Positions 1-64,000 of a DNA stretch of 64,000 nucleotides are shown piece after piece (the first letter of the stretch is position 1; the number at the start of each line of letters is the position of its first letter). The stretch lies in the NCBI GenBank assembly GCA_963205435.1, contig CAUJIV010000099.1:1-64000 (forward strand), in the 5' to 3' direction. Source of the DNA: Pseudomonadota bacterium. Its GTDB lineage: Bacteria; Pseudomonadota; Gammaproteobacteria; Burkholderiales; Rhodocyclaceae. The notes under the pieces are model-generated. The model worked only from the letters and a program-made list of their open reading frames with translations. It was not told where the DNA came from and did not search any database. The translations under genes and the position numbers were made by a program.

Positions 1-60
1 CAGCAAATGCCAAGACTCGTTCGCTCATTCTTCAAAGCCCCGTCTGTCGCCTATATTGGC

Positions 61-117
61 GACTGCTGAGTAAGCCGCACCGCGAAGCGACGTCGGCTTG
101 AATGAATTGTTATGCTG
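61..117 (-). repeat. attC: attC-like recombination site (degenerate R' end), downstream of the 120-593 cassette gene
   Basis: On minus: GCATAACAATTCATTCAAGCCGACGTCGCTTCGCGGTGCGGCTTACTCAG, the typical 59-be layout; the R' GTTRRRY box is not recognisable (CAGTCGCC instead). Confidence 0.75.
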
Positions 118-119
118 CA

Positions 120-593
120 TTACTCCTTATCCTCCGACTCCGCATCTATCACATGGTATGTTGTCTTGGGGTTTAGCTTCTTGCCAGTGATTTCTTCGTA
201 AAGCATCCCAAGAAACGCAGCACCTGCGCCAAACACAACCCAGAGCGGGACGCCGATTGCTGTGCCAAGCGCTGCAATGCCTGCGCCTTGACCACCGAAC
301 AGGGCTGCTCCAATAGCAGCGCCACCAAGCGCAAGCCTGCTTTTGAGCCCGCGATCATCCCAACCAAGACGCTTAGTTTTGCGGGCAATCATCTTGACAG
401 TTGGCAGCACCACATTACTGCTGGCAGTGACCAAAATAGCTTGTTTTGCTTTCAGCTTTGCAGGGAGGTTGGATGCCTTGATTTCAAGTAGCCGCTCAAT
501 CCATACGCGAAGCGCTTCTTTCTCCGCAGTATTTGCCGTTGTCGCGATGCGAACAGCGAGCTGCTTTTGCTTTTCGAGACTTGGGTCAGTCAT
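120..593 (-). CDS. Integron cassette gene, hypothetical small protein with C-terminal Gly/Ala-rich (glycine-zipper-like) hydrophobic segment
   Basis: ORF 120..695; internal start MTDPSLEK at 593 preceded by AAGGAAAG; lies between two attC sites. Confidence 0.7.
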   Translation of the reverse strand: MTDPSLEKQKQLAVRIATTANTAEKEALRVWIERLLEIKASNLPAKLKAKQAILVTASSNVVLPTVKMIARKTKRLGWDDRGLKSRLALGGAAIGAALFGGQGAGIAALGTAIGVPLWVVFGAGAAFLGMLYEEITGKKLNPKTTYHVIDAESEDKE

Positions 594-607
594 GATCTTT
601 CCTTCTC

Positions 608-679
608 GCATAACGCCTGAGCTCAGCCGCCGGCAGCCCGCGTAGCGGGATGACGGTCGGCTGCAGCGAATTGTTATCT
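608..679 (-). repeat. attC: attC site (59-base element)
   Basis: Minus strand AGATAAC AATTCGCTGCAGCCGACC...GGTCGGCTGAGCTCAGGC-type structure ending GTTATGC; R''/R' boxes and imperfect palindrome visible. Confidence 0.88.
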
Positions 680-1484
680 TCTGTTTGCATACCACTTGGT
701 AAGCTCTACGAAATTTGCGGCGACATCGGAATCTGCGTGGACCGCCCTATGACAGTTGGCACACAAAATCGCCAAGTCTTGTAACGTGGTTCGGACAGAC
801 GACGCAGCAGCTGCAAGCGGCCGTTTGTGATGAACCTCGAACGCTCGATCGGTGAACGACTCAGGCTGGTTGGCGGATGCGGTGAACCCGCAAATCTCGC
901 AAAACAGTTTGCCGTGCTCTTTTCGGAATGCTGAGAGCTTGTCGTTTCGCAGCCGTGATGAACGTTCGCGAGCATAGTGAGAGCGTAGCAGCCGTTGCCC
1001 CTCGGAAGCAGCGGTTGTCAGGACAGTATCCGCGGGGTGAACCCCAAAGGCGCCCTAGTGCCGCGGACTCGTCGGCAGACAAGCGAAACACGGTCCCATT
1101 TGGAACCGTAATGATGGTGGAAGTTGCCAGAACTGGGGTGTCTGCTACAACAGACCTGGCCACCATCCCATCTTCGACGGAAAGCCGTATTTCGTTGAGC
1201 TCGATGCCGGTCTTGAGCTCACTGGGGTCGGCTTCATCTGCAACCCACAGTTCGTCGGCGAGCGCTTCGGGGTGCTTGACCTCATTTGCCAGAGTTGACG
1301 GCTCAACAATTTGGCCGACCGCAATCGCACCAGCTTTGTCGCCTGCACGCCAGATGAACACAGGATCGCCGACCGAAATATCTTTGGCATATCGGTTGGT
1401 GCGCCAGTAGATCAGCTGCGGATAGCGGGACAGGTAATCGTCTATGTCAAAACGATTAGGGTTTCCCTGAAATATCCACGCCAT
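674..1484 (-). pseudogene. EVE-HNH endonuclease-like cassette gene (N-terminal EVE domain, C-terminal HNH), split by an apparent 1-bp frameshift
   Basis: ORF from 1484 begins MAWIFQGNPNRFDIDDYLSRYPQLIYWRTNRYAKDISVGDPVFIWRAG (EVE). In the neighbouring frame the sequence ends ...FRKEHGKLFCEICGF...FEVHHKRPLAAA...LAILCANCHRAVHADSD...YANRR* (HNH with CxxC, HH, CxxC). Frames join if one base is removed from the CCCC run at 1042-1045 (minus GGGG). Confidence 0.82.
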
Positions 1485-1503
1485 GAGCTACTCGATCCAA
1501 AGA

Positions 1504-1582
1504 AGATAACAATGCGCATCACCCGCAGGAGAAAGCAAGCGAAGCGCCGCTTTCGACTTTCGGGTGCATGCGCGAGTTAGAC
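1504..1582 (-). repeat. attC: attC site
   Basis: Minus strand GTCTAACTCGCGCATGCACCCGAAAG...CTGCGGGTGATGCGCATTGTTATCTT: R'' GTCTAAC, R' GTTATCT and paired L boxes. Confidence 0.88.
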
Positions 1583-1589
1583 GACGCCC

Positions 1590-2381
1590 TCACCCTGAAT
1601 TTTCCTCGAGCATGTCGTGTATTCGAATAAGAGCCTCGCGTTGTGCGTCTGTAATGAACCCACGATCTACAAACTGAGCATAGACATTGTCGACAAATTG
1701 CTCGGTGTCGAACCAAGGGCAGAGTTCAGCGAGCGAGTAGATATCGTCAAACAGCTCCTGGTCATCGAGTGAGATCTCCTCCTCAGTTTCGGGCGATTCA
1801 GTGCCAGAAATAACTCCTCGGCGCCTCAACTCGAAAAAGCATCTGACACAGGCACGAACATCTGCAACCGCGTCATGCGCCGACTCAAACTCAACACCGA
1901 AAAGTGCGCGATGTAGTTCCTGGAGTTTTGGCCACTTGAAGCCACGTGGCCCACCCGGTATGCGACAGAAGGCTGTCGAGGAGCGCATCGTGCAATAAAG
2001 TTTCTTGCCGGACAACGGATTGCTCTTTCGACCTGAGCGATAGAACTCCGCCCCGACAACGCGCTCGTCAAACTGAGCATTGTGGGCGACGAGTACCTCA
2101 GCAGCGGCAAGGTCCTTCGAGAACGCCGTAAGCACGCGCTTAATTTCTACTCCGAGTCGCTGAGCCGTTGCGGTAGTAATCCCGTGAACACGGGTTGCGC
2201 TGGCCGGGATCTCGAAGCCATTTGGGCGAATAATGGATGCTTGGCTCCGAAGCTCGTTGCCCTTTTCATCAGTGAGCGACCAGGCAATTTGAACTAACCG
2301 AGGCCAATTCGCAGTGTCCGACGCCGGTGCATCGTGGTTACGGGGGATACCCGTGGTCTCAGTGTCGAAGAAGAGGTACAT
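1590..2381 (-). CDS. Integron cassette gene, DEDDh-family 3'-5' exonuclease (DnaQ-like)
   Basis: MYLFFDTETTGIPRN...LVQIAWSL...VHGITTATAQ...LVAHNAQFDERVV...SAHDAVADVRACVRCFFEL: Exo I-III motifs. Confidence 0.88.
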   Translation of the reverse strand: MYLFFDTETTGIPRNHDAPASDTANWPRLVQIAWSLTDEKGNELRSQASIIRPNGFEIPASATRVHGITTATAQRLGVEIKRVLTAFSKDLAAAEVLVAHNAQFDERVVGAEFYRSGRKSNPLSGKKLYCTMRSSTAFCRIPGGPRGFKWPKLQELHRALFGVEFESAHDAVADVRACVRCFFELRRRGVISGTESPETEEEISLDDQELFDDIYSLAELCPWFDTEQFVDNVYAQFVDRGFITDAQREALIRIHDMLEENSG

Positions 2382-2393
2382 GACGGACGCGTC

Positions 2394-2506
2394 GTCTAAC
2401 GTAAATTGGATGTCAAGAACGACAGTAATACGTTATCAGACAGTCTGATAAAATTAGTCATAAATTTGACATATTATAAAATAAAAGTTGATAGCACACC
2501 AAGCCA
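2394..2506 (-). promoter_or_regulatory. attI: attI-like region (core site GTTAGAC) and intI/cassette regulatory region
   Basis: Minus-strand GTTAGAC at 2400-2394 directly abuts the first cassette; lies between divergent intI remnant and cassette array; AT-rich, contains a TATCAGACAGTCTGATA palindrome (2434-2450) and TTGACA at 2466-2471 on +. Confidence 0.6.
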
Positions 2507-2754
2507 ATGTCCGATAAACAAGAAAACCTCGGAAGTACGACCCTCCCGCCGAAGCCCCCAGGCTGCTGGATCGAATGCGCGATCGCTTGCGGCTGAAGCA
2601 TTACAGCCTGCGTACCGAGTCGGCATAGGTCGGCTGGATTGAACGCTGCATTTTCCATCATCGCAAACACCACCCGCAGGAGTTGGGCAAGTCGGAAGCG
2701 GAGGCCTTTCTGACCCGCCTGGCGGTGGATCGCAACGCGGCGGTGCCTTCGTAA
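2507..2754 (+). pseudogene. intI: Truncated and mutated integron integrase intI remnant (N-terminal core-binding part)
   Basis: Conceptual translation MSDKQENLGSTTLPPKPP/RLLDRMRDRLRLKHYSLRTESA*VGWIERCIFHHRKHHPQELGKSEAEAFLTRLAVDRNAAVPS* resembles IntI N-termini; one frameshift in a C run, one in-frame TAG, catalytic C-terminus absent. Confidence 0.85.
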
Positions 2755-2816
2755 AGCAAGGGCTTGCGGCGCTGCTGTTTCTTCATGCGGCCCGCTCTAT
2801 CGGCCCAAGAGGAGGA

Positions 2817-3720
2817 TCAGCCGCCGCGCCGCTTCAGCCACAGCACGGCGCTGGCGAAGGCGCTGACGGCGACGAAGGGGATGGCGATCTGGTTGACGAT
2901 CGTCCAGCCGGCGCTGGTGACCAGCGCGCCGGCGCCGAAGGAGGAGCCGGCCATGGCGAAGAACATGAGGAAGTCGTTGAGTCCTTGCGTCTTGGCCTTC
3001 TCCTCCGGCGCGTAGGCCTCGGTGAGCAGGGTGGTGCCGCCGATGTAGAGGAAGTTCCAGCCGATGCCGAGCAGGAACAGCGCCCACCAGAAGTGCATCA
3101 GGGTGACGCCCTGCAGGGCGATGGCGATGCAGGCGGCGAACAGGGCGGCGCCGGCGAGCAGGATGTTGAGCACGCCGAAGCGGGCGATCAGGTGGCCGGT
3201 GAAGAAGCTCGGCGCGAACATGCCGATGACGTGCCACTGCAGGACGTGGGCGGTGTCGGCGAAGCCGAGGCCACAGAAGTCCATCGCCAGGGGCGTGGCG
3301 TTCATCAGCAGGTTCATGACGCCGTAGCCGACCGCCGCCGCCAGCGCGGCGACGACGAACACCGGCTGTCGGGCGATCCTTGCCAGCGGCCGGCCGCCGC
3401 CGTGCTGCTCCGCCTCGCCCTGCGGCGGAAAGCGCAGGCTGGCGGCGATCACCATGGCGATTAGGGCGAAGCCGACCAGCGAGGCGTAGGAGGCGAGGTA
3501 TTGCGGCGCGGCGACCGTGGCGGCGCATGAAGTGCGAGGCGGGCAGGGTCGAGGCGGCCGAGCCGATGACGTAGCCGACCACCGGCAGGGTGGCGAGGCG
3601 CTTGTCCGGCGCCAGGGCGAAGCCGGCCAGCGCGTTGATGGCGACGAGGGTGACGCCGTTGGTGAGCAGCAGCGCCTGGCAGGCGGCGAGCAGCGGCAGG
3701 GTGCGGCGCGGGGCGTTCAC
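2817..3720 (-). pseudogene. MFS transporter with internal deletion/frameshift
   Basis: N-terminal frame MNAPRRTLPLLAACQALLLTNGVTLVAIN...LPASHFMRRHGRR (frame of 3720) then APQYLASYASLVGFALIAMVIAASLR... in another frame (ORF 2817..3455); several TM helices expected between these blocks are missing. Confidence 0.75.
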
Positions 3721-3758
3721 CCGCGCATTCTACCTTCCGGCCGGGCGCGCCGCGGCGC

Positions 3759-4979
3759 TCAGGACGGCATGCGGATGCGCCCGGCCAGCGCGATGGCGAG
3801 CAGGCCGACGGCGACGGCGAGGTAGCCGACGAAGTTGTAGCGCATGATGTGGCCGGCGGCATCCTGGTAGATGATCACGCCGCCGATCCAGGCGGCGAGG
3901 CCGGCCGAGAACTGCTGGGTGGCGCCGCTCAGCGAGAGGAAGGTGCCGCGCAGGCGCGGGTGGGCGGCCGAGGCGAGGATGGCCATCGCCGGCACCATGC
4001 GCCCCGGCACGACGATGAAGAAGAAGGTCGACACGCAGACCATCAGCCACAGCGGGATCGGCGGCAGGTGGGTCTGGATCAGCAGCGGCGCCAGGGCGAG
4101 GAAGCCGACGGCGCGATAGGCGCGGATCTTGCCGTAGCGGTCGGTGAGCCGGCCGATGCGGCGCGAGGTGAGGAAGTTCGCCGTGCCGCCGGCGAGATAG
4201 AGCAGGTAGAGGTCCTCGACGCGGATCTCGACGTTGTTCACCGAGTACAGGGTGATGTAGGGGATCACCAGGAAGGTGGACAGCGTCAGCAGCGCCATGA
4301 AGGCCAGGGCGCGGCGGCAGTTGGCGTCGCCGAGCACGGTCGCCAAGGCCGCCAGCGGGTGGGCGCGCTCGCGGGCGGCGGCCGAGGCCGCCTCGAGGTG
4401 GCCGCGCAGCGACGGCAGCATGCGCGCCGCCGGCAGCAGCAGCAGGGGTGTCAGCGCGGCGATGAAGAGGAATGGGAAGCGCCAGCCGAAATGGTTGGCG
4501 AGGTACAGCGACAGCGGCACGCCGGCGACGGTGGACAGCGAGAAGGCCGACATGATGATGCCGCTGGCGCGGCCGCGCCGCTCGAAGGGGATCAGGTCGC
4601 CGACCATGGTCTGCACCATGGCGTTGAGCACGCCGCCGAAGAGGCCGGCGCTGCAGCGCGCGGCGAGCAGCGGCCAGTAAGAGGGCGCCAGGCCGCAGGC
4701 CAGGGTGGCGAGGCCGAACAGGCCGAACATGCCGAGCAGCAGGCGCTTCCGCTCGAAGCGGTCGACGAAGGTGGCGGCCAGCACGCCGGAGACGGCGGCG
4801 CTGAAGGTGTAGGAGGAGACGAGCAGGCCGAACTGCCGGGTGTCGATGCCCAGCTCGTCGGCGAGGATCGGCCCGAGCGGCATCATGATCATGAAGTCGA
4901 GGATGTGGGCGAACTGGATGCCGGCCAGCGTCAGCAGCAGGATGCGCTCTCGCAGTGGATCGAGCGGCTGGGCGCTCAT
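3759..4979 (-). CDS. MFS transporter
   Basis: 406 aa, 12-TM MFS pattern: LDFMIMMPLGPILADELG...VDRFERKRLLL... Confidence 0.9.
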   Translation of the reverse strand: MSAQPLDPLRERILLLTLAGIQFAHILDFMIMMPLGPILADELGIDTRQFGLLVSSYTFSAAVSGVLAATFVDRFERKRLLLGMFGLFGLATLACGLAPSYWPLLAARCSAGLFGGVLNAMVQTMVGDLIPFERRGRASGIIMSAFSLSTVAGVPLSLYLANHFGWRFPFLFIAALTPLLLLPAARMLPSLRGHLEAASAAARERAHPLAALATVLGDANCRRALAFMALLTLSTFLVIPYITLYSVNNVEIRVEDLYLLYLAGGTANFLTSRRIGRLTDRYGKIRAYRAVGFLALAPLLIQTHLPPIPLWLMVCVSTFFFIVVPGRMVPAMAILASAAHPRLRGTFLSLSGATQQFSAGLAAWIGGVIIYQDAAGHIMRYNFVGYLAVAVGLLAIALAGRIRMPS

Positions 4980-5016
4980 CGCCCTTGCTCCGGCTGGCTG
5001 AAGCGCTTGGCGGCGC

Positions 5017-6216
5017 TCATTCGCTGCGCAGCGCCTCGAGCGGATCGAGGCCGGCGGCGCGGCGCGCCGGGGCGACGCCGGCGGCGAGGCCGACGGCGAC
5101 GGCGACCAGCTCGGCCAGCGCGGCGTAGCGCCACGGCGTGTGCACCGGCAGCGCCGGGAAGGCCAGGCCGAGCAGCGCGGCGATGCCCCAGCCGAGCAGC
5201 AGGCCGGCGGCGCCGCCGAGGGCCGAGAGCAGCGCCGCCTCGCCGAGGAACAGCAGCAGGATGCTGCGCCGCGTCGCGCCGATGGCGCGCAGCAGGCCGA
5301 TCTCCGAGGTGCGCTCGGCGACGCCGATGGTGAGGATGGTGAGGATGCCGACGCCGCCCACCACCAGCGAGATGCCGCCGATGGCGGCCACGGCGAAGGT
5401 GACGGCGTCGAGCACGGTGCCGAACACCTCGAGCATCTTCTGCTGCGGCGTCAGGGTGAAGTCCTCGGCGCCGTGGCGGGCGACGAGGATGCGGCGCAGG
5501 CCCTCCTCGACCTCGGCCAGCGGCGCCGTCGGCTCGTAGGCGACATGGATCTCCATCAGCCCGTCGCGGTTGAACATGTCGAGGGCGCGCGCCACGGGGA
5601 TGAACACCGTGTCGTCCATGTCGAAGCCGAGGATCTGGCCTTTCGCTTCCATGACGCCGACGACGCGGTAGCGCTCGCCGCCGACGCGCAGGCGGGCGCC
5701 GAGCGGATTGTCGGCGCCGAACAGCTCCTCGGCCACCTTGGCGCCGAGCACGACGAAGGCGCGCGCGGCGCGCGGGTCGTCCGGCGGCAGGTAGTCGCCG
5801 ATGGCCACCCGCATCGACAGCGCGCGGGCGAAGTCAGGCCCGGTGCCGTAGAGGGTGACGCGGCGACTCCTGCCCGGCAGCGACACCTCGGCGTTGCCCT
5901 GCACCAGCGGATCGGCGACCTCTACGTGAGGCGCCTGCTTCAGGGCGAGGGCGTCCTCGATGGAAAGCGGCCGCGAGGTGTTCACCGCGCCGAGCGAGGC
6001 GCCGTGGGTCTGGATGCGGCCCGGCGAGACGCCGATCAGGTTGGTGCCGAACTGGGTGAATTCGGCGATGATGAAGCGGTGCAGGCCCTCGCCGATCGAG
6101 GTGAGCAGGATCACCGAGGCGATGCCCACGGCGATGCCGAGCGACGTCAGCAGCGTGCGCAGGCGGTGGGCGCGCAGCGCGGCGAGGGTGAAGGCGATGA
6201 AGTCTCGGGCGATCAT
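5017..6216 (-). CDS. ABC transporter permease (MacB/FtsX type)
   Basis: MIARDFIAFTLAALRAHRLRTLLTSLGIAVGIASVILLTSIGEG...RTSEIGLLRAIGATRRSILLLFLGEA. Confidence 0.92.
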   Translation of the reverse strand: MIARDFIAFTLAALRAHRLRTLLTSLGIAVGIASVILLTSIGEGLHRFIIAEFTQFGTNLIGVSPGRIQTHGASLGAVNTSRPLSIEDALALKQAPHVEVADPLVQGNAEVSLPGRSRRVTLYGTGPDFARALSMRVAIGDYLPPDDPRAARAFVVLGAKVAEELFGADNPLGARLRVGGERYRVVGVMEAKGQILGFDMDDTVFIPVARALDMFNRDGLMEIHVAYEPTAPLAEVEEGLRRILVARHGAEDFTLTPQQKMLEVFGTVLDAVTFAVAAIGGISLVVGGVGILTILTIGVAERTSEIGLLRAIGATRRSILLLFLGEAALLSALGGAAGLLLGWGIAALLGLAFPALPVHTPWRYAALAELVAVAVGLAAGVAPARRAAGLDPLEALRSE

Positions 6217-6266
6217 GGCTTGCCCTCTCCCCCGACCCCACTCCCGCGAGCGGGAGAGGGGAGCAA
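6175..6266. repeat. Direct repeat copy A (start of permease gene plus upstream palindrome)
   Basis: ~92 bp, imperfectly repeated at 6312-6403. Confidence 0.85.
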
Positions 6267-6311
6267 GTCAGCCGCGGGAGAGGGGAGCAAACCAGCCCCC
6301 TCGCCGCGCCG

Positions 6312-6403
6312 CAGCGCGGCGAGGGTGAAGGCGATGAGGTCGCGCGCGATCATGCTTTGCCCTCTCCCCCGACCCCTCTCCCGCAAGCGGGAGAGGGGAG
6401 CAA
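6312..6403. repeat. Direct repeat copy B; encodes a decoy MIARDLIAFTLAALR start
   Basis: Matches 6175-6266 with few mismatches, offset 137 bp. Confidence 0.85.
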
Positions 6404-6907
6404 ACCAGCCCCCTCGCCCCGCCGCCGCGCGGCGAGCAAATCAGCCCCCTCGCCCCGCTTGCGGGGAGAGGGCTGGGGAGAGGGGGAGGATTCGAGGGCA
6501 AGCCGGATTCTTTCCAGAACCCCTTCCATTTCCAGCATCACCTCGTTGTTCCAGAACCGCAGCACCGCATAGCCTTCGCTACGCAGCCAGTCGTCCCGCT
6601 CCGTGTCGTAGGCCGCCTGCTCCGCATGTTGTCCGCCATCGAGTTCGATGATCAGCTTTCGCTCGACGCAGACAAAATCGACGATGTAGCGCCCGAGCGG
6701 CTTCTGCCGCTTGAACTTCAAGTCCATGAAGCGGCGGGCGCGCAGGTTGTGCCAGAGCTTCTGCTCGGCGTCCGTCTGGTTGCTGCGGAGTTGTTTGGCG
6801 TTTTCGAGAAAGTCCCTCTCACCGCAAGCGGGGCGAGGGGGCGAACACCCCTCTCCCGCTCGCGGGAGAGGGGAAGAGGAAGGGGAAGAGGGCCGGTTCT
6901 TCTTCAT
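6350..6907 (-). CDS. DUF559 domain (Vsr-like) endonuclease; N- and C-termini encoded by palindromic repeats
   Basis: Core DFLENAKQLRSNQTDAEQKLWHNLRARRFMDLKFKRQKPLGRYIVDFVCVERKLIIELDGGQHAEQAAYDTERDDWLRSEGYAVLRFWNNEVM; ends translate as SPLPRAGEG/SPSPQPSPRKRGEG repeat peptide. Confidence 0.9.
   Translation of the reverse strand: MKKNRPSSPSSSPLPRAGEGCSPPRPACGERDFLENAKQLRSNQTDAEQKLWHNLRARRFMDLKFKRQKPLGRYIVDFVCVERKLIIELDGGQHAEQAAYDTERDDWLRSEGYAVLRFWNNEVMLEMEGVLERIRLALESSPSPQPSPRKRGEGADLLAARRRGEGAGLLPSPACGRGVGGEGKA
6446..6472. repeat. 27-bp inverted repeat, left arm flanking DUF559 core
   Basis: CCCCTCGCCCCGCTTGCGGGGAGAGGG; reverse complement of 6814-6840 with one mismatch. Confidence 0.9.
6814..6840. 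repeat. 27-bp inverted repeat, right arm flanking DUF559 core
   Basis: CCCTCTCACCGCAAGCGGGGCGAGGGG. Confidence 0.9.
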
Positions 6908-8112
6908 CGCTTCGACAGCGCCGCCACCGGATCGAGCGCCGCGGCGCGGCGCGCCGGCAGCACGGTGAACAGCACGGCGGTGAGAATGGCGGTGAGCGGG
7001 GCGGCGAGCAGCGCCCACCACGGCGCTGCGAAGGGCACGCCGGGCAGCGCCTGGCCGAGGGCGAGCTGGCCCAGCCTGCCCGCCGCCAGACCGCAGGCGG
7101 CGCCGCCCAGCGCCAGCAGCACGGCCTCGGTGAAGAAGGCGGCGCGGATGGTGGCGCCGGTGGCGCCGAGCGCCTTGAGCAGGCCGATCTCGCGACGGCG
7201 CTGGGTGACGGCGATCAGCATGACGTTCATGACGAGGATGCCGGCCACCGCCAGGCTGATGGCGGCGATGCCGCCGACCACCAGGGTCAGCGTGCGCAGG
7301 ATGCGGTCGAAGGTGGCCAGCACCGCGTCCTGGCTGATCACCGTGACGTCGCGCTCGCCCTCGTGGCGCAGGCGCAGGATTTCCTCGAGGTCCTCCCTGG
7401 CGGGGACGATCTGCTCGCGGCTCTTCGCCTCGACGAGGACGCGGAACAGCGCCTCGGTGTTGAACAGGGCCTGCGCCGCGGCGAGCGGGATGACGACGAT
7501 CTCGTCGGTGTTGAAGCCGAGCGACTGGCCCTGGCGCGCCAGCACGCCGACGATGCGGAAGCGGCGGTCGCCGATGCGCAGCCACTCGCCGAGCGCCGGG
7601 CGCGCGCCGAACAGCTCGGCCGCCACCGTCGCGCCGACGACGCACACCGGCTGGCCGTGGCGCGGGTCGCCGGACGGCAGGAACAGGCCTTGCGCCAGGT
7701 CCATCTGCCGCACCTGGATGAACTCGGCCGTGGTGCCGAGCACCGAGCTCTCGCGGCTGCGGCTGCCGACGCGGACGTCGCCGGCGCCGACGACCAGCGG
7801 GGCGACGCGCAGCACCGCCGGGCTGCGCTTCAGCGCCAGGGCGTCGTCGAGGGTGAGATCGCGCGGCGTCTTGCCGAGCAGCACGCCGGGCATGGCGCCG
7901 GTGGTTTCCGAACGGCCGGGCAGGATGATGACCAGATTGGTGCCGAGCGAACCGAACTGGTTGACCACGTACAGCCGCGCACCCTCGCCGATGGCACTGA
8001 CGGCGACGACGGCGGCGACGCCGATGCCCATGGCGAGCAGGATCAGCGCGGTGCGGCTGCGGTTGCCGTCGAGCACCTGCCAGGCGAAGCGGAGCAGGTC
8101 GGCGAACCTCAT
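6904..8112 (-). CDS. ABC transporter permease (MacB/FtsX type)
   Basis: MRFADLLRFAWQVLDGNRSRTALILLAMGIGVAAVVAVSAIGEG...RRREIGLLKALGATGATIRAAFFTEA. Confidence 0.92.
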   Translation of the reverse strand: MRFADLLRFAWQVLDGNRSRTALILLAMGIGVAAVVAVSAIGEGARLYVVNQFGSLGTNLVIILPGRSETTGAMPGVLLGKTPRDLTLDDALALKRSPAVLRVAPLVVGAGDVRVGSRSRESSVLGTTAEFIQVRQMDLAQGLFLPSGDPRHGQPVCVVGATVAAELFGARPALGEWLRIGDRRFRIVGVLARQGQSLGFNTDEIVVIPLAAAQALFNTEALFRVLVEAKSREQIVPAREDLEEILRLRHEGERDVTVISQDAVLATFDRILRTLTLVVGGIAAISLAVAGILVMNVMLIAVTQRRREIGLLKALGATGATIRAAFFTEAVLLALGGAACGLAAGRLGQLALGQALPGVPFAAPWWALLAAPLTAILTAVLFTVLPARRAAALDPVAALSKR

Positions 8113-8149
8113 TGGGCAGAAACCGCTTTCAGCACGGCGTTCGCAGAGG

Positions 8150-8207
8150 CACGGAGAACACCGAGAAATTCGATGCAGGAATCTCCGTGACCTCCGTGTT
8201 CTCCGTG
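8150..8207. repeat. Inverted repeat (CACGGAGAACACCGAG / CTCCGTGTTCTCCGTG) between ABC permease and ATPase genes
   Basis: Arms 8150-8165 and 8192-8207, one mismatch. Confidence 0.75.
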
Positions 8208-8223
8208 TTGAATATGTCTTGTG

Positions 8224-8907
8224 TTATCCACCGTCGCTCCTCCTGTCCTCGGCGATTTCGCCGTCGACCATGCGGATGCGGCGCTGCGCGCGCGCGCCGA
8301 TTTCCGGGTCGTGGGTGACGACGATGACGGTGCCGCCGTCGTGATGCACGCGCTCGAGCACCTTCATCACCTCCTGCCCGGTGTGGCGGTCGAGGTTGCC
8401 GGTCGGCTCGTCGGCGAGGATCAGGCGCGGCGCCATCGCCATGGCGCGGGCGATGGCGACGCGCTGGCACTGGCCGCCGGAGAGCTGGTCGGGCCGGTGG
8501 CCGGCGCGCTCGGCCAGGCCGTAGTCGGCGAGCAGCCGCGCGAGGCGGCGCTGGCGCTCCTCCGCGGCGATGCCGGCCAGCACCATCGGCAGCTCGACGT
8601 TCTGCGCCGCGCTCAGCCGCGGCACGAGATGGAAGAACTGGAAGACGAAGCCGATCGTCTCGCGCCGCACTCGCGCCAGCTCGTCGTCGCCGAGGCCGGT
8701 GACGTCGCGGCCGTCGAGCAGGTAGCGCCCGGCGCTTGGCCGGTCGAGCAGCCCCAGCACGTTGAGCAGCGTCGACTTGCCCGAGCCGGACGGCCCCATG
8801 ATCGAGAGGTACTCGGCGCGGCCGATGGCGAGGTCGACGCCGCGCAGGGCATGCACTTCCTCGCCGCCGTCGCGGTCGACGCGCTCGATGCCGCTGAGAC
8901 GGATCAT
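8224..8907 (-). CDS. ABC transporter ATP-binding protein (MacB/LolD type)
   Basis: [14 protein letters not shown]...[15 protein letters not shown]...[32 protein letters not shown]. Confidence 0.93.
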
Positions 8908-10079
8908 GGTTTTTTTGGCGGCGCCGCTCCCGCTTCGACGACGGCCCGGGCGCCGGCCTTGACGCCGGCGCGCTCGAGCGAGGTGACGACGCGCTCGCCG
9001 CGCTCGAGGCCGCCCGTCACCTCGGTGTGCTCCCAGTTGCTCAGGCCGGTCTCGATGCGTCGCTCCTCCAGCCGGCCGCCGGCGCCCAGCACCAGCACGC
9101 GGTTGCCCGGCATCAGCGCGCTGGTCGGGATGCGCAGGACGCCGTCGCGCGCCTCGGTGACGACCTCGATGTCGGCGCTGTAGCCGACCAGCAGGTGGCC
9201 GGCCTCGGCCGGGCGGTCGAAGGCGACTTCCACCTCGACGGTGCGCGCCTGCTTTTCCAGCGCCAGCACGTAGGGCGCGATGCGCCGCACCCTGCCGTCG
9301 AAGTGGCGGCCGCGGTAGGCGTCGAGGGTGATGCGCGCCGGCATGCCGATGGCGATCCGCGCGGCATCGACCTCGTCGATCGGCGCCGAGACGTAGAGGC
9401 AGGAATCGTCGATCAGGTCGATCGCCGGCAGGGTCGGGATGCCCGGCGGCGAGGGCGTGAGGAATTCGCCGACCTCGCCGTTGATCTCGGCGACGACGCC
9501 GTCGAAGGGGGCCCTGACCACGGTGCGCGCGGTGTCGGCGCGCGAGGCGGCGATGCGCGCCCGCGCTTCCTGCGCCTGGGCGCGGGCGGAGGCGCAGCCG
9601 GCCTGCTTCGCCCGCGCCTCGCTCTCGACGCGGTCGACCTGCCCCTCGGAGACGAAGCCCTTGTCGCGCAGCTGGCGGCTGCGCGCGGCCTCGCGCCGGG
9701 CGTTGTCGGCCAGCAGGCAAGCCTCGTTCACCCGTGCCTGCGCCGACAGCAACTGCTCGGCGGCGATGCGCTCGCGCGCGGCGAGGTCCTCGTTCCACAG
9801 CTCGACCAGCACCTGTCCTGCCTTGACGCGGTCGCCCTTGCGCGCCAGCAGCCGGTCGATGCGCCCGCCCAGCGGCGGCGCCAGCTTCGAGCGGCGGCAG
9901 GCGGCGACCGAGCCGGCGCGGGTGTTGGCGACGTTCGCCTCGACCCGGCCGCTGTCGACCGCGGCGACCGTGACCGCGACCGGCTTCGGCCGCGTCAGGT
10001 AGACCAGCAGCGCGGCCAGCGCGGCGAGGACGATGACGGCAATCAGCGCGCGCCGCGCGAAGGGAGAAAAATGGCTCAT
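8904..10079 (-). CDS. Efflux periplasmic adaptor subunit (HlyD/MacA family)
   Basis: N-terminal TM, coiled coil, VVRAPFDGVVAEINGEVGEFLTP lipoyl-like motif. Confidence 0.9.
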   Translation of the reverse strand: MSHFSPFARRALIAVIVLAALAALLVYLTRPKPVAVTVAAVDSGRVEANVANTRAGSVAACRRSKLAPPLGGRIDRLLARKGDRVKAGQVLVELWNEDLAARERIAAEQLLSAQARVNEACLLADNARREAARSRQLRDKGFVSEGQVDRVESEARAKQAGCASARAQAQEARARIAASRADTARTVVRAPFDGVVAEINGEVGEFLTPSPPGIPTLPAIDLIDDSCLYVSAPIDEVDAARIAIGMPARITLDAYRGRHFDGRVRRIAPYVLALEKQARTVEVEVAFDRPAEAGHLLVGYSADIEVVTEARDGVLRIPTSALMPGNRVLVLGAGGRLEERRIETGLSNWEHTEVTGGLERGERVVTSLERAGVKAGARAVVEAGAAPPKKP

Positions 10080-10123
10080 GCCGCCATTATGCCGTGCCGC
10101 TGCCGCCGCTGCCGGGCGGGGTA

Positions 10124-10933
10124 TCAGGCCGGAGGGTTTTCAGGCCCTATGAAACCGCGCAGGGCATCGAGCACGGCGTCGGGATATTCCGCCATCAGGG
10201 CGTGGCCGCAGCCCTCGATGACGGCGGTGCGCGCGTCCGCCATGCTGGCGGCCAGCTTGGCGGCGCCGCGCGGTGAAGTCATCAGGTCGCGGCTGCCGAC
10301 GACCAGCAGCGCCGGACAGCGCAGGGCCGTCGCCGCCTCGGCGCCGCGCTGGTAGTCGTTGCAGGCGCCGAGGTCGTTGAAGAGGACGCCGGGGGCGGCG
10401 CGCTGCATCAGGCGCAGGCCGGCGCCCATCAGCCAGTGGCCGGGCTGGCGGTTGCCGCCGAGGGCGCCGCGCGGACCGTGCGACCAGAGGTTGACCATGC
10501 CCTCGGCGCGGGTGCGGTCGTCGCGCGCGGCAGCGAGCAGGGCATCCGAGACCGGCATCGGCACGGCGGTGCCGACGAGGGCGATCCTCGTCACGCGCTG
10601 CGGCAGGCGCGCCGCCGCTTCCAGCGCAATCAGCGAGCCCATGCTGTGGCCGACCAGGGCCGCCTGCGCCACGCCGGCGGCGTCGAGCAGCGCAACCAGC
10701 CAGCCGGCCTGCATCTCGACTGTCGGCAGCAGTGGGCCGGCGGAGCGACCGTGGCCGGGCAGGTCGGGCGCCAGCACGCAAAAGCCGTGATGGGCGAACC
10801 AGCGCGTCTGCAGGTTCCACACGCTGTGGTCGTTGGCCGCGCCATGGATGAAGACGACGGCCGGCAGCGCGGGGTCGCAGGGTCGGCCGCCGGTGTAGGC
10901 GTAGGCTTTCGTGTCCTTGACGGTCAGTTCCAT
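10124..10933 (-). CDS. Alpha/beta hydrolase
   Basis: VVFIHGAANDHSVW...APDLPGHGRSAG...LVGHSMGSLIALEAA...GCGHALMAEYP. Confidence 0.92.
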   Translation of the reverse strand: MELTVKDTKAYAYTGGRPCDPALPAVVFIHGAANDHSVWNLQTRWFAHHGFCVLAPDLPGHGRSAGPLLPTVEMQAGWLVALLDAAGVAQAALVGHSMGSLIALEAAARLPQRVTRIALVGTAVPMPVSDALLAAARDDRTRAEGMVNLWSHGPRGALGGNRQPGHWLMGAGLRLMQRAAPGVLFNDLGACNDYQRGAEAATALRCPALLVVGSRDLMTSPRGAAKLAASMADARTAVIEGCGHALMAEYPDAVLDALRGFIGPENPPA

Positions 10934-10950
10934 GGGGGGTGAGTAGTGGG

Positions 10951-11018
10951 CAGTTGTCAGTTTTCAGCTGTCAGTTATCAGCGGACAGTTATCAGTTGTC
11001 AGTTATCAGTAGGCAGTG
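10951..11018. repeat. Short degenerate tandem repeat (CAGTTATCAGT / CAGTTGTCAGT units)
   Basis: cagttgtcagttttcagctgtcagttatcagcggacagttatcagttgtcagttatcagtaggcag read directly. Confidence 0.85.
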
Positions 11019-11064
11019 GGCGGCGAAAGGTGAGGGGGGGAAGGAGAGGATGTTCCGCCCGATG

Positions 11065-12363
11065 TCAGCGCTTGCCGCTCGCCGCCTTCAGGCCGGTGTC
11101 GAGGTCGGCGATCAGGTCGTCGGCGTCCTCCAGGCCGATCGACAGGCGCACCGTGCCCTCTTCGATGCCGGCGGCGCGCAGGGCCTCGGCGGACATGCGG
11201 AAGTGGGTGGTGCTGGCCGGATGGATGACCAGACTCTTGGCGTCGCCGACATTGGCCAGATGGGAGAAGACGCGCAGCGACTCGATGAACTTGCGCCCGG
11301 CATCGCGTCCGCCCTCGAGGACGAAGCTGAACACCGCGCCGCAGCCGCGCGGCAGCAGCCGCTTCGCCAGGGCGTGGTCGGGATGGCTCTCCAGTTCCGG
11401 ATAGGACACCGCGGCAACCGCCGGGTGGCCGGCGAGGTGGGCGACGACGCGCCGCGTGTTGTCGATGTGGCGCTGCATGCGCAGCGGCAGCGTCTCCAGC
11501 CCCTGCAGCAGCTGGAAGGCGGTCATCGGCCCCATGCAGGCGCCGAAGTCGCGCAGGCCCTCGCGCCGCGCCCGCAGCAGGAAGGCGGCGACGGTGGACT
11601 CCTCGGCGAAGTCCATGCCATGGAAGCCGGCGTAGGGCTCGGTCAGCGTCGGGAATTTGCCCGACTTCTCCCAGTCGAAAGTGCCGCCGTCGACCAGCAG
11701 GCCGCCGATGGCGACACCGTGGCCGCCGAGGAACTTGGTCGCCGAGTGGAAGACGAGGTCGGCGCCCAGCTCGAAGGGGCGCATCAGGTAGGGCGTGGTG
11801 AAAGTCGAGTCGACCAGCAGCGGCAGCGCCGCTTCGTGGGCGATGGCTGCGACGGCCGGCACGTCGAGCACGTCGAGGCCCGGATTGCCGAGGGTCTCGC
11901 CGAGCAGCAGGCGCGTGTTCGGCCGAATGGCGGCGCGCCAGGCGTCGAGGCTGCGCGGGTCGACGAAGGTCGTCTCGATGCCGAAGCGCGGCAGGGTGTA
12001 TTCGAGCAGGTTGTGCGAGCCGCCATAGAGCGCGCGCGAGGCGACGATGTGGCCGCCGGCGCCGGTCAGCGTGGCGATGGCCAGGTGCAGCGCCGCCTGG
12101 CCGGAGGCCGTGGCGATGGCGCCGACGCCGCCCTCCAGCGCGGCGATGCGCTCCTCCAGCACGGCGTTGGTCGGGTTGGAGAGGCGCGAATAGACGTGCC
12201 CGGCGCGCTCCATGTTGAAGAGCGAGGCGGCCTGCTCGGTGTCCTTGAAGACGAAGCTGGTGGTCAGGTAGATCGGCGCGGCGCGGGCGCCGAACTGCGG
12301 GTCGGGCTGCTGGCCGGCATGCAGGCTGAGGGTGTCGAAGCGGTAGGCAGCGGTCTTGCTCAT
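11065..12363 (-). CDS. metY: O-acetylhomoserine aminocarboxypropyltransferase / sulfhydrylase
   Basis: Cys/Met metabolism PLP family: [15 protein letters not shown]...[18 protein letters not shown]...[19 protein letters not shown]. Confidence 0.88.
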
Positions 12364-12422
12364 CGATGGCGGGCTTTCTTCCGGCCCTGCCGGAAAGAGG
12401 ATGCGGCATCCCGGCGCCCGGC

Positions 12423-12632
12423 TTATGCCGGGACGTCGGGCTCGATCAGGCGCTCGAGGGCGGCGATGCGGTCCTTCAGCAACAGCTTGCGCTTCTTCAA
12501 CCGGCGCAGCATCAGTTCGTCGTGCGGCGAAAACTGCAGCAGCCGCTCGATGATCTCGTCGAGATCGCGGTGCTCGACCTGGGTCTCGTGCAGCTTGAGG
12601 CGCAGGCTGGCGATGTCCTCGGCTTCCTTCAT
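12423..12632 (-). CDS. YdcH/DUF465 family protein
   Basis: MKEAEDIASLRLKLHETQVEHRDLDEIIERL...DELMLRRLKKRKLLLKDRIAALE. Confidence 0.85.
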   Translation of the reverse strand: MKEAEDIASLRLKLHETQVEHRDLDEIIERLLQFSPHDELMLRRLKKRKLLLKDRIAALERLIEPDVPA

Positions 12633-12740
12633 GCGCCTATTATGCGGTGGCGCCGGCAAAAACAACAGCGTGCGCAGGGCCATCCCCCGAGTCGCCGGCA
12701 GCGGGGTTGAAAGCGCCCTTTCGGGACCCATCTAGGAGCC

Positions 12741-12998
12741 GTGGAGCAGCATGAGGAACACGGCATGATGATCGTCTTCGACAACCCGCTGATGCATGTG
12801 GTGGATTACCCGGCGCAGGACGCCGTCGAGCTGATCGACAAGCGCTTGAACAAGGGCGTCCTGATGCGCGACGGCGCGGCCGAGCGCTTCCGCGCCGACT
12901 TCATGGCGCTGGTGACCGGGGAGTCGGACATCGAGGCCTTCGGCGAGCTGCTGGAGCAGTACGGCACCTTCCTCAACCAGCCCGCCATCTACCACTGA
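12741..12998 (+). CDS. DUF3567 family protein
   Basis: MIVFDNPLMHVVDYPAQDAVELIDKRLNKGVLMRDGAAERFRADFMAL; probable start at the internal MIVF. Confidence 0.75.
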   Translation: MEQHEEHGMMIVFDNPLMHVVDYPAQDAVELIDKRLNKGVLMRDGAAERFRADFMALVTGESDIEAFGELLEQYGTFLNQPAIYH

Positions 12999-13083
12999 GG
13001 GCCTTGCCGGGGCAGCGCGCAGCACCGCCCTGGAGGGCAGCTTCCCCGCCGGTGTTCGGGCACGTGTTCTGCTGCGCGCCGGC

Positions 13084-13089
13084 TATAAT
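13084..13089 (+). promoter_or_regulatory. Probable -10 box (TATAAT) upstream of greB
   Basis: ggcTATAATtcgcc ~40 bp upstream of the start codon. Confidence 0.5.
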
Positions 13090-13125
13090 TCGCCGGTTCG
13101 CCGCCAGTGGCCTGCATTGCCCGCC

Positions 13126-13680
13126 ATGAACAAGGCCTTCGTCAGGGAAAACGACAACGATTCCGCCGAAGAAGAGGACTTCGAGGCTGCGCCGTCGCTG
13201 CCGCAGGGCGCGAAGAACTACATGACGGCGCGCGGACACGCCCTCCTCAAGGCGGAGTTGGCGCAGCTGGTGAAGAGCGAGCGCCCGGCCCTGGTGCAGA
13301 CCGTGGCCTGGGCGGCCGCCAACGGCGACCGCTCGGAGAACGGCGACTATATCTACGGCAAGAAGCGGCTGCGCGAGATCGACCGGCGTATCCGCTTCCT
13401 CATGAAACGGCTGGAGAGCGCCGAAGTGGTGCGGCCGGAAGACCAGGAAAACACGGAGCAGGTGTTCTTCGGCGCCACCGTCACCGTTTGCGACGCCGAC
13501 GGCGGCGAGGCCGCCTACCAGATCGTCGGCATCGACGAGGCCGCGGCCGGCGAAGGCCGCATCAGCTGGATCTCGCCGCTTGCCCGCGCCCTGCTCAAGG
13601 CGCGGATCGGCGACGCCGTGCGCTTTGCCAGCCCGTCCGGGCCGCGCGAGCTGGAAATCATCGACATCCGCTACCTCTGA
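13126..13680 (+). CDS. greB: Transcription elongation factor GreB
   Basis: MNKAFVREND...YMTARGHALLKAELAQLVKSERP...NGDRSENGDYIYGKKRLREIDRRIRFL. Confidence 0.92.
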   Translation: MNKAFVRENDNDSAEEEDFEAAPSLPQGAKNYMTARGHALLKAELAQLVKSERPALVQTVAWAAANGDRSENGDYIYGKKRLREIDRRIRFLMKRLESAEVVRPEDQENTEQVFFGATVTVCDADGGEAAYQIVGIDEAAAGEGRISWISPLARALLKARIGDAVRFASPSGPRELEIIDIRYL

Positions 13681-13698
13681 GCGGCCGCCGCGGCGGCG

Positions 13699-16218
13699 TC
13701 AGCGCCGCTTCGCCAGCGAAAACCAGAACGTGGCGCCGGCATCGGGCGCGGCCTCGGCCCAGACGCGGCCGCCGTGGCGCTCGACGATGCGCTTGACGAT
13801 GGCCAGGCCGACGCCGGTGCCGGGGAAGTCGCGCTCGGTGTGCATGCGCTGGAACATGCCGAAAAGCTTGGTGGCGTACTGCATGTCGAAGCCGGCGCCG
13901 TTGTCGCGCACGAAGACGGTGACGCTGTCGGGCGTCTCGCTGGCGCCGACCTCCACTTGCGGTTGCTCCCGCTTGCCCGAATACTTCAGCGCGTTGCCGA
14001 TCAGGTTGTCGAACACCTGCCGCAGCATGGCGGCATCGCCCCAGACGCTGCCGAGCCGGCCGATGGCGACCTTGGCGGCCGGATGCGAGACGGCCTGCTC
14101 GTCCCAGGTGGCCTGGGCCAGCGCCGTCAGGTCGACCTCCTTGCGGTTGAGCGCCGCCTGGCTGGCGCGCGAGTACTCGAGGATGTCGTCGATCAGGTCG
14201 CCCATGCGATTGGTGTTGCGCACGATGCGCTCGAGCAGGTCGCGGCTGCTCTCGGACAGGGCGAACTCCTCCGAATCCTGCAGGATGCGCGAAAAGCCGT
14301 TGATGGCGCGCAGCGGCGCGCGCAGGTCGTGGGAGACCGAGTAGGAGAAGGACTCGAGCTCGCGGTTGGCGCGCGCCAGCTCCTCGGTGCGCTCGGCGAC
14401 GCGCTGTTCGAGGGACTCGTTCAGGGCGCGGATCTCCTGCTCGGCCAGCACCTGCTCGGTGACGTCCTGCAGCGTGCCGACGGTGCGCAGCGGCGCGCCG
14501 TCGGCGGCGAACTCGGTCTCGCCCTGCTCGCGCACGTGCTTGACGCGCCCGTCGGCCAGTTGCAGGCGATGCACGATCTCGTAGGCGCTGCGCCGGCTGA
14601 CCGACTCGCGCCGCGCCGCGGCGACCCGCTCGCGGTCCTCGGGGTGGATCACGGCGGTGAACGTGTCGTAGGACGCGGCCTGGCGCTTCGGCTCGACCTC
14701 GAAGATGCGGTAGATCTCGTCCGACCAGTGGATGGCCTGGCTGGCGAGGTCGAGCTCCCAGCTGCCGATGTGCGCCATGCGCTGCGCCTCGCGCAGCCGC
14801 GCCTCGCTCGCCAGCAGCGCCTGGCGCGCCTGGCGGATTTCGGTGACGTCGCGAAACACGCTGAGGACGCTCGGCTTGCCGTCGCTGCTGAAGCCGGTCG
14901 GGCTGATGTCGACGTAGAAGACGCGGCCGTCCTTGCGCTGCACCGGCATGTCCGGCACCAGACCGTACTTGCCGCCGGTCATGTCCTGCAGCGCCTCGGC
15001 GACCCGCTCCCTCGCCTCCGGCGGATGCAGGTCGAAGGCGGTCATCGACTGCAGTTCGCCGCTGCTGTAGCCGAGCATGCGACAGATGGCCGGATTGGCC
15101 ATGACCAGGCGCTTGCTGGCGGCGTCGGCGACGAGGATGCCTTCCTGCACATTGTCGAAAATGGCGCGCAGGCCGGTTTCCGACTCGCGCAGCCGCTCCT
15201 CGGTCAGGCGCTGGCGCGCCATGATGCGCTCCTCGTATTGCAGCCGGCGGAAGATCACCCGGAAAAAGGCGCCGAAGACGGCGGCGATCAGCAGGCCGCT
15301 GAGGATGGCGCGCACGGTGAAGCGCAGGCTCGCCTCATAGACGCGATCGAGCGGCAGGCCGACCAGCACGCCGGCGGACTGGTCCGGCAGCCAGTGGTAG
15401 GCGACCAGGTGCGCCTGCTCGCCGAGGAAGCGGCTGTCCTCGAAGACGCCCTCGCTCGACGCCGGCTTGCCGTCGCGGAAGGCGGCGCTGCCGGCATAGC
15501 TGTCGCTGCCCCGTCCCCCGGCCAGGGAATGGCGGAACACCGGCGCGCCGTCCGGCCTGAGCAGGACGACCGTGGTTTCCGGCGGCAGCTTCATGTCCTC
15601 GTAAAACCGCGCAAGGAAGCTCGTCGCGATGCCGGCGACGGCGACGCCGCCGAAGCTGCCGTCGGCCAGGCTGATGCGCCGCGAGAGGGGAATGACGCTT
15701 TCCGCGCCGAGGGGATTGCGGATTTCCCGGCCGACGTGGCCGGCTTCGTCGGCATGCGCCTGGAAGAAGGCGAGGCTTTCCAGGCCGACCGGCTCGACGG
15801 CCTGGACCGGCTGCTCGTTGGCGCGCGCCATCATCCTGCCCGCCAGCGGCTGGATGCCGTAAAAGGCCAGCTGGGGCAACCGTACGGGGTGGCGCCACAG
15901 CTGCCTCTGCGCCGAGTATTCGCTGACCCGCGCCGGCCCACCCTTGGTGGCGAACGGAGCGGCAAGCTCCTGCAGCGCCCTGTCCGTCTCGCCGAAGGTG
16001 CGCGCCAGATGCTCCTCGAGCACCCGCGCCAGGATGCGGTTCTGCTGCGTTGCCGAATCGAGCGCGTTGTCACGGTTGGTGAGAACGATGCGCAGCATGA
16101 AAACGACCAGCACGGCCACCAGCAGCAGATAGACGGCCAGCAGGACGTGGCGGATGCGCGCGAAGGGGCGCGAGGAGGCGGATCGCGCGGCGCTGCCGAG
16201 GCCGGAATCGGGAGCCAT
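13699..16218 (-). CDS. PAS-domain sensor histidine kinase with periplasmic (Cache/CHASE-like) sensor region
   Basis: N-terminal TM, PAS repeats, SYSVSHDLRAPLRAINGFSRIL H-box, VRDNGAGFDMQYATKLFGMFQRMH...GTGVGLAIVKRIVERHGG. Confidence 0.92.
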   Translation of the reverse strand: MAPDSGLGSAARSASSRPFARIRHVLLAVYLLLVAVLVVFMLRIVLTNRDNALDSATQQNRILARVLEEHLARTFGETDRALQELAAPFATKGGPARVSEYSAQRQLWRHPVRLPQLAFYGIQPLAGRMMARANEQPVQAVEPVGLESLAFFQAHADEAGHVGREIRNPLGAESVIPLSRRISLADGSFGGVAVAGIATSFLARFYEDMKLPPETTVVLLRPDGAPVFRHSLAGGRGSDSYAGSAAFRDGKPASSEGVFEDSRFLGEQAHLVAYHWLPDQSAGVLVGLPLDRVYEASLRFTVRAILSGLLIAAVFGAFFRVIFRRLQYEERIMARQRLTEERLRESETGLRAIFDNVQEGILVADAASKRLVMANPAICRMLGYSSGELQSMTAFDLHPPEARERVAEALQDMTGGKYGLVPDMPVQRKDGRVFYVDISPTGFSSDGKPSVLSVFRDVTEIRQARQALLASEARLREAQRMAHIGSWELDLASQAIHWSDEIYRIFEVEPKRQAASYDTFTAVIHPEDRERVAAARRESVSRRSAYEIVHRLQLADGRVKHVREQGETEFAADGAPLRTVGTLQDVTEQVLAEQEIRALNESLEQRVAERTEELARANRELESFSYSVSHDLRAPLRAINGFSRILQDSEEFALSESSRDLLERIVRNTNRMGDLIDDILEYSRASQAALNRKEVDLTALAQATWDEQAVSHPAAKVAIGRLGSVWGDAAMLRQVFDNLIGNALKYSGKREQPQVEVGASETPDSVTVFVRDNGAGFDMQYATKLFGMFQRMHTERDFPGTGVGLAIVKRIVERHGGRVWAEAAPDAGATFWFSLAKRR

Positions 16219-16558
16219 TGCCTGCCTGTCAGGGACGCCGGGTCGGAGAGGCGGCCAGCCGGCGGGCGTCGCGGGGCGGGCGCGGCAAGGGTGGGTGGGC
16301 AAGGGGGGCGGGAAGAGCCGGCCCGGCAGGATTGCGCCGGCGCGAACAGTTTGCTGGAGAATTCAATCGATTCGCCTTCGTTCTGGCCGTCGCGGCCGCG
16401 GTGGGGACCGGGCTTGAGGCTAATGGAACTTGCCGGCGCAGTCAATTCCGCGCAAGCGCGTCAGGCCGCGGCCCGTGGCCGCCGCGGCGCGTCCCGGCCC
16501 TGCTTGAAATCCGCCCGAGCCGACCCAATATCGGAAGCGCTCAACCGGAGACCGAACC

Positions 16559-18466
<1,908 letters not shown>

Positions 18467-18496
18467 CGGCGGCAGGCGCCGCCACCGCGCTGCGGA

Positions 18497-19294
18497 TCAA
18501 GCCCTCAGGCTGGCGTTGAGGTGCGGCGCGATGATCTGCAGCAGTTGGGCGAAGACCTTCGGATTGCCGCCGACGATGTTGCCGCTTGCCAGGTAGTTCG
18601 GCTCGCCGCTGAGATCGCCGACGAGGCCGCCGGCCTCGCTGATGAGCAGGGCGCCGGCCGCCATGTCCCAGGGCGAGAGGCCGAGTTCCCAGAAGCCGTC
18701 GATGCGCCCGGCCGCCACCCAGGCCAGGTCGAGCGCCGCGGCGCCGGGGCGGCGAACGCCGGCCGTCTTCAGCATCATGTCGCGGAAGATGCCGAGATAG
18801 GCATCGACATGCTCGAAATAGCGGAAGGGAAAGCCGGTGCCGATCAGCGCCTCGTTCATCTTCGCCCGCTTGCTGACGCGGATGCGGCGCTCGTTGAGAA
18901 AGGCGCCGGCGCCGCGGCTGGCGGTGAACAGCTCGTTGCGGTTGCTGTCGTAGATCACCGCGTGCTGCAGCACGCCCTTGTGCTGCAGGGCGATCGAGAC
19001 GCAGTACTGCGGCAGACCGTGGATGAAGTTGGTGGTGCCGTCGAGCGGGTCGATGATCCAGACATGCTCGGATTCGCCGGAGGCGCCCGACTCCTCTGCT
19101 AGAATCGCGTGGTCCGGATACGCCTCCTTCAGCACCTCGATGATGGCCGCCTCGGCGGCCTGGTCCACCTCGGTGACGAAATCCTTGTCGCGCTTGGCGC
19201 TGACCTTGACCAGATCGACGTCGCGCGCGGCGCGGTTGATGATGCCGCCGGCGCGCCGCGCCGCCTTGACGGCGATGTTGAGTGTCGGATGCAT
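18497..19294 (-). CDS. suhB: Inositol monophosphatase family protein SuhB
   Basis: [21 protein letters not shown]...[25 protein letters not shown]...[17 protein letters not shown]. Confidence 0.93.
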
Positions 19295-19336
19295 GGCTGT
19301 CCGCCGCAGTGCGCGCAACGAAAGGCGGCATTGTAT

Positions 19337-20068
19337 ATGAACGGCCGACTCGACCGCATCCGCATCGTCCTCGCGCGCACCAGCCATCCCGGCAATGTCG
19401 GCGCCGCCGCGCGGGCGATGAAGACGATGGGCCTGTCGCAGCTGTGGCTGGTGCAGCCGCCGGCCGACGACGCCGGCGTGGCGCGGGCGCGCGCCGCCGG
19501 CGCCGACGACATCCTGGACGCCGCCCGCGTCTGCCGGCGGCTGGAGGAGGCTCTCTCCGGCACGGCATTCGCCGTGGCGCTGACGACGCGCAGGCGCGAG
19601 CCGCTGCCGCCGCCGTCCTGGATGCGCGAGGCGGCGCCGCGCCTGGTCGCCGCGGCGGCGCAGGGCGAGGTCGCCCTGGTGTTCGGCAACGAACAGGCCG
19701 GTTTGTCGAACGAGGAGGCCGCCTTGTGCCGCCTGCCGGTGATGATCCCGGCCAATCCGGCGTATTCCTCGCTCAATCTCGGCGCCGCCGTGCAGGTGGC
19801 GTGCTACGAGCTGCGCCTCGCCGCGCTCGAGCCCGGCCTGCCGCCGGCGCCGGACAACCCGCCGGCCACTTTCGAGGAAATCCGCCATTTCTACGAGCAC
19901 CTCGAGAAGGCCGTGACGCGGACCGGCTTTCTCGATCCGGCGCACCCCAAGCGCCTGATGCCTCGCCTGCGCCGCCTGTTCGACCGCGTCGATCTCGAGC
20001 GCGACGAGGTCAGCCTGTTGCGCGGCATGCTGAAGACCTTCCTGAAGCCGTGGGAAAAAGTTGACTGA
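19337..20068 (+). CDS. trmJ: tRNA (cytidine/uridine-2'-O-)-methyltransferase TrmJ
   Basis: [35 protein letters not shown]...[12 protein letters not shown]...[24 protein letters not shown]. Confidence 0.92.
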
Positions 20069-20242
20069 AACCGAGGGTTTTTAATAATATTTCAGCACTT
20101 GCTGATGGAGCAGGGCGGTTTCTTGGTGGTCGCCCGGCGGTGCCGGCTTCGATTGCCGTCATGTGCCTTGCCGGCGCCGCTGCGCTTCAGCCTGCAAGCG
20201 GCGCGATGCCATCGCGCCGACGTGAAGATGAATGGGACCCGT

Positions 20243-20998
20243 ATGATGTTCAGCCGACTGCGTGAAGACATCGCCTGCGTTTTCGACCGCGATCCCGCCG
20301 CCCGCAACACCTGGGAGGTGCTGACCTGCTATCCCGGCCTGCATGCGCTGGTCCTGCACAGGCTGTCGCACCGCTTGTGGTCGCACCGCCTCAAATGGCT
20401 GGCCCGGCTGACTTCGCACTTTGCCCGCTGGTTGACCGGCATCGAGATCCACCCCGGCGCGACGATCGGCCGACGCTTCTTCATCGACCACGGCATGGGC
20501 GTCGTCATCGGCGAGACGGCGGTGATCGAGGATGATTGCACCCTCTACCACGGCGTCACGCTCGGCGGCACCTCCTGGCACAAGGGCAAGCGCCACCCGA
20601 CACTGGGCCGCGGCGTGGTGATCGGCGCCGGCGCCAAGGTGCTCGGCCCCATCACCCTCGGCGAGGGCGCCAAGGTCGGCTCGAATGCCGTCGTCGTGCG
20701 CGATGTCCCCGCGCATGCGACCGCCGTCGGCATCCCGGCCCGCATCATCGAGGATCGCAGCGAGATCGCGCGCGAGATCAAGGCAGGCCAGATGGGCTTC
20801 TCGGCCTATGCCGTGACGCACAGCGAGGATGACCCGCTCGTCAAGGCCATTCACGGCTTGCTCGATCATGCCGTCGCAACCGATCAGAGATTGGACAACC
20901 TCCTGAAGTGCCTTGAGATATCAGGCTTGTGCAAGGCTGACGAGCTGGCCGGCTCAGACCAGTTTGACCCTCAGTACCTGAGTAAAATAGTTGACTAA
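20243..20998 (+). CDS. cysE: Serine O-acetyltransferase
   Basis: [43 protein letters not shown]...[30 protein letters not shown]. Confidence 0.93.
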
Positions 20999-21023
20999 AT
21001 AGTTGACTGAACTGATCAGGATT
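20988..21023 (+). promoter_or_regulatory. Putative type-1 IscR-binding region (tandem ATAGTTGACT motifs) upstream of iscR
   Basis: ATAGTTGACTAAATAGTTGACTGAACTGATCAGGATT; resembles the enterobacterial type-1 IscR consensus half-site. Confidence 0.55.
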
Positions 21024-21088
21024 CGTATAGTCGACAAAAACGTTCAGGTATTAGGTGCGAAAGCGCCTTTTTTGCTGAGGAACAAACC

Positions 21089-21568
21089 ATGAGACTGACT
21101 ACCAAAGGCCGTTTTGCCGTGACGGCGATGATCGATCTGGCCCAGCGCCAGGGCAACGGGCCGGTGACCCTGGCCGGCATCAGCGAGCGGCAGAAGATCT
21201 CGCTGTCCTATCTCGAGCAACTCTTTGGCAAGCTGCGCCGCCACCAGATCGTCTCCAGCGTTCGCGGACCGGGCGGCGGCTACCGACTGGCGCGCGACAT
21301 GCAGGCAGTCAGCGTCGCCGACATCATCACCGCGGTGGACGAGCCGCTCGATGCCACCCGCTGCGGCGGTCGCGAGAACTGCGAGAACGACCAGCGCTGC
21401 ATGACCCACGACCTGTGGACCAACCTCAACAAATGCATGCACGAGTACCTCGCCTCGGTCAGCCTGCACGACCTGGTGAACCAGCCCAAGGCGAAGGCGG
21501 TGGCGGCGACCATCAGCGTCGACGAGCGCCTCGGCGGCAAGCGACGCGACACGGTGGCGCTGGCCTGA
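21089..21568 (+). CDS. iscR: Fe-S cluster assembly transcriptional regulator IscR
   Basis: MRLTTKGRFAVTAMIDLAQRQ...C-GGRENCENDQRCMTHDLW three-Cys cluster motif. Confidence 0.96.
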   Translation: MRLTTKGRFAVTAMIDLAQRQGNGPVTLAGISERQKISLSYLEQLFGKLRRHQIVSSVRGPGGGYRLARDMQAVSVADIITAVDEPLDATRCGGRENCENDQRCMTHDLWTNLNKCMHEYLASVSLHDLVNQPKAKAVAATISVDERLGGKRRDTVALA

Positions 21569-21579
21569 GCACCCGCGAG

Positions 21580-22737
21580 ATGTTCGCCCCGGCCTACCTC
21601 GACCACAACGCCACCACGCCGCTCGATCCGGGCGTGCTGGAAGCGATGCTGCCGTACCTGAAGGAGCGCCACGGCAACCCGTCGAGCCGGCACGAATACG
21701 GCCGCGCCGCGCGCGCGGCGGTCGATGCGGCGCGCGAGCAGGTGGCGGCGGCGCTGGGGGCGCATCCGAGCGAAGTCATCTTCACCGGCAGCGGCTCGGA
21801 AGCCAACAATCTGTTCATCAAGGGTGCTGCCGCCTGCCTCGAGCCGGGCGTCGTCGCGGTGTCCGCCGTCGAGCACCCCTGCGTGCGCGAGCCGGCGCGC
21901 GACCTGCAGCGCCTCGGCTGGCAGACGCAGGAAATCGCGGTCGACGCCCAAGGCCGCATCGACGCCGCCGGCTACGCCGCCGTGCTGGCGCAGCCGGCGC
22001 GCATCGTCTCGGTGATGCTGGCCAACAACGAGACCGGCGTGCTGCAGGACGTGCCGGCCCTGGCGCGGCAGGCGCGCGACGCCGGCGCCTGGTTCCACAG
22101 CGACGCCGTGCAGGCGCTCGGCAAGGTGGCCATCGATTTCCGCGTCCTCAACGCCGCCGGCGTGAATGCCCTGACCGTCTCGGCGCACAAGCTCTACGGA
22201 CCCAAGGGCGCGGCGGCGCTGTTGCTGGACAAGCGCGTCGAGCTGAAGGCGCTGATCTCGGGCGGCGGCCAGGAGCGCAACCTGCGTTCGGGCACCGAGA
22301 ACGTGGCGGCCATCGTCGGCTTCGGCGCCGCCTGCGAACTGGCGGTTGCGCGGCTGGAGGCCGATGCGGCGCGCCTCGAAGATCTGCGCTGCCAGCTGGA
22401 ATCTGGCCTGGCGGCGACCGGCGCCACCGTCTTCGGCGCCGGCGCGCCGCGGCTGCCGAATACCAGCTTTTTCGCGCTGGCCGGCATCGACGGCGAGACC
22501 CTCGTCGCCCAGCTCGATCGCGCCGGCTACGCCATCGCCAGCGGCTCGGCCTGCTCGAGCGTCTCGCCCGAGCCCTCGCACGCCCTGCTGGCGATGGGCG
22601 TCGAACCGGCGCTGGCCAAGGGGGCGCTGCGCGTGTCGTTCGGCCGCGGCAATTCGGCCGAGGACGTCGCCGGCTTCCTGCGCGCCCTCGCGGCGACCGT
22701 CGACAGACTGAAAAACATGGCTGCCCTGGCGGCCTGA
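21580..22737 (+). CDS. Cysteine desulfurase, NifS-like paralogue
   Basis: MFAPAYLDHNATTPLDPGVLEAMLPYLKERHGNPSSRHEYGR...VSAHKLYGPKGAAALL...ASGSACSS. Confidence 0.93.
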   Translation: MFAPAYLDHNATTPLDPGVLEAMLPYLKERHGNPSSRHEYGRAARAAVDAAREQVAAALGAHPSEVIFTGSGSEANNLFIKGAAACLEPGVVAVSAVEHPCVREPARDLQRLGWQTQEIAVDAQGRIDAAGYAAVLAQPARIVSVMLANNETGVLQDVPALARQARDAGAWFHSDAVQALGKVAIDFRVLNAAGVNALTVSAHKLYGPKGAAALLLDKRVELKALISGGGQERNLRSGTENVAAIVGFGAACELAVARLEADAARLEDLRCQLESGLAATGATVFGAGAPRLPNTSFFALAGIDGETLVAQLDRAGYAIASGSACSSVSPEPSHALLAMGVEPALAKGALRVSFGRGNSAEDVAGFLRALAATVDRLKNMAALAA

Positions 22738-22740
22738 ATC

Positions 22741-23964
22741 ATGGAGAAAGCGATGCTGAAACTGCCCATCTACCTCGACTATTCGGCAACGACCCCGGTC
22801 GACCCGCGCGTGGCGGAGAAGATGATCCCCTACTTGGTCGAAAAATTCGGCAATCCCGCCTCGCGCTCGCATGCCTACGGCTGGGAGGCGGAGAAGGCGG
22901 TCGAGGAAGCGCGCCAGCAGGTCGCCGCGCTGGTCGGCGCCGACGCCAGGGAAATCATCTGGACCTCCGGCGCCACCGAATCGAACAACCTCGCCATCAA
23001 GGGCGCCGCGACCTTCTATCAGAGCAAGGGCAAGCATCTCGTCACGGTGAAGACCGAGCACAAGGCGGTGCTCGACCCGATGCGCGAACTGGAGCGCCAG
23101 GGCTTCGAGGTGACCTACCTCGACCCGCGCGAGAACGGCCTGGTCGATCTCGCCGATTTCGAGGCGGCGCTGCGCCCCGACACTTCCTTCGCCTCGGTGA
23201 TGCTGGTGAACAATGAAATCGGCGTCATCCAGCCGATCGAGCAGATGGGCGAGATCTGCCGCAAGAAGGGCGTCATCTTCCACGTCGATGCGGCGCAGGC
23301 CACCGGCAAAGTCGTGATTGACCTGGCCAAGTGGAAGGTCGACCTGATGTCATTCTCCGCCCACAAGACTTACGGCCCGAAGGGCATCGGCGCGCTCTAT
23401 GTCAGGCGCAAGCCGCGCATCCGGCTGGAGGCGCAGATGCACGGCGGCGGCCACGAGCGCGGCCTGCGCTCGGGCACCCTGGCGACCCACCAGATCGCCG
23501 GCATGGGCGAGGCCTTCCGCATCGCGCGCGAGGAGATGGCGGCCGAGAACGAGCGCATCCGCATGCTGCGCGACCGCCTCTGGCAGGGCGTCTCCGGCAT
23601 GGAGCAGGTCTTCCTCAACGGCGACCTCGAGAGCCGCGTGCCGCACAACCTCAACATCAGCTTCGCCTATGTCGAGGGCGAGTCGCTGATGATGGCGATC
23701 AAGGACGTGGCGGTGTCCTCCGGCTCGGCCTGCACCTCGGCCAGCCTCGAGCCGTCCTATGTGCTGCGCGCGCTTGGTCGCCAGGACGAGCTGGCGCACA
23801 GCTCGATCCGCTTCAGCATCGGCCGCTTCACCACGATCGAGGAAATCGACTACACCGTTCAGCTCCTGCACCGGCAGATCGGCAAGCTGCGCCAGCTCTC
23901 GCCTCTGTGGGACATGTACAAGGAAGGCATCGACCTGAACAGCGTCCAGTGGGCGGCTCATTGA
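22741..23964 (+). CDS. iscS: Cysteine desulfurase IscS
   Basis: [28 protein letters not shown]...[37 protein letters not shown]...[21 protein letters not shown]. Confidence 0.97.
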
Positions 23965-23976
23965 GGAGAGGCGAAA

Positions 23977-24360
23977 ATGGCATACAGTGAAAAGGTTCTC
24001 GATCACTACGAAAATCCGCGCAACGTCGGCTCGTTCGACAAGGACGACGAGGCCGTCGGCACCGGCATGGTCGGCGCGCCGGCCTGCGGCGACGTCATGC
24101 GCCTGCAGATCAAGGTCAATGGCGAGGGCGTCATCGAGGACGCCAGGTTCAAGACCTACGGCTGCGGCTCGGCCATCGCCTCCAGCTCGCTCGTCACCGA
24201 GTGGATGAAGGGCAAGACGGTGGACCAGGCGCTGGAGATCAAGAACACCCACATCGCCGAGGAGCTGGCGCTGCCGCCGGTGAAGATCCATTGCTCGATC
24301 CTCGCCGAGGACGCCATCAAGGCGGCCGTCGCCGACTACAAGAAGAAGCACGACGCATAA
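23977..24360 (+). CDS. iscU: Fe-S cluster scaffold IscU
   Basis: [47 protein letters not shown]. Confidence 0.98.
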
Positions 24361-24377
24361 CGGGAAAGGGAAGCGGC

Positions 24378-24701
24378 ATGTCGATCACATTGAGCGAAAA
24401 CGCGGCGAAGCACGTCGCCAACTTCATCACCAAGCGCGGCAAGGGCGTCGGCGTGCGCATCGGCGTCAAGACGGCCGGTTGCTCGGGCATGTCCTACAAG
24501 CTGGAGTTCGCCGACGAGGCGGCGCCGGAGGATGTCGTCTTCGAGAGCCGCGGCGTCAAGGTCCTGGTGGACCCGAAGAGCCTGCCTTATGTGGACGGCA
24601 CCGAGCTGGATTACGCCCGCGAAGGCCTCAACGAGGGCTTCAGGTTCAACAATCCCAACGTCAAGGACCAGTGCGGCTGCGGCGAAAGTTTCAACGTCTG
24701 A
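24378..24701 (+). CDS. iscA: Iron-sulfur cluster assembly protein IscA
   Basis: [16 protein letters not shown]...[16 protein letters not shown]...[11 protein letters not shown]. Confidence 0.97.
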
Positions 24702-24717
24702 ACGCCGCCGCGACCCG

Positions 24718-25257
24718 ATGACCCCGGACTTCAGCCAGGACTATTTCGCCCTGTTCGGCCTGCCGCGCGCCTACCGCCTCGACACCGCCCAGCTCGACCA
24801 GGCCTATCGCGACCTGCAGGGGCGCGTGCATCCGGACCGCCACGCCCATCTGCCCGAGTCCGAGCAGCGCCTGTCGATGGAGTGGGCGACGCGGGTCAAC
24901 GAAGCCTATCGCACGCTGAAGCAGCCGCTGGCGCGGGCGGGCTACCTGCTGCAGCTGGCCGGGGTCGCCGACGACCGCGAGAGCAACACGGCGATGCCGG
25001 CGGATTTTCTCATGGAGCAGCTGGAGTGGCGCGAGGCGGTGGCCGAGGCGCGCGCCGGCGGCGACCACCATGCCCTGGAGAAGCTGGTGCAGCGGCTCGA
25101 CCGGCATGCCGGAGGCATCCGCGGTGAACTGGAGCGCAAGCTGGACCTCGACCGGGATTACGCCGGCGCCGCCGACGTGCTGCGCCGCCTGATGTTCATC
25201 GACCGGCTGGAGCGCGAGATCGACGAGGCCTTCGAGGCGCTCGAGGAACAGGACTGA
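24718..25257 (+). CDS. hscB: Co-chaperone HscB
   Basis: [38 protein letters not shown]-domain with HPD. Confidence 0.96.
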
Positions 25258-25265
25258 AGGCGGCC

Positions 25266-27134
25266 ATGGCGCTTCTGCAGATTGCCGAGCCAGGCCAGTC
25301 GGCCGTCCCCCACCAGCACCGGCTGGCGGTCGGCATCGACCTCGGCACCACCAATTCGATCGTCGCCACCGTGCGCAACGGCATCGCCGTCGTGCTGCAG
25401 GACGAGGCCGGCAGGAGCATGCTGCCCTCGATCGTGCGCTACCGGGCGGACGGCATCGTCGAGGTCGGCCATGCCGCCCAGGCCAGGCAGGCCCTCGATC
25501 CGCGCAACACCATCGTCTCGGTGAAGCGCTTCATGGGGCGCGGCCTCAAGGACGTCGCCCACATCGAGACGGTGCCCTACGATTTCGTCGACAGCGAGGG
25601 CATGGTGCGCCTGCGCACCGTCGCCGGCGTCAAGAGCCCGGTCGAGGTGTCGGCCGAGATCCTGCGCGCGCTGCGCCAGCGCGCCGAGGCCAGCCTTGGC
25701 GGCGAGCTGGTCGGCGCCGTCATCACCGTGCCGGCCTATTTCGACGATGCCCAGCGCCAGGCGACCAAGGATGCCGCCCGGCTGGCCGGCCTCAACGTGC
25801 TGCGGCTGCTCAACGAGCCGACAGCGGCGGCCATCGCCTACGGCCTCGACAACGCCTCGGAAGGCGTCTATGCCGTCTTCGACCTAGGCGGCGGCACCTT
25901 CGACATCTCCATCCTCAGGCTGTCGCGTGGCGTCTTCGAGGTGCTCGCCACCAACGGCGACGCCTCGCTCGGCGGCGACGACTTCGACCATCGCGTTTAT
26001 TGCTGGATGATCGACGAGGCGAAGATCCGCTTCCCCAGCATCGAGGACACGCGCCGCCTGCTGCTCAAGGCGCGCGAGGCCAAGGAGATGCTGACCGGCC
26101 ACGAGGAGGCGCCGGTGCACGCCGTGCTGGCCACCGGCGACAGCGTGGATCTGACCCTGCGCGCCGACACGTTCGCCGGCATCACGCGGACGCTCGTCTC
26201 GAAGACGCTGGCGCCGACGCGCAAGGCGCTGCGCGACGCCGGCCTGACGGTAGCCGACATCAAGGGCGTGGTGATGGTCGGCGGCGCGACGCGAATGCCG
26301 CAGGTCCAGCGCGCCGTCGCCGAGTTTTTCGGCCAGGAACCGCTGACCAACCTCGATCCGGACAAGGTGGTGGCGCTGGGCGCCGCGACGCAGGCCAACG
26401 TGCTGGCCGGCAACCGCGCCGGCGCCGACGACTGGCTGCTGCTCGACGTCATCCCGCTCTCGCTCGGCATGGAGACGATGGGCGGCCTGGTCGAGAAGGT
26501 GATCCCGCGCAACGCCACGATTCCGGTGGCCAAGGCGCAGGACTTCACCACCTTCAAGGACGGCCAGACGGCGATGAGCTTCCACGTTGTGCAGGGCGAG
26601 CGCGAGATGGCCGGCGACTGCCGCTCGCTGGCCCGCTTCGAGCTGCGCGGCATCCCGCCGATGGTCGCCGGCGCGGCGCGCATCCGCGTCACCTTCCAGG
26701 TTGACGCCGACGGCCTGCTCTCCGTCTCGGCGCGCGAGATGACTTCCGGCGTCGAGGCGTCGATCGCCGTCAAGCCCTCCTACGGCCTCACCGACAGCGA
26801 GATCGCCGGCATGCTGAAGGACTCGCTCGAGCACATCGCCGATGACGTCCAGGCGCGCAGCCTGCGCGAGCAGCAGGTCGAGGCGCAGCGCCTGCTCGAA
26901 TCGGTCGAGGCGGCGCTGGCGGCCGACGGCCAGTTGCTGCGCCCCGACGAGCGCGCCGACATCGCGGAGGAGATCGCCGTGCTGCGCCAGCGCATCGGCG
27001 GCAGCGATGCGCGCGCCATCAAGGCCGCCATCGATTCACTCAACGCCGCCACCCAGGACTTCGCCGCCCGCCGCATGGACCAGAGCGTGCGCCGGGTGCT
27101 GTCCGGCCAGAAGGTCATCGATCTCAAGCTATGA
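25266..27134 (+). CDS. hscA: Fe-S assembly chaperone HscA
   Basis: Hsp70 family: [18 protein letters not shown]...[38 protein letters not shown]. Confidence 0.97.
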
Positions 27135-27472
27135 CACGAATCATCGTCCTGCCGCATGCCGAACTGTGCCCCGACGGCACGGTGCTTGAAGTCGCCCCCG
27201 GCACCTCCATCCTCGACGGCCTGCTCGCCAATGGCATCGAGGTCGAACACGCCTGCGAGAAGTCCTGCGCCTGCACCACCTGCCACGTCATCGTGCGCGA
27301 AGGCTTCGAGTCGCTCGAGGAGGCCGAGGAGAAGGAGGAGGACATGCTCGACAAGGCCTGGGGCCTGGAACCCAATTCGCGCCTGTCCTGCCAGGCGCTG
27401 GTGACCGACACCCCGCTCACGGTCGAGATACCGAAGTACACCATCAACATGGTGAGCGAGGGCAAGAAGTAA
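27131..27472 (+). CDS. fdx: ISC system 2Fe-2S ferredoxin
   Basis: [52 protein letters not shown]. Confidence 0.97.
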
Positions 27473-27524
27473 CGAGCAACGGCCGCCCGCCGACGGTGGC
27501 GGAGCGCGGCCCTGGAGGAGCGCC

Positions 27525-27719
27525 ATGAAGTGGACCGACGTCAGCGACATCGCCATCGAACTGGCCGACCGGCATCCCGAGGTGGATCCGCTCAGGCTGA
27601 ACTTCGTCGACCTGATGAAGCACGTGCAGGCCCTGCCCGGCTTCGACGACGATCCGAGCCGCTGCGGCGAGAAGATCCTCGAGGCCATCCAGGCCGCCTG
27701 GATCGAGGAGCGGGAGTGA
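27525..27719 (+). CDS. iscX: Fe-S cluster assembly protein IscX
   Basis: MKWTDVSDIAIELADRHPEVDPLRLNFVDLMKHVQALPGFDDDP. Confidence 0.96.
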   Translation: MKWTDVSDIAIELADRHPEVDPLRLNFVDLMKHVQALPGFDDDPSRCGEKILEAIQAAWIEERE

Positions 27720-27768
27720 GCGCTGCCGCCGGCCGCCGGCCTGTGGGCGGCGCCCTGGCGGGGCGGCG

Positions 27769-28155
27769 GTGAAGCGCGACGAGGGCGGGCTGCAGAGAAA
27801 CGTGCTGGGCGGGCCGCTCGGCGTCTGCAGCGAGCAGCCGGTGACCGGCTTCTACCGCACCGGCAGCTGCGACACCGGTCCCGACGACATCGGCCGCCAC
27901 ACCGTCTGCATCGTCGCCAGCGAGGAGTTCCTCGCCTTCTCGAAGAGCCGCGGCAACGACCTGTCGACGCCGGCGCCGCAGTGGCAGTTTCCCGGCGTGT
28001 TGCCCGGCCAGCGCTGGTGCCTGTGCGCCTCGCGCTGGCGGGAGGCGTGGCAGGCCGGCATGGCGCCCCCGGTGGTGCTGCACGCCACCAACGAGGCGAC
28101 GCTGGATCTGATTCCGCTGGAAGTGCTGAAGCGCTACGCCGTCGATCCCGACTGA
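27769..28155 (+). CDS. DUF2237 family protein
   Basis: QRNVLGGPLGVCSEQPVTGFYRTGSCDTGPDDIGRHTVCIVASEEFLAFSKSRGNDLSTP. Confidence 0.88.
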   Translation: MKRDEGGLQRNVLGGPLGVCSEQPVTGFYRTGSCDTGPDDIGRHTVCIVASEEFLAFSKSRGNDLSTPAPQWQFPGVLPGQRWCLCASRWREAWQAGMAPPVVLHATNEATLDLIPLEVLKRYAVDPD

Positions 28156-28177
28156 CGGCCGCCCGCCCGGGGGCCGC

Positions 28178-29419
28178 TCAGTCGAGGGCGTGCGAGACCA
28201 GTCCGTCGGCCAGCTTCGGCTCGAACCAGGTCGATTTGGGCGGCATCACCGAGCCTTCGTCGGCCACTGCCATCAGTTCCTCCATGCCGGTCGGGTGCAG
28301 GGCGAAGGCCGCTGCCATCTCGCCGCTATCGACCCTGCGCTCCAGTTCCTCCAGTCCGCGGATGCCGCCGACGAAGTCGATGCGCTTGTCGCGGCGCAGG
28401 TCCTTGATGGCGAGCACCGGGCCGAGCAGGTTGTCGGAGAGCAGGCTGACATCGAGCCGCCCGACCGGATCGTCGTGGGGGATCAGGTGCTGGTGGATGG
28501 TCAGGCGATACCACTGCCCTGGCAGATAGAGGCTGAACTCGCCGCGCTGCATCGGCCGGTAGCGCGGCGCGCACACCGAGACGACGAAGCGGTCGGTCAG
28601 GCGGGCGAGGAAGCCCATGGTGCTCAGCCCGTTGAGGTCCCTCACCACGCGGTTGTAGTCGAAGATGCGCATCTGCCGCCGCGGGAAGATGACGGCGAGA
28701 AAGTGGTTGTAATCCTCCTCGCCGCTGGGATGCGGATTCCTCGCCTGGCGCGCCGCCGCCACCCGCGAGGCGGCGGCCGAGCGATGGTGACCGTCGGCGA
28801 TGTAGAGCGCCGGCATGGCGTCGAAGAGGGCGGTCAGCCGCTGCTGCGTCGCCTCGTCGCGAATCGACCAGATGGCGTGGCGGATGCCGTCGTCGGCCGT
28901 CAGGTCGGCGTCGGCGGCGCCGGCGCTGGCGCCTGCCAGGAGGGCGTCGACCTCGGACGCGTCCGGGTGGGCCAGCAGAACCGGTCCGGTCTGCGCGTTG
29001 AGCGCCTCGATCTGGCGCACGCGGTCGTCCTCCTTGTCCGGCCGGGTGAACTCGTGCTTGCGGATGCGGTTGCTGTTGTAGTCGGCCACCGAGGCGGCGG
29101 CGACCAGTCCGGTCTGGACGTGGTCGCCCATCGTCAGGCGGTAGACGTAGTAGCAGGGCGTTGCATCCTGCGCCAGCACGCCGTCGGCGAACATCCTGAG
29201 GAAGTTCTCCCGCGACTTGGCGTATACCTCGGCGGAATAGTGGTCGATCTCGGGCGGCAGGTCGATTTCCGCCTTGGAGACATGGAGGAAGCTGTTCGGC
29301 CGGCCGGCCGCGCGCGCGCGCGCCTCGTCGGCGGAGAGGACGTCGTAGGGCGGCGCGGCGACCTCGCCGGCGCGGCCGGCCGCCGGGCGGATGCCGCGGA
29401 AGGGCTTGATGAGCGACAT
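28178..29419 (-). CDS. DUF1015 family protein
   Basis: MSLIKPFRGIRPAAGRAGEVAAPPYDVLSADEARARAAG...YIADGHHRSAAASRVAA. Confidence 0.9.
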   Translation of the reverse strand: MSLIKPFRGIRPAAGRAGEVAAPPYDVLSADEARARAAGRPNSFLHVSKAEIDLPPEIDHYSAEVYAKSRENFLRMFADGVLAQDATPCYYVYRLTMGDHVQTGLVAAASVADYNSNRIRKHEFTRPDKEDDRVRQIEALNAQTGPVLLAHPDASEVDALLAGASAGAADADLTADDGIRHAIWSIRDEATQQRLTALFDAMPALYIADGHHRSAAASRVAAARQARNPHPSGEEDYNHFLAVIFPRRQMRIFDYNRVVRDLNGLSTMGFLARLTDRFVVSVCAPRYRPMQRGEFSLYLPGQWYRLTIHQHLIPHDDPVGRLDVSLLSDNLLGPVLAIKDLRRDKRIDFVGGIRGLEELERRVDSGEMAAAFALHPTGMEELMAVADEGSVMPPKSTWFEPKLADGLVSHALD

Positions 29420-29456
29420 GATTCGATGAGCGGTGTGTTGGAGGGTCGGTTGCGGA

Positions 29457-30529
29457 TCAGCCGGCCAGGCGCCGCTCGAGGACGCCCTGCAGCGCCTCGC
29501 GCGCCTTGCGGATCATGGCTTCGGTGGTCGGCCAGTCGACGCAGGCGTCGGTGACCGAGCAGCCGTACTTCAGCCGGCTCAGGTCTTCCGGTATGGGCTG
29601 GTTGCCCCATTCGAGGTTGCTCTCCACCATCAGGCCGACGATGGACTGGTTGCCCTCGCGGATCTGGTGCACCACGTCCGACATGACCAGCGGCTGTAGC
29701 GCCGGGTCCTTCAGCGAGTTGGCGTGCGAGCAGTCGACGACGATGTTCTGCCGGATGCCGGCCTTCGCCAGCGCCCGCTCGGCCATGCAGACGCTGACGG
29801 TGTCGAAGTTCGAGCGCCCCTCGCCGCCGCGCAGCACGATGTGGCCGTAGGAATTGCCCTGGGTGCGCACGATGGCCGAGCGGCCCTGCATGTTGATGCC
29901 GAGGAAGCTGTGCGGGCTGGAGGCCGACTTGATGGCGTTGATGGCCGGCAGGATGTCGCCGTCGGTGGCGTTCTTGAAACCGACCGGGGTGGACAGGCCG
30001 GAGGCCATCTCGCGGTGGGTCTGCGACTCCGAGGTGCGCGCGCCGATGGCGGTCCAGCTGATCAGGTCGCCGAGGTACTGCGGCGCGATCGGGTCGAGCG
30101 CCTCGGTCGCCGCCGGCAGGCCGAGCTCGGCGATCCGCATGAGGAACTCGCGCGCCTTCTGCATGCCTTCCTCGATGTGGAAGGAGTCGTCCATGCGCGG
30201 GTCGTTGATGAAGCCCTTCCAGCCGGCGGAGGTGCGCGGCTTCTCGAAATACACGCGCATGACGAGGAGCAGCGTGTCGCCGACCTCGTCGGCGAGCCGC
30301 TTCAGCCGCTGCGCGTAATCGTAGCCGGCCAGCGGGTCGTGGATCGAGCAGGGGCCGACGACGACGAAGAGCCGCGGGTCCTTGCGGTCGAGGATGGCCT
30401 TGATGGCCTCGCGGCCGGCATAGACGGTTTCGCCGGCGCGCTCGGTCAGCGGCACGCGGGCATTGATCTCTTCCGGCGAGGGCATCAGGTCGAAGGCGCC
30501 GATGCGCAGGTTTTCCAGCTGTTGCAGGG

Positions 30530-30533
<4 letters not shown>
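29457..30533 (-). CDS. aroG: 3-deoxy-7-phosphoheptulonate synthase
   Basis: LFVVVGPCSIHDPLAGYDYAQRLKRLAD...MRVYFEKPRTSAGWKGFINDP. Confidence 0.95.
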
Positions 30534-34036
<3,503 letters not shown>

Positions 34037-34122
34037 CGGCTTCTCAAAGGGGGAATTATACCGGCTTGCCGCCTGCGCCCCGATGTGCTGTCATGGCGCG
34101 GTATCGAGGCGAGGATTCCCGC

Positions 34123-34758
34123 ATGATCTATCGCGACAGGGACGAGGCGGCACGGCTGCTGGCCGACAGGCTGCTCGAGTACAAGGGGCGCAAGCCGCTG
34201 GTGCTGGCCATCCCGCGCGGCGCCGTGCCGATGGCGCGGCGGATCGCCGAAGCGCTCGAGGGCGAGTTCGACGTCGTGCTGGCGCGCAAGCTCGGCGCTC
34301 CCGGCAATCCGGAATTCGCCGTCGGCGCCATCGACGAATCCGGCCGGGTCCATCTTTCCCCCCATGCCGCGCTGGCCGGCGCGGACGAGGCCTGGGTCGC
34401 GCGCGCCAGGGCGCGCGAGCTGGAAGTGATTCGCCGGCGTCGCGCCGCCTATTCGCCGCTGCGTCCGCCGATCGACCCGGCCGGTCGCGTCGTCATCGTC
34501 GTCGACGACGGGCTGGCCACCGGCGCCACCATGATGGCCGCCCTGCATGGCTTGCGCAGCCGCGGTCCGCAAACACTGGTCTGCGCCGTGCCGGTGGCGC
34601 CGCCGGACACCCTCGCCGAAGTGGGCCGCCTGGCCGACGCCGTGGTGTGCCTGCAGGCGCCGCATGACTTCCGGGCGGTCGGCCAGTTCTACGCCGACTT
34701 CAGCCAGGTCTGCGACGAGGAAGTGACCGCGCTGCTGGCGGAAGAAAGCCGTACATGA
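34123..34758 (+). CDS. Phosphoribosyltransferase family protein
   Basis: MIYRDRDEAARLLADRL...VVIVVDDGLATGATMMAAL PRPP motif. Confidence 0.9.
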   Translation: MIYRDRDEAARLLADRLLEYKGRKPLVLAIPRGAVPMARRIAEALEGEFDVVLARKLGAPGNPEFAVGAIDESGRVHLSPHAALAGADEAWVARARARELEVIRRRRAAYSPLRPPIDPAGRVVIVVDDGLATGATMMAALHGLRSRGPQTLVCAVPVAPPDTLAEVGRLADAVVCLQAPHDFRAVGQFYADFSQVCDEEVTALLAEESRT

Positions 34759-35141
34759 AGACCCGGCTCGAGGACTGCCCTGCGTACCTGACCCGCGATG
34801 GCTCGGAGATCCGCGAGCTGATGCACCCTGCCGTCCATGGCAATCGCGCCCAGAGCCTGGCCGAGGCGCGGCTGCCGGCCGGCGCGCGCACCCTCCTGCA
34901 CCGCCACCTCGCCAGCGAGGAGCTCTACCACGTCACGGCCGGCGCCGGCCTGCTCACCCTCGGCGAGAAGAAGATCCGGCTCGAAGCCGGCGACACGGCG
35001 CTGATCCCGCCCGGCACGCCGCACTGCATCGAGGCGCTTGGCGGCGAGCCCCTGAGCATTCTCTGCTGCTGCAGCCCGGCCTACCGGCACGAGGACACGG
35101 AGATTCTCGAGCAGGCGCGGCCGGGCGAGCCTGCAGGCTGA
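34755..35141 (+). CDS. Cupin domain protein
   Basis: LLHRHLASEELYHVTAGAGLLTLGEKKIRLEAGDTALIPPGTPHCIEALG. Confidence 0.88.
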   Translation: MKTRLEDCPAYLTRDGSEIRELMHPAVHGNRAQSLAEARLPAGARTLLHRHLASEELYHVTAGAGLLTLGEKKIRLEAGDTALIPPGTPHCIEALGGEPLSILCCCSPAYRHEDTEILEQARPGEPAG

Positions 35142-35157
35142 GGCGGGGAGAAGAAAA

Positions 35158-35946
35158 TCAGGGCAGGCCGCCGCCGGCCCGCATCACTGCCGTGACGGCC
35201 TCGTAGCCCTGGACGAAGAGATTTTCCAGGGCCGGCGAGAAATGCGGCATCGACAGCGCCAGCATGGCGAAGCCGGCCATCAGGGTGACGGGAAAGCCGA
35301 CGGCGAAGAGGTTGAGCGTCGGCGCCACCTTGGTCAGCACGCCGAGCGCGATGTTGGCGACCAGCAGGGCGCCGATCAGCGGCAGCGCCAGCAGCACGCC
35401 GATCGAGAAGATCGCCGCCGCCCAGCGCGCCACGGTTTCCCAGCGGATGGCCAGCACCGGCTCGCCGACCGGCAGGGCGGAGAAGCTCTCCGCCAGCAGC
35501 GCCAGCAGCGCCAGGTGGCCGTCGAAGGCGAGGAAAAACAGCAGGGCAAGCAGGCCGAGGAACTCCGCCAGCACCGGCGACTGGCCGGCGTTCTGCGGAT
35601 CGTAGAAGACAGCGAAGCCGAGGCCCATCTGCAGGCCGATCAGCTCGCCGGCGAGGTCGATGCCGGCGAAGACGATGCGCATGGTGAAGCCGAGCGCGAT
35701 GCCGATCAGGCCCTGCTGCAGGAAGATGGCCAGCCCCGCCCACGAGGCCGGCGCGATCTGCGGCGGCGCCGGCAGCATCGGCGCCACGGCGAAGGTCGCC
35801 GCCAGGCCGGCGAGCAGCTTGACCCGCATCGGCAGCGCGGCATTGTTGAACACCGGCGCCGTGGCGATCAGGCCGAGCACGCGCGCCAGCGGAAACATGA
35901 AGGCGGCCAGCCAGGCATCGAGCTGGGCGTCGGTGATCGAGAGCAT
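35158..35946 (-). CDS. fliR: Flagellar biosynthetic protein FliR
   Basis: Order with fliQ/fliP; MLSITDAQLDAWLAAFMFPLARVLGLIATAPVFNNAALPMRVKLLAGL. Confidence 0.95.
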   Translation of the reverse strand: MLSITDAQLDAWLAAFMFPLARVLGLIATAPVFNNAALPMRVKLLAGLAATFAVAPMLPAPPQIAPASWAGLAIFLQQGLIGIALGFTMRIVFAGIDLAGELIGLQMGLGFAVFYDPQNAGQSPVLAEFLGLLALLFFLAFDGHLALLALLAESFSALPVGEPVLAIRWETVARWAAAIFSIGVLLALPLIGALLVANIALGVLTKVAPTLNLFAVGFPVTLMAGFAMLALSMPHFSPALENLFVQGYEAVTAVMRAGGGLP

Positions 35947-35968
35947 GGTGGCGGGCCCGGCCGGGCGA

Positions 35969-36238
35969 TCAGCCGATCAGGCCCGGAATCGATTCGTAGA
36001 GCCGCCGCATGTAATCGGTGATCACCGTCAGCATCCACGGGCCGGCGAGGACGAGAGTGAGGAACATGGCGACCAGCTTCGGCACGAAGGTCAGCGTCAT
36101 CTCGTTGATCTGCGTCGCCGCCTGGAAGATGCTGACCACCAGGCCGGTGACAAGCGCGGCGAGGAAGATCGGCATGGAAATGAGCAGCGTCACCTCGATG
36201 GCGACGCGGCCGAGCTCGACGACGGTGGCAGGGGTCAT
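35969..36238 (-). CDS. fliQ: Flagellar biosynthetic protein FliQ
   Basis: 89 aa; FLAALVTGLVVSIFQAATQINEMTLTFVPKL. Confidence 0.96.
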   Translation of the reverse strand: MTPATVVELGRVAIEVTLLISMPIFLAALVTGLVVSIFQAATQINEMTLTFVPKLVAMFLTLVLAGPWMLTVITDYMRRLYESIPGLIG

Positions 36239-36252
36239 GGCGGTCCTGCTCC

Positions 36253-36987
36253 TTATCCGAAACTCTCGACGAGCGAGCCGATCACCAGGTTCCAGCCATC
36301 GACCAGCACGAAGAGCATGATCTTGAATGGCAGCGAGACGATCACCGGCGACATCATCATCATGCCCATCGACATCAGCGTGCTCGCCACCACCATGTCG
36401 ATGATGAGGAAGGGGATGAAGACGATGAAGCCGATCTGGAAGGCCGTCTTCAGCTCCGAGGTGACGAAGGCCGGGATGAGCACGCGCATCGGCAGGTCCT
36501 CGGGCTTGTCCACCTTGGGCGCCTTGCCGATGCGGGCGAAGAGACCGAGGTCGGCGCTGCGCGTCTGCTTCAGCATGAAGGCGCGCAGCGGCACGGCGCC
36601 GCGCGCCACCGCCTCCTCGAAGCCGATCCGGTTCTCCGACAGCGGCAGGTAGGCGTCGCTGTAGACCTTGTCCGTCACCGGCGCCATGACGAAGAAGGTG
36701 AGGAACAGGGCGAGGCCGACCAGCACCTGGTTGGGCGGCGAGGTCTGCGTGCCGAGCGCGTGGCGCAGCAGCGAGAGCACGATGATGATGCGCGTGAAGG
36801 AGGACATCATCAGCACCAGCGCCGGCAGGAAGGACAGCGCCGTGATGAACAGCAGGGTCTGGATCGACAGGGTGTAGGTCTGGCCGCCGCCGGCCGCCGG
36901 CGCGCTGGTGAACGCCGGCAGGCCCTGCGCCAGCGCCGTCGCCGGCAGCAGCAGGCCAAGCATCGCCAGCAGGCGGCTAGCCGGCAT
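36253..36987 (-). CDS. fliP: Flagellar biosynthetic protein FliP
   Basis: [52 protein letters not shown]. Confidence 0.97.
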
Positions 36988-37396
36988 GCTTGCGCTCCAT
37001 CAGCTGCTTCAGGCGGGCGGCGAAGTCCTGGCCGCGCCCCTCCTCGCCAGGCGCCGCGGTGGCGAGGCTGCCGCGCGGCATCTGGTGCACGGCGCTGACC
37101 TGGCCGGGGGCGACGCCGACCAGCAGCCAGGTGTCCTCCAGCTCGAGCAGCACGACGCGCTCGCGCGGCCCGACCGAGACGCCGGCGATGACGCGCAGTG
37201 CGCCTGCCGCGATGCCCTTCGGCGCCGTCAGGCGCTTGAGCAGCCAGAGCGTGCCGACGAGGACGGCGAGGACGGCGCCGAGCCCGAGCAGCATCTGCAG
37301 GAAATTGATGCCGGCCGCCGGCAGCGGCGCGGCCGCCTGCTGCGCCAGGGCGGCGTGCGGCAGGGCGGCGAGCGGAGTCAGGCAGATTTTGCGCAT
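36977..37396 (-). CDS. fliO: Flagellar biosynthetic protein FliO
   Basis: TM plus [35 protein letters not shown]. Confidence 0.88.
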
Positions 37397-37497
37397 GCCG
37401 GCAGACTACTGCCGGCGCGGGGAAAGCGAGACGGGGATTAGGCGGCAAAAACCGCCGCAATTCCGGCGCTGCCGGCCGCCGGACGGGCGGCGGCGGG

Positions 37498-37896
37498 CTA
37501 GCGGTTCAGCTTGCGCATGCGCTCGCTGGGCGTGATGATGTCGGTCAGGCGGATGCCGAACTTCTCGTTGACCACCACTACCTCGCCCTGGGCGATCAGG
37601 GTGCCGTTCACCAGCACGTCCATCGGCTCGCCGGCGAGGGTGTCGAGCTCGACGATCGAGCCGTGGGCCAGCTGCAGCAGGTTGCGGATGGAGATCCTGG
37701 TGCGGCCGAGCTCGACGGTCATCTGCACCGGGATGTCGAGGATCATGTCGAAATCCTGCATCGCCGCCGCCTTGGCGCTGTCGCCGAGCGGCTGGAAGAT
37801 CTCCGCCGGCCGCGCCTGGGCGGCCGCCTGCTCATTCGTGGCGGCGTCCCAGTCATCTGCGGTGGCCTGCTGGCCGCTGGTGTCATTGTCGGACAT
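37498..37896 (-). CDS. fliN: Flagellar motor switch protein FliN
   Basis: DIPVQMTVELGRTRISIRNLLQLAHGSIVELDTLAGEPMDVLVNGTLIAQGEVVVVNEKFGIRLTDI. Confidence 0.96.
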   Translation of the reverse strand: MSDNDTSGQQATADDWDAATNEQAAAQARPAEIFQPLGDSAKAAAMQDFDMILDIPVQMTVELGRTRISIRNLLQLAHGSIVELDTLAGEPMDVLVNGTLIAQGEVVVVNEKFGIRLTDIITPSERMRKLNR

Positions 37897-37907
37897 GATG
37901 TCTGCTC

Positions 37908-38894
37908 CTATGGATTTTCGCCCTTTTCGGCCGCCAGGAAACGCTCGACCTTGAGGGCGTACTGGCCGTTCTGCAGGCCGTAGCGGCACTCCATCACCGG
38001 CGTGTTGCTCACCTCGGCGACGATGGTCTCGGCGATGTCGAAGGGAATGATGTCGCCCGCCTTCATCTTGATGATCTGGCCGAGCGTGATGTCCCTGCTG
38101 CCGAGCCGGGCGACCAGCTCGACGTCGGCCGACTGCAGCTGCCGCGTCAGCGTGCCGATCCAGCGCTTGTCCGAGGCGAGATGATCGCCCTGCATGGTGC
38201 TGTAGAGCAGGTCGCGGATCGGCTCGAGCATGGAATAGGGCATGCAGATCTGCATTTCCGCCGAGGCGCCGGAGAACTCGAGCGTCACCGTGTAGCTGAT
38301 GACGACTTCGCTCGGCATGGCGATGTTGGCGAACTGGGAGTTCACTTCCGAGCGGATGTACTCCAGCTTCAGCTCGAAGACCGGCTTCCAGGCCTTTTCC
38401 AGCTCGGCGAAGACCACGTTGAGCAGGCTCTGGATGATGCGCTGCTCGGTGGCCGTGAACTCGCGGCCCTCGACGCGGGTGTGGAAGCGGCCGTTGCCGC
38501 CGAACATGGTGTCGACGACGAGGAACACCAGGTTCGGGTCGAGCACGATCAGGCCGGTGCCGCGCAGCGGGTTGAAATGCACCAGATTGAGGTTGCTCGG
38601 CACCACCAGGTTGCGGGTGAATTCGCTGTACTTCTGCACGCGCACCGGACCGAAGACGGTCTCCAGGCTGCGGTGCATGTAGTTGAACAGGCCGATGCGC
38701 AGGTTGCGGGCGAAGCGCTCGTTGATCAGCTCCATCGTCGGCATGCGGCCGCGCACGATGCGCTCCTGGCGGCCGATGTCGTAGGGCTTCACGCCGCTCT
38801 CGGCCGGCGCTTCCTGCGCCGGCTCGTCGGCCTCGCCGGTGACGCCCTTGAGCAGGGCGTCGACCTCTTCCTGGGAGAGAAAATCCTGGGCCAT
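37908..38894 (-). CDS. fliM: Flagellar motor switch protein FliM
   Basis: MAQDFLSQEEVDALLKGV...GRMPTMELINERFARNLRIGLFNYMHRS. Confidence 0.97.
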   Translation of the reverse strand: MAQDFLSQEEVDALLKGVTGEADEPAQEAPAESGVKPYDIGRQERIVRGRMPTMELINERFARNLRIGLFNYMHRSLETVFGPVRVQKYSEFTRNLVVPSNLNLVHFNPLRGTGLIVLDPNLVFLVVDTMFGGNGRFHTRVEGREFTATEQRIIQSLLNVVFAELEKAWKPVFELKLEYIRSEVNSQFANIAMPSEVVISYTVTLEFSGASAEMQICMPYSMLEPIRDLLYSTMQGDHLASDKRWIGTLTRQLQSADVELVARLGSRDITLGQIIKMKAGDIIPFDIAETIVAEVSNTPVMECRYGLQNGQYALKVERFLAAEKGENP

Positions 38895-38907
38895 GGGGCT
38901 TCGGCGG

Positions 38908-39546
38908 CTACTGGATGATGAAGGAGGTGAAGAACACGCTCTGCACCGGATCGTCGGCCGCCGCCTTCGCCAGGACCTTTGCCGGCCTGGCCGTCACGGC
39001 ATTCTCGTCCTGCTCCGTCGTTTCTTCGCCGGAGGCGGTGGCGTCGGCCGGCTCCGCGCTCGCCGGCTCCTCGAGCACGATCGGCTTGATCGGCTTGCCG
39101 GCCGCGGCCAGCAGGATGTTGCCGGCCGTCTGCCGCATTTCCTCGGCGAGGCGCTCGCGGCCCTCGCCCGAGGAGATCTGGCTCGGCTTCTTCGACGCCA
39201 GCAGAGTCAGCATGCGGTGACGGACCTCCGGCATGTGCAGCTTGATGGCATCAACCGCGGACGGATCGAGAACCTTCAGCGTCGCCGCCACCTGCAGGTA
39301 CTGTTCGCCCTCATCAGAGGAGAGGTTGACCGTAAACGGTTCCAGCGCGACGAAGATCGGCGCCTTTGCCGCCACCGGCTTTTGCTCCGGCGCCTGTTCG
39401 CTCTTGCCCTGGAGAAAGAAATAGCCTCCCCCGCCCGCGGCGGCGAGCAGCACGACCAGGCCGATGACCAGCGGCAGCTTGCTTTTCTTGCGCGGCTTCT
39501 CCTCGCCGGCTTCTTCCTTCTCCCTGGCGTCTGGCGCTTTCGCCAT
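38908..39546 (-). CDS. fliL: Flagellar basal body-associated protein FliL
   Basis: Single TM, VALEPFTVNLSSDEGEQYLQVAATLKVLD...RHRMLTLLASKKPSQISSGEGRERLAEEMRQT. Confidence 0.93.
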   Translation of the reverse strand: MAKAPDAREKEEAGEEKPRKKSKLPLVIGLVVLLAAAGGGGYFFLQGKSEQAPEQKPVAAKAPIFVALEPFTVNLSSDEGEQYLQVAATLKVLDPSAVDAIKLHMPEVRHRMLTLLASKKPSQISSGEGRERLAEEMRQTAGNILLAAAGKPIKPIVLEEPASAEPADATASGEETTEQDENAVTARPAKVLAKAAADDPVQSVFFTSFIIQ

Positions 39547-39637
39547 GAATCGCTCCCGTTCTCCGATTATTCGTGAGGTTACCGTGGGACTTCGTCGACT
39601 AATCCTTCATTCGCCCGCTGCATGTCGTGGCGGCGCA

Positions 39638-40705
39638 TCAGGCGAAGGTGTCGATCATGCCTTCGCTGCGATAGGCCCACCCTGTCGCCAATGGCGCTTC
39701 TGCCCGTTCGCCGCCGTGCCGATAGCCGTCGCCGGCAGGGTGTTCAGACGGCAGGTTGCCGCCTTCCTGGCGCGACGACTCGGCATTGACGCTGGCCTGA
39801 CCGAGGCTGATGCCGGCCTCGGCGAGGATTTCCCGCAGCCGCGGCAGGGCCTGCTCGAGCGCCTCGCGCGCGGCGGGGCTGGCCGAGACGAAGGTCGCGC
39901 TGGTCTGATCGCCGCTGATCGAAATGCTGACTTCGAGGCGGCCAAGATGCGGTGGCGTCAGCGTCAGCTCGGCGCGGCTCTCCTGGCGATTCGCCAACAG
40001 GGTGATTTTCTGGCCGATCTCGCCCTCCCAGCCGCGCGCGCCCAGTGGCGTCGTCACCGGCAGGGATACGACCGGCCTGCCGGCTTGCGGCTCTTGAGAA
40101 ACCGTCGCTGCCGCTGCCAGATGCGGCGCCTGCCAGATCTCGCCGGCCTTCTGCCCGGTCGGTTCTGCCGCTGCCAGCTTGCCGGCCGAAGCAGCTGAGG
40201 CGACTTGCGCGGTTTCCTGGCCGCCGCTCAGGGATGCCAATGCCGAGCCCCCATTGGAGGCAGTGGCCGCAGAAGCTTCCGGCTTCGCCTGCTCGGTTTC
40301 TGCCGGCAGGGTTTCCCGATTCGCCGCCATGATCAAGCCCTGCCTGTCGATTGCGGGGGAAGCGGCGGGTATCTCCGGCTGCAGGGCAGTTCCTTGCGCA
40401 GGCTCCGCCGTCGCATCCTGTGGCATCAGGACGGGCAGTCCGGGCAGCAGGGCGGCAAGATCGATGATCTCGACTGGCATTTCATCCGCCTCGGCGCTCT
40501 CGGCCGTTTCGTCAGCGGGCAGCAAGGCGGCAAGATTTTCTGGCGAGAAGGCGTCTTTTGCCGGCAGGGCGATCTGTGCCGTCAGCAGACCGGCGAAATC
40601 GATACTGTCCTCAGTTGCCCCAAGGCCATTGGCGCCACCGGGCAGGGCGGCCTTTTCCGGGCTGGCGCCGGAACTGGACAAATTTACGACGGCGATCTGT
40701 GTCAT
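39638..40705 (-). CDS. fliK: Flagellar hook-length control protein FliK
   Basis: Ala/Pro-rich N-term; C-term AELTLTPPHLGRLEVSISISGDQTSATFVSASPAAREALEQALPRLREILAEAGISLGQASV. Confidence 0.92.
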   Translation of the reverse strand: MTQIAVVNLSSSGASPEKAALPGGANGLGATEDSIDFAGLLTAQIALPAKDAFSPENLAALLPADETAESAEADEMPVEIIDLAALLPGLPVLMPQDATAEPAQGTALQPEIPAASPAIDRQGLIMAANRETLPAETEQAKPEASAATASNGGSALASLSGGQETAQVASAASAGKLAAAEPTGQKAGEIWQAPHLAAAATVSQEPQAGRPVVSLPVTTPLGARGWEGEIGQKITLLANRQESRAELTLTPPHLGRLEVSISISGDQTSATFVSASPAAREALEQALPRLREILAEAGISLGQASVNAESSRQEGGNLPSEHPAGDGYRHGGERAEAPLATGWAYRSEGMIDTFA

Positions 40706-40743
40706 GGTGGCTACCTCGCAAGCATGAACTGCGAAGCTTCAGG

Positions 40744-40759
40744 TGCAAGGTTCGTGCCT
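40744..40759 (-). promoter_or_regulatory. Predicted sigma54 promoter upstream of fliK
   Basis: Minus strand AGGCACG-AACC-TTGCA, matches TGGCACG-N4-TTGCA except first base. Confidence 0.75.
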
Positions 40760-40776
40760 GCTGCCTCTTTGCCGAC

Positions 40777-41217
40777 TCATTGGCTCTCGCTGCGGCGCAA
40801 TTTTGCGGCATGTTCGTCCTGCGCCCGCTGCTCGGTTTTTGCCTCCTTGCGGACCTCGCTGGCGCGGTGTCTTTGCGAAAGCGCATCGAAGGCCATGGCG
40901 CGATTGCGCTGATCCAGCCAGTTTTTCTGGCCGTCGAGGGTGCGCTGGCGCGAGGACTCGACCAGGCTGCGTTGCTGGGCGATGGCCTCGTCGAGCCGAT
41001 CGAGAAAAGTGTGGTAATTGCCCCATTCGTCGCGCGTCAGGCCGTTGCGGGCGGCCTCGCGGAAGCGGCCCTCGTATTCCTCGCGGTATTGCTCGAGCAG
41101 GGCAAGGGTCTTTTCCACTTCCTGCTCGCTGGCCAGCAACTGGCCGAGCCGGCGCGCCGCATCGTCCTTGCGCGCGTTCGACAGGTCGAGCAGCGGTTGC
41201 AGCGGGAAGGTTTTCAT
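40777..41217 (-). CDS. fliJ: Flagellar export protein FliJ
   Basis: MKTFPLQPLLDLSNARKDDAARRLGQLLASEQEVEKTLALLEQYREEYEGRFREAARNGLTRDEWGNYHTFLDRLDEAI. Confidence 0.92.
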   Translation of the reverse strand: MKTFPLQPLLDLSNARKDDAARRLGQLLASEQEVEKTLALLEQYREEYEGRFREAARNGLTRDEWGNYHTFLDRLDEAIAQQRSLVESSRQRTLDGQKNWLDQRNRAMAFDALSQRHRASEVRKEAKTEQRAQDEHAAKLRRSESQ

Positions 41218-41281
41218 CCATCGGCTCCTGGACGGGTTAACGGATCGTTGCTCGCCGGCTTGAGTCCCAACAGGAAGGATT

Positions 41282-42685
41282 TCACGGCTCGACGCCGAAC
41301 AGGTGGTGCAGCTTGACCACGGCGTCCTGGTAGTTTTCCCGCTCGTCCATGCCCTGTTGCAGGAAGGCCTCGAAGGCCGGCTGCAGGGCGATGGCCTGGT
41401 CGATGGCCGGATCGGAGCCGGCGGCATAGGCGCCGACCGAGATCAGGTCGCGCGAGCGCTGGTAGCGCGAATACAGCTGCTTGAAGCGGCGCACCATGTC
41501 GAGGTGCTGCGGCTTGATCAGCCCGGTCATGGCGCGCGAGATCGAGGCCTCGATGTCGATCGCCGGATAGTGGCCCTGGTCGGCCAGCTGGCGGGAGAGG
41601 ACGATGTGGCCGTCGAGGATGGCGCGCGCCGCGTCGGCGATCGGATCCTGCTGGTCGTCGCCTTCGGCCAGCACGGTGTAGAAGGCGGTGATCGAGCCGC
41701 CGCCCTCCGGGCCGTTGCCGGCGCGCTCGACCAGCTGCGGCAGGCGGGCGAACATCGAGGGCGGGTAGCCGCGCGTCACCGGCGGCTCGCCGATGGCCAG
41801 CGCGATCTCGCGCTGCGCCATGGCGAAGCGGGTGAGCGAGTCCATGATCAGCAGGACGTGGCGGCCCTGGTCGCGGAAATGCTCGGCGATGGCGGTGGCG
41901 TAGGCCGCGCCCTGCAGCCGCATCAGCGGGCTGGTGTCGGCCGGCGCGGCGACGACCACCGAGCGGGCGCGCCCCTCGGCGCCAAGGATGTTCTCGATGA
42001 ACTCCTTCACCTCGCGGCCGCGCTCGCCGATCAGGCCGACGACGATCACCTCGGCCGCGGTGAAGCGCGCCATCATGCCGAGCAGCACGCTCTTGCCGAC
42101 GCCCGAGCCGGCGAACAGGCCGAGGCGCTGGCCGCGACCGACCGTCAGCATGGCGTTGATGGCGCGGATGCCGACGTCCAGCGAGGTCTGGATCGGCGCC
42201 CGCTGCAGCGGGTTGAAGGGCCGGCTCTGCAGGGAGCGGGCATGGTGGGTGTTGAGCGCTCCGCCGCCGTCGAGCGGGCGGCCGGCGCCGTCGAGCACGC
42301 GGCCGAGCAGTTCCTCGCCGACCGGCAGGTGCTTGGCCCGGTCCGACAGGCGCCGGCTGGGCTGCGGCCGCTCGCCGATGGACGGCAGCTCCTGGCGGCT
42401 TTCCATCGGCTCGACCCGGGCGCCCGGCGCCAGGCCATAGACGTCATCGGTCGGCATCATGAAGAGCTTCTCCCCCGAGAAGCCGACCACTTCGGCCTCG
42501 ACCGTGGCGCCGCCGGGCAGGGTGATGTGGCAGCCCGAGCCGAGCGGCAGCTTGAGGCCGGCGGCTTCCATCACCAGCCCGTTGATGCGCGTCAGGCGGC
42601 CGCTGACCTGGAAGGGCGCGTCCTTGGCGGCGAGGCCGTGACAATCGCCGAGGAATTGCCGCCAGCGCTGATGGTGGGGATTCAT
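41282..42685 (-). CDS. fliI: Flagellum-specific ATP synthase FliI
   Basis: [46 protein letters not shown]. Confidence 0.97.
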
Positions 42686-42723
42686 TTGCGAAGCCTCGAT
42701 CGCGTCCGGAGCGGTCCGTTCCT

Positions 42724-43353
42724 TCACGCCTGCGGCTCTACCCATTCGGCGCTGGCGCCGATGCTCTCGACGGCACGTTGCCAGCGGCTGGCGAGGCTGG
42801 CGTCGAGCTGGCTGGCGCCGGCCTCGATGCGCAGGCCGCCACGCGCTTGACCCGGTTCTTCGACGATGCGATGACCGAGGTGGGCCAGCTGGTCGCCGAG
42901 GTGCGAGCGCACCAGCGCGGCGTCCTCGGGGTGGAGGTGAATGGCGGCGTGCTGCTGCGGCAGCTGGTTCAGGGCCTCGCGCACCACGTCGAGGATCGCC
43001 TCTGGCCGTGCCTTGATGGCCTGGCGCACCACCCGGCGGGCCACCTCGAGCGAGAGCCCGAGCAGCTCTTCGGCGACCTGCTGGTCGAGCGCGGCGAGGG
43101 CGCCATCCAGCTGCTCGACCAGGGTGTGCAGGCGCAGCGCCTCCATGCGGGCGCGCGCCGTGCCTTCCTCGTAGCCGGCGTCATAGCCCTGCTTGTGGGC
43201 ATCGCGATGGATGCGCTCGATGTCTTCCACCGTCGGCAGGTTGGTGGCCGGCGCGGCTGTGCCTGAGGGCGCCGGGCGCTTCGTCTCGAAGCTGCCCAGT
43301 TCCCAGCGCTGCCAGGCGCTGACGTCCTGCTTGTTTGGAAACATGGCGGGCAT
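42724..43353 (-). CDS. fliH: Flagellar assembly protein FliH
   Basis: [20 protein letters not shown]...[45 protein letters not shown]. Confidence 0.92.
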
Positions 43354-43366
43354 GGCGCTTGCGGCC

Positions 43367-44362
43367 TCAGATGAATTCGTCCTGGCCCTTGCCGCCGAGC
43401 TGGAGCTGGCCCTCGTCGGCCAGGCGGCGGGCCACCTTGAGGATCTCCTTCTGCTCGCGCTCGACCTCGGACAGGCGCACCGGGCCCTTCGACTCGAGGT
43501 CGTCGCGCAGCATCTCGGCGGCGCGCTGCGACATGTTCTTGAAGATCTTCTCGCGCAAGTCTTCGTTGGCTCCCTTCAGGGCGAGGACAAGGGATTCCGA
43601 CTGGATCTCGCGCAACAGCAGCTGGATGCCGCGGTCGTCGATGTCCATCAGGTTTTCGAAGACGAACATCTCGTCGATGATCTTCTGCGCCAAATTCTCG
43701 TCGTACTCGCGCACGCTGTCGAGGATGGCCGTCTCGTTGGCCGAGCCGACGAAGTTGAGGATTTCCGCCGCCGTGCGAACGCCGCCCATCGAGGCCTTCT
43801 TGCCGCTCGACGAGCCGGCAAGGATGCGCGCGAGGGACTCGTTCAGTTCCTGCAAGGCCGTCGGCTGCACGCCGTCGAGCGTGGCGATGCGCAGCAGCAC
43901 GTCGTTGCGCAGCCGGTCGCTGAAATGCTTGAGGATCTCGCCGGCCTGGGCGAAGTCGAGATGCACCAGGATGGTGGCGATGATCTGCGGGTGCTCGCCG
44001 CGGATCAGCTCGGAGACGGTGACCGGGTCCATCCATTTCAGGCCGTCGATGCCGGCCGTGTCCTCGCCGCTCAGCACGTTGGAGATGACAGTCGAGGCCT
44101 GCTCGCTGTCGAGCGCCTTGTTGAGCATGCCGCGGATGTAGTCTTCGCCGGCCGCCAGCGGCGCCCCGGCCTGGGTGACCGTGTTGAATTCGTCGACGAC
44201 GGCCTCGACCTGTTCGCGCGACACGCGCCCCAGCGCCGCCATGGCGGCGCCGACTTTCTGCACCTCGCGCGGGTTGAGGTGCTTGAGCACGCTTGCCGCC
44301 TCGTCCTCGCCGAGCGCCAGCAGCAGCATGGCGCTCTTGTGGATCCCTGCATCGCTCGCCAT
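43367..44362 (-). CDS. fliG: Flagellar motor switch protein FliG
   Basis: HKSAMLLLALGEDEAASVLKHLNPREVQKVGAAMA...EHPQIIATILVHLDFAQAGEIL. Confidence 0.97.
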   Translation of the reverse strand: MASDAGIHKSAMLLLALGEDEAASVLKHLNPREVQKVGAAMAALGRVSREQVEAVVDEFNTVTQAGAPLAAGEDYIRGMLNKALDSEQASTVISNVLSGEDTAGIDGLKWMDPVTVSELIRGEHPQIIATILVHLDFAQAGEILKHFSDRLRNDVLLRIATLDGVQPTALQELNESLARILAGSSSGKKASMGGVRTAAEILNFVGSANETAILDSVREYDENLAQKIIDEMFVFENLMDIDDRGIQLLLREIQSESLVLALKGANEDLREKIFKNMSQRAAEMLRDDLESKGPVRLSEVEREQKEILKVARRLADEGQLQLGGKGQDEFI

Positions 44363-44377
44363 GGCGTTCTATCCCCC

Positions 44378-46057
44378 TCAGGCCTTGGCCGGCTGGCCGC
44401 CGACCCAGTCCTTGATCACCGTCGCCGCCGTTTGCGGTTCCTGGCGCGCCAGGCTGCGTGCCGCCTCGATCTTCTGGTCGTAGGTGGCGGCCGCCGCCCT
44501 GACCCTGTCTTCCTCGCTTTCCGTCGGCGCCTGGGCGACCGTCGTCACGGAACTCATGAGGCGGCGCAGGAAGGGCAGCGCCAGGCCGAACAGCAGATAG
44601 GCGGCGATGCCGGCGAAGACCAGGTATTTCAGGGCCACCAGCGCCCAGCCGATGACCATCGGGTTCTTCCACAGCGGCGTTTCCGGCACCTCCTGCGGCG
44701 GGTTGCTGGCGAAGGCGCCGTTCTGCACGCTCAGCGTGTCGCCGCGCTCCTGGTTGAAGCCCGTCGCCTCCTTGACCAGCTCGTTGATCTGCTTCATTTC
44801 ACCCTGCGTCAGGGCGCGCGTCACTTCCTTGCCGTCCTTGCCGGTCTCCTTGCGATGGTTGACGATCACGGCCACCGACAGGCGCTTGATGGCGCCGACC
44901 GGCTGGCGCACGTGGCGGATGGTCTTGTCCAGCTCGTAGTTGGTGGTGGCGTCGCGGCGTCCGCCGGCCGCTGCCATGACCGTGGCGCCGCCAGCCTGGG
45001 CGGCCGGGGCGCCGGTGGCTCCAGCCGTTGCGCCTGCCGGCGCGGTGGCGCCGGCAGCGGCGCCTGGGGTGCCGGGAGCGGGGGGTGTCGTCAGTGGCGC
45101 CGTGGCCGGCACCGGCGGCTGGTTCGACAGCGCGCCCGGGACGCCGGCCGCAGCCGGGCGGCCGCTGGCGTCCTCGCTGATCTGCTGGCTGCGGACGGAC
45201 GCTTCGGCAGGCGGGTTCGGCTTGTAGGTCTCGGCCACCTGTTCGGCCTGCGAGAAGTCGACATCGGCTGTCACCTGGGCGCGGAAGTTGCCCGGGCCGA
45301 CCAGCGGACTGAGGATGGCCTCGATGCGCCGCACATAGGCGGCCTCGATCTCGTCGACATATTTCAGCTGCGTGGCGTCGAGGCCGATGGCGCGGCCGGC
45401 GCCCTTCTCGTCCGAGAGCAGATTGCCGTTCTGGTCGATGACGCTGACATTGGCGCTCGACATCTGCGGCACGCTGGAAGCGACCATGTGGGCGATGCCG
45501 GCCACCTGGTTGGCGTCGAGCGTGCGCCCCGGATGGATGTTCAGCACCACCGAGGCCGAGGGTTTCTGGTCGTCGCGCAGGAAGCCGGTCTGTTTCGGCA
45601 TGGCCAGGTGCACGCGCGCGCCCGCCACCGCGGCGAGCGACTGGATCGAGCGCGACAGCTCGCCCTCGAGCGCCCGCTGGAAGTTGATCTGCTCGATGAA
45701 CTGCGACATGCCGAGCTTCTGGTTTTCCATCAGCTCGAAGCCGGCCAGGCCGCCGCGCGGCAGCCCCTGCGAGGCGAGCCGCATGCGCAGCTCGTAGACC
45801 TGCTGCTGCGGCACCAGGATGGCGCCGCCCGATTCGGAGAACTTGTACGGCACGTTCATCTGCTGCAGGGAGGCGATGATGTTGCCGCCGTCGCGCTCGC
45901 TGACGTTGGTGTAGAGCACCGCGTAATTGGGCGTGCGCGTCCAGGTCCAGCCGGCGACGACGATCGCCGCCACCAGAGAGAGGGCGACAATCACCGCCAG
46001 CTTCTGCTGCATGGTCAGCCGCATGAAGGCGGCAAGCGAGAATTGCGTGTCGGCCAT
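44378..46057 (-). CDS. fliF: Flagellar M-ring protein FliF
   Basis: NYAVLYTNVSERDGGNIIASLQQMNVPYKFSESGGAILVPQQQVYELRMRLASQGLPRGG. Confidence 0.97.
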   Translation of the reverse strand: MADTQFSLAAFMRLTMQQKLAVIVALSLVAAIVVAGWTWTRTPNYAVLYTNVSERDGGNIIASLQQMNVPYKFSESGGAILVPQQQVYELRMRLASQGLPRGGLAGFELMENQKLGMSQFIEQINFQRALEGELSRSIQSLAAVAGARVHLAMPKQTGFLRDDQKPSASVVLNIHPGRTLDANQVAGIAHMVASSVPQMSSANVSVIDQNGNLLSDEKGAGRAIGLDATQLKYVDEIEAAYVRRIEAILSPLVGPGNFRAQVTADVDFSQAEQVAETYKPNPPAEASVRSQQISEDASGRPAAAGVPGALSNQPPVPATAPLTTPPAPGTPGAAAGATAPAGATAGATGAPAAQAGGATVMAAAGGRRDATTNYELDKTIRHVRQPVGAIKRLSVAVIVNHRKETGKDGKEVTRALTQGEMKQINELVKEATGFNQERGDTLSVQNGAFASNPPQEVPETPLWKNPMVIGWALVALKYLVFAGIAAYLLFGLALPFLRRLMSSVTTVAQAPTESEEDRVRAAAATYDQKIEAARSLARQEPQTAATVIKDWVGGQPAKA

Positions 46058-46143
46058 GGTTCAGCGTTCCTTTTCCGGGCGGGGTCCCGGGCATCTGGCG
46101 GCATTCTGCCCAAGCCATGCAAGAAGCGTTCTTGCGATAAGCG

Positions 46144-46158
46144 GCAATTTTTGCCCCT
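46144..46158 (-). promoter_or_regulatory. Possible sigma54 promoter upstream of fliF
   Basis: Minus strand AGGGGCAAAAATTGC: GG-N10-GC spacing with TTGC -12 element; -24 element weak. Confidence 0.45.
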
Positions 46159-46221
46159 TATTTGCCGGCTTTGCCGCCCTTCGCCCGGCGTAAGCTTCGC
46201 CACGACTCAAGGGAAAGCCGC

Positions 46222-47457
46222 ATGCAAAGCGCCACTGAAAACCGTCCGCAGCTCGAGGCCGACCGCCTGGCCGATGCCTTCCGCCTGTTCAGCCAGGCTT
46301 CGGAAGAGCTTTCGGGCGCGTATACCAGCCTGCAGGCCCAGGTCGCCGGACTGGCGGCCGAGCTGGCTCTGGCCAACGGCCGGCTGAAGCGGGAAATCGA
46401 GGAAAAGACGGCCCTGACCGAGCGCCTCGCCCTGCTGCTCGACGCCCTGCCGGCGGGGGTGGCCGTGCTCGACGCCGGGGGCAGGGTGGAGCAGGCCAAC
46501 CCGGCCGCGGCCGCCATCCTGGGTGCCGAAGTGGAAGGCCGGGACTGGGAAGAACTGGCGGTCAGTGCCCTGAAATCGACGGCGGTGGCCGACGAGTGGG
46601 AAATGTCGCGGCGGCCGGGGCGCCGGCTCGCCCTCGCCGAAACGCCGCTTGCCGCCAACGGCGGTCGCATCCTGCTCATCCACGACATCAGCGAAACCCA
46701 CCGCATGAAGGTCCTGGCGGCGAGGAACGAGCGCCTGGCCGCCATGGGCGAGATGGCGGCGGGGCTGGCCCACCAGCTGCGCACGCCGCTGGCCGCGGCC
46801 CTGCTCTACGCCGGCGCGCTGGAGAATCCGCGCCTGCCGCCGGACGAGCGCCAGCGCTGCGGCAGCCGGGTGGCCGAGCGCCTGCGCCACCTCGAACGCC
46901 TGATCCGTGACATGCTCAGCTTCGCCCGCGGCGAGGCGGGCGGCGGCGAAACGATCGCCGTCTCCTCCCTGCTGGCCGAGGCCGGCGAGGTATTCGCTCC
47001 GCTGGCGCAGCGCCGCGGCGTCGCCTTCCTCGTCAGCGACGGCAGCGCCGGCGCCACCGTCACCGGCAACCGCAAGGCCTTGTCGGGCGCGCTGCTCAAC
47101 CTTCTGGAAAACGCCCTTGACGCCTGCGCCGCCGGCGGGCGCATCGAGCTGGCCGCGGCGCCGGAAGACGGCGCCGTCCTGATCCGGGTGCGCGACGACG
47201 GCCGTGGCATGGACGCCGCCGTCTGCGAACGCCTCTTCGAGCCCTTCTTCACCACCCGCGCCGAGGGCACCGGCCTCGGCCTGGCCATCGCCCGCGGCGT
47301 CGCCCGCGCCCATGGCGGCGGCCTCGAGGTCGAGTCCGAACCCGGAGCCGGCAGCGTCTTCAGCTTCAGCCTGCCGCCGGCCAAGGCGGTGCCGCAGGCT
47401 GCCGCCCGCCGACGGCCGGCACGATCCGCCCCGCAAACCCTGTCTTCCGTTTCCTGA
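46222..47457 (+). CDS. Flagellar PAS sensor histidine kinase (FlrB/FleS-like)
   Basis: MAAGLAHQLRTPLAAALLYAGALENP...GTGLGLAIARGVARAHGG; followed by an NtrC-type regulator in a flagellar cluster. Confidence 0.9.
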   Translation: MQSATENRPQLEADRLADAFRLFSQASEELSGAYTSLQAQVAGLAAELALANGRLKREIEEKTALTERLALLLDALPAGVAVLDAGGRVEQANPAAAAILGAEVEGRDWEELAVSALKSTAVADEWEMSRRPGRRLALAETPLAANGGRILLIHDISETHRMKVLAARNERLAAMGEMAAGLAHQLRTPLAAALLYAGALENPRLPPDERQRCGSRVAERLRHLERLIRDMLSFARGEAGGGETIAVSSLLAEAGEVFAPLAQRRGVAFLVSDGSAGATVTGNRKALSGALLNLLENALDACAAGGRIELAAAPEDGAVLIRVRDDGRGMDAAVCERLFEPFFTTRAEGTGLGLAIARGVARAHGGGLEVESEPGAGSVFSFSLPPAKAVPQAAARRRPARSAPQTLSSVS

Positions 47458-47470
47458 TCTGGAGCACGCC

Positions 47471-48808
<1,338 letters not shown>

Positions 48809-48812
48809 GCGA

Positions 48813-48828
48813 TGGCATGCATGTTGCT
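48813..48828 (+). promoter_or_regulatory. Sigma54 promoter upstream of fliE
   Basis: TGGCATG-CATG-TTGCT, near-perfect -24/-12 element. Confidence 0.85.
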
Positions 48829-48885
48829 AATCGATGGGAGCCCGGCCTGGCCCGAAGCCGGCCGGCCTGAACCACGAGGATTGAC

Positions 48886-49212
48886 ATGGATACTCGCGGC
48901 ATAGACCAGATGCTGGCCGAGTTGCGCGCCACCGCGCAGCTCGCTTCGGGCAAGGGCCTGCAGCCGAAGCAGGCCAGCGAGGCGGGGGCGGCCGATTTCG
49001 GGCAGATCCTCAAGAGCACCCTCGACCAGGTCAACCAGGCCCAGTTGAGCGCGCAGCAACTGGCGCAGGATTTTTCCGCCGGCACCGGCAACGCCAGCCT
49101 GCAGGACGTCATGATGTCCCTGCAGAAGGCCAACCTTAGCTTCCAGCAGATGGTGCAGGTGCGCAACCGCCTCGTTTCCGCCTACCACGACATCATGAAC
49201 ATGCAGGTCTAG
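48886..49212 (+). CDS. fliE: Flagellar hook-basal body protein FliE
   Basis: FGQILKSTLDQVNQAQLSAQQLAQDFSAG...LQDVMMSLQKANLSFQQMVQVRNRLVSAYHDIMNMQV. Confidence 0.96.
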   Translation: MDTRGIDQMLAELRATAQLASGKGLQPKQASEAGAADFGQILKSTLDQVNQAQLSAQQLAQDFSAGTGNASLQDVMMSLQKANLSFQQMVQVRNRLVSAYHDIMNMQV

Positions 49213-49501
49213 CCGTGATGGCCAGACAGCTCGTATCCGTCCATTCGGACTGAATCCTGGAGGCCTGGATCGGCGCGCCCACGCCGCGTAAGCAGCCTGG
49301 GCTTCATCGCCATCCGCCATCCCTCCCATGATCGGCCGGCTGACTCGGTCGCTCTTCTCGTACTTCAGCCGGCCCCTGTTCGATTGACCCGGCCACGCCG
49401 CCGGTCATACTCGCGTTGCGCCAGCACCGGCTCGCCCATGTCTTCGCTGCGGCCATTCGGGGCGCCAGCGGGAGCGCGGCCGTGCGGGTTGTCGTTCGGG
49501 T

Positions 49502-49676
49502 GCGGCTGACCCGGCTGCGCAGCGCCTCATCCAGTCGGTCCGGCGCAAGCGGGCTCATGGCATCCCGCATCGCCATGGTTCAGGGCGTGTCTTGATGCTC
49601 CAGCGCTGGATTAACCATTGCAACCGGCATCGCCCGCATCGGGGCAGCGGAGGTTTCGCGTCCATGACACGGCTCA
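49502..49676 (+). pseudogene. IS481-like transposase C-terminal remnant
   Basis: In-frame ADPAAQRLIQSVRRKRAHGIPHRHGSGRVLMLQRWINHCNRHRPHRGSGGFASMTRL resembles the ERFIQT..REWAY...W..HYN.HRPH...G..P.SRL tail of IS481 transposases; rest degraded. Confidence 0.7.
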
Positions 49677-49810
49677 GGCATCCTGAGCAAGCGCCCGACG
49701 CCTGGACGATAGTTGCCGCAAGCGGGCTGGATAGCGAAAATGAATTTGACGGTTTGAAAGCGAAATTCCCACAATGAAGGTCCATCAACCAGCAAAGCAG
49801 GGGCAATCCC

Positions 49811-50392
49811 ATGTCTGAAATCCTTGGTCCCCAACGCCTTGGCCCGCTCACCCCGCTCGTCGGCGAGTGGGAAGGCAACGTCGGCCTTGACGTTTCGTTT
49901 CGCTACGAGGACAACGAGATCGTCAAGACCAGCTATTTCGAAAAGGCCTGGTTCCGTCCCATCCCCAGGCAAACCAACGGGCGGCAGAACCTCGAAGGGC
50001 TGAAGTTCGGCTTCACCGCCTGGCGTCATGGCGAGGAAGCCATGGAACCGTTCCACGACGAGGTCGGTTATCTCCTGTGGGACCGCGTGAACGGGCAGGT
50101 GATGCGGGTCGTCGTGTTCGGCCGCGGAATCGGGATGATCGCAGGCGGTGACGCCGGCCCGCGCGACAGGAAGATCGTCCTCAAGGCGCGCGCGGGCGAT
50201 CCCAACTACGGCATCCTGCAGAACAGGTATCTGTCGCAGAACGCCGAGCTCATGCGCTTTGACAACATCTTCACCTTCAACGACGACGGCAGTTTCACCT
50301 ACGACCAGACGCTGGTGCTGCGCATGGCGTCCCTTGGAGGCAAGGAAATGGATCACACCGACACGAATACCCTTCACAAGGTCGGGGGATGA
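49811..50392 (+). CDS. Heme-binding beta-barrel (FABP/nitrobindin-like, DUF1794) protein
   Basis: LGPLTPLVGEWEGNVGLDVSFRYEDNEIVKTSYFEKAWFRP... Confidence 0.8.
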   Translation: MSEILGPQRLGPLTPLVGEWEGNVGLDVSFRYEDNEIVKTSYFEKAWFRPIPRQTNGRQNLEGLKFGFTAWRHGEEAMEPFHDEVGYLLWDRVNGQVMRVVVFGRGIGMIAGGDAGPRDRKIVLKARAGDPNYGILQNRYLSQNAELMRFDNIFTFNDDGSFTYDQTLVLRMASLGGKEMDHTDTNTLHKVGG

Positions 50393-50737
50393 GGCGCCAT
50401 GGCGGCTGCCGGCCGCCATCGGCCGGCGGTTTGCCGCCGGGCAGGGCGCGGACTGGAGCGAAGTGAGAATCTGCGCGATTTGCGCTTTCTGGCGGCGCCA
50501 GCCTGCGCCGGCGCCGAGGCGAGGCGGAACCGCGTCTCTTGAAGATGGCCGGCCCTTCGGCGCGGCCCGTCATCGGCCGCATCCGGCTCGCCGCATTCCC
50601 TTCCGTGTCCGTTCTCAATCCGCCTCTCGCATGCAGGTGGTATCGCCTTGTCGTTTCACGAAATTTTCACGCCACTTTGACGAGGCTGTGCCGGGACGCT
50701 GGCTACCCTGCGCGCTCGTTCATCCTGCGTCCAGGAC

Positions 50738-51427
50738 ATGCCCTCCGATTCTCCGATCCAGCTGGAATTTTCGAACAAATACGACCAGGCCCATTCGGAA
50801 CAGTATTTCCGCAAGCATCGTGACGGCCTTTCCCGCCGATTGACGGACTGGCGCGAAAAGCGGCTCGCCCGCCAGGCGCTCGCTGCCGTCGGCCATCCGG
50901 AGACCGTGCTCGACCTGCCCTGCGGGGCCGGGCGTTTCTGGCCGATGCTGCTGGAACGCCCCGGCAGGCGACTGCTGGCGGCGGACAATTCGCCTCACAT
51001 GATCGAGACGGCGCTGCGCTTCCAGCCGCCCGAGGTCGTGGCGCGGGTGAGCGCCTTCCAGACCTCTGCTTTCGCCATCGATCTCGAGGCAGAAGCGATC
51101 GATTGCGTCTTCTGCATGCGCCTGCTGCATCACGTCGAGCGGCCCGAGCACCGGCTCGCCATCCTGCGCGAATTCCACCGCGTCAGTCGCGGCTCGGCCA
51201 TCGTCTCCATGTGGGTCGACGGCAATTTCAAGGCCTGGCGCCGCCGCCTGCGCGACGGCCGCCAGCCCGCGGCGGCGGGCGCCGGGAAAAACCGCTTCGT
51301 GCTGCCGGCGGCCGTCGTCGAGGCGGAATTCGCCGCGGCCGGCTTCGACATTGTCGCGCGGCATGATCTCCTGCCGCGCTATGCCATGTGGCGGGTCTAT
51401 GCGCTGCGCAAGAAGCCGTCGCGCTGA
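50738..51427 (+). CDS. Class I SAM-dependent methyltransferase
   Basis: VLDLPCGAGRFWPMLLERPGRRLLAADNSPHMI...AIDCVFCMRLLHHV. Confidence 0.9.
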   Translation: MPSDSPIQLEFSNKYDQAHSEQYFRKHRDGLSRRLTDWREKRLARQALAAVGHPETVLDLPCGAGRFWPMLLERPGRRLLAADNSPHMIETALRFQPPEVVARVSAFQTSAFAIDLEAEAIDCVFCMRLLHHVERPEHRLAILREFHRVSRGSAIVSMWVDGNFKAWRRRLRDGRQPAAAGAGKNRFVLPAAVVEAEFAAAGFDIVARHDLLPRYAMWRVYALRKKPSR

Positions 51428-51436
51428 GTCGCCCGG

Positions 51437-52231
51437 CTAGAGCATCCCCGTTTCCCGCGCCTTGCGGTCGCGCTCGACGCGCAGGATGTAGCGCTGGATC
51501 AGCGTCAGCATCGGGCCTGACAGGTCGATGAACTGGCAGCCGGCCCGCTTGCTGCGGGCGCCGCTGCGCAGGGTGAACTCGAAGATGTTCGACACGCGCA
51601 AGGTGGCCAGCACCGTGCCGACGTCGGGCAGCTCGATGCGGCAGTTCTCGAACTGGCGTTCCGCCACGAATTCGATGCCCTCGGGCGGCGTCATCACCGC
51701 CAGCCCGCCGCCGCTGATGTCGATCACCGTCGCCTCGATCGCCGAGCGGCCGCCCTCGGGCGGGCGCAGCGGAATGACGCAGCGCAGGGGGTGCACCAGC
51801 GGCGTCGTCAGCCGGTAGAACTCGCGCCGCTGCAGTCGCAGCATCTCTTGCGGAACCCTGGCGCGGAAGGCCTCGCGCCCGGCGAATTCCGCCCGGACGA
51901 GCCGCGGCGCGCTGAACTGGATTTTCACCTTGTCGTGGCTGGCGGCGAAGACCAGCCGTTCCGCTTCCAGCGCCTTGCGCCGCGTTTCGGCGCTGCCGCC
52001 CGGATCGATCAGCATGCTCTCGCCGTCGGCGGCGATGTCGAGCAGGACGGTGAGGAAGAAGTCGCCGCCGTGGTTGAAGTAGGCCGTGACCAGATCGCCC
52101 TTCTCCTGCATGCGGCGCAGGATGAAGAGAATCTCCTTCCTTGCATGCAGCAGATAGCGGCTGTAGTCGTCGGCCTGCAGCAGCTCGATGCGCTGGTCCT
52201 CGTCGCGGCCGTTCGCTTCGTCTTCGCTCAT
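51437..52231 (-). CDS. ycgR: Flagellar brake protein (YcgR family, PilZ domain)
   Basis: REFYRLTTPLVHPLRCVIPLRPP...VIDISGGGLAVMTPPEGIEF...GCQFIDLSGPMLTLIQRYI. Confidence 0.93.
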   Translation of the reverse strand: MSEDEANGRDEDQRIELLQADDYSRYLLHARKEILFILRRMQEKGDLVTAYFNHGGDFFLTVLLDIAADGESMLIDPGGSAETRRKALEAERLVFAASHDKVKIQFSAPRLVRAEFAGREAFRARVPQEMLRLQRREFYRLTTPLVHPLRCVIPLRPPEGGRSAIEATVIDISGGGLAVMTPPEGIEFVAERQFENCRIELPDVGTVLATLRVSNIFEFTLRSGARSKRAGCQFIDLSGPMLTLIQRYILRVERDRKARETGML

Positions 52232-52244
52232 GACGCAAGTGTAA

Positions 52245-52535
52245 TCAGATTTCGCCGGGACGTGGCGCCGACAGGGTGTCCTCCATGCGCCACAGCCAGG
52301 CCAGCAGTTCCGCGACGGCGACGTAGAGCTGCGGCGGAATGCGCGCGTCGAGGTCCACCTGCATCAGCAGCGCCACCAGCTCCGCCGACTCATGCACGAA
52401 GACGCCGTGCTCGCGCGCCCGCTCGATGATCTGCTCGGCGATCAGGCCGCGGCCCTTGGCCACCACCCGTGGCGCCTTGTCGGCGCTGGTGTAGGCCAGC
52501 GCCACCGCTTCCTGGCGGGTTTCACGCGGGCTCAT
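52245..52535 (-). CDS. FlhB-like C-terminal domain protein (EscU/YscU/FlhB family)
   Basis: EAVALAYTSADKAPRVVAKGRGLIAEQIIERAREHGVFVHESAELVALLMQVDLDARIPPQLYVAVAELLAWLW. Confidence 0.92.
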   Translation of the reverse strand: MSPRETRQEAVALAYTSADKAPRVVAKGRGLIAEQIIERAREHGVFVHESAELVALLMQVDLDARIPPQLYVAVAELLAWLWRMEDTLSAPRPGEI

Positions 52536-53625
52536 GCGCTTCCGTCCTCGCCGCCAGCGGCGGCAGGCCGGCGGCGGCGAAGGCCGCCGCCAGTTCCGCC
52601 AATCCCTGCCGCAGCGCCGGCAGGCGCTCGGCGCCGGCCGTGATGACCAGGCTGGAGGCGTTGCCGGCCAGCCCGAGGGCGAGATCCAATCGGCCGAGGT
52701 TCGGCAGGTCCAGCCTGAGGCGCGTCGTCCAGGACGCCGTGGCCTCGTTATCGGACGCGCCGCGCGCGTCGGCGTCGGCGGCGATCTCCCAGTCCAGCGC
52801 CTGGCCGGGCCACAGCTCGCCGCGCCAGACGATGTGCGAGGTGGCCGCCGCATTCAACTGCTGCTGCACCAGAGACTGCAGTTGCGCCGGCATTTCCGCT
52901 GCCGCTGCCGGGCGTGCCGGCGTCGCCGATTCGGCCTCGCCGGCGGCCGCGCGCAGGACGGCTTCGCTCGCGACGCGCTCCATCGCTTGCGGCGTCGCCA
53001 TCTGCTTCGCTTCGACGCCGGCGCGCGGCGAATGATCCGGCGCGGCCTGCGCCGCCCTGGCGAAGCGCGCCTGCGGCTCGCGCGCCAGCGCCGCCTCCGC
53101 ATAGCGGCCGGTCAGCCACAGGGCCTGGTGGGCCTCGTAGAACAGCCCGCTTTCGGCGACGGCCTGGCGCAGGGCGGGCGCCAGCAGGGCGGCCTGCGTT
53201 GAAGGCGAAGGAAGCAAAGGCGCGGCGCGCGACAGGATCGCCGGCTGGGCGGACTCGCCCTCGCCCGTGAGCAGGGCGCTGATCAGCCGCGCCGCCTGCG
53301 ACAGGCTTGGCGCCGCCTGCCGCGCCGCTTCCCGGGCGGCGCTCGCAGCCACCACCAGCCGCGGCGTGCGCGCGGTGACGACCAGTTCGAGGGTCTCGCC
53401 CGGCTCGGCGGCCTGCGGCAGCGACAGGCTCAGGCTGCGGCCGGCGACGAGGGCGCGGAAGCTGCCGTCCGGCAGGGCGCTTTCGATGCGGGCGATGAAG
53501 CGCTGGCCGACCTCCAGCCCGGCCAGTTCCGGCAGTTCGCCGGCTATTTCATGCGTCGCCGCGACCGGGTTGACGATCGATTCGGTGAGCAGCCGCAGGC
53601 GCGCGGCGAGATCGCTGGGAATCAT
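52522..53625 (-). CDS. Flagellar hook-length control-like protein (FliK C-terminal family)
   Basis: ATSWTTRLRLDLPNLGRLDLALGLAGNASSLVITAGAERLPALRQGLAELAAAFAAAGL; Ala-rich; upstream of flhB-like gene. Confidence 0.8.
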   Translation of the reverse strand: MIPSDLAARLRLLTESIVNPVAATHEIAGELPELAGLEVGQRFIARIESALPDGSFRALVAGRSLSLSLPQAAEPGETLELVVTARTPRLVVAASAAREAARQAAPSLSQAARLISALLTGEGESAQPAILSRAAPLLPSPSTQAALLAPALRQAVAESGLFYEAHQALWLTGRYAEAALAREPQARFARAAQAAPDHSPRAGVEAKQMATPQAMERVASEAVLRAAAGEAESATPARPAAAAEMPAQLQSLVQQQLNAAATSHIVWRGELWPGQALDWEIAADADARGASDNEATASWTTRLRLDLPNLGRLDLALGLAGNASSLVITAGAERLPALRQGLAELAAAFAAAGLPPLAARTEAHEPA

Positions 53626-53673
53626 GCCGCGGCCACTCTGGCACGATGCACTGCCCGGATGCGGGCGCCAGGG

Positions 53674-53994
53674 CTAGGGCCGGGCGCCGTAGGCGCGGCG
53701 CACGCTGCGCTCGCGCGCGCCGCTGCCGAGGAACTGGCGCACCTGCTCCAGCCACGGCTCGGTGTGGCGCCGCACCTCGGCGTCGTCGTCGAGGATCTTC
53801 AGGATCAGCTCGCGCTTGCGCGCCTTTTCCCCGTCGGAGAGCGCGATCGGCTCGACGCCGCCTTCCAGGCGGCGCGCCAGTCCGGCGCAGTCCTTCTCCA
53901 GGGCGGCGAGGCGGTCCCAGTCGCAGGCGCCGGCCGCCTCGGCCATCTGGCCGGAGAGGGCGCTCATCGATTCGTAGAGGGCCAGCGCGCTCAT
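53674..53994 (-). CDS. fliT: Flagellar chaperone FliT
   Basis: MSALALYESMSALSGQMAEAAGACDWDRLAALEKDCAGL...KILDDDAEVRRHTEPWLEQV; between fliS and fliK-like. Confidence 0.85.
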   Translation of the reverse strand: MSALALYESMSALSGQMAEAAGACDWDRLAALEKDCAGLARRLEGGVEPIALSDGEKARKRELILKILDDDAEVRRHTEPWLEQVRQFLGSGARERSVRRAYGARP

Positions 53995-54398
53995 GCCGCG
54001 CCCCCGATCTGCGCCCAGGCGTCGCGCAATTCGGCGAGCAGGTGGCTCACCTCGTCGAGCACGGCCGGCTGGTTGTGCAGGTTGGCGTGCAGCAGGCGCG
54101 CCGTCATGTAGTCGTAGAGCGAGGCCAGCTTGCCGGCGAGATCGCCGCCCGCCGACAGGTCGAGGCTGGCCTTGAGGCCGTTCTCGATGATGTTGATCGC
54201 CTTCGAGACGGCCTCGCCCTTGCGGGTGATGTCGGCGACGTTCTCGCTGCGCTTCATGTGCAGCGATGCCGAGGCGACGGCCAGCAGGGCGCCTTCGAAC
54301 AGCATCAGGATCAGCTTGTGCGGATCGGCGATCTCGACCCCGGCCTCGATGCCCGCCTTGGCATAGGCCGCTTTCGGGTTGTGCATCACTGCGAACAT
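53991..54398 (-). CDS. fliS: Flagellar export chaperone FliS
   Basis: AYAKAGIEAGVEIADPHKLILMLFEGALLAVASASLHMKR. Confidence 0.95.
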   Translation of the reverse strand: MFAVMHNPKAAYAKAGIEAGVEIADPHKLILMLFEGALLAVASASLHMKRSENVADITRKGEAVSKAINIIENGLKASLDLSAGGDLAGKLASLYDYMTARLLHANLHNQPAVLDEVSHLLAELRDAWAQIGGAA

Positions 54399-54417
54399 GT
54401 TCTTCAGTCTCCTCGGC

Positions 54418-56397
54418 TTATCCGTTCGAGCCGCCGATCTTCGGCAGGTTGGCCAGTTGCTGCTGCAAATAGTTGCTGGTCTTGGTCATGCTGGCGAGCA
54501 TGCTGTCGAGCGCCGCGTACTGGGCGCGGTAGCGCTTTTCGATCATGCCCAGGCGGCTGGCCAGGACCTCCCGTCGCGAGCCGAGTTCCTTGATCGAGGC
54601 GTTGATGCCATCCATGCGCCCGTCGACCAGGCCGTCGTTCTCCAGCATGCGGCCGATCAGCTTGTCGAGCCGATCGGCATAGCCGCGCGCGAAGGCAATG
54701 CTGCCGCGGTCTCCCGTTGTTCCGCCGCTGATGCGTATCTTCAATCCCGCCGCCTCGCCGGTTCCGGTTAGGGTCTGGCCCGAGCCGCTCGCCGTCACGC
54801 CGCCAATGCTGCCGGCGATATCGACGCCGGCGGTGGCGCTGGATACGCCGAAAAGGTCGCTGGCCGCAGTGCCGCCGGTGATGCTCACATTCGAGGCCGA
54901 GCCGTAGCGATTCGAGGTGATCGTGAGCACGCCGGACGATTCGCTGGCGCTGACGCCGATGCCGGCTGCAGAGAGCGCGCCGGCGCCGTTGATCTTCGAC
55001 TGGATCTCCGCCGCCAGCGCGGCCGCGGTATAAGTGCCTGCCGCCAGCGTCAGGCTGGCGGAGACGCCGTCCACCGTGACGTTGAGCGTGTCATTGACTC
55101 CCGTGGCGATCGTCAGGGCTGCCGCCGAGCCGCCCTTGGCAAAGCCCTGCGTCGCCAGCCGCGTGATGTTCACGGCAGGGTTGCCGTCCTTTGTTTCGGC
55201 CGCGGCCGAAACAAAGGAAACCAGGCTGTCCGTCGGCTTGCCGATGGCGGCGAAGAGCGTGGACACATCCTTGCTCGGGTCGTTCAGCGCGGCCGTCAGC
55301 TTGCTGGCATCCAGCTTCAGCGTGCCGTCGCTCTGGAAGCTGACGCCGATGTCGGCAAGCGCCGTCAGGCCGCCGCCGGCGCTCGAGAGAGCGCCGTTGA
55401 ACAGGCTGCGCAGCTGGCTCTGCACCGCGCGCACCGTCGAGTCGCCGGTGAGGATCGAGGCCTTCTTGTTGGCGGCGTCGTATTTCGACAGATCGCCCAG
55501 CGTCTTGTTGAGATCGTTGTAGGCCTTGACGAAGGACTCGATCGCCGCCTTGACGCCGCTGCTGTCCCTGGCCACGTCGAGCTTCGTCGTGCCGGTCTTG
55601 AGCAGGTTCAGCGTGACGCCCTCGATGGCATCGTTCACCGTGTTGGTCGGCTTGCTGATGCTGATGCCGTCGATGACCAGCGCGGCGTTCTTCGCCTCGA
55701 CCGTTTCGGTGAGGTTCTTCGTGCCGCCAGTCGTGGCATCGTAGACGAGCCGTGACAGGCCGGCGTTGTCGCCGTGGTCGCCGTCATCGTCGCTCACGCT
55801 GATCCTGAGCGCGTTGGCCAGGCCCGAATCCTTCGAGCTGAGCACCAGCCGGTTGCCGCTGCCGTCGTTGACGATGCCCGCCGTCACGCCGGCATTGGCG
55901 GCGTTGATGGCATCGCGCACCCCGGCCAGCGATGCCTTGTCATTGCCGATGGTGATGGTCCTGGCGGCCTTGTCCGGGTTGAGCGTGAAGCTGCCGCCGC
56001 TGTAGCTGCCGAACTGGATCGTCAGCGTGCCCGTGCCGACGGTCTCGCTGGTGCTGGCGAAAGCCGCCGATTTCAGCTTCTGCGCCTGTGCCAGTTGCTG
56101 CACCTCGATGCTGAAGCTGCCGGCGCCGGCGGCGGGAGCGGCGCTTGCCGAGAGCACCGTGCCGTCGGCAACGCCTGCCTTGACGGCGGAAAATTTTGCC
56201 GGGCTGGCGAGGGCCGCCACGGCGGTCTGGAAGCCGGAGAGCGCGCCCTTCAGGCTGCCGAAGGCGGAGAGCTGCGCCTGCAGCTGCGCTTCCTTGGTAT
56301 TGAGGAGCGTGAGCGGGCGCTGCTCCAGCGCCATCAGCTGGCTGACCAGCCCGTTGACGTCGAGGCCCGAGCCGATGCCGGGAGAAGAAAGCGCCAT
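54418..56397 (-). CDS. fliD: Flagellar filament capping protein FliD
   Basis: MALSSPGIGSGLDVNGLVSQLMALEQRPLTLLNTKEAQLQAQLSAFGSLKGAL. Confidence 0.96.
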   Translation of the reverse strand: MALSSPGIGSGLDVNGLVSQLMALEQRPLTLLNTKEAQLQAQLSAFGSLKGALSGFQTAVAALASPAKFSAVKAGVADGTVLSASAAPAAGAGSFSIEVQQLAQAQKLKSAAFASTSETVGTGTLTIQFGSYSGGSFTLNPDKAARTITIGNDKASLAGVRDAINAANAGVTAGIVNDGSGNRLVLSSKDSGLANALRISVSDDDGDHGDNAGLSRLVYDATTGGTKNLTETVEAKNAALVIDGISISKPTNTVNDAIEGVTLNLLKTGTTKLDVARDSSGVKAAIESFVKAYNDLNKTLGDLSKYDAANKKASILTGDSTVRAVQSQLRSLFNGALSSAGGGLTALADIGVSFQSDGTLKLDASKLTAALNDPSKDVSTLFAAIGKPTDSLVSFVSAAAETKDGNPAVNITRLATQGFAKGGSAAALTIATGVNDTLNVTVDGVSASLTLAAGTYTAAALAAEIQSKINGAGALSAAGIGVSASESSGVLTITSNRYGSASNVSITGGTAASDLFGVSSATAGVDIAGSIGGVTASGSGQTLTGTGEAAGLKIRISGGTTGDRGSIAFARGYADRLDKLIGRMLENDGLVDGRMDGINASIKELGSRREVLASRLGMIEKRYRAQYAALDSMLASMTKTSNYLQQQLANLPKIGGSNG

Positions 56398-56433
56398 ATT
56401 GCTCCTCTGTCTGATATACAGACAATAGTATCG

Positions 56434-56769
56434 CTAAGCCTTGCCCTTGATAAGCAGGCCCTGCAGCCGGTCCAGTGCCCGCGCCACGGCCAGCACTTCC
56501 TCGCTGGGCATCTGGCGGATCACTTCCTGGGTGGCCGAATCCACCACCCGGACGACCGTCTTGCCGGTTGCGTCATCGATCGAGAATTGCAAGCTTCGTG
56601 CCACCGGGGCGACGGCTTGCTGCAGTTGCTGCACCGCCTCCTGCATCTGTTCCGGCCTGGGCTGGCCGGGCAGGCGCGCCGCCGCCTGTGCTGCCGGATC
56701 GGCCGGCCGGGCGGGGCGTGCCGCGACCGCCGGTGCCGAACCGGAAATCTGTAACGGAACGATGGCCAT
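56434..56769 (-). CDS. flaG: Flagellar protein FlaG
   Basis: AVQQLQQAVAPVARSLQFSIDDATGKTVVRVVDSATQEVIRQMPSEEVLAVARALDRLQGLLIKGKA. Confidence 0.93.
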   Translation of the reverse strand: MAIVPLQISGSAPAVAARPARPADPAAQAAARLPGQPRPEQMQEAVQQLQQAVAPVARSLQFSIDDATGKTVVRVVDSATQEVIRQMPSEEVLAVARALDRLQGLLIKGKA

Positions 56770-56796
56770 GTTTCTGCTCCTTCAATCTTGCTGGCG

Positions 56797-56821
56797 GGCG
56801 GCCGGGCGTGGCCCGGCCGCC
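56797..56821. terminator. Strong hairpin between fliC and flaG (attenuator or terminator, no clear U tract)
   Basis: GGCGGCCGGGC-gtg-GCCCGGCCGCC, perfect 11-bp stem. Confidence 0.5.
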
Positions 56822-56839
56822 TGTCCTTCAAGCCGCGGT

Positions 56840-58408
56840 TCAGCCGCGGATCAGGGCCAGCACGTTCTGCGGCAGCGCATTGGCCTGCGCCAGCATTGCC
56901 ACGCCGGCCTGCTGCAGGATCTGGGCGCGAGTCAGGTTGGCGGTTTCGGAGGCGAAATCGGTATCCTGGATGCGTGAGCGCGACGCCGTCAGGTTTTCCG
57001 CAGTGGCCGCCAGATTCGAGATGACCGAATCGAAGCGGTTCTGGATCGAGCCGAAGGTTGCCCGCAGATTATTGACGGAGGTCAGCGCCGCGTCGACTCG
57101 GGTGATGGCAACGTTGGCATTCGCCACCGAAGTGACCGAAACCGAGTTGAGGGCCGAGGCGCCAAGAGCCATCGAGCTGTTGTCGGCATAGCCAATATAC
57201 GCTTCATGGTTGCCGGACAGCGTAATGGCGTCGGTAGAGGTCAGACGGATGGTGCCGCCGAAAGTGTTCGCCACTGCCACGCCGCTGGCCATTGTGATGG
57301 CCGTTTTTGCATCGTTGCTCGAGTTATTCTCTCCTGCGGTCGTATCACGGAGGCCGACGCCAATTACGCCGCCGGTGGCATCCGCATCGGTTGCCGTCTG
57401 GGATACGGCAATGTTACGGCCATCCGACGCGTTCAAGGTCAGCTTGCCGCTGCTGAACGTGGCCGTCACTCCGGTGGCGGCGGAGTTGGCGTTGATCGCA
57501 TTGGCCATCTCCGCGCCGGTGATGGTGACTTGCGAAACACCGTTATAGATATTGGTGCCGTTAATGTTGAGGGTATAGGTATCCGTAGCTTGAGTGCTGG
57601 CCACTGACGTATAGTCGAATGTCACCGTGGTATCGGCAGAGGCGGTCAGGTTGGGCACGCTGGCGTTGTTGATCGCCAGAACCTTCGAGTAGGCACTGCT
57701 TGCCGTGCGGCCGGCATTGCCAGCACCTGAGCTATTATCGGCAGAAGCGCCGATGTTGACGGCGGAGTTGGAGCCGACCGTGATAGTGAGGTCGCCGGAT
57801 GCCAGGGCGTTACCGACGTCCACGCCGGTGCCCTGCTGGCCGAGGGCTTTGCTGGTGCTGTAGGCGGTAGAGCCGTCCACATAATCGGCAGTCTTGCCGA
57901 TGGCCGTATAACGCATGCTGGTGGAAAGGCCTACGGAAATGGTTTCGCCGACGTTGGCGCCAACCTGGAAAGTCGCCGTGCCAAAGTTTCCGTCAAGCAG
58001 CTTCAGTCCGTTGAACGAGGTCTGCACGGCAACGCGATCAATCTCGGACAGGCGCTGCTGAACCTCGAGATCCAGCGCGGCGCGGTCGGAAGCGCTGTTG
58101 GTGGCGTTGGCCGCCTGCACCGCCAGTTCGCGGATGCGCTGCAGGTTCTGGGTGATTTCGCCCAGCGCGCCTTCGCCGGTCTGCGCCAGGGAAATGCCGT
58201 CGCTTGCGTTTCTCGTGGCCTGATTCAGGCCGCGGATCTGGGTCGTCATTCGCTCCGAAATGCCCAGGCCTGCTGCATCGTCCTTGGCGCTGTTGATGCG
58301 CAGACCGGTGGACAGGCGCTGCAAGGCGGTGGCGAGGGAACTTTGCGAAGTGTTGAGGTTGCGCTGCGCATTCAGTGACGCGATGTTGGTGTTGATGATC
58401 TGAGGCAT
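56840..58408 (-). CDS. fliC: Flagellin
   Basis: [64 protein letters not shown]...; C-term [38 protein letters not shown]. Confidence 0.98.
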
Positions 58409-58497
58409 GATCTGTCTCCAAAGTAGTGAGAGGGTTCTGACAGCCTCACGCCCCCTGACTCCCGATCCGGTTGGCGTTGATGTTGCCGTCAGGAGCA

Positions 58498-58524
58498 CTA
58501 TCGGTAAGAAATGGAAAAACTTTA
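58498..58524 (-). promoter_or_regulatory. Sigma28 (FliA) promoter of fliC
   Basis: Minus TAAAGTTT-N11-ACCGATAG. Confidence 0.88.
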
Positions 58525-58595
58525 GGAAAACTCATCGGTACCGGCCTCTAGTTCGTTGATAGATTGGAGGTTTGTGTTTGGCAGCAAAAAATCCT

Positions 58596-58622
58596 TCAAG
58601 TTTTCTCAACCCGTGCCGATAA
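58596..58622 (+). promoter_or_regulatory. Sigma28 (FliA) promoter, divergent from fliC
   Basis: TCAAGTTT-N11-GCCGATAA. Confidence 0.82.
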
Positions 58623-58628
58623 TGCCTG

Positions 58629-58710
58629 TACACGCGGAATTACGTGCAGGGCTGAGAAGTTCTCCTGACTCCCAGGAAAGCCGCCGGCAACCCCGGCGGT
58701 TTTTCTTTTG
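58629..58710 (+). ncRNA. Candidate sigma28-dependent small RNA (~80 nt)
   Basis: Between a FliA-type promoter (58596-58622) and a strong rho-independent terminator (58682-58710); contains short hairpins GAGAAGTTCTC and TCCTGACTCCCAGGA. Confidence 0.5.
58682..58710 (+). terminator. Rho-independent terminator
   Basis: CCGCCGG-caacc-CCGGCGG followed by TTTTTCTTTT. Confidence 0.88.
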
Positions 58711-58898
58711 CAAAAGTCAGTCACGGCAGAACAGCGCCGATGAAAAAGACGGTTTGCCGACGCACCGCTCCCTTGGAAACCACCTGGCAGCCTGTCTTCA
58801 AGGCACGGGTGACAGCTGAGCGGGAAGTCCGGCGGAAAACCCGGAAAAGATGCCATTTCGCATGCGAAACAGTTAGACTGTCGCACAAGAGGTACTTC

Positions 58899-59141
58899 AT
58901 GATCGGGAATATTGAAAACCTGATCCTGGAACATCTAAAGACGATCCAGGCCGAGCAGGCCGCCGCACGCGAGCGTGACGCGGAGGTCCTAGCGCGCCTG
59001 TCGAGCATCGAAAACGGGCTCGCGCGGATCTCGCGCGACGAGGCCTTGACTTATACCGAATTGGTTCAGGATCGGCATGTCGTCGACAAGCTCAAGGAAC
59101 GTATTGAGCGCATCGAGCGGCGCTTGGAGTTGAGCCAATAA
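58899..59141 (+). CDS. Small coiled-coil hypothetical protein
   Basis: MIGNIENLILEHLKTIQAEQAAARERDAEVLARLSSIENGLARISRDEALTYTELVQDRHVVDKLKERIERIERRLELSQ. Confidence 0.75.
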   Translation: MIGNIENLILEHLKTIQAEQAAARERDAEVLARLSSIENGLARISRDEALTYTELVQDRHVVDKLKERIERIERRLELSQ

Positions 59142-59188
59142 AATCCTGAGCCTGCAAAAGTCAGTCGCCGCGGTACGGCGCGCGAATC

Positions 59189-61000
59189 TCAATCGACCGC
59201 GACGACGCGGTTCTTGCCACTCTGCTTGGCCTGGTACATCGCCGCGTCGGCGCGGGCGATGGCTTCCTTTCTTTCCTCGCCTTCGCGGAAGGCGGTGACG
59301 CCGGCGCTGAAGGTGATCAGCAGCTTCTCGTTCCTGTGCAGGAAGAAGCGTTTCGTCAGCTCGCGCTGCAGCCGGGTCAGCGCCGCGACGGCGTCGGGCA
59401 GCGCCGTCTCCGGCAGCAGGATGATGAACTCCTCGCCGCCGTAGCGCGCCAGCGTGTCCTGCGGCCGCAGCGTCTCGCGGATCACCCGCGCCAGGTGCAC
59501 CAGGGCGGCGTCGCCGGCCTGGTGGCCCAGCGTGTCGTTGAGCCGCTTGAAGTTGTCCACGTCGAGCAGGGCGAGGCAGAGCGGCGCCTGGCGTCGCTGC
59601 GCGCGCTTCATTTCGCGCTCCAGCGTCTCGTCGAGGCCCTTGCGGTTGAGGGCGCCGGTGAGCTGGTCGTGGCGCACCATGACGCTGGTCTCGGTCAGCT
59701 CGTTCTGCAGGCGGACGATCTCCCGCTCGGCCTCGGCCACGCGCGCCCGCATCCCCTCGAGCTCATCGCGCGAGCGCTGGGCGCCGAGCTGGATGACGCG
59801 CGTCTCGCGCATCAGCTCGGCGACGACGTCGTTCAGCTCGGCGAGGTCGCCGGCGGCGCCGATGCGGCCGGCCAGCCGCTCGATCTTGCCGTGGTAGTCG
59901 CCGCTCGCCTCGGCGAAGCCCGCCAGGTGGTCGACGAAGCCGGCCAGCATCGCCTTCAGCCGCTCCTTGGCCTCGTTCAGGTTGTTCTTCAGCATGCTCT
60001 GCCGGTAGATCACCTCGCGCAGGCGCTGGCCGACGTCGTCGAGGCTGCGGATGTTGAGCGGCTGGCCGAAGATGTCGAGCACCATGCCGATCTGGCCCTG
60101 CACCCACTTGTCGTCCTCGACCAGCTCGCTGATGTTCTCGATCACCAGCTGCAGCAGCTTCTGCAGCGCCGCCTTCAGCTCGGCCTGGTCCTCGGCGACG
60201 AAGTTGAGCCGGTAGCTGAACTGCTTGAGCCGCTTCGCTAGCAGGGCGAAGCTGGCGCCGTCGCCGGCCTGGCGCAGCCCGGCCGCCAGCGCGGCCGCCT
60301 CGTCGGCCAGCTCCGGCGTGTCGATCAGCAGCATCGCCACCGAGCTCTCCACCAGCTGGGCGATCAGCTCGCGCAGCTCGGCGCCCGGCAGGCGCAGCGG
60401 CGCGGCCTCGCCGGCCGCTCGCCCGGACGCCTGCTGCGGTGGCGCTTCGGCCGGCGTCGCGGCGCCGTCTTTGCTTGCAGCGGCGCCCTGTCCGCTTGCC
60501 GCGGCGAGTGCCGTCTCTTCGCCGGCGCCGCTCTTTGACCATGAGCCCAGAAGGGATTGCAGGCGCTCGAACAGGTTTTCCGGGTCGCTGCCGGCCGAGG
60601 CGAGAACGTGATCGACGGCTTCGCGCTTGGCCGCCGGCGTCAGTCCGGCCTGGCGGCGCTCCATCTGCGCCAGCAGCTCGCCGATCAGCCCGCCCCAGGC
60701 CGGCGGCTCCGCCTCGAGGGTCTTCAGGGGCGCCGCCAGCGCCTCGGCGAGACGCGACCAGTCCTGCGCAGCGACGGCGGCCTCGATCTGCTGCACCAGC
60801 CGGCCTTGCGCCGGCAGGGCGCGCGGCAGGCGGCCGGCGAGGGCCTTGAGGGCGCGCTCGGGAAAGACCTCGCCCGCCGTCGTGCCGGCGATCTCGTGGT
60901 AGAGGGTGCGGTAGTTCTCCGGCGTCGGCGGGATGCGCCGGCTGGCCAGCCGGCGCAGGGCTTCGCGCGCGATCTCGGAGGGTTGGGTCAGGTCGGCCAT
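59189..61000 (-). CDS. GGDEF diguanylate cyclase
   Basis: RHDQLTGALNRKGLDETLEREMKRAQRRQAPLCLALLDVDNFKRLNDTLGHQAGDAAL...YGGEEFIILLPE. Confidence 0.94.
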   Translation of the reverse strand: MADLTQPSEIAREALRRLASRRIPPTPENYRTLYHEIAGTTAGEVFPERALKALAGRLPRALPAQGRLVQQIEAAVAAQDWSRLAEALAAPLKTLEAEPPAWGGLIGELLAQMERRQAGLTPAAKREAVDHVLASAGSDPENLFERLQSLLGSWSKSGAGEETALAAASGQGAAASKDGAATPAEAPPQQASGRAAGEAAPLRLPGAELRELIAQLVESSVAMLLIDTPELADEAAALAAGLRQAGDGASFALLAKRLKQFSYRLNFVAEDQAELKAALQKLLQLVIENISELVEDDKWVQGQIGMVLDIFGQPLNIRSLDDVGQRLREVIYRQSMLKNNLNEAKERLKAMLAGFVDHLAGFAEASGDYHGKIERLAGRIGAAGDLAELNDVVAELMRETRVIQLGAQRSRDELEGMRARVAEAEREIVRLQNELTETSVMVRHDQLTGALNRKGLDETLEREMKRAQRRQAPLCLALLDVDNFKRLNDTLGHQAGDAALVHLARVIRETLRPQDTLARYGGEEFIILLPETALPDAVAALTRLQRELTKRFFLHRNEKLLITFSAGVTAFREGEERKEAIARADAAMYQAKQSGKNRVVAVD

Positions 61001-61057
61001 GTCGTCAGCGGCTTTGCCGCCTTGTATACGGCCGGCACGGAAGGAACTTGATGCCGC

Positions 61058-61699
61058 CTAGTCGACCAGGCCGTGCTTGAGCCCGTAGTGGGTCAGCTCG
61101 GCGTTGTTCTTCAGGTTCATCTTCTCCAGCAGGCGGGCGCGGTAGACGCTGACCGTCTTGACGCTCAGCTTCAGCTCATCGGCGATCTGCGTCGGCGTCT
61201 TGCCCGAGGCGATCATCACCAGCGTCTGGTATTCGCGGTCGGACAGCTTCTCGTGCGCCGGCCGCTCCGAGTCGTCGCTGATGGCGTTGGCCAGCTCCTC
61301 GGCCAGCGAGGGGCTGATGTACTTCTTGCCGCCGGCGACCTGGCGGATCGCCGTCACCAGCAGCTCCGGCGCGCTCTGCTTGGTCAGGTAGCCGGAGGCG
61401 CCGGCCTTCAGGGCGCGGATGGCGTACTGGTCCTCGGGGTGCATGCTCAGCATCAGCACCGGCAGCCTGGGAAACTCCTTCTTCAGCTGCTTCAGCGTGT
61501 CGATGCCGTTGCGGTCCGGCATGGAAACGTCCATCAGGACGACGTCCCACTGGCCCTGGCGCGCCATCTGCAGTGCCTCGATGCCGTTCTTCGCCTCGCC
61601 GGCGACGACCATGTCCTCGGAGTCGGAGAGGATCTGGCGCAGGCCGTGGCGCACGATGGCGTGGTCGTCGGCGATGAGGATGCGGATGGTCGTCGTCAT
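61058..61699 (-). CDS. LuxR/NarL-family response regulator
   Basis: RILIADDHAIVRHGLRQIL...LSDREYQTLVMIASGKTPTQIADELKLSVKTVSVYRARLLEKM. Confidence 0.95.
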   Translation of the reverse strand: MTTTIRILIADDHAIVRHGLRQILSDSEDMVVAGEAKNGIEALQMARQGQWDVVLMDVSMPDRNGIDTLKQLKKEFPRLPVLMLSMHPEDQYAIRALKAGASGYLTKQSAPELLVTAIRQVAGGKKYISPSLAEELANAISDDSERPAHEKLSDREYQTLVMIASGKTPTQIADELKLSVKTVSVYRARLLEKMNLKNNAELTHYGLKHGLVD

Positions 61700-63225
61700 G
61701 GGCTGTCCGTTGCCGCCGCCTCGGCCCGGCTGGCGCCGCTCGGCCGGTAGGGCGCGCGCAAGGTGACGCGGGTGCCGCTGGGGACGTTGGCCGCCAGCTC
61801 GAGCGTGCCGCCGAGGCCGCTCATGCGCTCGCGAATGCCGCGCAGGCCGAAGGATTTCTGCTTCTTCATGTCCGCTGCGTCGATGCCGCGGCCGTCGTCG
61901 CAGATCTCCAGCGTCAGCTCGCCGTCGGCGGCGTCGAGGCGGATGGAGAGGGCGCTCGCCCCGGCGTGCTTGGCGACATTCGTCAGAGTTTCCTGGAAAA
62001 CGCGGAACAGGGCAAGCGAGGTCTTCTCGTCCGGGTCGACCTCGTGGCGGATGCCGCTGGTGTCGCAGGCCAGCCCGACGCGATGCGAGAAGTCGTCGGC
62101 CTGGCACTCGATGGCGGCGGCGAGGCCAAAGTCCTTGAGGATGCCCGGGCGCAGCTCGCGCGCCACGCGGCCGGCGATGGCGATCGTCTCGTCGATCAGG
62201 CCCTCGATGCCGCGCACCCGCTTGCGCAGCTGCTCCGGGTCGGATGGCGGCTTGCTCGCCAGCAGCGCCGTCTCGATCTTGACCGCCACCAGGGTGCCGC
62301 CGAGCTCGTCGTGGATGTCGCGGGCGATGCGCTCGCGCTCCTCCTCCTTGGCCGCCTCGAGGTGCGAGGACAGCTCGGCCAGCTGGGTGCGCGACTCGCG
62401 CAGCTCCTTTTCCGTCAGCTTGCTCTGGGTGATGTTGGCGGCGATGCCCTCCCACTGCACGCCGCTGTTGGCGATGTGGCGCGGCGCGGCGCGCAGGTTG
62501 ATCCATTTCAGGCTGCCGTCGGCGGCGCGGATGCGCCCGTCCCAGTTGATGTGGGTCATGGCATTGGCCGACTTCGCCAGCGCCGCCTCGAAGCCGCCGC
62601 GGTCCTCGGCCTCGATCGCTTCGAAGAAGCGCGAGGCCGCGGCGCGCAGGTCCTTCGGCGCCAGGCCGAGCAGGGCCTCGCTGCCCTCGCTGGCGTGGAG
62701 GAAGCGGAACTCGCCGTCGTTGCGCCGCAGCAACTGGAACACCATGCCGGGGACGTTGGAAACGAGGGCGCGGAAGCGCGCCTCGTTCTCGCGCACCGCC
62801 TCGAGCGCGGCGCGCCGCTCGGCGCGGTTCCGCGCCTCGCGCATCTCGCGCTCGACCGCCGGCACCAGGCGGTCGAGGTGGTTCTTCGACAGGTAGTCGT
62901 GGGCGCCGGCGCGCATGGCGGCGATCGCCGTCTCCTCCTCGATGACGCCGGAGACGATGATGAAGGGCAGGTCGAAGCGCAGGCCCTGCATCAGCGCCAG
63001 CGCCGCCAGCGCGTTGAAGCCGGGCATGCCGTGGTCGGAGAGCACGGCGTCCCAGCGGCCGCCGAGCAGCGCCGAGCCGGTCGCGTCGGCCGTATCGACC
63101 CGCTGGAATTCGACGGCGTAACCGGCGCGCCTGAAGCAGCCGCTGAGGAGGAGGGCGTCGTCCTCCGAATCCTCGATGATGAGAAGCTTCAAGGTGGGCT
63201 TGATTGCCGGCTGCGCCTGGGCCAT
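61696..63225 (-). CDS. Hybrid REC-PAS sensor histidine kinase (NarX/HisKA_3 type)
   Basis: N-terminal REC, PAS, KEEERERIARDIHDELGGTLVAVKIETALL, ICDDGRGI; overlaps the regulator start. Confidence 0.93.
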   Translation of the reverse strand: MAQAQPAIKPTLKLLIIEDSEDDALLLSGCFRRAGYAVEFQRVDTADATGSALLGGRWDAVLSDHGMPGFNALAALALMQGLRFDLPFIIVSGVIEEETAIAAMRAGAHDYLSKNHLDRLVPAVEREMREARNRAERRAALEAVRENEARFRALVSNVPGMVFQLLRRNDGEFRFLHASEGSEALLGLAPKDLRAAASRFFEAIEAEDRGGFEAALAKSANAMTHINWDGRIRAADGSLKWINLRAAPRHIANSGVQWEGIAANITQSKLTEKELRESRTQLAELSSHLEAAKEEERERIARDIHDELGGTLVAVKIETALLASKPPSDPEQLRKRVRGIEGLIDETIAIAGRVARELRPGILKDFGLAAAIECQADDFSHRVGLACDTSGIRHEVDPDEKTSLALFRVFQETLTNVAKHAGASALSIRLDAADGELTLEICDDGRGIDAADMKKQKSFGLRGIRERMSGLGGTLELAANVPSGTRVTLRAPYRPSGASRAEAAATDSP

Positions 63226-63313
63226 GGCGGTGTGTCGCGTGGTCGTCCCTGGCGATCGAGTCTACCGCAAACCGCCCCTGCCGCAAGCGCCGCGGCGCGC
63301 CCGGGCCATCGGC

Positions 63314-63319
63314 TATAAT
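63314..63319 (+). promoter_or_regulatory. Probable -10 box of tRNA-Thr
   Basis: ggcTATAATcgg 10 bp upstream of the tRNA 5' end. Confidence 0.6.
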
Positions 63320-63328
63320 CGGCCTCCG

Positions 63329-63401
63329 GCCGGCATAGCTCAGCTGGTAGAGCAGCTGATTTGTAATCAGAAGGTCGCGGGTTCGATTCCTGCTGCCGGC
63401 A
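63329..63401 (+). tRNA. tRNA-Thr (anticodon TGT)
   Basis: GCCGGCATAGCTCAGCTGGTAGAGCAGCTGATTTGTAATCAGAAGGTCGCGGGTTCGATTCCTGCTGCCGGCA; cloverleaf pairs, anticodon loop TTTGTAA; CCA not fully encoded. Confidence 0.95.
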
Positions 63402-63415
63402 CCGCGCCGAATGGC

Positions 63416-64000
63416 TCAGGCGGCTTCCAGCCCGCCAAAGCGCTCGTAGAAATAGGGCGTGGCCGGCGGCAGCGGGCCGCTCGCCGTCTCCAGCACCGCC
63501 ATCAGGTGCTTTTCCGTCTGTTTTTGCGTCAGCAGGTAGAGCTCGCGGCAGAGCTGGCGCGCCGCGCTGCCCGGCCAGTCCTTCGGCAGCAGCTGCTCCG
63601 GCAGCTGCGGGTCGCGCAGCAGGGTGCGGCGGAATTCGTGCATCAGCAGCGTGCGCACGACGAAGCACTGCTCCGGGTCGAGGCTGCGGGCGCCGCGCAG
63701 CGCCTTCAGCACAGGTCGGAAGCGCTCGAGGAAGCGCTGGTAGTCCTGCGCCACCAGTTCGAGGTTCCAGCAATCGCGCACCAGCTCACGCATCGGCTTG
63801 CCGGCCAGCGGCCCGAGGCCCTTCGCCTGCAGCACGACGACGCTGTCGCGCACGCCGTTGCTCTGCAGGATGTCGAGCATCGGCTCCGGGTCGGCGGAAG
63901 GGTGGGCCAGCACGCCGGGCGCGACGAGGCCGAATCCTTCCCACTGCAGCTCCTTGCGGATCTCCTCGCGCTTGGCCGGCGGCAGCAGGCTGGCGACGGC
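63416..64000 (-). CDS. paaX: PaaX-like transcriptional repressor (phenylacetate degradation), truncated at window edge
   Basis: VLQAKGLGPLAGKPMRELVRDCWNLELVAQDYQRFLERFRPVL...FVVRTLLMHEFRRTLLRDPQLPEQLLPKDWPGSAARQLCRELY. Confidence 0.88.
   Translation of the reverse strand, partial: AVASLLPPAKREEIRKELQWEGFGLVAPGVLAHPSADPEPMLDILQSNGVRDSVVVLQAKGLGPLAGKPMRELVRDCWNLELVAQDYQRFLERFRPVLKALRGARSLDPEQCFVVRTLLMHEFRRTLLRDPQLPEQLLPKDWPGSAARQLCRELYLLTQKQTEKHLMAVLETASGPLPPATPYFYERFGGLEAA

Follow-up and report, generated by a model that had tools for sequence, protein, structure and literature searches.

In a 64,000-nt stretch of a contig from a bacterium of the family Rhodocyclaceae (hereafter the window), a gene for a DUF559 nuclease lies between the two permease genes of an ABC export operon, with palindromic repeats around its core. 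The locus raised the question of what ties this nuclease to these repeats. A sequence-only reading had compared the arrangement with REP-associated transposases, and the analogy holds at the level of anatomy and of co-specificity between nuclease and repeat. Two further identities were absent from that reading: the repeat is of the box C type known from E. coli, and the nuclease gene has a family member in E. coli, ycjD.

The nuclease and the repeat mosaic in the window

The nuclease open reading frame (6350..6907, minus strand) encodes 185 aa from an ATG at 6907, which overlaps the stop codon of the upstream permease (ATGA). The frame continues through the repeats, and both protein ends are translated from repeat sequence, as had been claimed. 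The placement between two ABC export permeases also stood: genes of the MacB/FtsX type, with MacB_PCD/FtsX domain matches and both on the minus strand, lie upstream (6904..8112) and downstream (5017..6216) of the insertion. The DUF559 core was recovered as a PF04480 match (6494..6808, minus strand), the window protein scoring 152.3-153.6 bits against a curated cut-off of 20.6. Six residues of this core (E18, D47, E58, D60, Q63 and H64 in alignment numbering) are all present in the window protein and invariant across 46 DUF559 sequences; they form a putative active site, with a catalytic role assumed from the superfamily. For a predicted fold model of the window protein (mean pLDDT 88.8), the nearest structures in Foldseek were NGO0050 (3hrl, E 9.2e-10, 44% identity), I-Bth0305I (3r3p, E 7.6e-5) and Vsr (1vsr, E 8.6e-3), and the nuclease is predicted to have a Vsr-like PD-(D/E)XK fold. 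YcjD, the DUF559 protein of E. coli, was assigned to PD-(D/E)XK and related to Vsr earlier (PMC1189080). The nuclease gave no match to the HUH Y1 tyrosine transposase domain; only DUF559 and a sub-threshold REase_MTES_1575 matched it.

More than one role is probable for the family. In Caulobacter, the DUF559 protein VsrA has been proposed as a mismatch-repair endonuclease able to cause DNA breaks (PMC12907096). On the cyanobacterial plasmids L259, L260 and L262, DUF559 genes have methyltransferase genes of the DUF1156 or BREX-1 PglX kind as direct or close neighbours, which suggests that some members belong to defence loci and therefore that the family is not uniform. A defence system was rejected for the window locus, for which the one PADLOC match, to DpdF, was weak and partial (17 bits).

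Around the core, inverted repeats of 29 nt at 6444-6472 and 6814-6842 are 97% complementary and 341 nt apart, each containing a palindrome. With up to 3 mismatches, CCCTCTCCCGCNNGCGGGAGAGGG occurred 3 times in the window, compared with 0.01 expected from shuffles. Thus the inverted pair described earlier exists; however, the picture of a unit bounded by a single clean pair of 27-mers did not hold, since the surroundings are a mosaic of repeats and the complete repeat is longer, a hairpin plus a third purine tract. The window cluster holds at least one complete unit, just downstream of the nuclease gene (6446..6488, plus strand), in which the hairpin at 6446-6472 is followed by a gene-facing third purine tract at 6473-6488; the other units are degenerate. 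The inner upstream hairpin (6816..6841) has a mismatched arm and has lost its third tract, which is retained in the intact repeat at the same site in the sister copy L159. Further out, an upstream unit (6848..6891, plus strand) consists of a perfect hairpin at 6848-6873 and then a purine-rich tract. The downstream mosaic contains two units on the minus strand, one (6360..6398) with a pyrimidine tract at 6360-6371 preceding a hairpin at 6373-6398, the other (6223..6261) with a pyrimidine tract and a hairpin at 6236-6261, as well as a variant palindrome, CCCTCGCCGCGCCGCAGCGCGGCGAGGG, at 6298..6325.

A 137-bp tandem duplication (6202..6410) takes in a repeat unit and the first codons of permease 2; its copies at 6202-6273 and 6339-6410 lie 137 bp apart and are 89% alike over 72 nt. 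A comparable partial duplication, of the 3' end of ycjD, is found downstream of ycjD in E. coli K-12. Other repeat-like stretches in the window are located at 8120-8200, with ACGGAGAACACCGAG-type sequence, and at 10939-11010, where an open reading frame reads QLSVFSCQLSADSYQLSVISRQ.

Linkage of DUF559 genes to triplex-type repeats

Extracted from about 100 DUF559 loci, the typical unit consists of a Y arm, a short loop, an R arm, a few nucleotides and a second purine tract, R'. This is the architecture of E. coli box C, also called the PIT element or intrastrand triplex motif (TM), and the sequence is nearly the same (CCCTCGCCCCTCTGGGGAGAGGGTTAGGGTGAGGGG). Family-wide, the second purine tract matched the mirrored stem at 8/9 or better in 94 of 105 units. 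Agreement between R' and the mirrored stem was 93.5% within a unit and 83.6% when R' was borrowed from units with other stems, with the related units in this comparison not independent of each other; the better fit within a unit is as expected if triplex formation matters. Box C, recognised in E. coli in the 1990s, occurs in more than 260 genomes, forms triplexes in vitro and marks unstable loci in E. coli, while its origin and spread are unexplained (PMC4666352). The same authors noted that mobility functions had never been found nearby, and described no associated protein (PMC4666352).

A generic unit finder, not bound to one sequence, was used to quantify how often such units accompany DUF559 genes, with the unit rate more than 1 kb away as background. 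Triplex-type units lay within 250 bp of 116 out of 125 distinct DUF559 loci spread over several phyla, on both sides in 81 of them, where 4.9 loci were expected; this is an enrichment of about 24-fold over the local rate. The link between DUF559 and the palindromes that had been proposed from the window alone is supported. Eighty of the loci came from genome contigs picked by similarity to the window protein, and distant DUF559 members may not be linked. The statistics take related genomes as independent unless clustered; after clustering at 70% protein identity, 47 of 52 clusters were flanked. Unit density reached 5.7/kb within 100 bp of DUF559 genes versus 0-0.12/kb beyond 300 bp. By contrast, control genes in the same host family were almost never flanked (ParE 1/26, Vsr 0/29, Y1_Tnp, the Y1 transposase/RAYT domain, 0/23; in total 1/78). 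The linkage between DUF559 genes and the repeat is therefore specific.

In most clusters, the nearest units pointed inward towards the gene (per cluster, 34 vs 6 upstream and 39 vs 3 downstream), and in 83 of 104 loci the reading frame continued through the downstream unit. Flanked DUF559 genes were also present in Deinococcus, Synechocystis, Sphingomonas, Azospirillum brasilense and Neisseria. The Deinococcus proteolyticus and Synechocystis copies carried outward instead of inward units, and the Klebsiella gene had a unit on one side only, 89 bp away. The finder detected no unit within 250 bp of 9 of the 125 loci. Among 12 plasmid and phage DUF559 loci, a unit lay within 350 bp in seven and none was found by the generic finder in five; phage hits, three in number, were weak. 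In E. coli, box C sometimes occurs as inverted pairs (PMC4666352), and of the five such K-12 pairs tabulated in that paper four are inward. Repeat pairs standing alone, at a distance from the gene, were of mixed orientation (8 outward, mostly 8-12 bp; 6 inward, 26-44 bp; 7 direct) and are therefore not used as evidence.

Several individual loci showed additional structure. In Neisseria gonorrhoeae (L177, 2983-3678), an inverted pair of triplex-type units is repeated three times in tandem with a period of 281 bp downstream of the DUF559 gene. In D. proteolyticus (L258, about 2500-2788), the inverted repeat reaches 15 bp past the triplex unit (GGGCCAGCGTTGCTG / CAGCAACGCTGGCCC), and this extension is possibly the true end of the element. 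At L072 (8001-8303) the DUF559 frame has one internal stop codon and is apparently a decaying copy.

Nuclease clade, repeat type and mobility

The type of repeat follows the clade of the nuclease. We labelled the repeats in four broad sequence types and placed the labels on a tree of 126 DUF559 proteins, where they required 37 changes compared with 65 after shuffling. Mantel correlations between nuclease and repeat were -0.54 downstream and -0.33 upstream, and none of 2000 permutations was as low. The clearest case was clade B, made up of 15 type-B loci and 3 unlabelled ones. Among 150 genomes belonging to one family, the exact type-B stem was present in 17 of the 18 that have a clade-B nuclease (median 8 copies, maximum 265) but in only 16 of the 132 without one (median 0), with a p value of 5e-18, or 3e-14 after subtraction of the two local copies. 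It was absent from 21 of the 23 genomes having only non-B nucleases. Two genomes, G044 and G111, carried at least 10 type-B copies each, with no clade-B nuclease found in the sampled assembly.

A full-length DUF559 match was present in 41 of the 150 genomes. The window genome (85% complete) has a single PF04480 match, and its relatives carry one to three divergent full-length copies, with the exception of fragments in the fragmented assembly G084. Nuclease copies of one genome may have different repeat types, as in G010 (L048 vs L181) and G112 (L018 vs L183); such differences among two or three nucleases within a genome argue against simple homogenisation by the host. Palindrome counts were higher in genomes with a core DUF559 (median 8 vs 1, p 3e-10), and 11 of 109 genomes without one had at least 8 palindromes. 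Overall, nuclease genes number one or a few in a typical genome and lie between inward units, and dispersed repeats of matching type number from a few to hundreds.

The permease junction is polymorphic. In G000, G155, G010 and G150, of the same genus, 503-688 bp with a nuclease separate the permeases, whereas in G154, G157 and G073, also of this genus, the junction is empty and the permease genes overlap directly (ATGATC). Empty-site operons, which had been named as a check on mobility, thus exist, and the gene is not carried vertically by all orthologous operons. Because the outgroups are also empty and the sisters G150 and G154 differ, insertion is the likely origin of the element at this junction, with later loss or repeated gain. 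An ATGA repeat flanks the inserted element and also an unrelated 131-bp repeat at the same junction; since both overlapping reading frames also need ATGA, it is not an unambiguous sign of target-site duplication. The unrelated repeat, an inverted pair with CGTCATTCCCGC-type ends, was found in G121 and G151 (L158 and L163), where 131 bp lie between the permeases, and also at L169. CGTC-type repeats occur separately at this junction in G121 and G151; the junction is an insertion hotspot common to two repeat families.

E. coli has a DUF559 gene of its own, ycjD, which lies between sapF and fabI. In K-12 the last ycjD codons fall within a repeat, and the space between ycjD and fabI contains a full box C, listed as copy 9 for K-12 in PMC4666352. 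The gene was present in about 3,360 of 5,426 E. coli genomes. In strains lacking ycjD the site is reported to hold the eef efflux operon (PMC12817139), and this was so in the one ycjD-negative strain that we inspected. With one K-12 box C sequence as the query in a spread sample of strains, further box C-like places had a median of 18 in the 37 strains with ycjD and of 5 in the 21 without it. The presence of ycjD therefore goes with more box C, an association that is suggestive only, being confounded with phylogroup and reflecting few phylogroup-level events. At alx-sstT, K-12 (L271) has an inverted box C pair, and CFT073 (L273) has a single box C and is 75 bp shorter, as if by deletion between matching CCCTCTCC tracts.

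A probable two-component element and rival explanations

The anatomy, the enrichment, the orientation of the units, the co-specificity of nuclease clade and repeat type and the polymorphism at the permease junction are all observed here, and we consider it probable that a DUF559 gene and its surrounding repeats constitute one two-component element, with the nuclease as the autonomous partner and the triplex-type repeat as the sequence that it recognises. We infer that the nuclease cuts the repeat, with a strand preference, and thereby copies or moves it. In such a mechanism the nuclease would recognise the hairpin or triplex of one strand, for example during lagging-strand synthesis, and would nick or cut at its foot; repair or annealing at another site would then leave a new copy of the repeat. 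The bracketing units would allow the gene to be mobilised or lost in one piece, which may have happened at the permease junction.

Part of this evidence would also suit a selfish, homing-like endonuclease that targets the repeat, whose gene inserts into or between existing repeats while the repeats themselves spread by slippage, recombination or other enzymes. The structural kinship with the catalytic domain of I-Bth0305I, the presence of the gene among repeats at nearly every locus, and the persistence of repeats without a nuclease in some genomes are in line with that explanation. By itself, however, it does not explain why dispersed copy number and repeat type track the nuclease clade, or why the units on both sides consistently point inward, and we regard it as unlikely. 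A housekeeping enzyme that processes triplex or hairpin lesions, and needs or tolerates adjoining repeats without mobilising them, is an improbable alternative. The patchy distribution (full-length matches in 41 of 150 family genomes), the several divergent copies per genome with different repeat types, and the physical bracketing would be unusual for such an enzyme, even though the predicted Vsr-like fold, the repair function proposed for VsrA (PMC12907096) and the instability of box C loci in E. coli (PMC4666352) would agree with it. Far less credible is a role of the repeats as ordinary terminators of transcription or regulatory hairpins, with linkage to DUF559 by coincidence of intergenic placement. 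Their hairpin form fits this view, as does the presumption that 100 of them serve as terminators in Enterobacter sp. 638 (PMC2869309); nevertheless, control genes in the genomes surveyed here lack flanking units in all but one case (1/78), which contradicts this explanation and led us to reject it, 83 of 104 loci have a reading frame that passes through the downstream unit, and PIT elements showed neither terminator nor promoter activity (as cited in PMC4666352).

The best supported description of the two-component element is a RAYT/REP-like partnership with an unrelated nuclease, not a member of RAYT/REP. It shares with REP/REPIN-RAYT a single- or low-copy nuclease gene, bracketing inverted palindromic units, dispersed non-autonomous copies and a lineage-specific repeat type. 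It differs in that RAYT is an HUH Y1 tyrosine transposase (TnpA-REP) and DUF559 belongs to the unrelated PD-(D/E)XK Vsr-like superfamily, in that a third purine tract is part of the DUF559 repeat, while no GTAG/CGTC tag was seen by eye in the listed units, and in that Y1-transposase genes of the same host family lack triplex-type units (0/23). Published box C/PIT/TM motifs (Hoyne 2000 as cited; Holder 2015, PMC4666352) have the same architecture and nearly the same sequence, but no associated protein was described for them, whereas here DUF559/ycjD genes are linked to the motif. The predicted fold of the nuclease resembles Vsr and the EDxHD homing endonuclease I-Bth0305I; however, Vsr genes in the same host family are not flanked by the repeats (0/29), and the DUF559 gene is placed between complete permease genes, not inside an intron. 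NGO0050 from Neisseria gonorrhoeae (PDB 3hrl) is DUF559-like with a solved structure, and the gonococcal locus L177 is also flanked by triplex-type units, but the protein was deposited as a putative endonuclease-like protein and no link to a repeat was found for it. Compared with classical insertion sequences, which have terminal inverted repeats and a target-site duplication, the locus has inverted units and a flanking ATGA that coding constraint would equally produce; multiple near-identical gene copies per genome are not seen here (one copy in the window genome). In the open-licence literature we found no report linking DUF559 or ycjD to box C or intrastrand triplexes, although one may exist elsewhere.

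We lean towards a broader conclusion, that this is a new class of mobile repeat system in which a Vsr-like PD-(D/E)XK nuclease recognises an intrastrand triplex or hairpin, propagates the repeat across several phyla (Pseudomonadota, Cyanobacteriota, Deinococcota and others) and is the source of E. coli box C/PIT. If true, it would be a second, evolutionarily independent answer to the problem that RAYTs solve, and possibly a natural enzyme for DNA triplexes. DUF559 gains a concrete hypothesis for its cellular role, and ycjD, a gene of the commonest laboratory strain, is now a candidate partner of box C, which makes the idea directly testable.

Follow-up and report, generated by a model that had tools for sequence, protein, structure and literature searches.

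A putative FliA-controlled antisense small RNA divergent to fliC, with complementarity to the flagellin mRNA leader in Candidatus Desulfobacillus

In a sewage-type betaproteobacterium, a tiny RNA gene adjoins the flagellin gene fliC. What could such an RNA do there, and is its complementarity to the leader of the neighbouring mRNA more than an accident of base composition? We approached these questions in a window of 64,000 nt, the whole stretch of DNA that was analysed, and in related genomes of the same genus, which was recognised through a motif scan across named genomes as Candidatus Desulfobacillus (Rhodocyclaceae) and includes the complete genome AP021857.1. The reading that we favour, and consider rather likely although well short of secure, is that the locus encodes a FliA-controlled, partial antisense sRNA of about 80 nt on the fliC leader, which represses flagellin synthesis within an incoherent feed-forward loop.

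The start of the sRNA was placed by promoter spacing (+/-2 nt) and its end by the T-run of the terminator, which gives the following elements:

58629..58709, plus strand: sRNA gene of about 80 nt, divergent to fliC
58596..58622, plus strand: predicted FliA (sigma-28)-type promoter of the sRNA, TCAAGTTT - 11 nt - GCCGATAA, from the sequence
58631..58646, plus strand: 5' hairpin of the sRNA, CACG(C)...(A/G)CGUG (RNAalifold, 10 sequences)
58662..58673, plus strand: pairing segment CUCCUGACUCCC of the sRNA, 96.7% mean pairwise identity, complementary to leader positions 58452-58463
58674..58709, plus strand: predicted intrinsic terminator of the sRNA, a GC-rich hairpin (14-bp stem in the fold) followed by a U-run

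An initial annotation of this DNA had linked the sRNA to FliA, and the upstream region indeed matches a predicted sigma-28 promoter. Each of the 10 genus genomes with fliC has it, at 80% mean pairwise identity, versus 59.7% for the DNA between the two promoters. About 50 nt 3' of the promoter, a GC-rich stem is followed by a T-run, and positions 58625-58709 fold with a minimum free energy of -34.1 kcal/mol (z -3.0). The predicted terminator keeps its form but varies in sequence among species, with C-G/U-A exchanges at one pair. Rfam scans of the window and four relatives returned no family above its gathering score for the sRNA; a sub-threshold RsmY match lies on the other strand in one relative only, and the GGA motifs by which a CsrA/RsmA-sequestering RNA would be recognised are not conserved in the sRNA alignment. 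An hfq gene is present in 15 of the 16 genus genomes.

Just past the sRNA lies a gene for a GGDEF diguanylate cyclase (59189-61000, minus strand), and several relatives have sequence similar to this gene region directly 3' of the sRNA. An additional segment separates the two in the window and L002; in the window it holds a small unassigned ORF (58740-59141). GCAAAAGTCAGTC or a close variant occurs at 58710-58722 and 59155-59167 of the window and also in L002, L004, L010 and L012. Repeats of this type sit near gene ends, including on an unrelated contig of G006, and GCAAAAGTCAGTC looks like a small dispersed repeat.

On the opposite strand, the flagellin gene is preceded by its own promoter of the same type and by a leader that contains the sequence complementary to the sRNA:

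56840..58408, minus strand: fliC, flagellin, 522 aa (Pfam Flagellin_N 6e-46, Flagellin_C 3.7e-26)
58498..58524, minus strand: predicted FliA-type promoter of fliC, TAAAGTTT - 11 nt - ACCGATAG, from the sequence and conserved in the genus
58409..58491, minus strand: fliC leader with a conserved fold in which helix P1 encloses helix P2 (10 distinct sequences)
58452..58463, minus strand: sRNA target GGGAGUCAGGGG in the leader (CCCCTGACTCCC on the plus strand, GGGAGTCAGGGG on the fliC-sense strand)
58416..58419, minus strand: Shine-Dalgarno sequence GGAG of fliC (GCAAGGAG in 7 relatives)

The sRNA segment corresponds to CTCCTGACTCCC in the DNA (58662-58673, plus strand) and forms 12 contiguous pairs with the leader (58452-58463), including one G-U, exactly as the initial annotation had placed them; U58661 adds a second G-U with the leader G at 58451 and extends the duplex to 13 pairs. 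With fliC starting at 58408, the target lies at positions -55 to -44 relative to the start codon. In favour of a fortuitous match between an unrelated sRNA and leader, the leader is GC-rich and itself conserved. Among 1,000 dinucleotide-shuffled leaders, however, 3 held a run at least as long as the observed one in the case of the window, and 1-17 did so in the case of eight relatives. The exception is L010 (from G006), where the match is bulged and the target GGGAGUCUAGGGG retains a 7+5 pairing.

Rankings against natural leaders give a similar picture. In AP021857.1, fliC is first of 1,751 predicted leaders by duplex energy of the 25-nt seed region (-33.2 kcal/mol, against a mean of -17.5 and an sd of 3.4), in a ranking that covered 2.4 of 3.1 Mb. 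When the 13-nt block was compared with a background of 1,750 predicted leaders from one relative, the cognate leader beat all of them in nine of the ten species, with z between -5.0 and -5.4; for L010, 6 background leaders rank ahead (z -3.9). By whole-sRNA duplexes with 120-nt leaders in G002, fliC is only 32nd, because long GC-rich duplexes dominate such a list. A matrix of all sRNA and leader combinations favours the cognates, with 80 of 20,000 permutations as good. Co-folding of both RNAs predicts the 12-mer duplex with a probability of 0.96-1.0 and, once folding costs are deducted, a binding energy between -14 and -27 kcal/mol. Furthermore, 27 fliC upstream regions from outside the genus (including that of G019) contain no shared repeat longer than 10 nt. 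The 12-mer complementarity is more than chance; with the shuffle, ranking and conservation tests all against it, coincidence is a highly improbable account of this locus.

Conservation, on which the initial annotation had staked its proposal, holds in the genus wherever fliC is present: the pairing recurs in all 10 such genomes. A covariance model (R1) built from ten relatives detects the sRNA in 10 of the 16 genus genomes with 89-109 bits, and the sRNA gene is absent from all six genomes that lack fliC, in which no FliC-like match was found apart from a distant one in G013. Among 199 genomes of the family, none outside the genus has a match above 35 bits; matches of up to 35 bits in 43 further family genomes were rejected as homologues, as their scores lie in the range expected of GC-rich terminators. 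Within the intergenic alignment, no segments are better conserved than the two 12-mers, that of the sRNA and that of the leader, each with a mean pairwise identity of 96.7%, compared with 59.7% between the promoters and 64.2% in the sRNA linker. Eight relatives carry CCCCUGACUCCC at the sRNA pairing segment, 10 of the 12 leader target columns are invariant in the 10 genomes, and the C-to-U changes that the window and L009 show in the seed of the sRNA preserve the pairing as G-U. In G019, which belongs to another genus, the homologous leader is kept and the target has drifted to GGGGUCAGGAGG; neither an sRNA nor a compensating sRNA was detected there, in a single comparison with a genome that is 84% complete. 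Part of the target conservation is accounted for by leader structure.

There are two other explanations for the shared 12-mer. In the first, the 12-mer would be bound as DNA in both transcription units, by a repressor or for looping, with no pairing of RNA. The two copies are direct repeats whose spacing is 208-211 bp in nine genomes and 220 bp in the remaining one, near 20 or 21 helical turns, but this spacing rests on few independent indels. Each copy also lies inside its own predicted transcript, the sRNA unit has a promoter, a hairpin and a terminator, the seed changes are C-to-U opposite G, and two further complementary blocks, described below, lengthen the match as RNA. We therefore regard a DNA site as very improbable. 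The second is that the abundant fliC leader serves as a sponge for an sRNA whose main targets are other mRNAs. The sRNA loop of L004, L007 and L010 contains the anti-Shine-Dalgarno sequence UCCUU, by which it could bind further mRNAs. Nevertheless, no leader of a relative has a better seed energy than that of fliC, the 10-mer GGGAGTCAGG has no site in the window's own genome beyond the sRNA and the fliC leader, and the sRNA is missing wherever fliC is missing, which leaves a sponge very improbable.

The complementarity reaches further in most of the genus, a feature that the initial annotation had missed. In L004-L010, seven of the ten species, a further two blocks of the sRNA are complementary to leader sequence in co-linear antiparallel order, one of them over the Shine-Dalgarno sequence. 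In block 1, the loop and 3' arm of the sRNA 5' hairpin (e.g., CUCCUUGCG in L007) match the Shine-Dalgarno region GCAAGGAG; the other extra block joins AGGGUU... of the sRNA with ...AACCCU of the leader. The duplex of blocks 1 and 2 was matched by 0-10 of 2,000 shuffled leaders in L004-L010 and by 814-1,123 of 2,000 in L001-L003. Blocks 1-3 together reach -48 to -57 kcal/mol in L004-L010 and are stronger than the entire background of 1,750 leaders in 6 of the 7 species (z -5.1 to -5.7). Because 1-8% of natural GC-rich leaders match blocks 1 and 2 alone, these two blocks are supporting evidence rather than proof.

The window's own subclade is without the Shine-Dalgarno block; the 5' hairpin loop of the window sRNA is GGAAUU and does not pair with the Shine-Dalgarno region of fliC. 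Where the species divide into those that have the block and those that do not, sRNA and leader have both changed, and this division may reflect a single evolutionary event. As G019 also has GCAAGGAG, the block appears to have been lost in the window's subclade, and a fliC gene tree intended to date the loss of block 1 gave no resolution of the deeper forks of the main group. It is conceivable, although we hold it to be doubtful, that the sRNA originated by partial copying of the leader's antisense strand and has co-evolved with the leader as a three-block antisense regulator. In the window's subclade, sRNA and mRNA would then have lost the Shine-Dalgarno block jointly, and masking of the ribosome site would have given way to purely upstream control.

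By promoter spacing, the -10 element of fliC, which ends at 58498, places the transcript start near 58490. P1 joins UGACGGC (58485-58491) with GCUGUCA (58438-58444) (CUGACGGC/GCUGUCAG). Over 10 distinct leaders, 98.7% of cells are paired in P1 and 94.4% in P2, with one C-G/U-A exchange in which both sides changed; the support for this fold is not above the shuffle control. The initial annotation had instead pointed to CTCCTGAC near the 5' end as an arm that is able to pair with the target and could be displaced by the sRNA. This sequence is present (58488-58495, minus strand), but only 4 of 10 relatives have it, and with a start near 58490 its CTCC part (58492-58495) would lie at or before the transcript start and is probably not transcribed. 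The corresponding helix, 88.8% paired across 10 distinct leaders and partly through G-U, was rejected as the leader fold: it is weaker than P1, uses the same 5' arm, is varied and probably lies outside the transcript. Displacement of this arm is poorly supported as a mechanism.

Leaders from two other genera, L131 (G019) and L289 (G085), share the ends TGACGGCGACATCA.CGCC ... GCTGTCA, and the start and end of the G085 leader resemble those of the genus leader (UGACGGC...GCUGUCA), which suggests an older leader RNA element that is independent of the sRNA. Directly 5' of the fliC -35 element, L006-L010 have a long inverted repeat, e.g., TAGGGCGGAACCTTGCGATTCCGCCCTAAAGTTTTCC in L006. In these five relatives it overlaps the first base(s) of the -35 element, whereas the window has a degenerate form of it at about 58523-58548; it is possibly a repressor site or a terminator of read-through.

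The sRNA could pair with the leader and yet activate or stabilise the fliC mRNA, by remodelling P1/P2 or by protecting the 5' end, which would amount to positive feed-forward under FliA. In the window and in L002-L003, the free leader is predicted to fold the ribosome site into a stem that costs 7.6-8.6 kcal/mol to open, and blocking the target raises the calculated accessibility of the start codon from 0.62 to 0.87, from 0.12 to 0.43 and from 0.02 to 0.19, respectively. MotR, moreover, raises flagellin in E. coli (PMC10578931). In L004-L010, however, the accessibility effect is inconsistent and the sRNA also covers the Shine-Dalgarno sequence. Overall, the predicted opening energy of the ribosome site shifts by -1.6 to +1.7 kcal/mol upon blocking, with no consistent sign, so that no mechanism follows from blocking itself. 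We consider activation unlikely, but in the window species it is the main rival.

Repression by a FliA-controlled antisense sRNA remains our preferred reading. The sequence itself offers the predicted promoter and terminator, the conservation, the co-occurrence with fliC and the specific complementarity. As the most conserved stretch of the sRNA complements the most conserved stretch of the leader, the sRNA very probably tunes the amount of flagellin. FliA would transcribe the sRNA, and Hfq-assisted pairing would begin at the invariant CCCCUGACUCCC/GGGAGUCAGGGG block. In most species, the duplex could then zip via AGGGUU/AACCCU to the anti-Shine-Dalgarno loop over GCAAGGAG, which would cover the Shine-Dalgarno sequence and block translation initiation of fliC; the duplex may also be cleaved. 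In the window's subclade, which lacks the Shine-Dalgarno block, pairing would act from -55 to -44, by way of the leader fold, a ribosome standby site or cleavage by an RNase. Counting against our reading, a repressive effect does not follow directly from the predictions for the window species: its sRNA stops short of the Shine-Dalgarno sequence, and blocking of the 12-mer has no consistent effect on the accessibility of the ribosome site. The estimated cost of opening the leader target, 8-12 kcal/mol, also counts against it. FliA-type promoters on both RNAs lead us to expect an incoherent feed-forward loop, which would cap or time flagellin synthesis. If true, this is a compact natural circuit of one sigma factor, one mRNA and one antagonist RNA that are chromosomally adjacent. 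Its ten naturally occurring versions, which differ in whether they have the Shine-Dalgarno block, would make the mode of action testable by variant swaps.

In the literature examined, dedicated sRNA control of flagellin is described only for enterobacteria and Campylobacter, and in none of these cases is the sRNA an antisense of the flagellin leader that is encoded divergently from it; our literature search, whose coverage was incomplete, found no description of the present RNA. In E. coli, MotR and FliX are sigma-28-dependent sRNAs that have fliC among their targets and tune the flagellin level (PMC10578931). Control by sigma-28 and fliC as target, both predicted for the window sRNA, are common to the two systems, but MotR and FliX derive from UTRs and pair inside coding sequences, whereas the window sRNA is free-standing, divergent, equipped with its own predicted promoter and complementary to a 5' leader. 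The Rfam scans revealed no sequence kinship with MotR or FliX, and a direct lookup in E. coli genomes gave no match. In Campylobacter, the 47-nt, FliA-dependent sRNA CJnc170/FlmR moderates flagella and was suggested to act on the RpoN-dependent flgE, flaB and flgP (PMC11187230); it differs from the window sRNA in phylum, in sequence and, as described (PMC11187230), in locus.

Closer to the present phylogenetic setting, S17 and bdhR1 are betaproteobacterial sRNAs that pair at ribosome sites (PMC11722255; RF02278), and an S17-like RNA was reported in Ca. D. denitrificans (PMC11722255). The betaproteobacterial origin and the pairing at the ribosome site are points of likeness; RF02278 is absent from the cmscan matches of the window at E up to 10 and of four relatives at E up to 1. 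The arrangement of the locus resembles that of IstR-1/tisB and OrzO/zorO, where divergent sRNAs regulate toxin mRNAs (PMC4147584): the window sRNA, too, is divergent, lies beside its target and is complementary to the 5' UTR upstream of the ribosome site. Different from these pairs, its target is flagellin and not a small membrane toxin, both partners have the same type of sigma-factor promoter, and in most relatives the pairing reaches the Shine-Dalgarno sequence. In the window species, repression would have to proceed through an upstream block, as it does for IstR-1 on tisB (PMC4147584).

Follow-up and report, generated by a model that had tools for sequence, protein, structure and literature searches.

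The flagellin gene fliC of the 64,000-nucleotide window (the whole stretch of DNA analysed here) is adjoined by a divergent unit that is predicted to encode a sigma-28-driven small RNA (sRNA) of ∼80 nt, and this sRNA probably pairs with the fliC mRNA, most likely lowering flagellin translation or mRNA stability. Because the sRNA is complementary to the start region of the fliC messenger, it probably limits flagellin output. The window comes from an uncultured anammox-reactor bacterium of the family Rhodocyclaceae with a 2.5-Mb, 85%-complete assembly, whose nearest named relative in our genome set is Candidatus Desulfobacillus denitrificans (AP021857, labelled G002). Twelve genomes, all from the Rhodocyclaceae genus Candidatus Desulfobacillus, keep the unit, and it is divergent from flagellin in every one. 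Coordinates of the features discussed are given in Table 1.

Table 1. Features of the fliC locus and the adjoining sRNA unit, in window coordinates.
Feature	Position	Strand	Basis
fliC, flagellin, 522 aa	56840..58408	-	PF00669 + PF00700
fliC Shine-Dalgarno region and AUG; target blocks in relatives	58406..58422	-	
Second target block (B) of fliC leader, TCAGAACCCT	58431..58440	-	
Predicted fliC-leader hairpin (TGACGGC...GCTGTCA), conserved, containing block A	58437..58492	-	RNAalifold, 12 leaders
Target site (block A) in fliC 5′ leader, GGGAGTCAGGGGG, 43-55 nt upstream of AUG	58451..58463	-	
fliC sigma-28 promoter, TAAAGTTT-N11-ACCGATAG	58498..58524	-	
sRNA-gene sigma-28 (FliA) promoter, TCAAGTTT-N11-GCCGATAA	58596..58622	+	pattern match; recognisable at 12/12 homologous loci
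Predicted sRNA, ∼80 nt, 5′ end placed at roughly 58627-58630	58627..58707	+	covariance model, fold, conservation
5′ hairpin CACG...CGTG, loop 6-8 nt	58631..58646	+	
Seed (block A), TCTCCTGACTCCC, complementary to fliC leader	58661..58673	+	13-bp helix
Intrinsic terminator, core stem 58681-58699 plus T run	58675..58709	+	conserved in aligned relatives

The preliminary description had proposed a near-consensus FliA promoter facing away from fliC, a strong intrinsic terminator after ∼80 nt and no plausible open reading frame (ORF) between them, and all three elements were recovered. The promoter letters at 58596-58622 on the forward strand are TCAAGTTT-TCTCAACCCGT-GCCGATAA, with a spacer of exactly 11, and this is the sole match to the pattern TMAAGTTTN11SCCGATA in the whole 2.5-Mb assembly; the reversed pattern, used as a control, gave no matches in the 11 genomes tested. 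The terminator stem, CCGCCGG-CAACC-CCGGCGG (58681-58699), is followed by TTTTTCTTTT, and the fold of 58627-58707 is better than that of shuffled sequences (z = -2.8). The only ORF across the unit (58556-58819, TTG start) is not credible, since it starts ahead of the promoter and an indel disrupts its reading frame in relatives; no frame is conserved in the unit. With its own promoter and terminator the unit is intergenic and is not derived from an mRNA untranslated region (UTR). Judged by its sequence, the locus has the make-up of a short, terminated, non-coding unit with a sigma-28 promoter directly upstream. Mean column identity is 85% in the sRNA alignment (10 sequences), and the sRNA shows too little covariation for its hairpins to be proven. 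A scan of the window against Rfam gave nothing at the gathering score except a tRNA at 63329, and ctRNA_p42d and sroD scored below threshold (21-22 bits versus 50). The terminator with its U tail is compatible with an Hfq-dependent sRNA; hfq was found in the genome of the window, and 15 of 16 genomes have Hfq.

The promoter-to-terminator stretch was recovered by BLASTN in nine relatives of the same genus at 74-91% DNA identity, which rules out a chance origin of the unit. In G002 (AP021857) the corresponding stretch is 2126364-2126448 on the minus strand; the public RNA-seq set DRA009157 is shallow, with 2937 coding reads (PMC8402940). A covariance search for homologues next to fliC, suggested in the preliminary description, returned 10 genomes at E ≤ 6e-17, all of the same genus; the model (R1) matches the window at 58623-58708 with E = 1.5e-18. 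No credible copy was found outside the genus when 399 genomes of the family were searched. Weak matches there (E ≥ 9e-5) had neither the promoter pattern nor a seed nearby and were set aside as terminator look-alikes. A pattern scan of GTDB added FeB_8 (L084) and L091 to the carriers, and a further match in an Acidimicrobiales genome (L088), having neither a sigma-28 promoter nor the CCTGACTCCC seed, was dismissed as chance. L091 (JACFMR010000081) is filed as Opitutaceae; its contig bears the Desulfobacillus flagellin locus together with the sRNA and is therefore probably mis-binned. No match to the unit was found in plasmid records or viral contigs.

Among 16 same-genus genomes searched, the sRNA was found in 10 of the 11 that bear flagellin and in none of the five that lack it, three of which are at least 98% complete. 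FliA scored above its family cut-off in flagellin-bearing members of the genus only; it is present in eight relatives and was not found above the cut-off in the window's own 85%-complete assembly. The flagellin start could be placed at 19 other flagellin loci of Rhodocyclaceae, and at the thresholds used none of these had a divergent sigma-28 promoter upstream of flagellin. The locus labelled L140, from another Rhodocyclaceae genus, has a second sigma-28-like promoter ∼100 nt upstream of the fliC promoter on the same strand. The flagellin tree was poorly resolved and was left out of event counting. The earlier proposal that this locus encodes a free-standing sigma-28 sRNA divergent from fliC is supported by the conservation and synteny of the unit, by its co-occurrence with flagellin and by its absence from Rfam.

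Every one of the 12 sRNAs contains CCTGACTCCC, and the fliC 5′ leader contains its complement, GGGAGTCAGGGG, over 13-14 bp (block A). The complement is exact in 11 of the 12 leaders; that of G006 has a one-base insertion, which amounts to a one-base bulge. In the window the block A helix comprises 13 bp at -28.3 kcal/mol, and uninterrupted helices across the genomes span 13-14 bp at -28 to -34 kcal/mol; for nine of the ten genomes tested, at most one of 300 dinucleotide shuffles did as well. When the window was cut into 1278 tiles covering both strands, this helix strength was reached only by the sRNA's own antisense and by the fliC leader; a 140-kb sample of G002 contained no helix as strong, and GGGAGTCAGGGG is otherwise nearly absent from these genomes. 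The preliminary description named no target; the fliC leader is the evident candidate target of the predicted sRNA. The contiguous-helix test was preferred because long GC-rich regions all reach approximately -35 to -40 in whole-duplex energy, and by that measure the window's pairing is unremarkable (40 of 500 shuffles reach it, and 11 of the 51 gene starts in the window equal or beat it).

One relative, G013, has flagellin and its sigma-28 promoter without an sRNA between the GGDEF gene and fliC, and there block A is altered to GGAAGTCTTGGGG with the adjoining leader blocks retained. This change is consistent with relaxed selection on the site or with an ancestral condition that predates the sRNA. 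G013 is a single case, G006 also deviates at block A yet keeps the sRNA, and the fliC leader is largely conserved anyway, outside the target too. Block A sits within the predicted leader hairpin, for which little covariation was seen across the 12 leaders (RNAalifold), and this hairpin may hide it.

In eight of the 12 genomes the sRNA also matches, collinearly, a middle leader block and the fliC Shine-Dalgarno sequence. Read against the leader antisense, the order is GCATG opposite the start codon (in some genomes), the Shine-Dalgarno block, the middle block and the seed, with the sRNA's CTCCTTGC standing opposite the fliC Shine-Dalgarno GCAAGGAG and its AGGGTTTTGA opposite the leader block TCAAAACCCT. 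The loop of the 5′ hairpin is anti-Shine-Dalgarno-like (CUCCUU and variants) in most relatives and not in the window's species. With the seed left out, seven of the eight genomes with a CAAGGAG-type ribosome site showed collinear complementarity that at most 7 of 2000 shuffles matched; pairing beyond block A was not significant in the four window-type genomes (the window's species, G001, G002 and BROCD). Block B pairing is likewise largely intact in the eight CAAGGAG-type relatives and mostly lost in the window's species, in which only the seed helix remains strong. When sRNAs and leaders were cross-tabulated, high scores arose only where both were of the CAAGGAG type, so both partners have changed; the two types are two groups of related genomes, and this therefore represents few independent events.

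Given these collinear block matches, the sRNA has the appearance of an antisense copy of the fliC start region that has since diverged. There is no overlap between the sRNA (58627-58707, forward strand) and the promoter or leader of fliC (58409-58524, reverse strand), and a cis-encoded antisense RNA was rejected since the sRNA is not transcribed from the DNA opposite fliC. It is possible, if on balance doubtful, that the sRNA arose as an antisense duplicate of the fliC start that acquired a sigma-28 promoter, and that the window lineage later lost the parts blocking the ribosome-binding site and kept the seed.

In the mechanism we favor, the sRNA would be made from its sigma-28 promoter at the same stage as fliC, and its C-rich seed would pair with GGGAGUCAGGGG in the fliC 5′ leader. 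The pairing would be longer in most relatives, where additional blocks, among them the anti-Shine-Dalgarno hairpin loop, would engage the leader as far as the ribosome-binding site, and for genomes of the CAAGGAG type we infer directly that this site would be covered. The outcome would most likely be reduced flagellin translation or mRNA stability, probably with the help of Hfq, and the circuit would form an incoherent feed-forward brake on the costliest late flagellar product. Block A itself is too distant from the AUG for direct blocking of the ribosome, and since the window's species retains a strong helix only at this position, 43-55 nt upstream, no direct block of the ribosome site is expected there. 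Action in that species might instead proceed via remodelling of the leader hairpin, masking of a standby site or an RNase, and activation is possible.

An sRNA that pairs with the fliC leader and activates it, by opening the conserved hairpin or stabilising the mRNA, is unlikely overall. Such a role would suit the placement of block A inside the conserved predicted hairpin and the pairing in the window's species, which lies 43-55 nt ahead of the AUG and leaves the Shine-Dalgarno free; in E. coli, fliC mRNA and flagellin are raised by UhpU and MotR (PMC10578931). However, eight of the 12 sRNAs carry a loop resembling an anti-Shine-Dalgarno that lines up with the ribosome-binding site of fliC, which points to repression. 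We give rather little weight to the idea that a protein shared by both sigma-28 units recognises the motif in DNA or RNA, with the RNA having another role or none. CCCCTGACTCCC does form a direct repeat on the forward strand, with a copy downstream of each promoter. The resemblance is not confined to this motif, however, but covers several blocks ordered as antiparallel pairing needs, and no known protein with such a site was identified.

C-rich seeds often bind many mRNAs, and other messengers could be the main targets, with the fliC leader serving as a sponge for the sRNA during fliC expression. In both the window and G002, comparable whole-duplex energies occur at other gene starts, but exact 12-mer targets elsewhere are few, the three inspected were mostly coding and not common to several genomes, and no conserved second target was seen, making this improbable. 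Least plausible, to the point of being scarcely credible, is that the unit is a short 5′ leader or attenuator of a downstream gene, or merely the terminator of the convergent GGDEF gene. An 80-aa ORF does lie downstream in the window (58899-59141), and in relatives the GGDEF gene can use the terminator, which could act on both strands where that gene converges on it. The start of this ORF, though, was found in the window's species only, and in eight of the 12 genomes the next gene is the convergent GGDEF gene, within tens of bases of the terminator; read-through into 58899-59141 as an mRNA leader, the alternative named in the preliminary description, is thereby disfavored. Promoter, hairpin and seed are, moreover, as conserved as the terminator.

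As the preliminary description notes, sigma-28-controlled sRNAs are established in E. coli, where UhpU, MotR, FliX and FlgO are UTR-derived (PMC10578931); FliX lowers and MotR and UhpU raise flagellin, and several pair within the fliC coding sequence (PMC10578931). The predicted sRNA resembles this set in its sigma-28 promoter and its complementarity to fliC mRNA, but is free-standing and divergent from fliC, and it matches the fliC 5′ leader, extending in relatives to the ribosome-binding site. FlmR (CJnc170) of C. jejuni is a FliA-dependent, unprocessed, non-coding RNA of 47 nt whose overexpression gives shorter flagella and lower motility (PMC11187230). The sRNA described here shares the FliA promoter and non-coding nature; the presumed targets of FlmR, however, are class II (RpoN) genes, flgE among them (PMC11187230), whereas the putative target here is the leader of the adjoining flagellin gene. 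Like cis-encoded antisense RNAs, the sRNA has a body resembling the antisense strand of its target's leader; unlike them, it adjoins its putative target without overlap and would act in trans. The S17 sRNA, from a paper that names Ca. D. denitrificans, was considered and rejected as a counterpart, being an RNase E-processed RNA from a sigma-A promoter transcript.

The open-access literature yielded no case of a free-standing sigma-28 sRNA beside fliC that matches the fliC leader, and Rfam holds none, in keeping with the earlier remark that such an RNA appears undescribed. The unit would be a flagellar sRNA in a group for which none was found described, acting on the flagellin leader itself while encoded beside its target under the same sigma factor, and would place a very costly filament protein under a compact feed-forward circuit. 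The duplication origin, if true, would mean a trans-acting regulator made from a copy of its own target. Twelve related genomes and one flagellated genome without the sRNA make both the target-derived origin and the co-evolution of seed and site directly testable.

The small ORF at 58899-59141 has a weak, sub-threshold Pfam match. A dispersed repeat, GACTGACTTTTGC, occurs in 66 exact copies in G002 and in 36-49 copies in three other genomes of the genus, with no copies of the reversed control. Copies of it at 58710-58722 and 59154-59166 (reverse strand) flank this ORF, and the segment, which lies between the sRNA and the GGDEF gene, looks as if it had been inserted.
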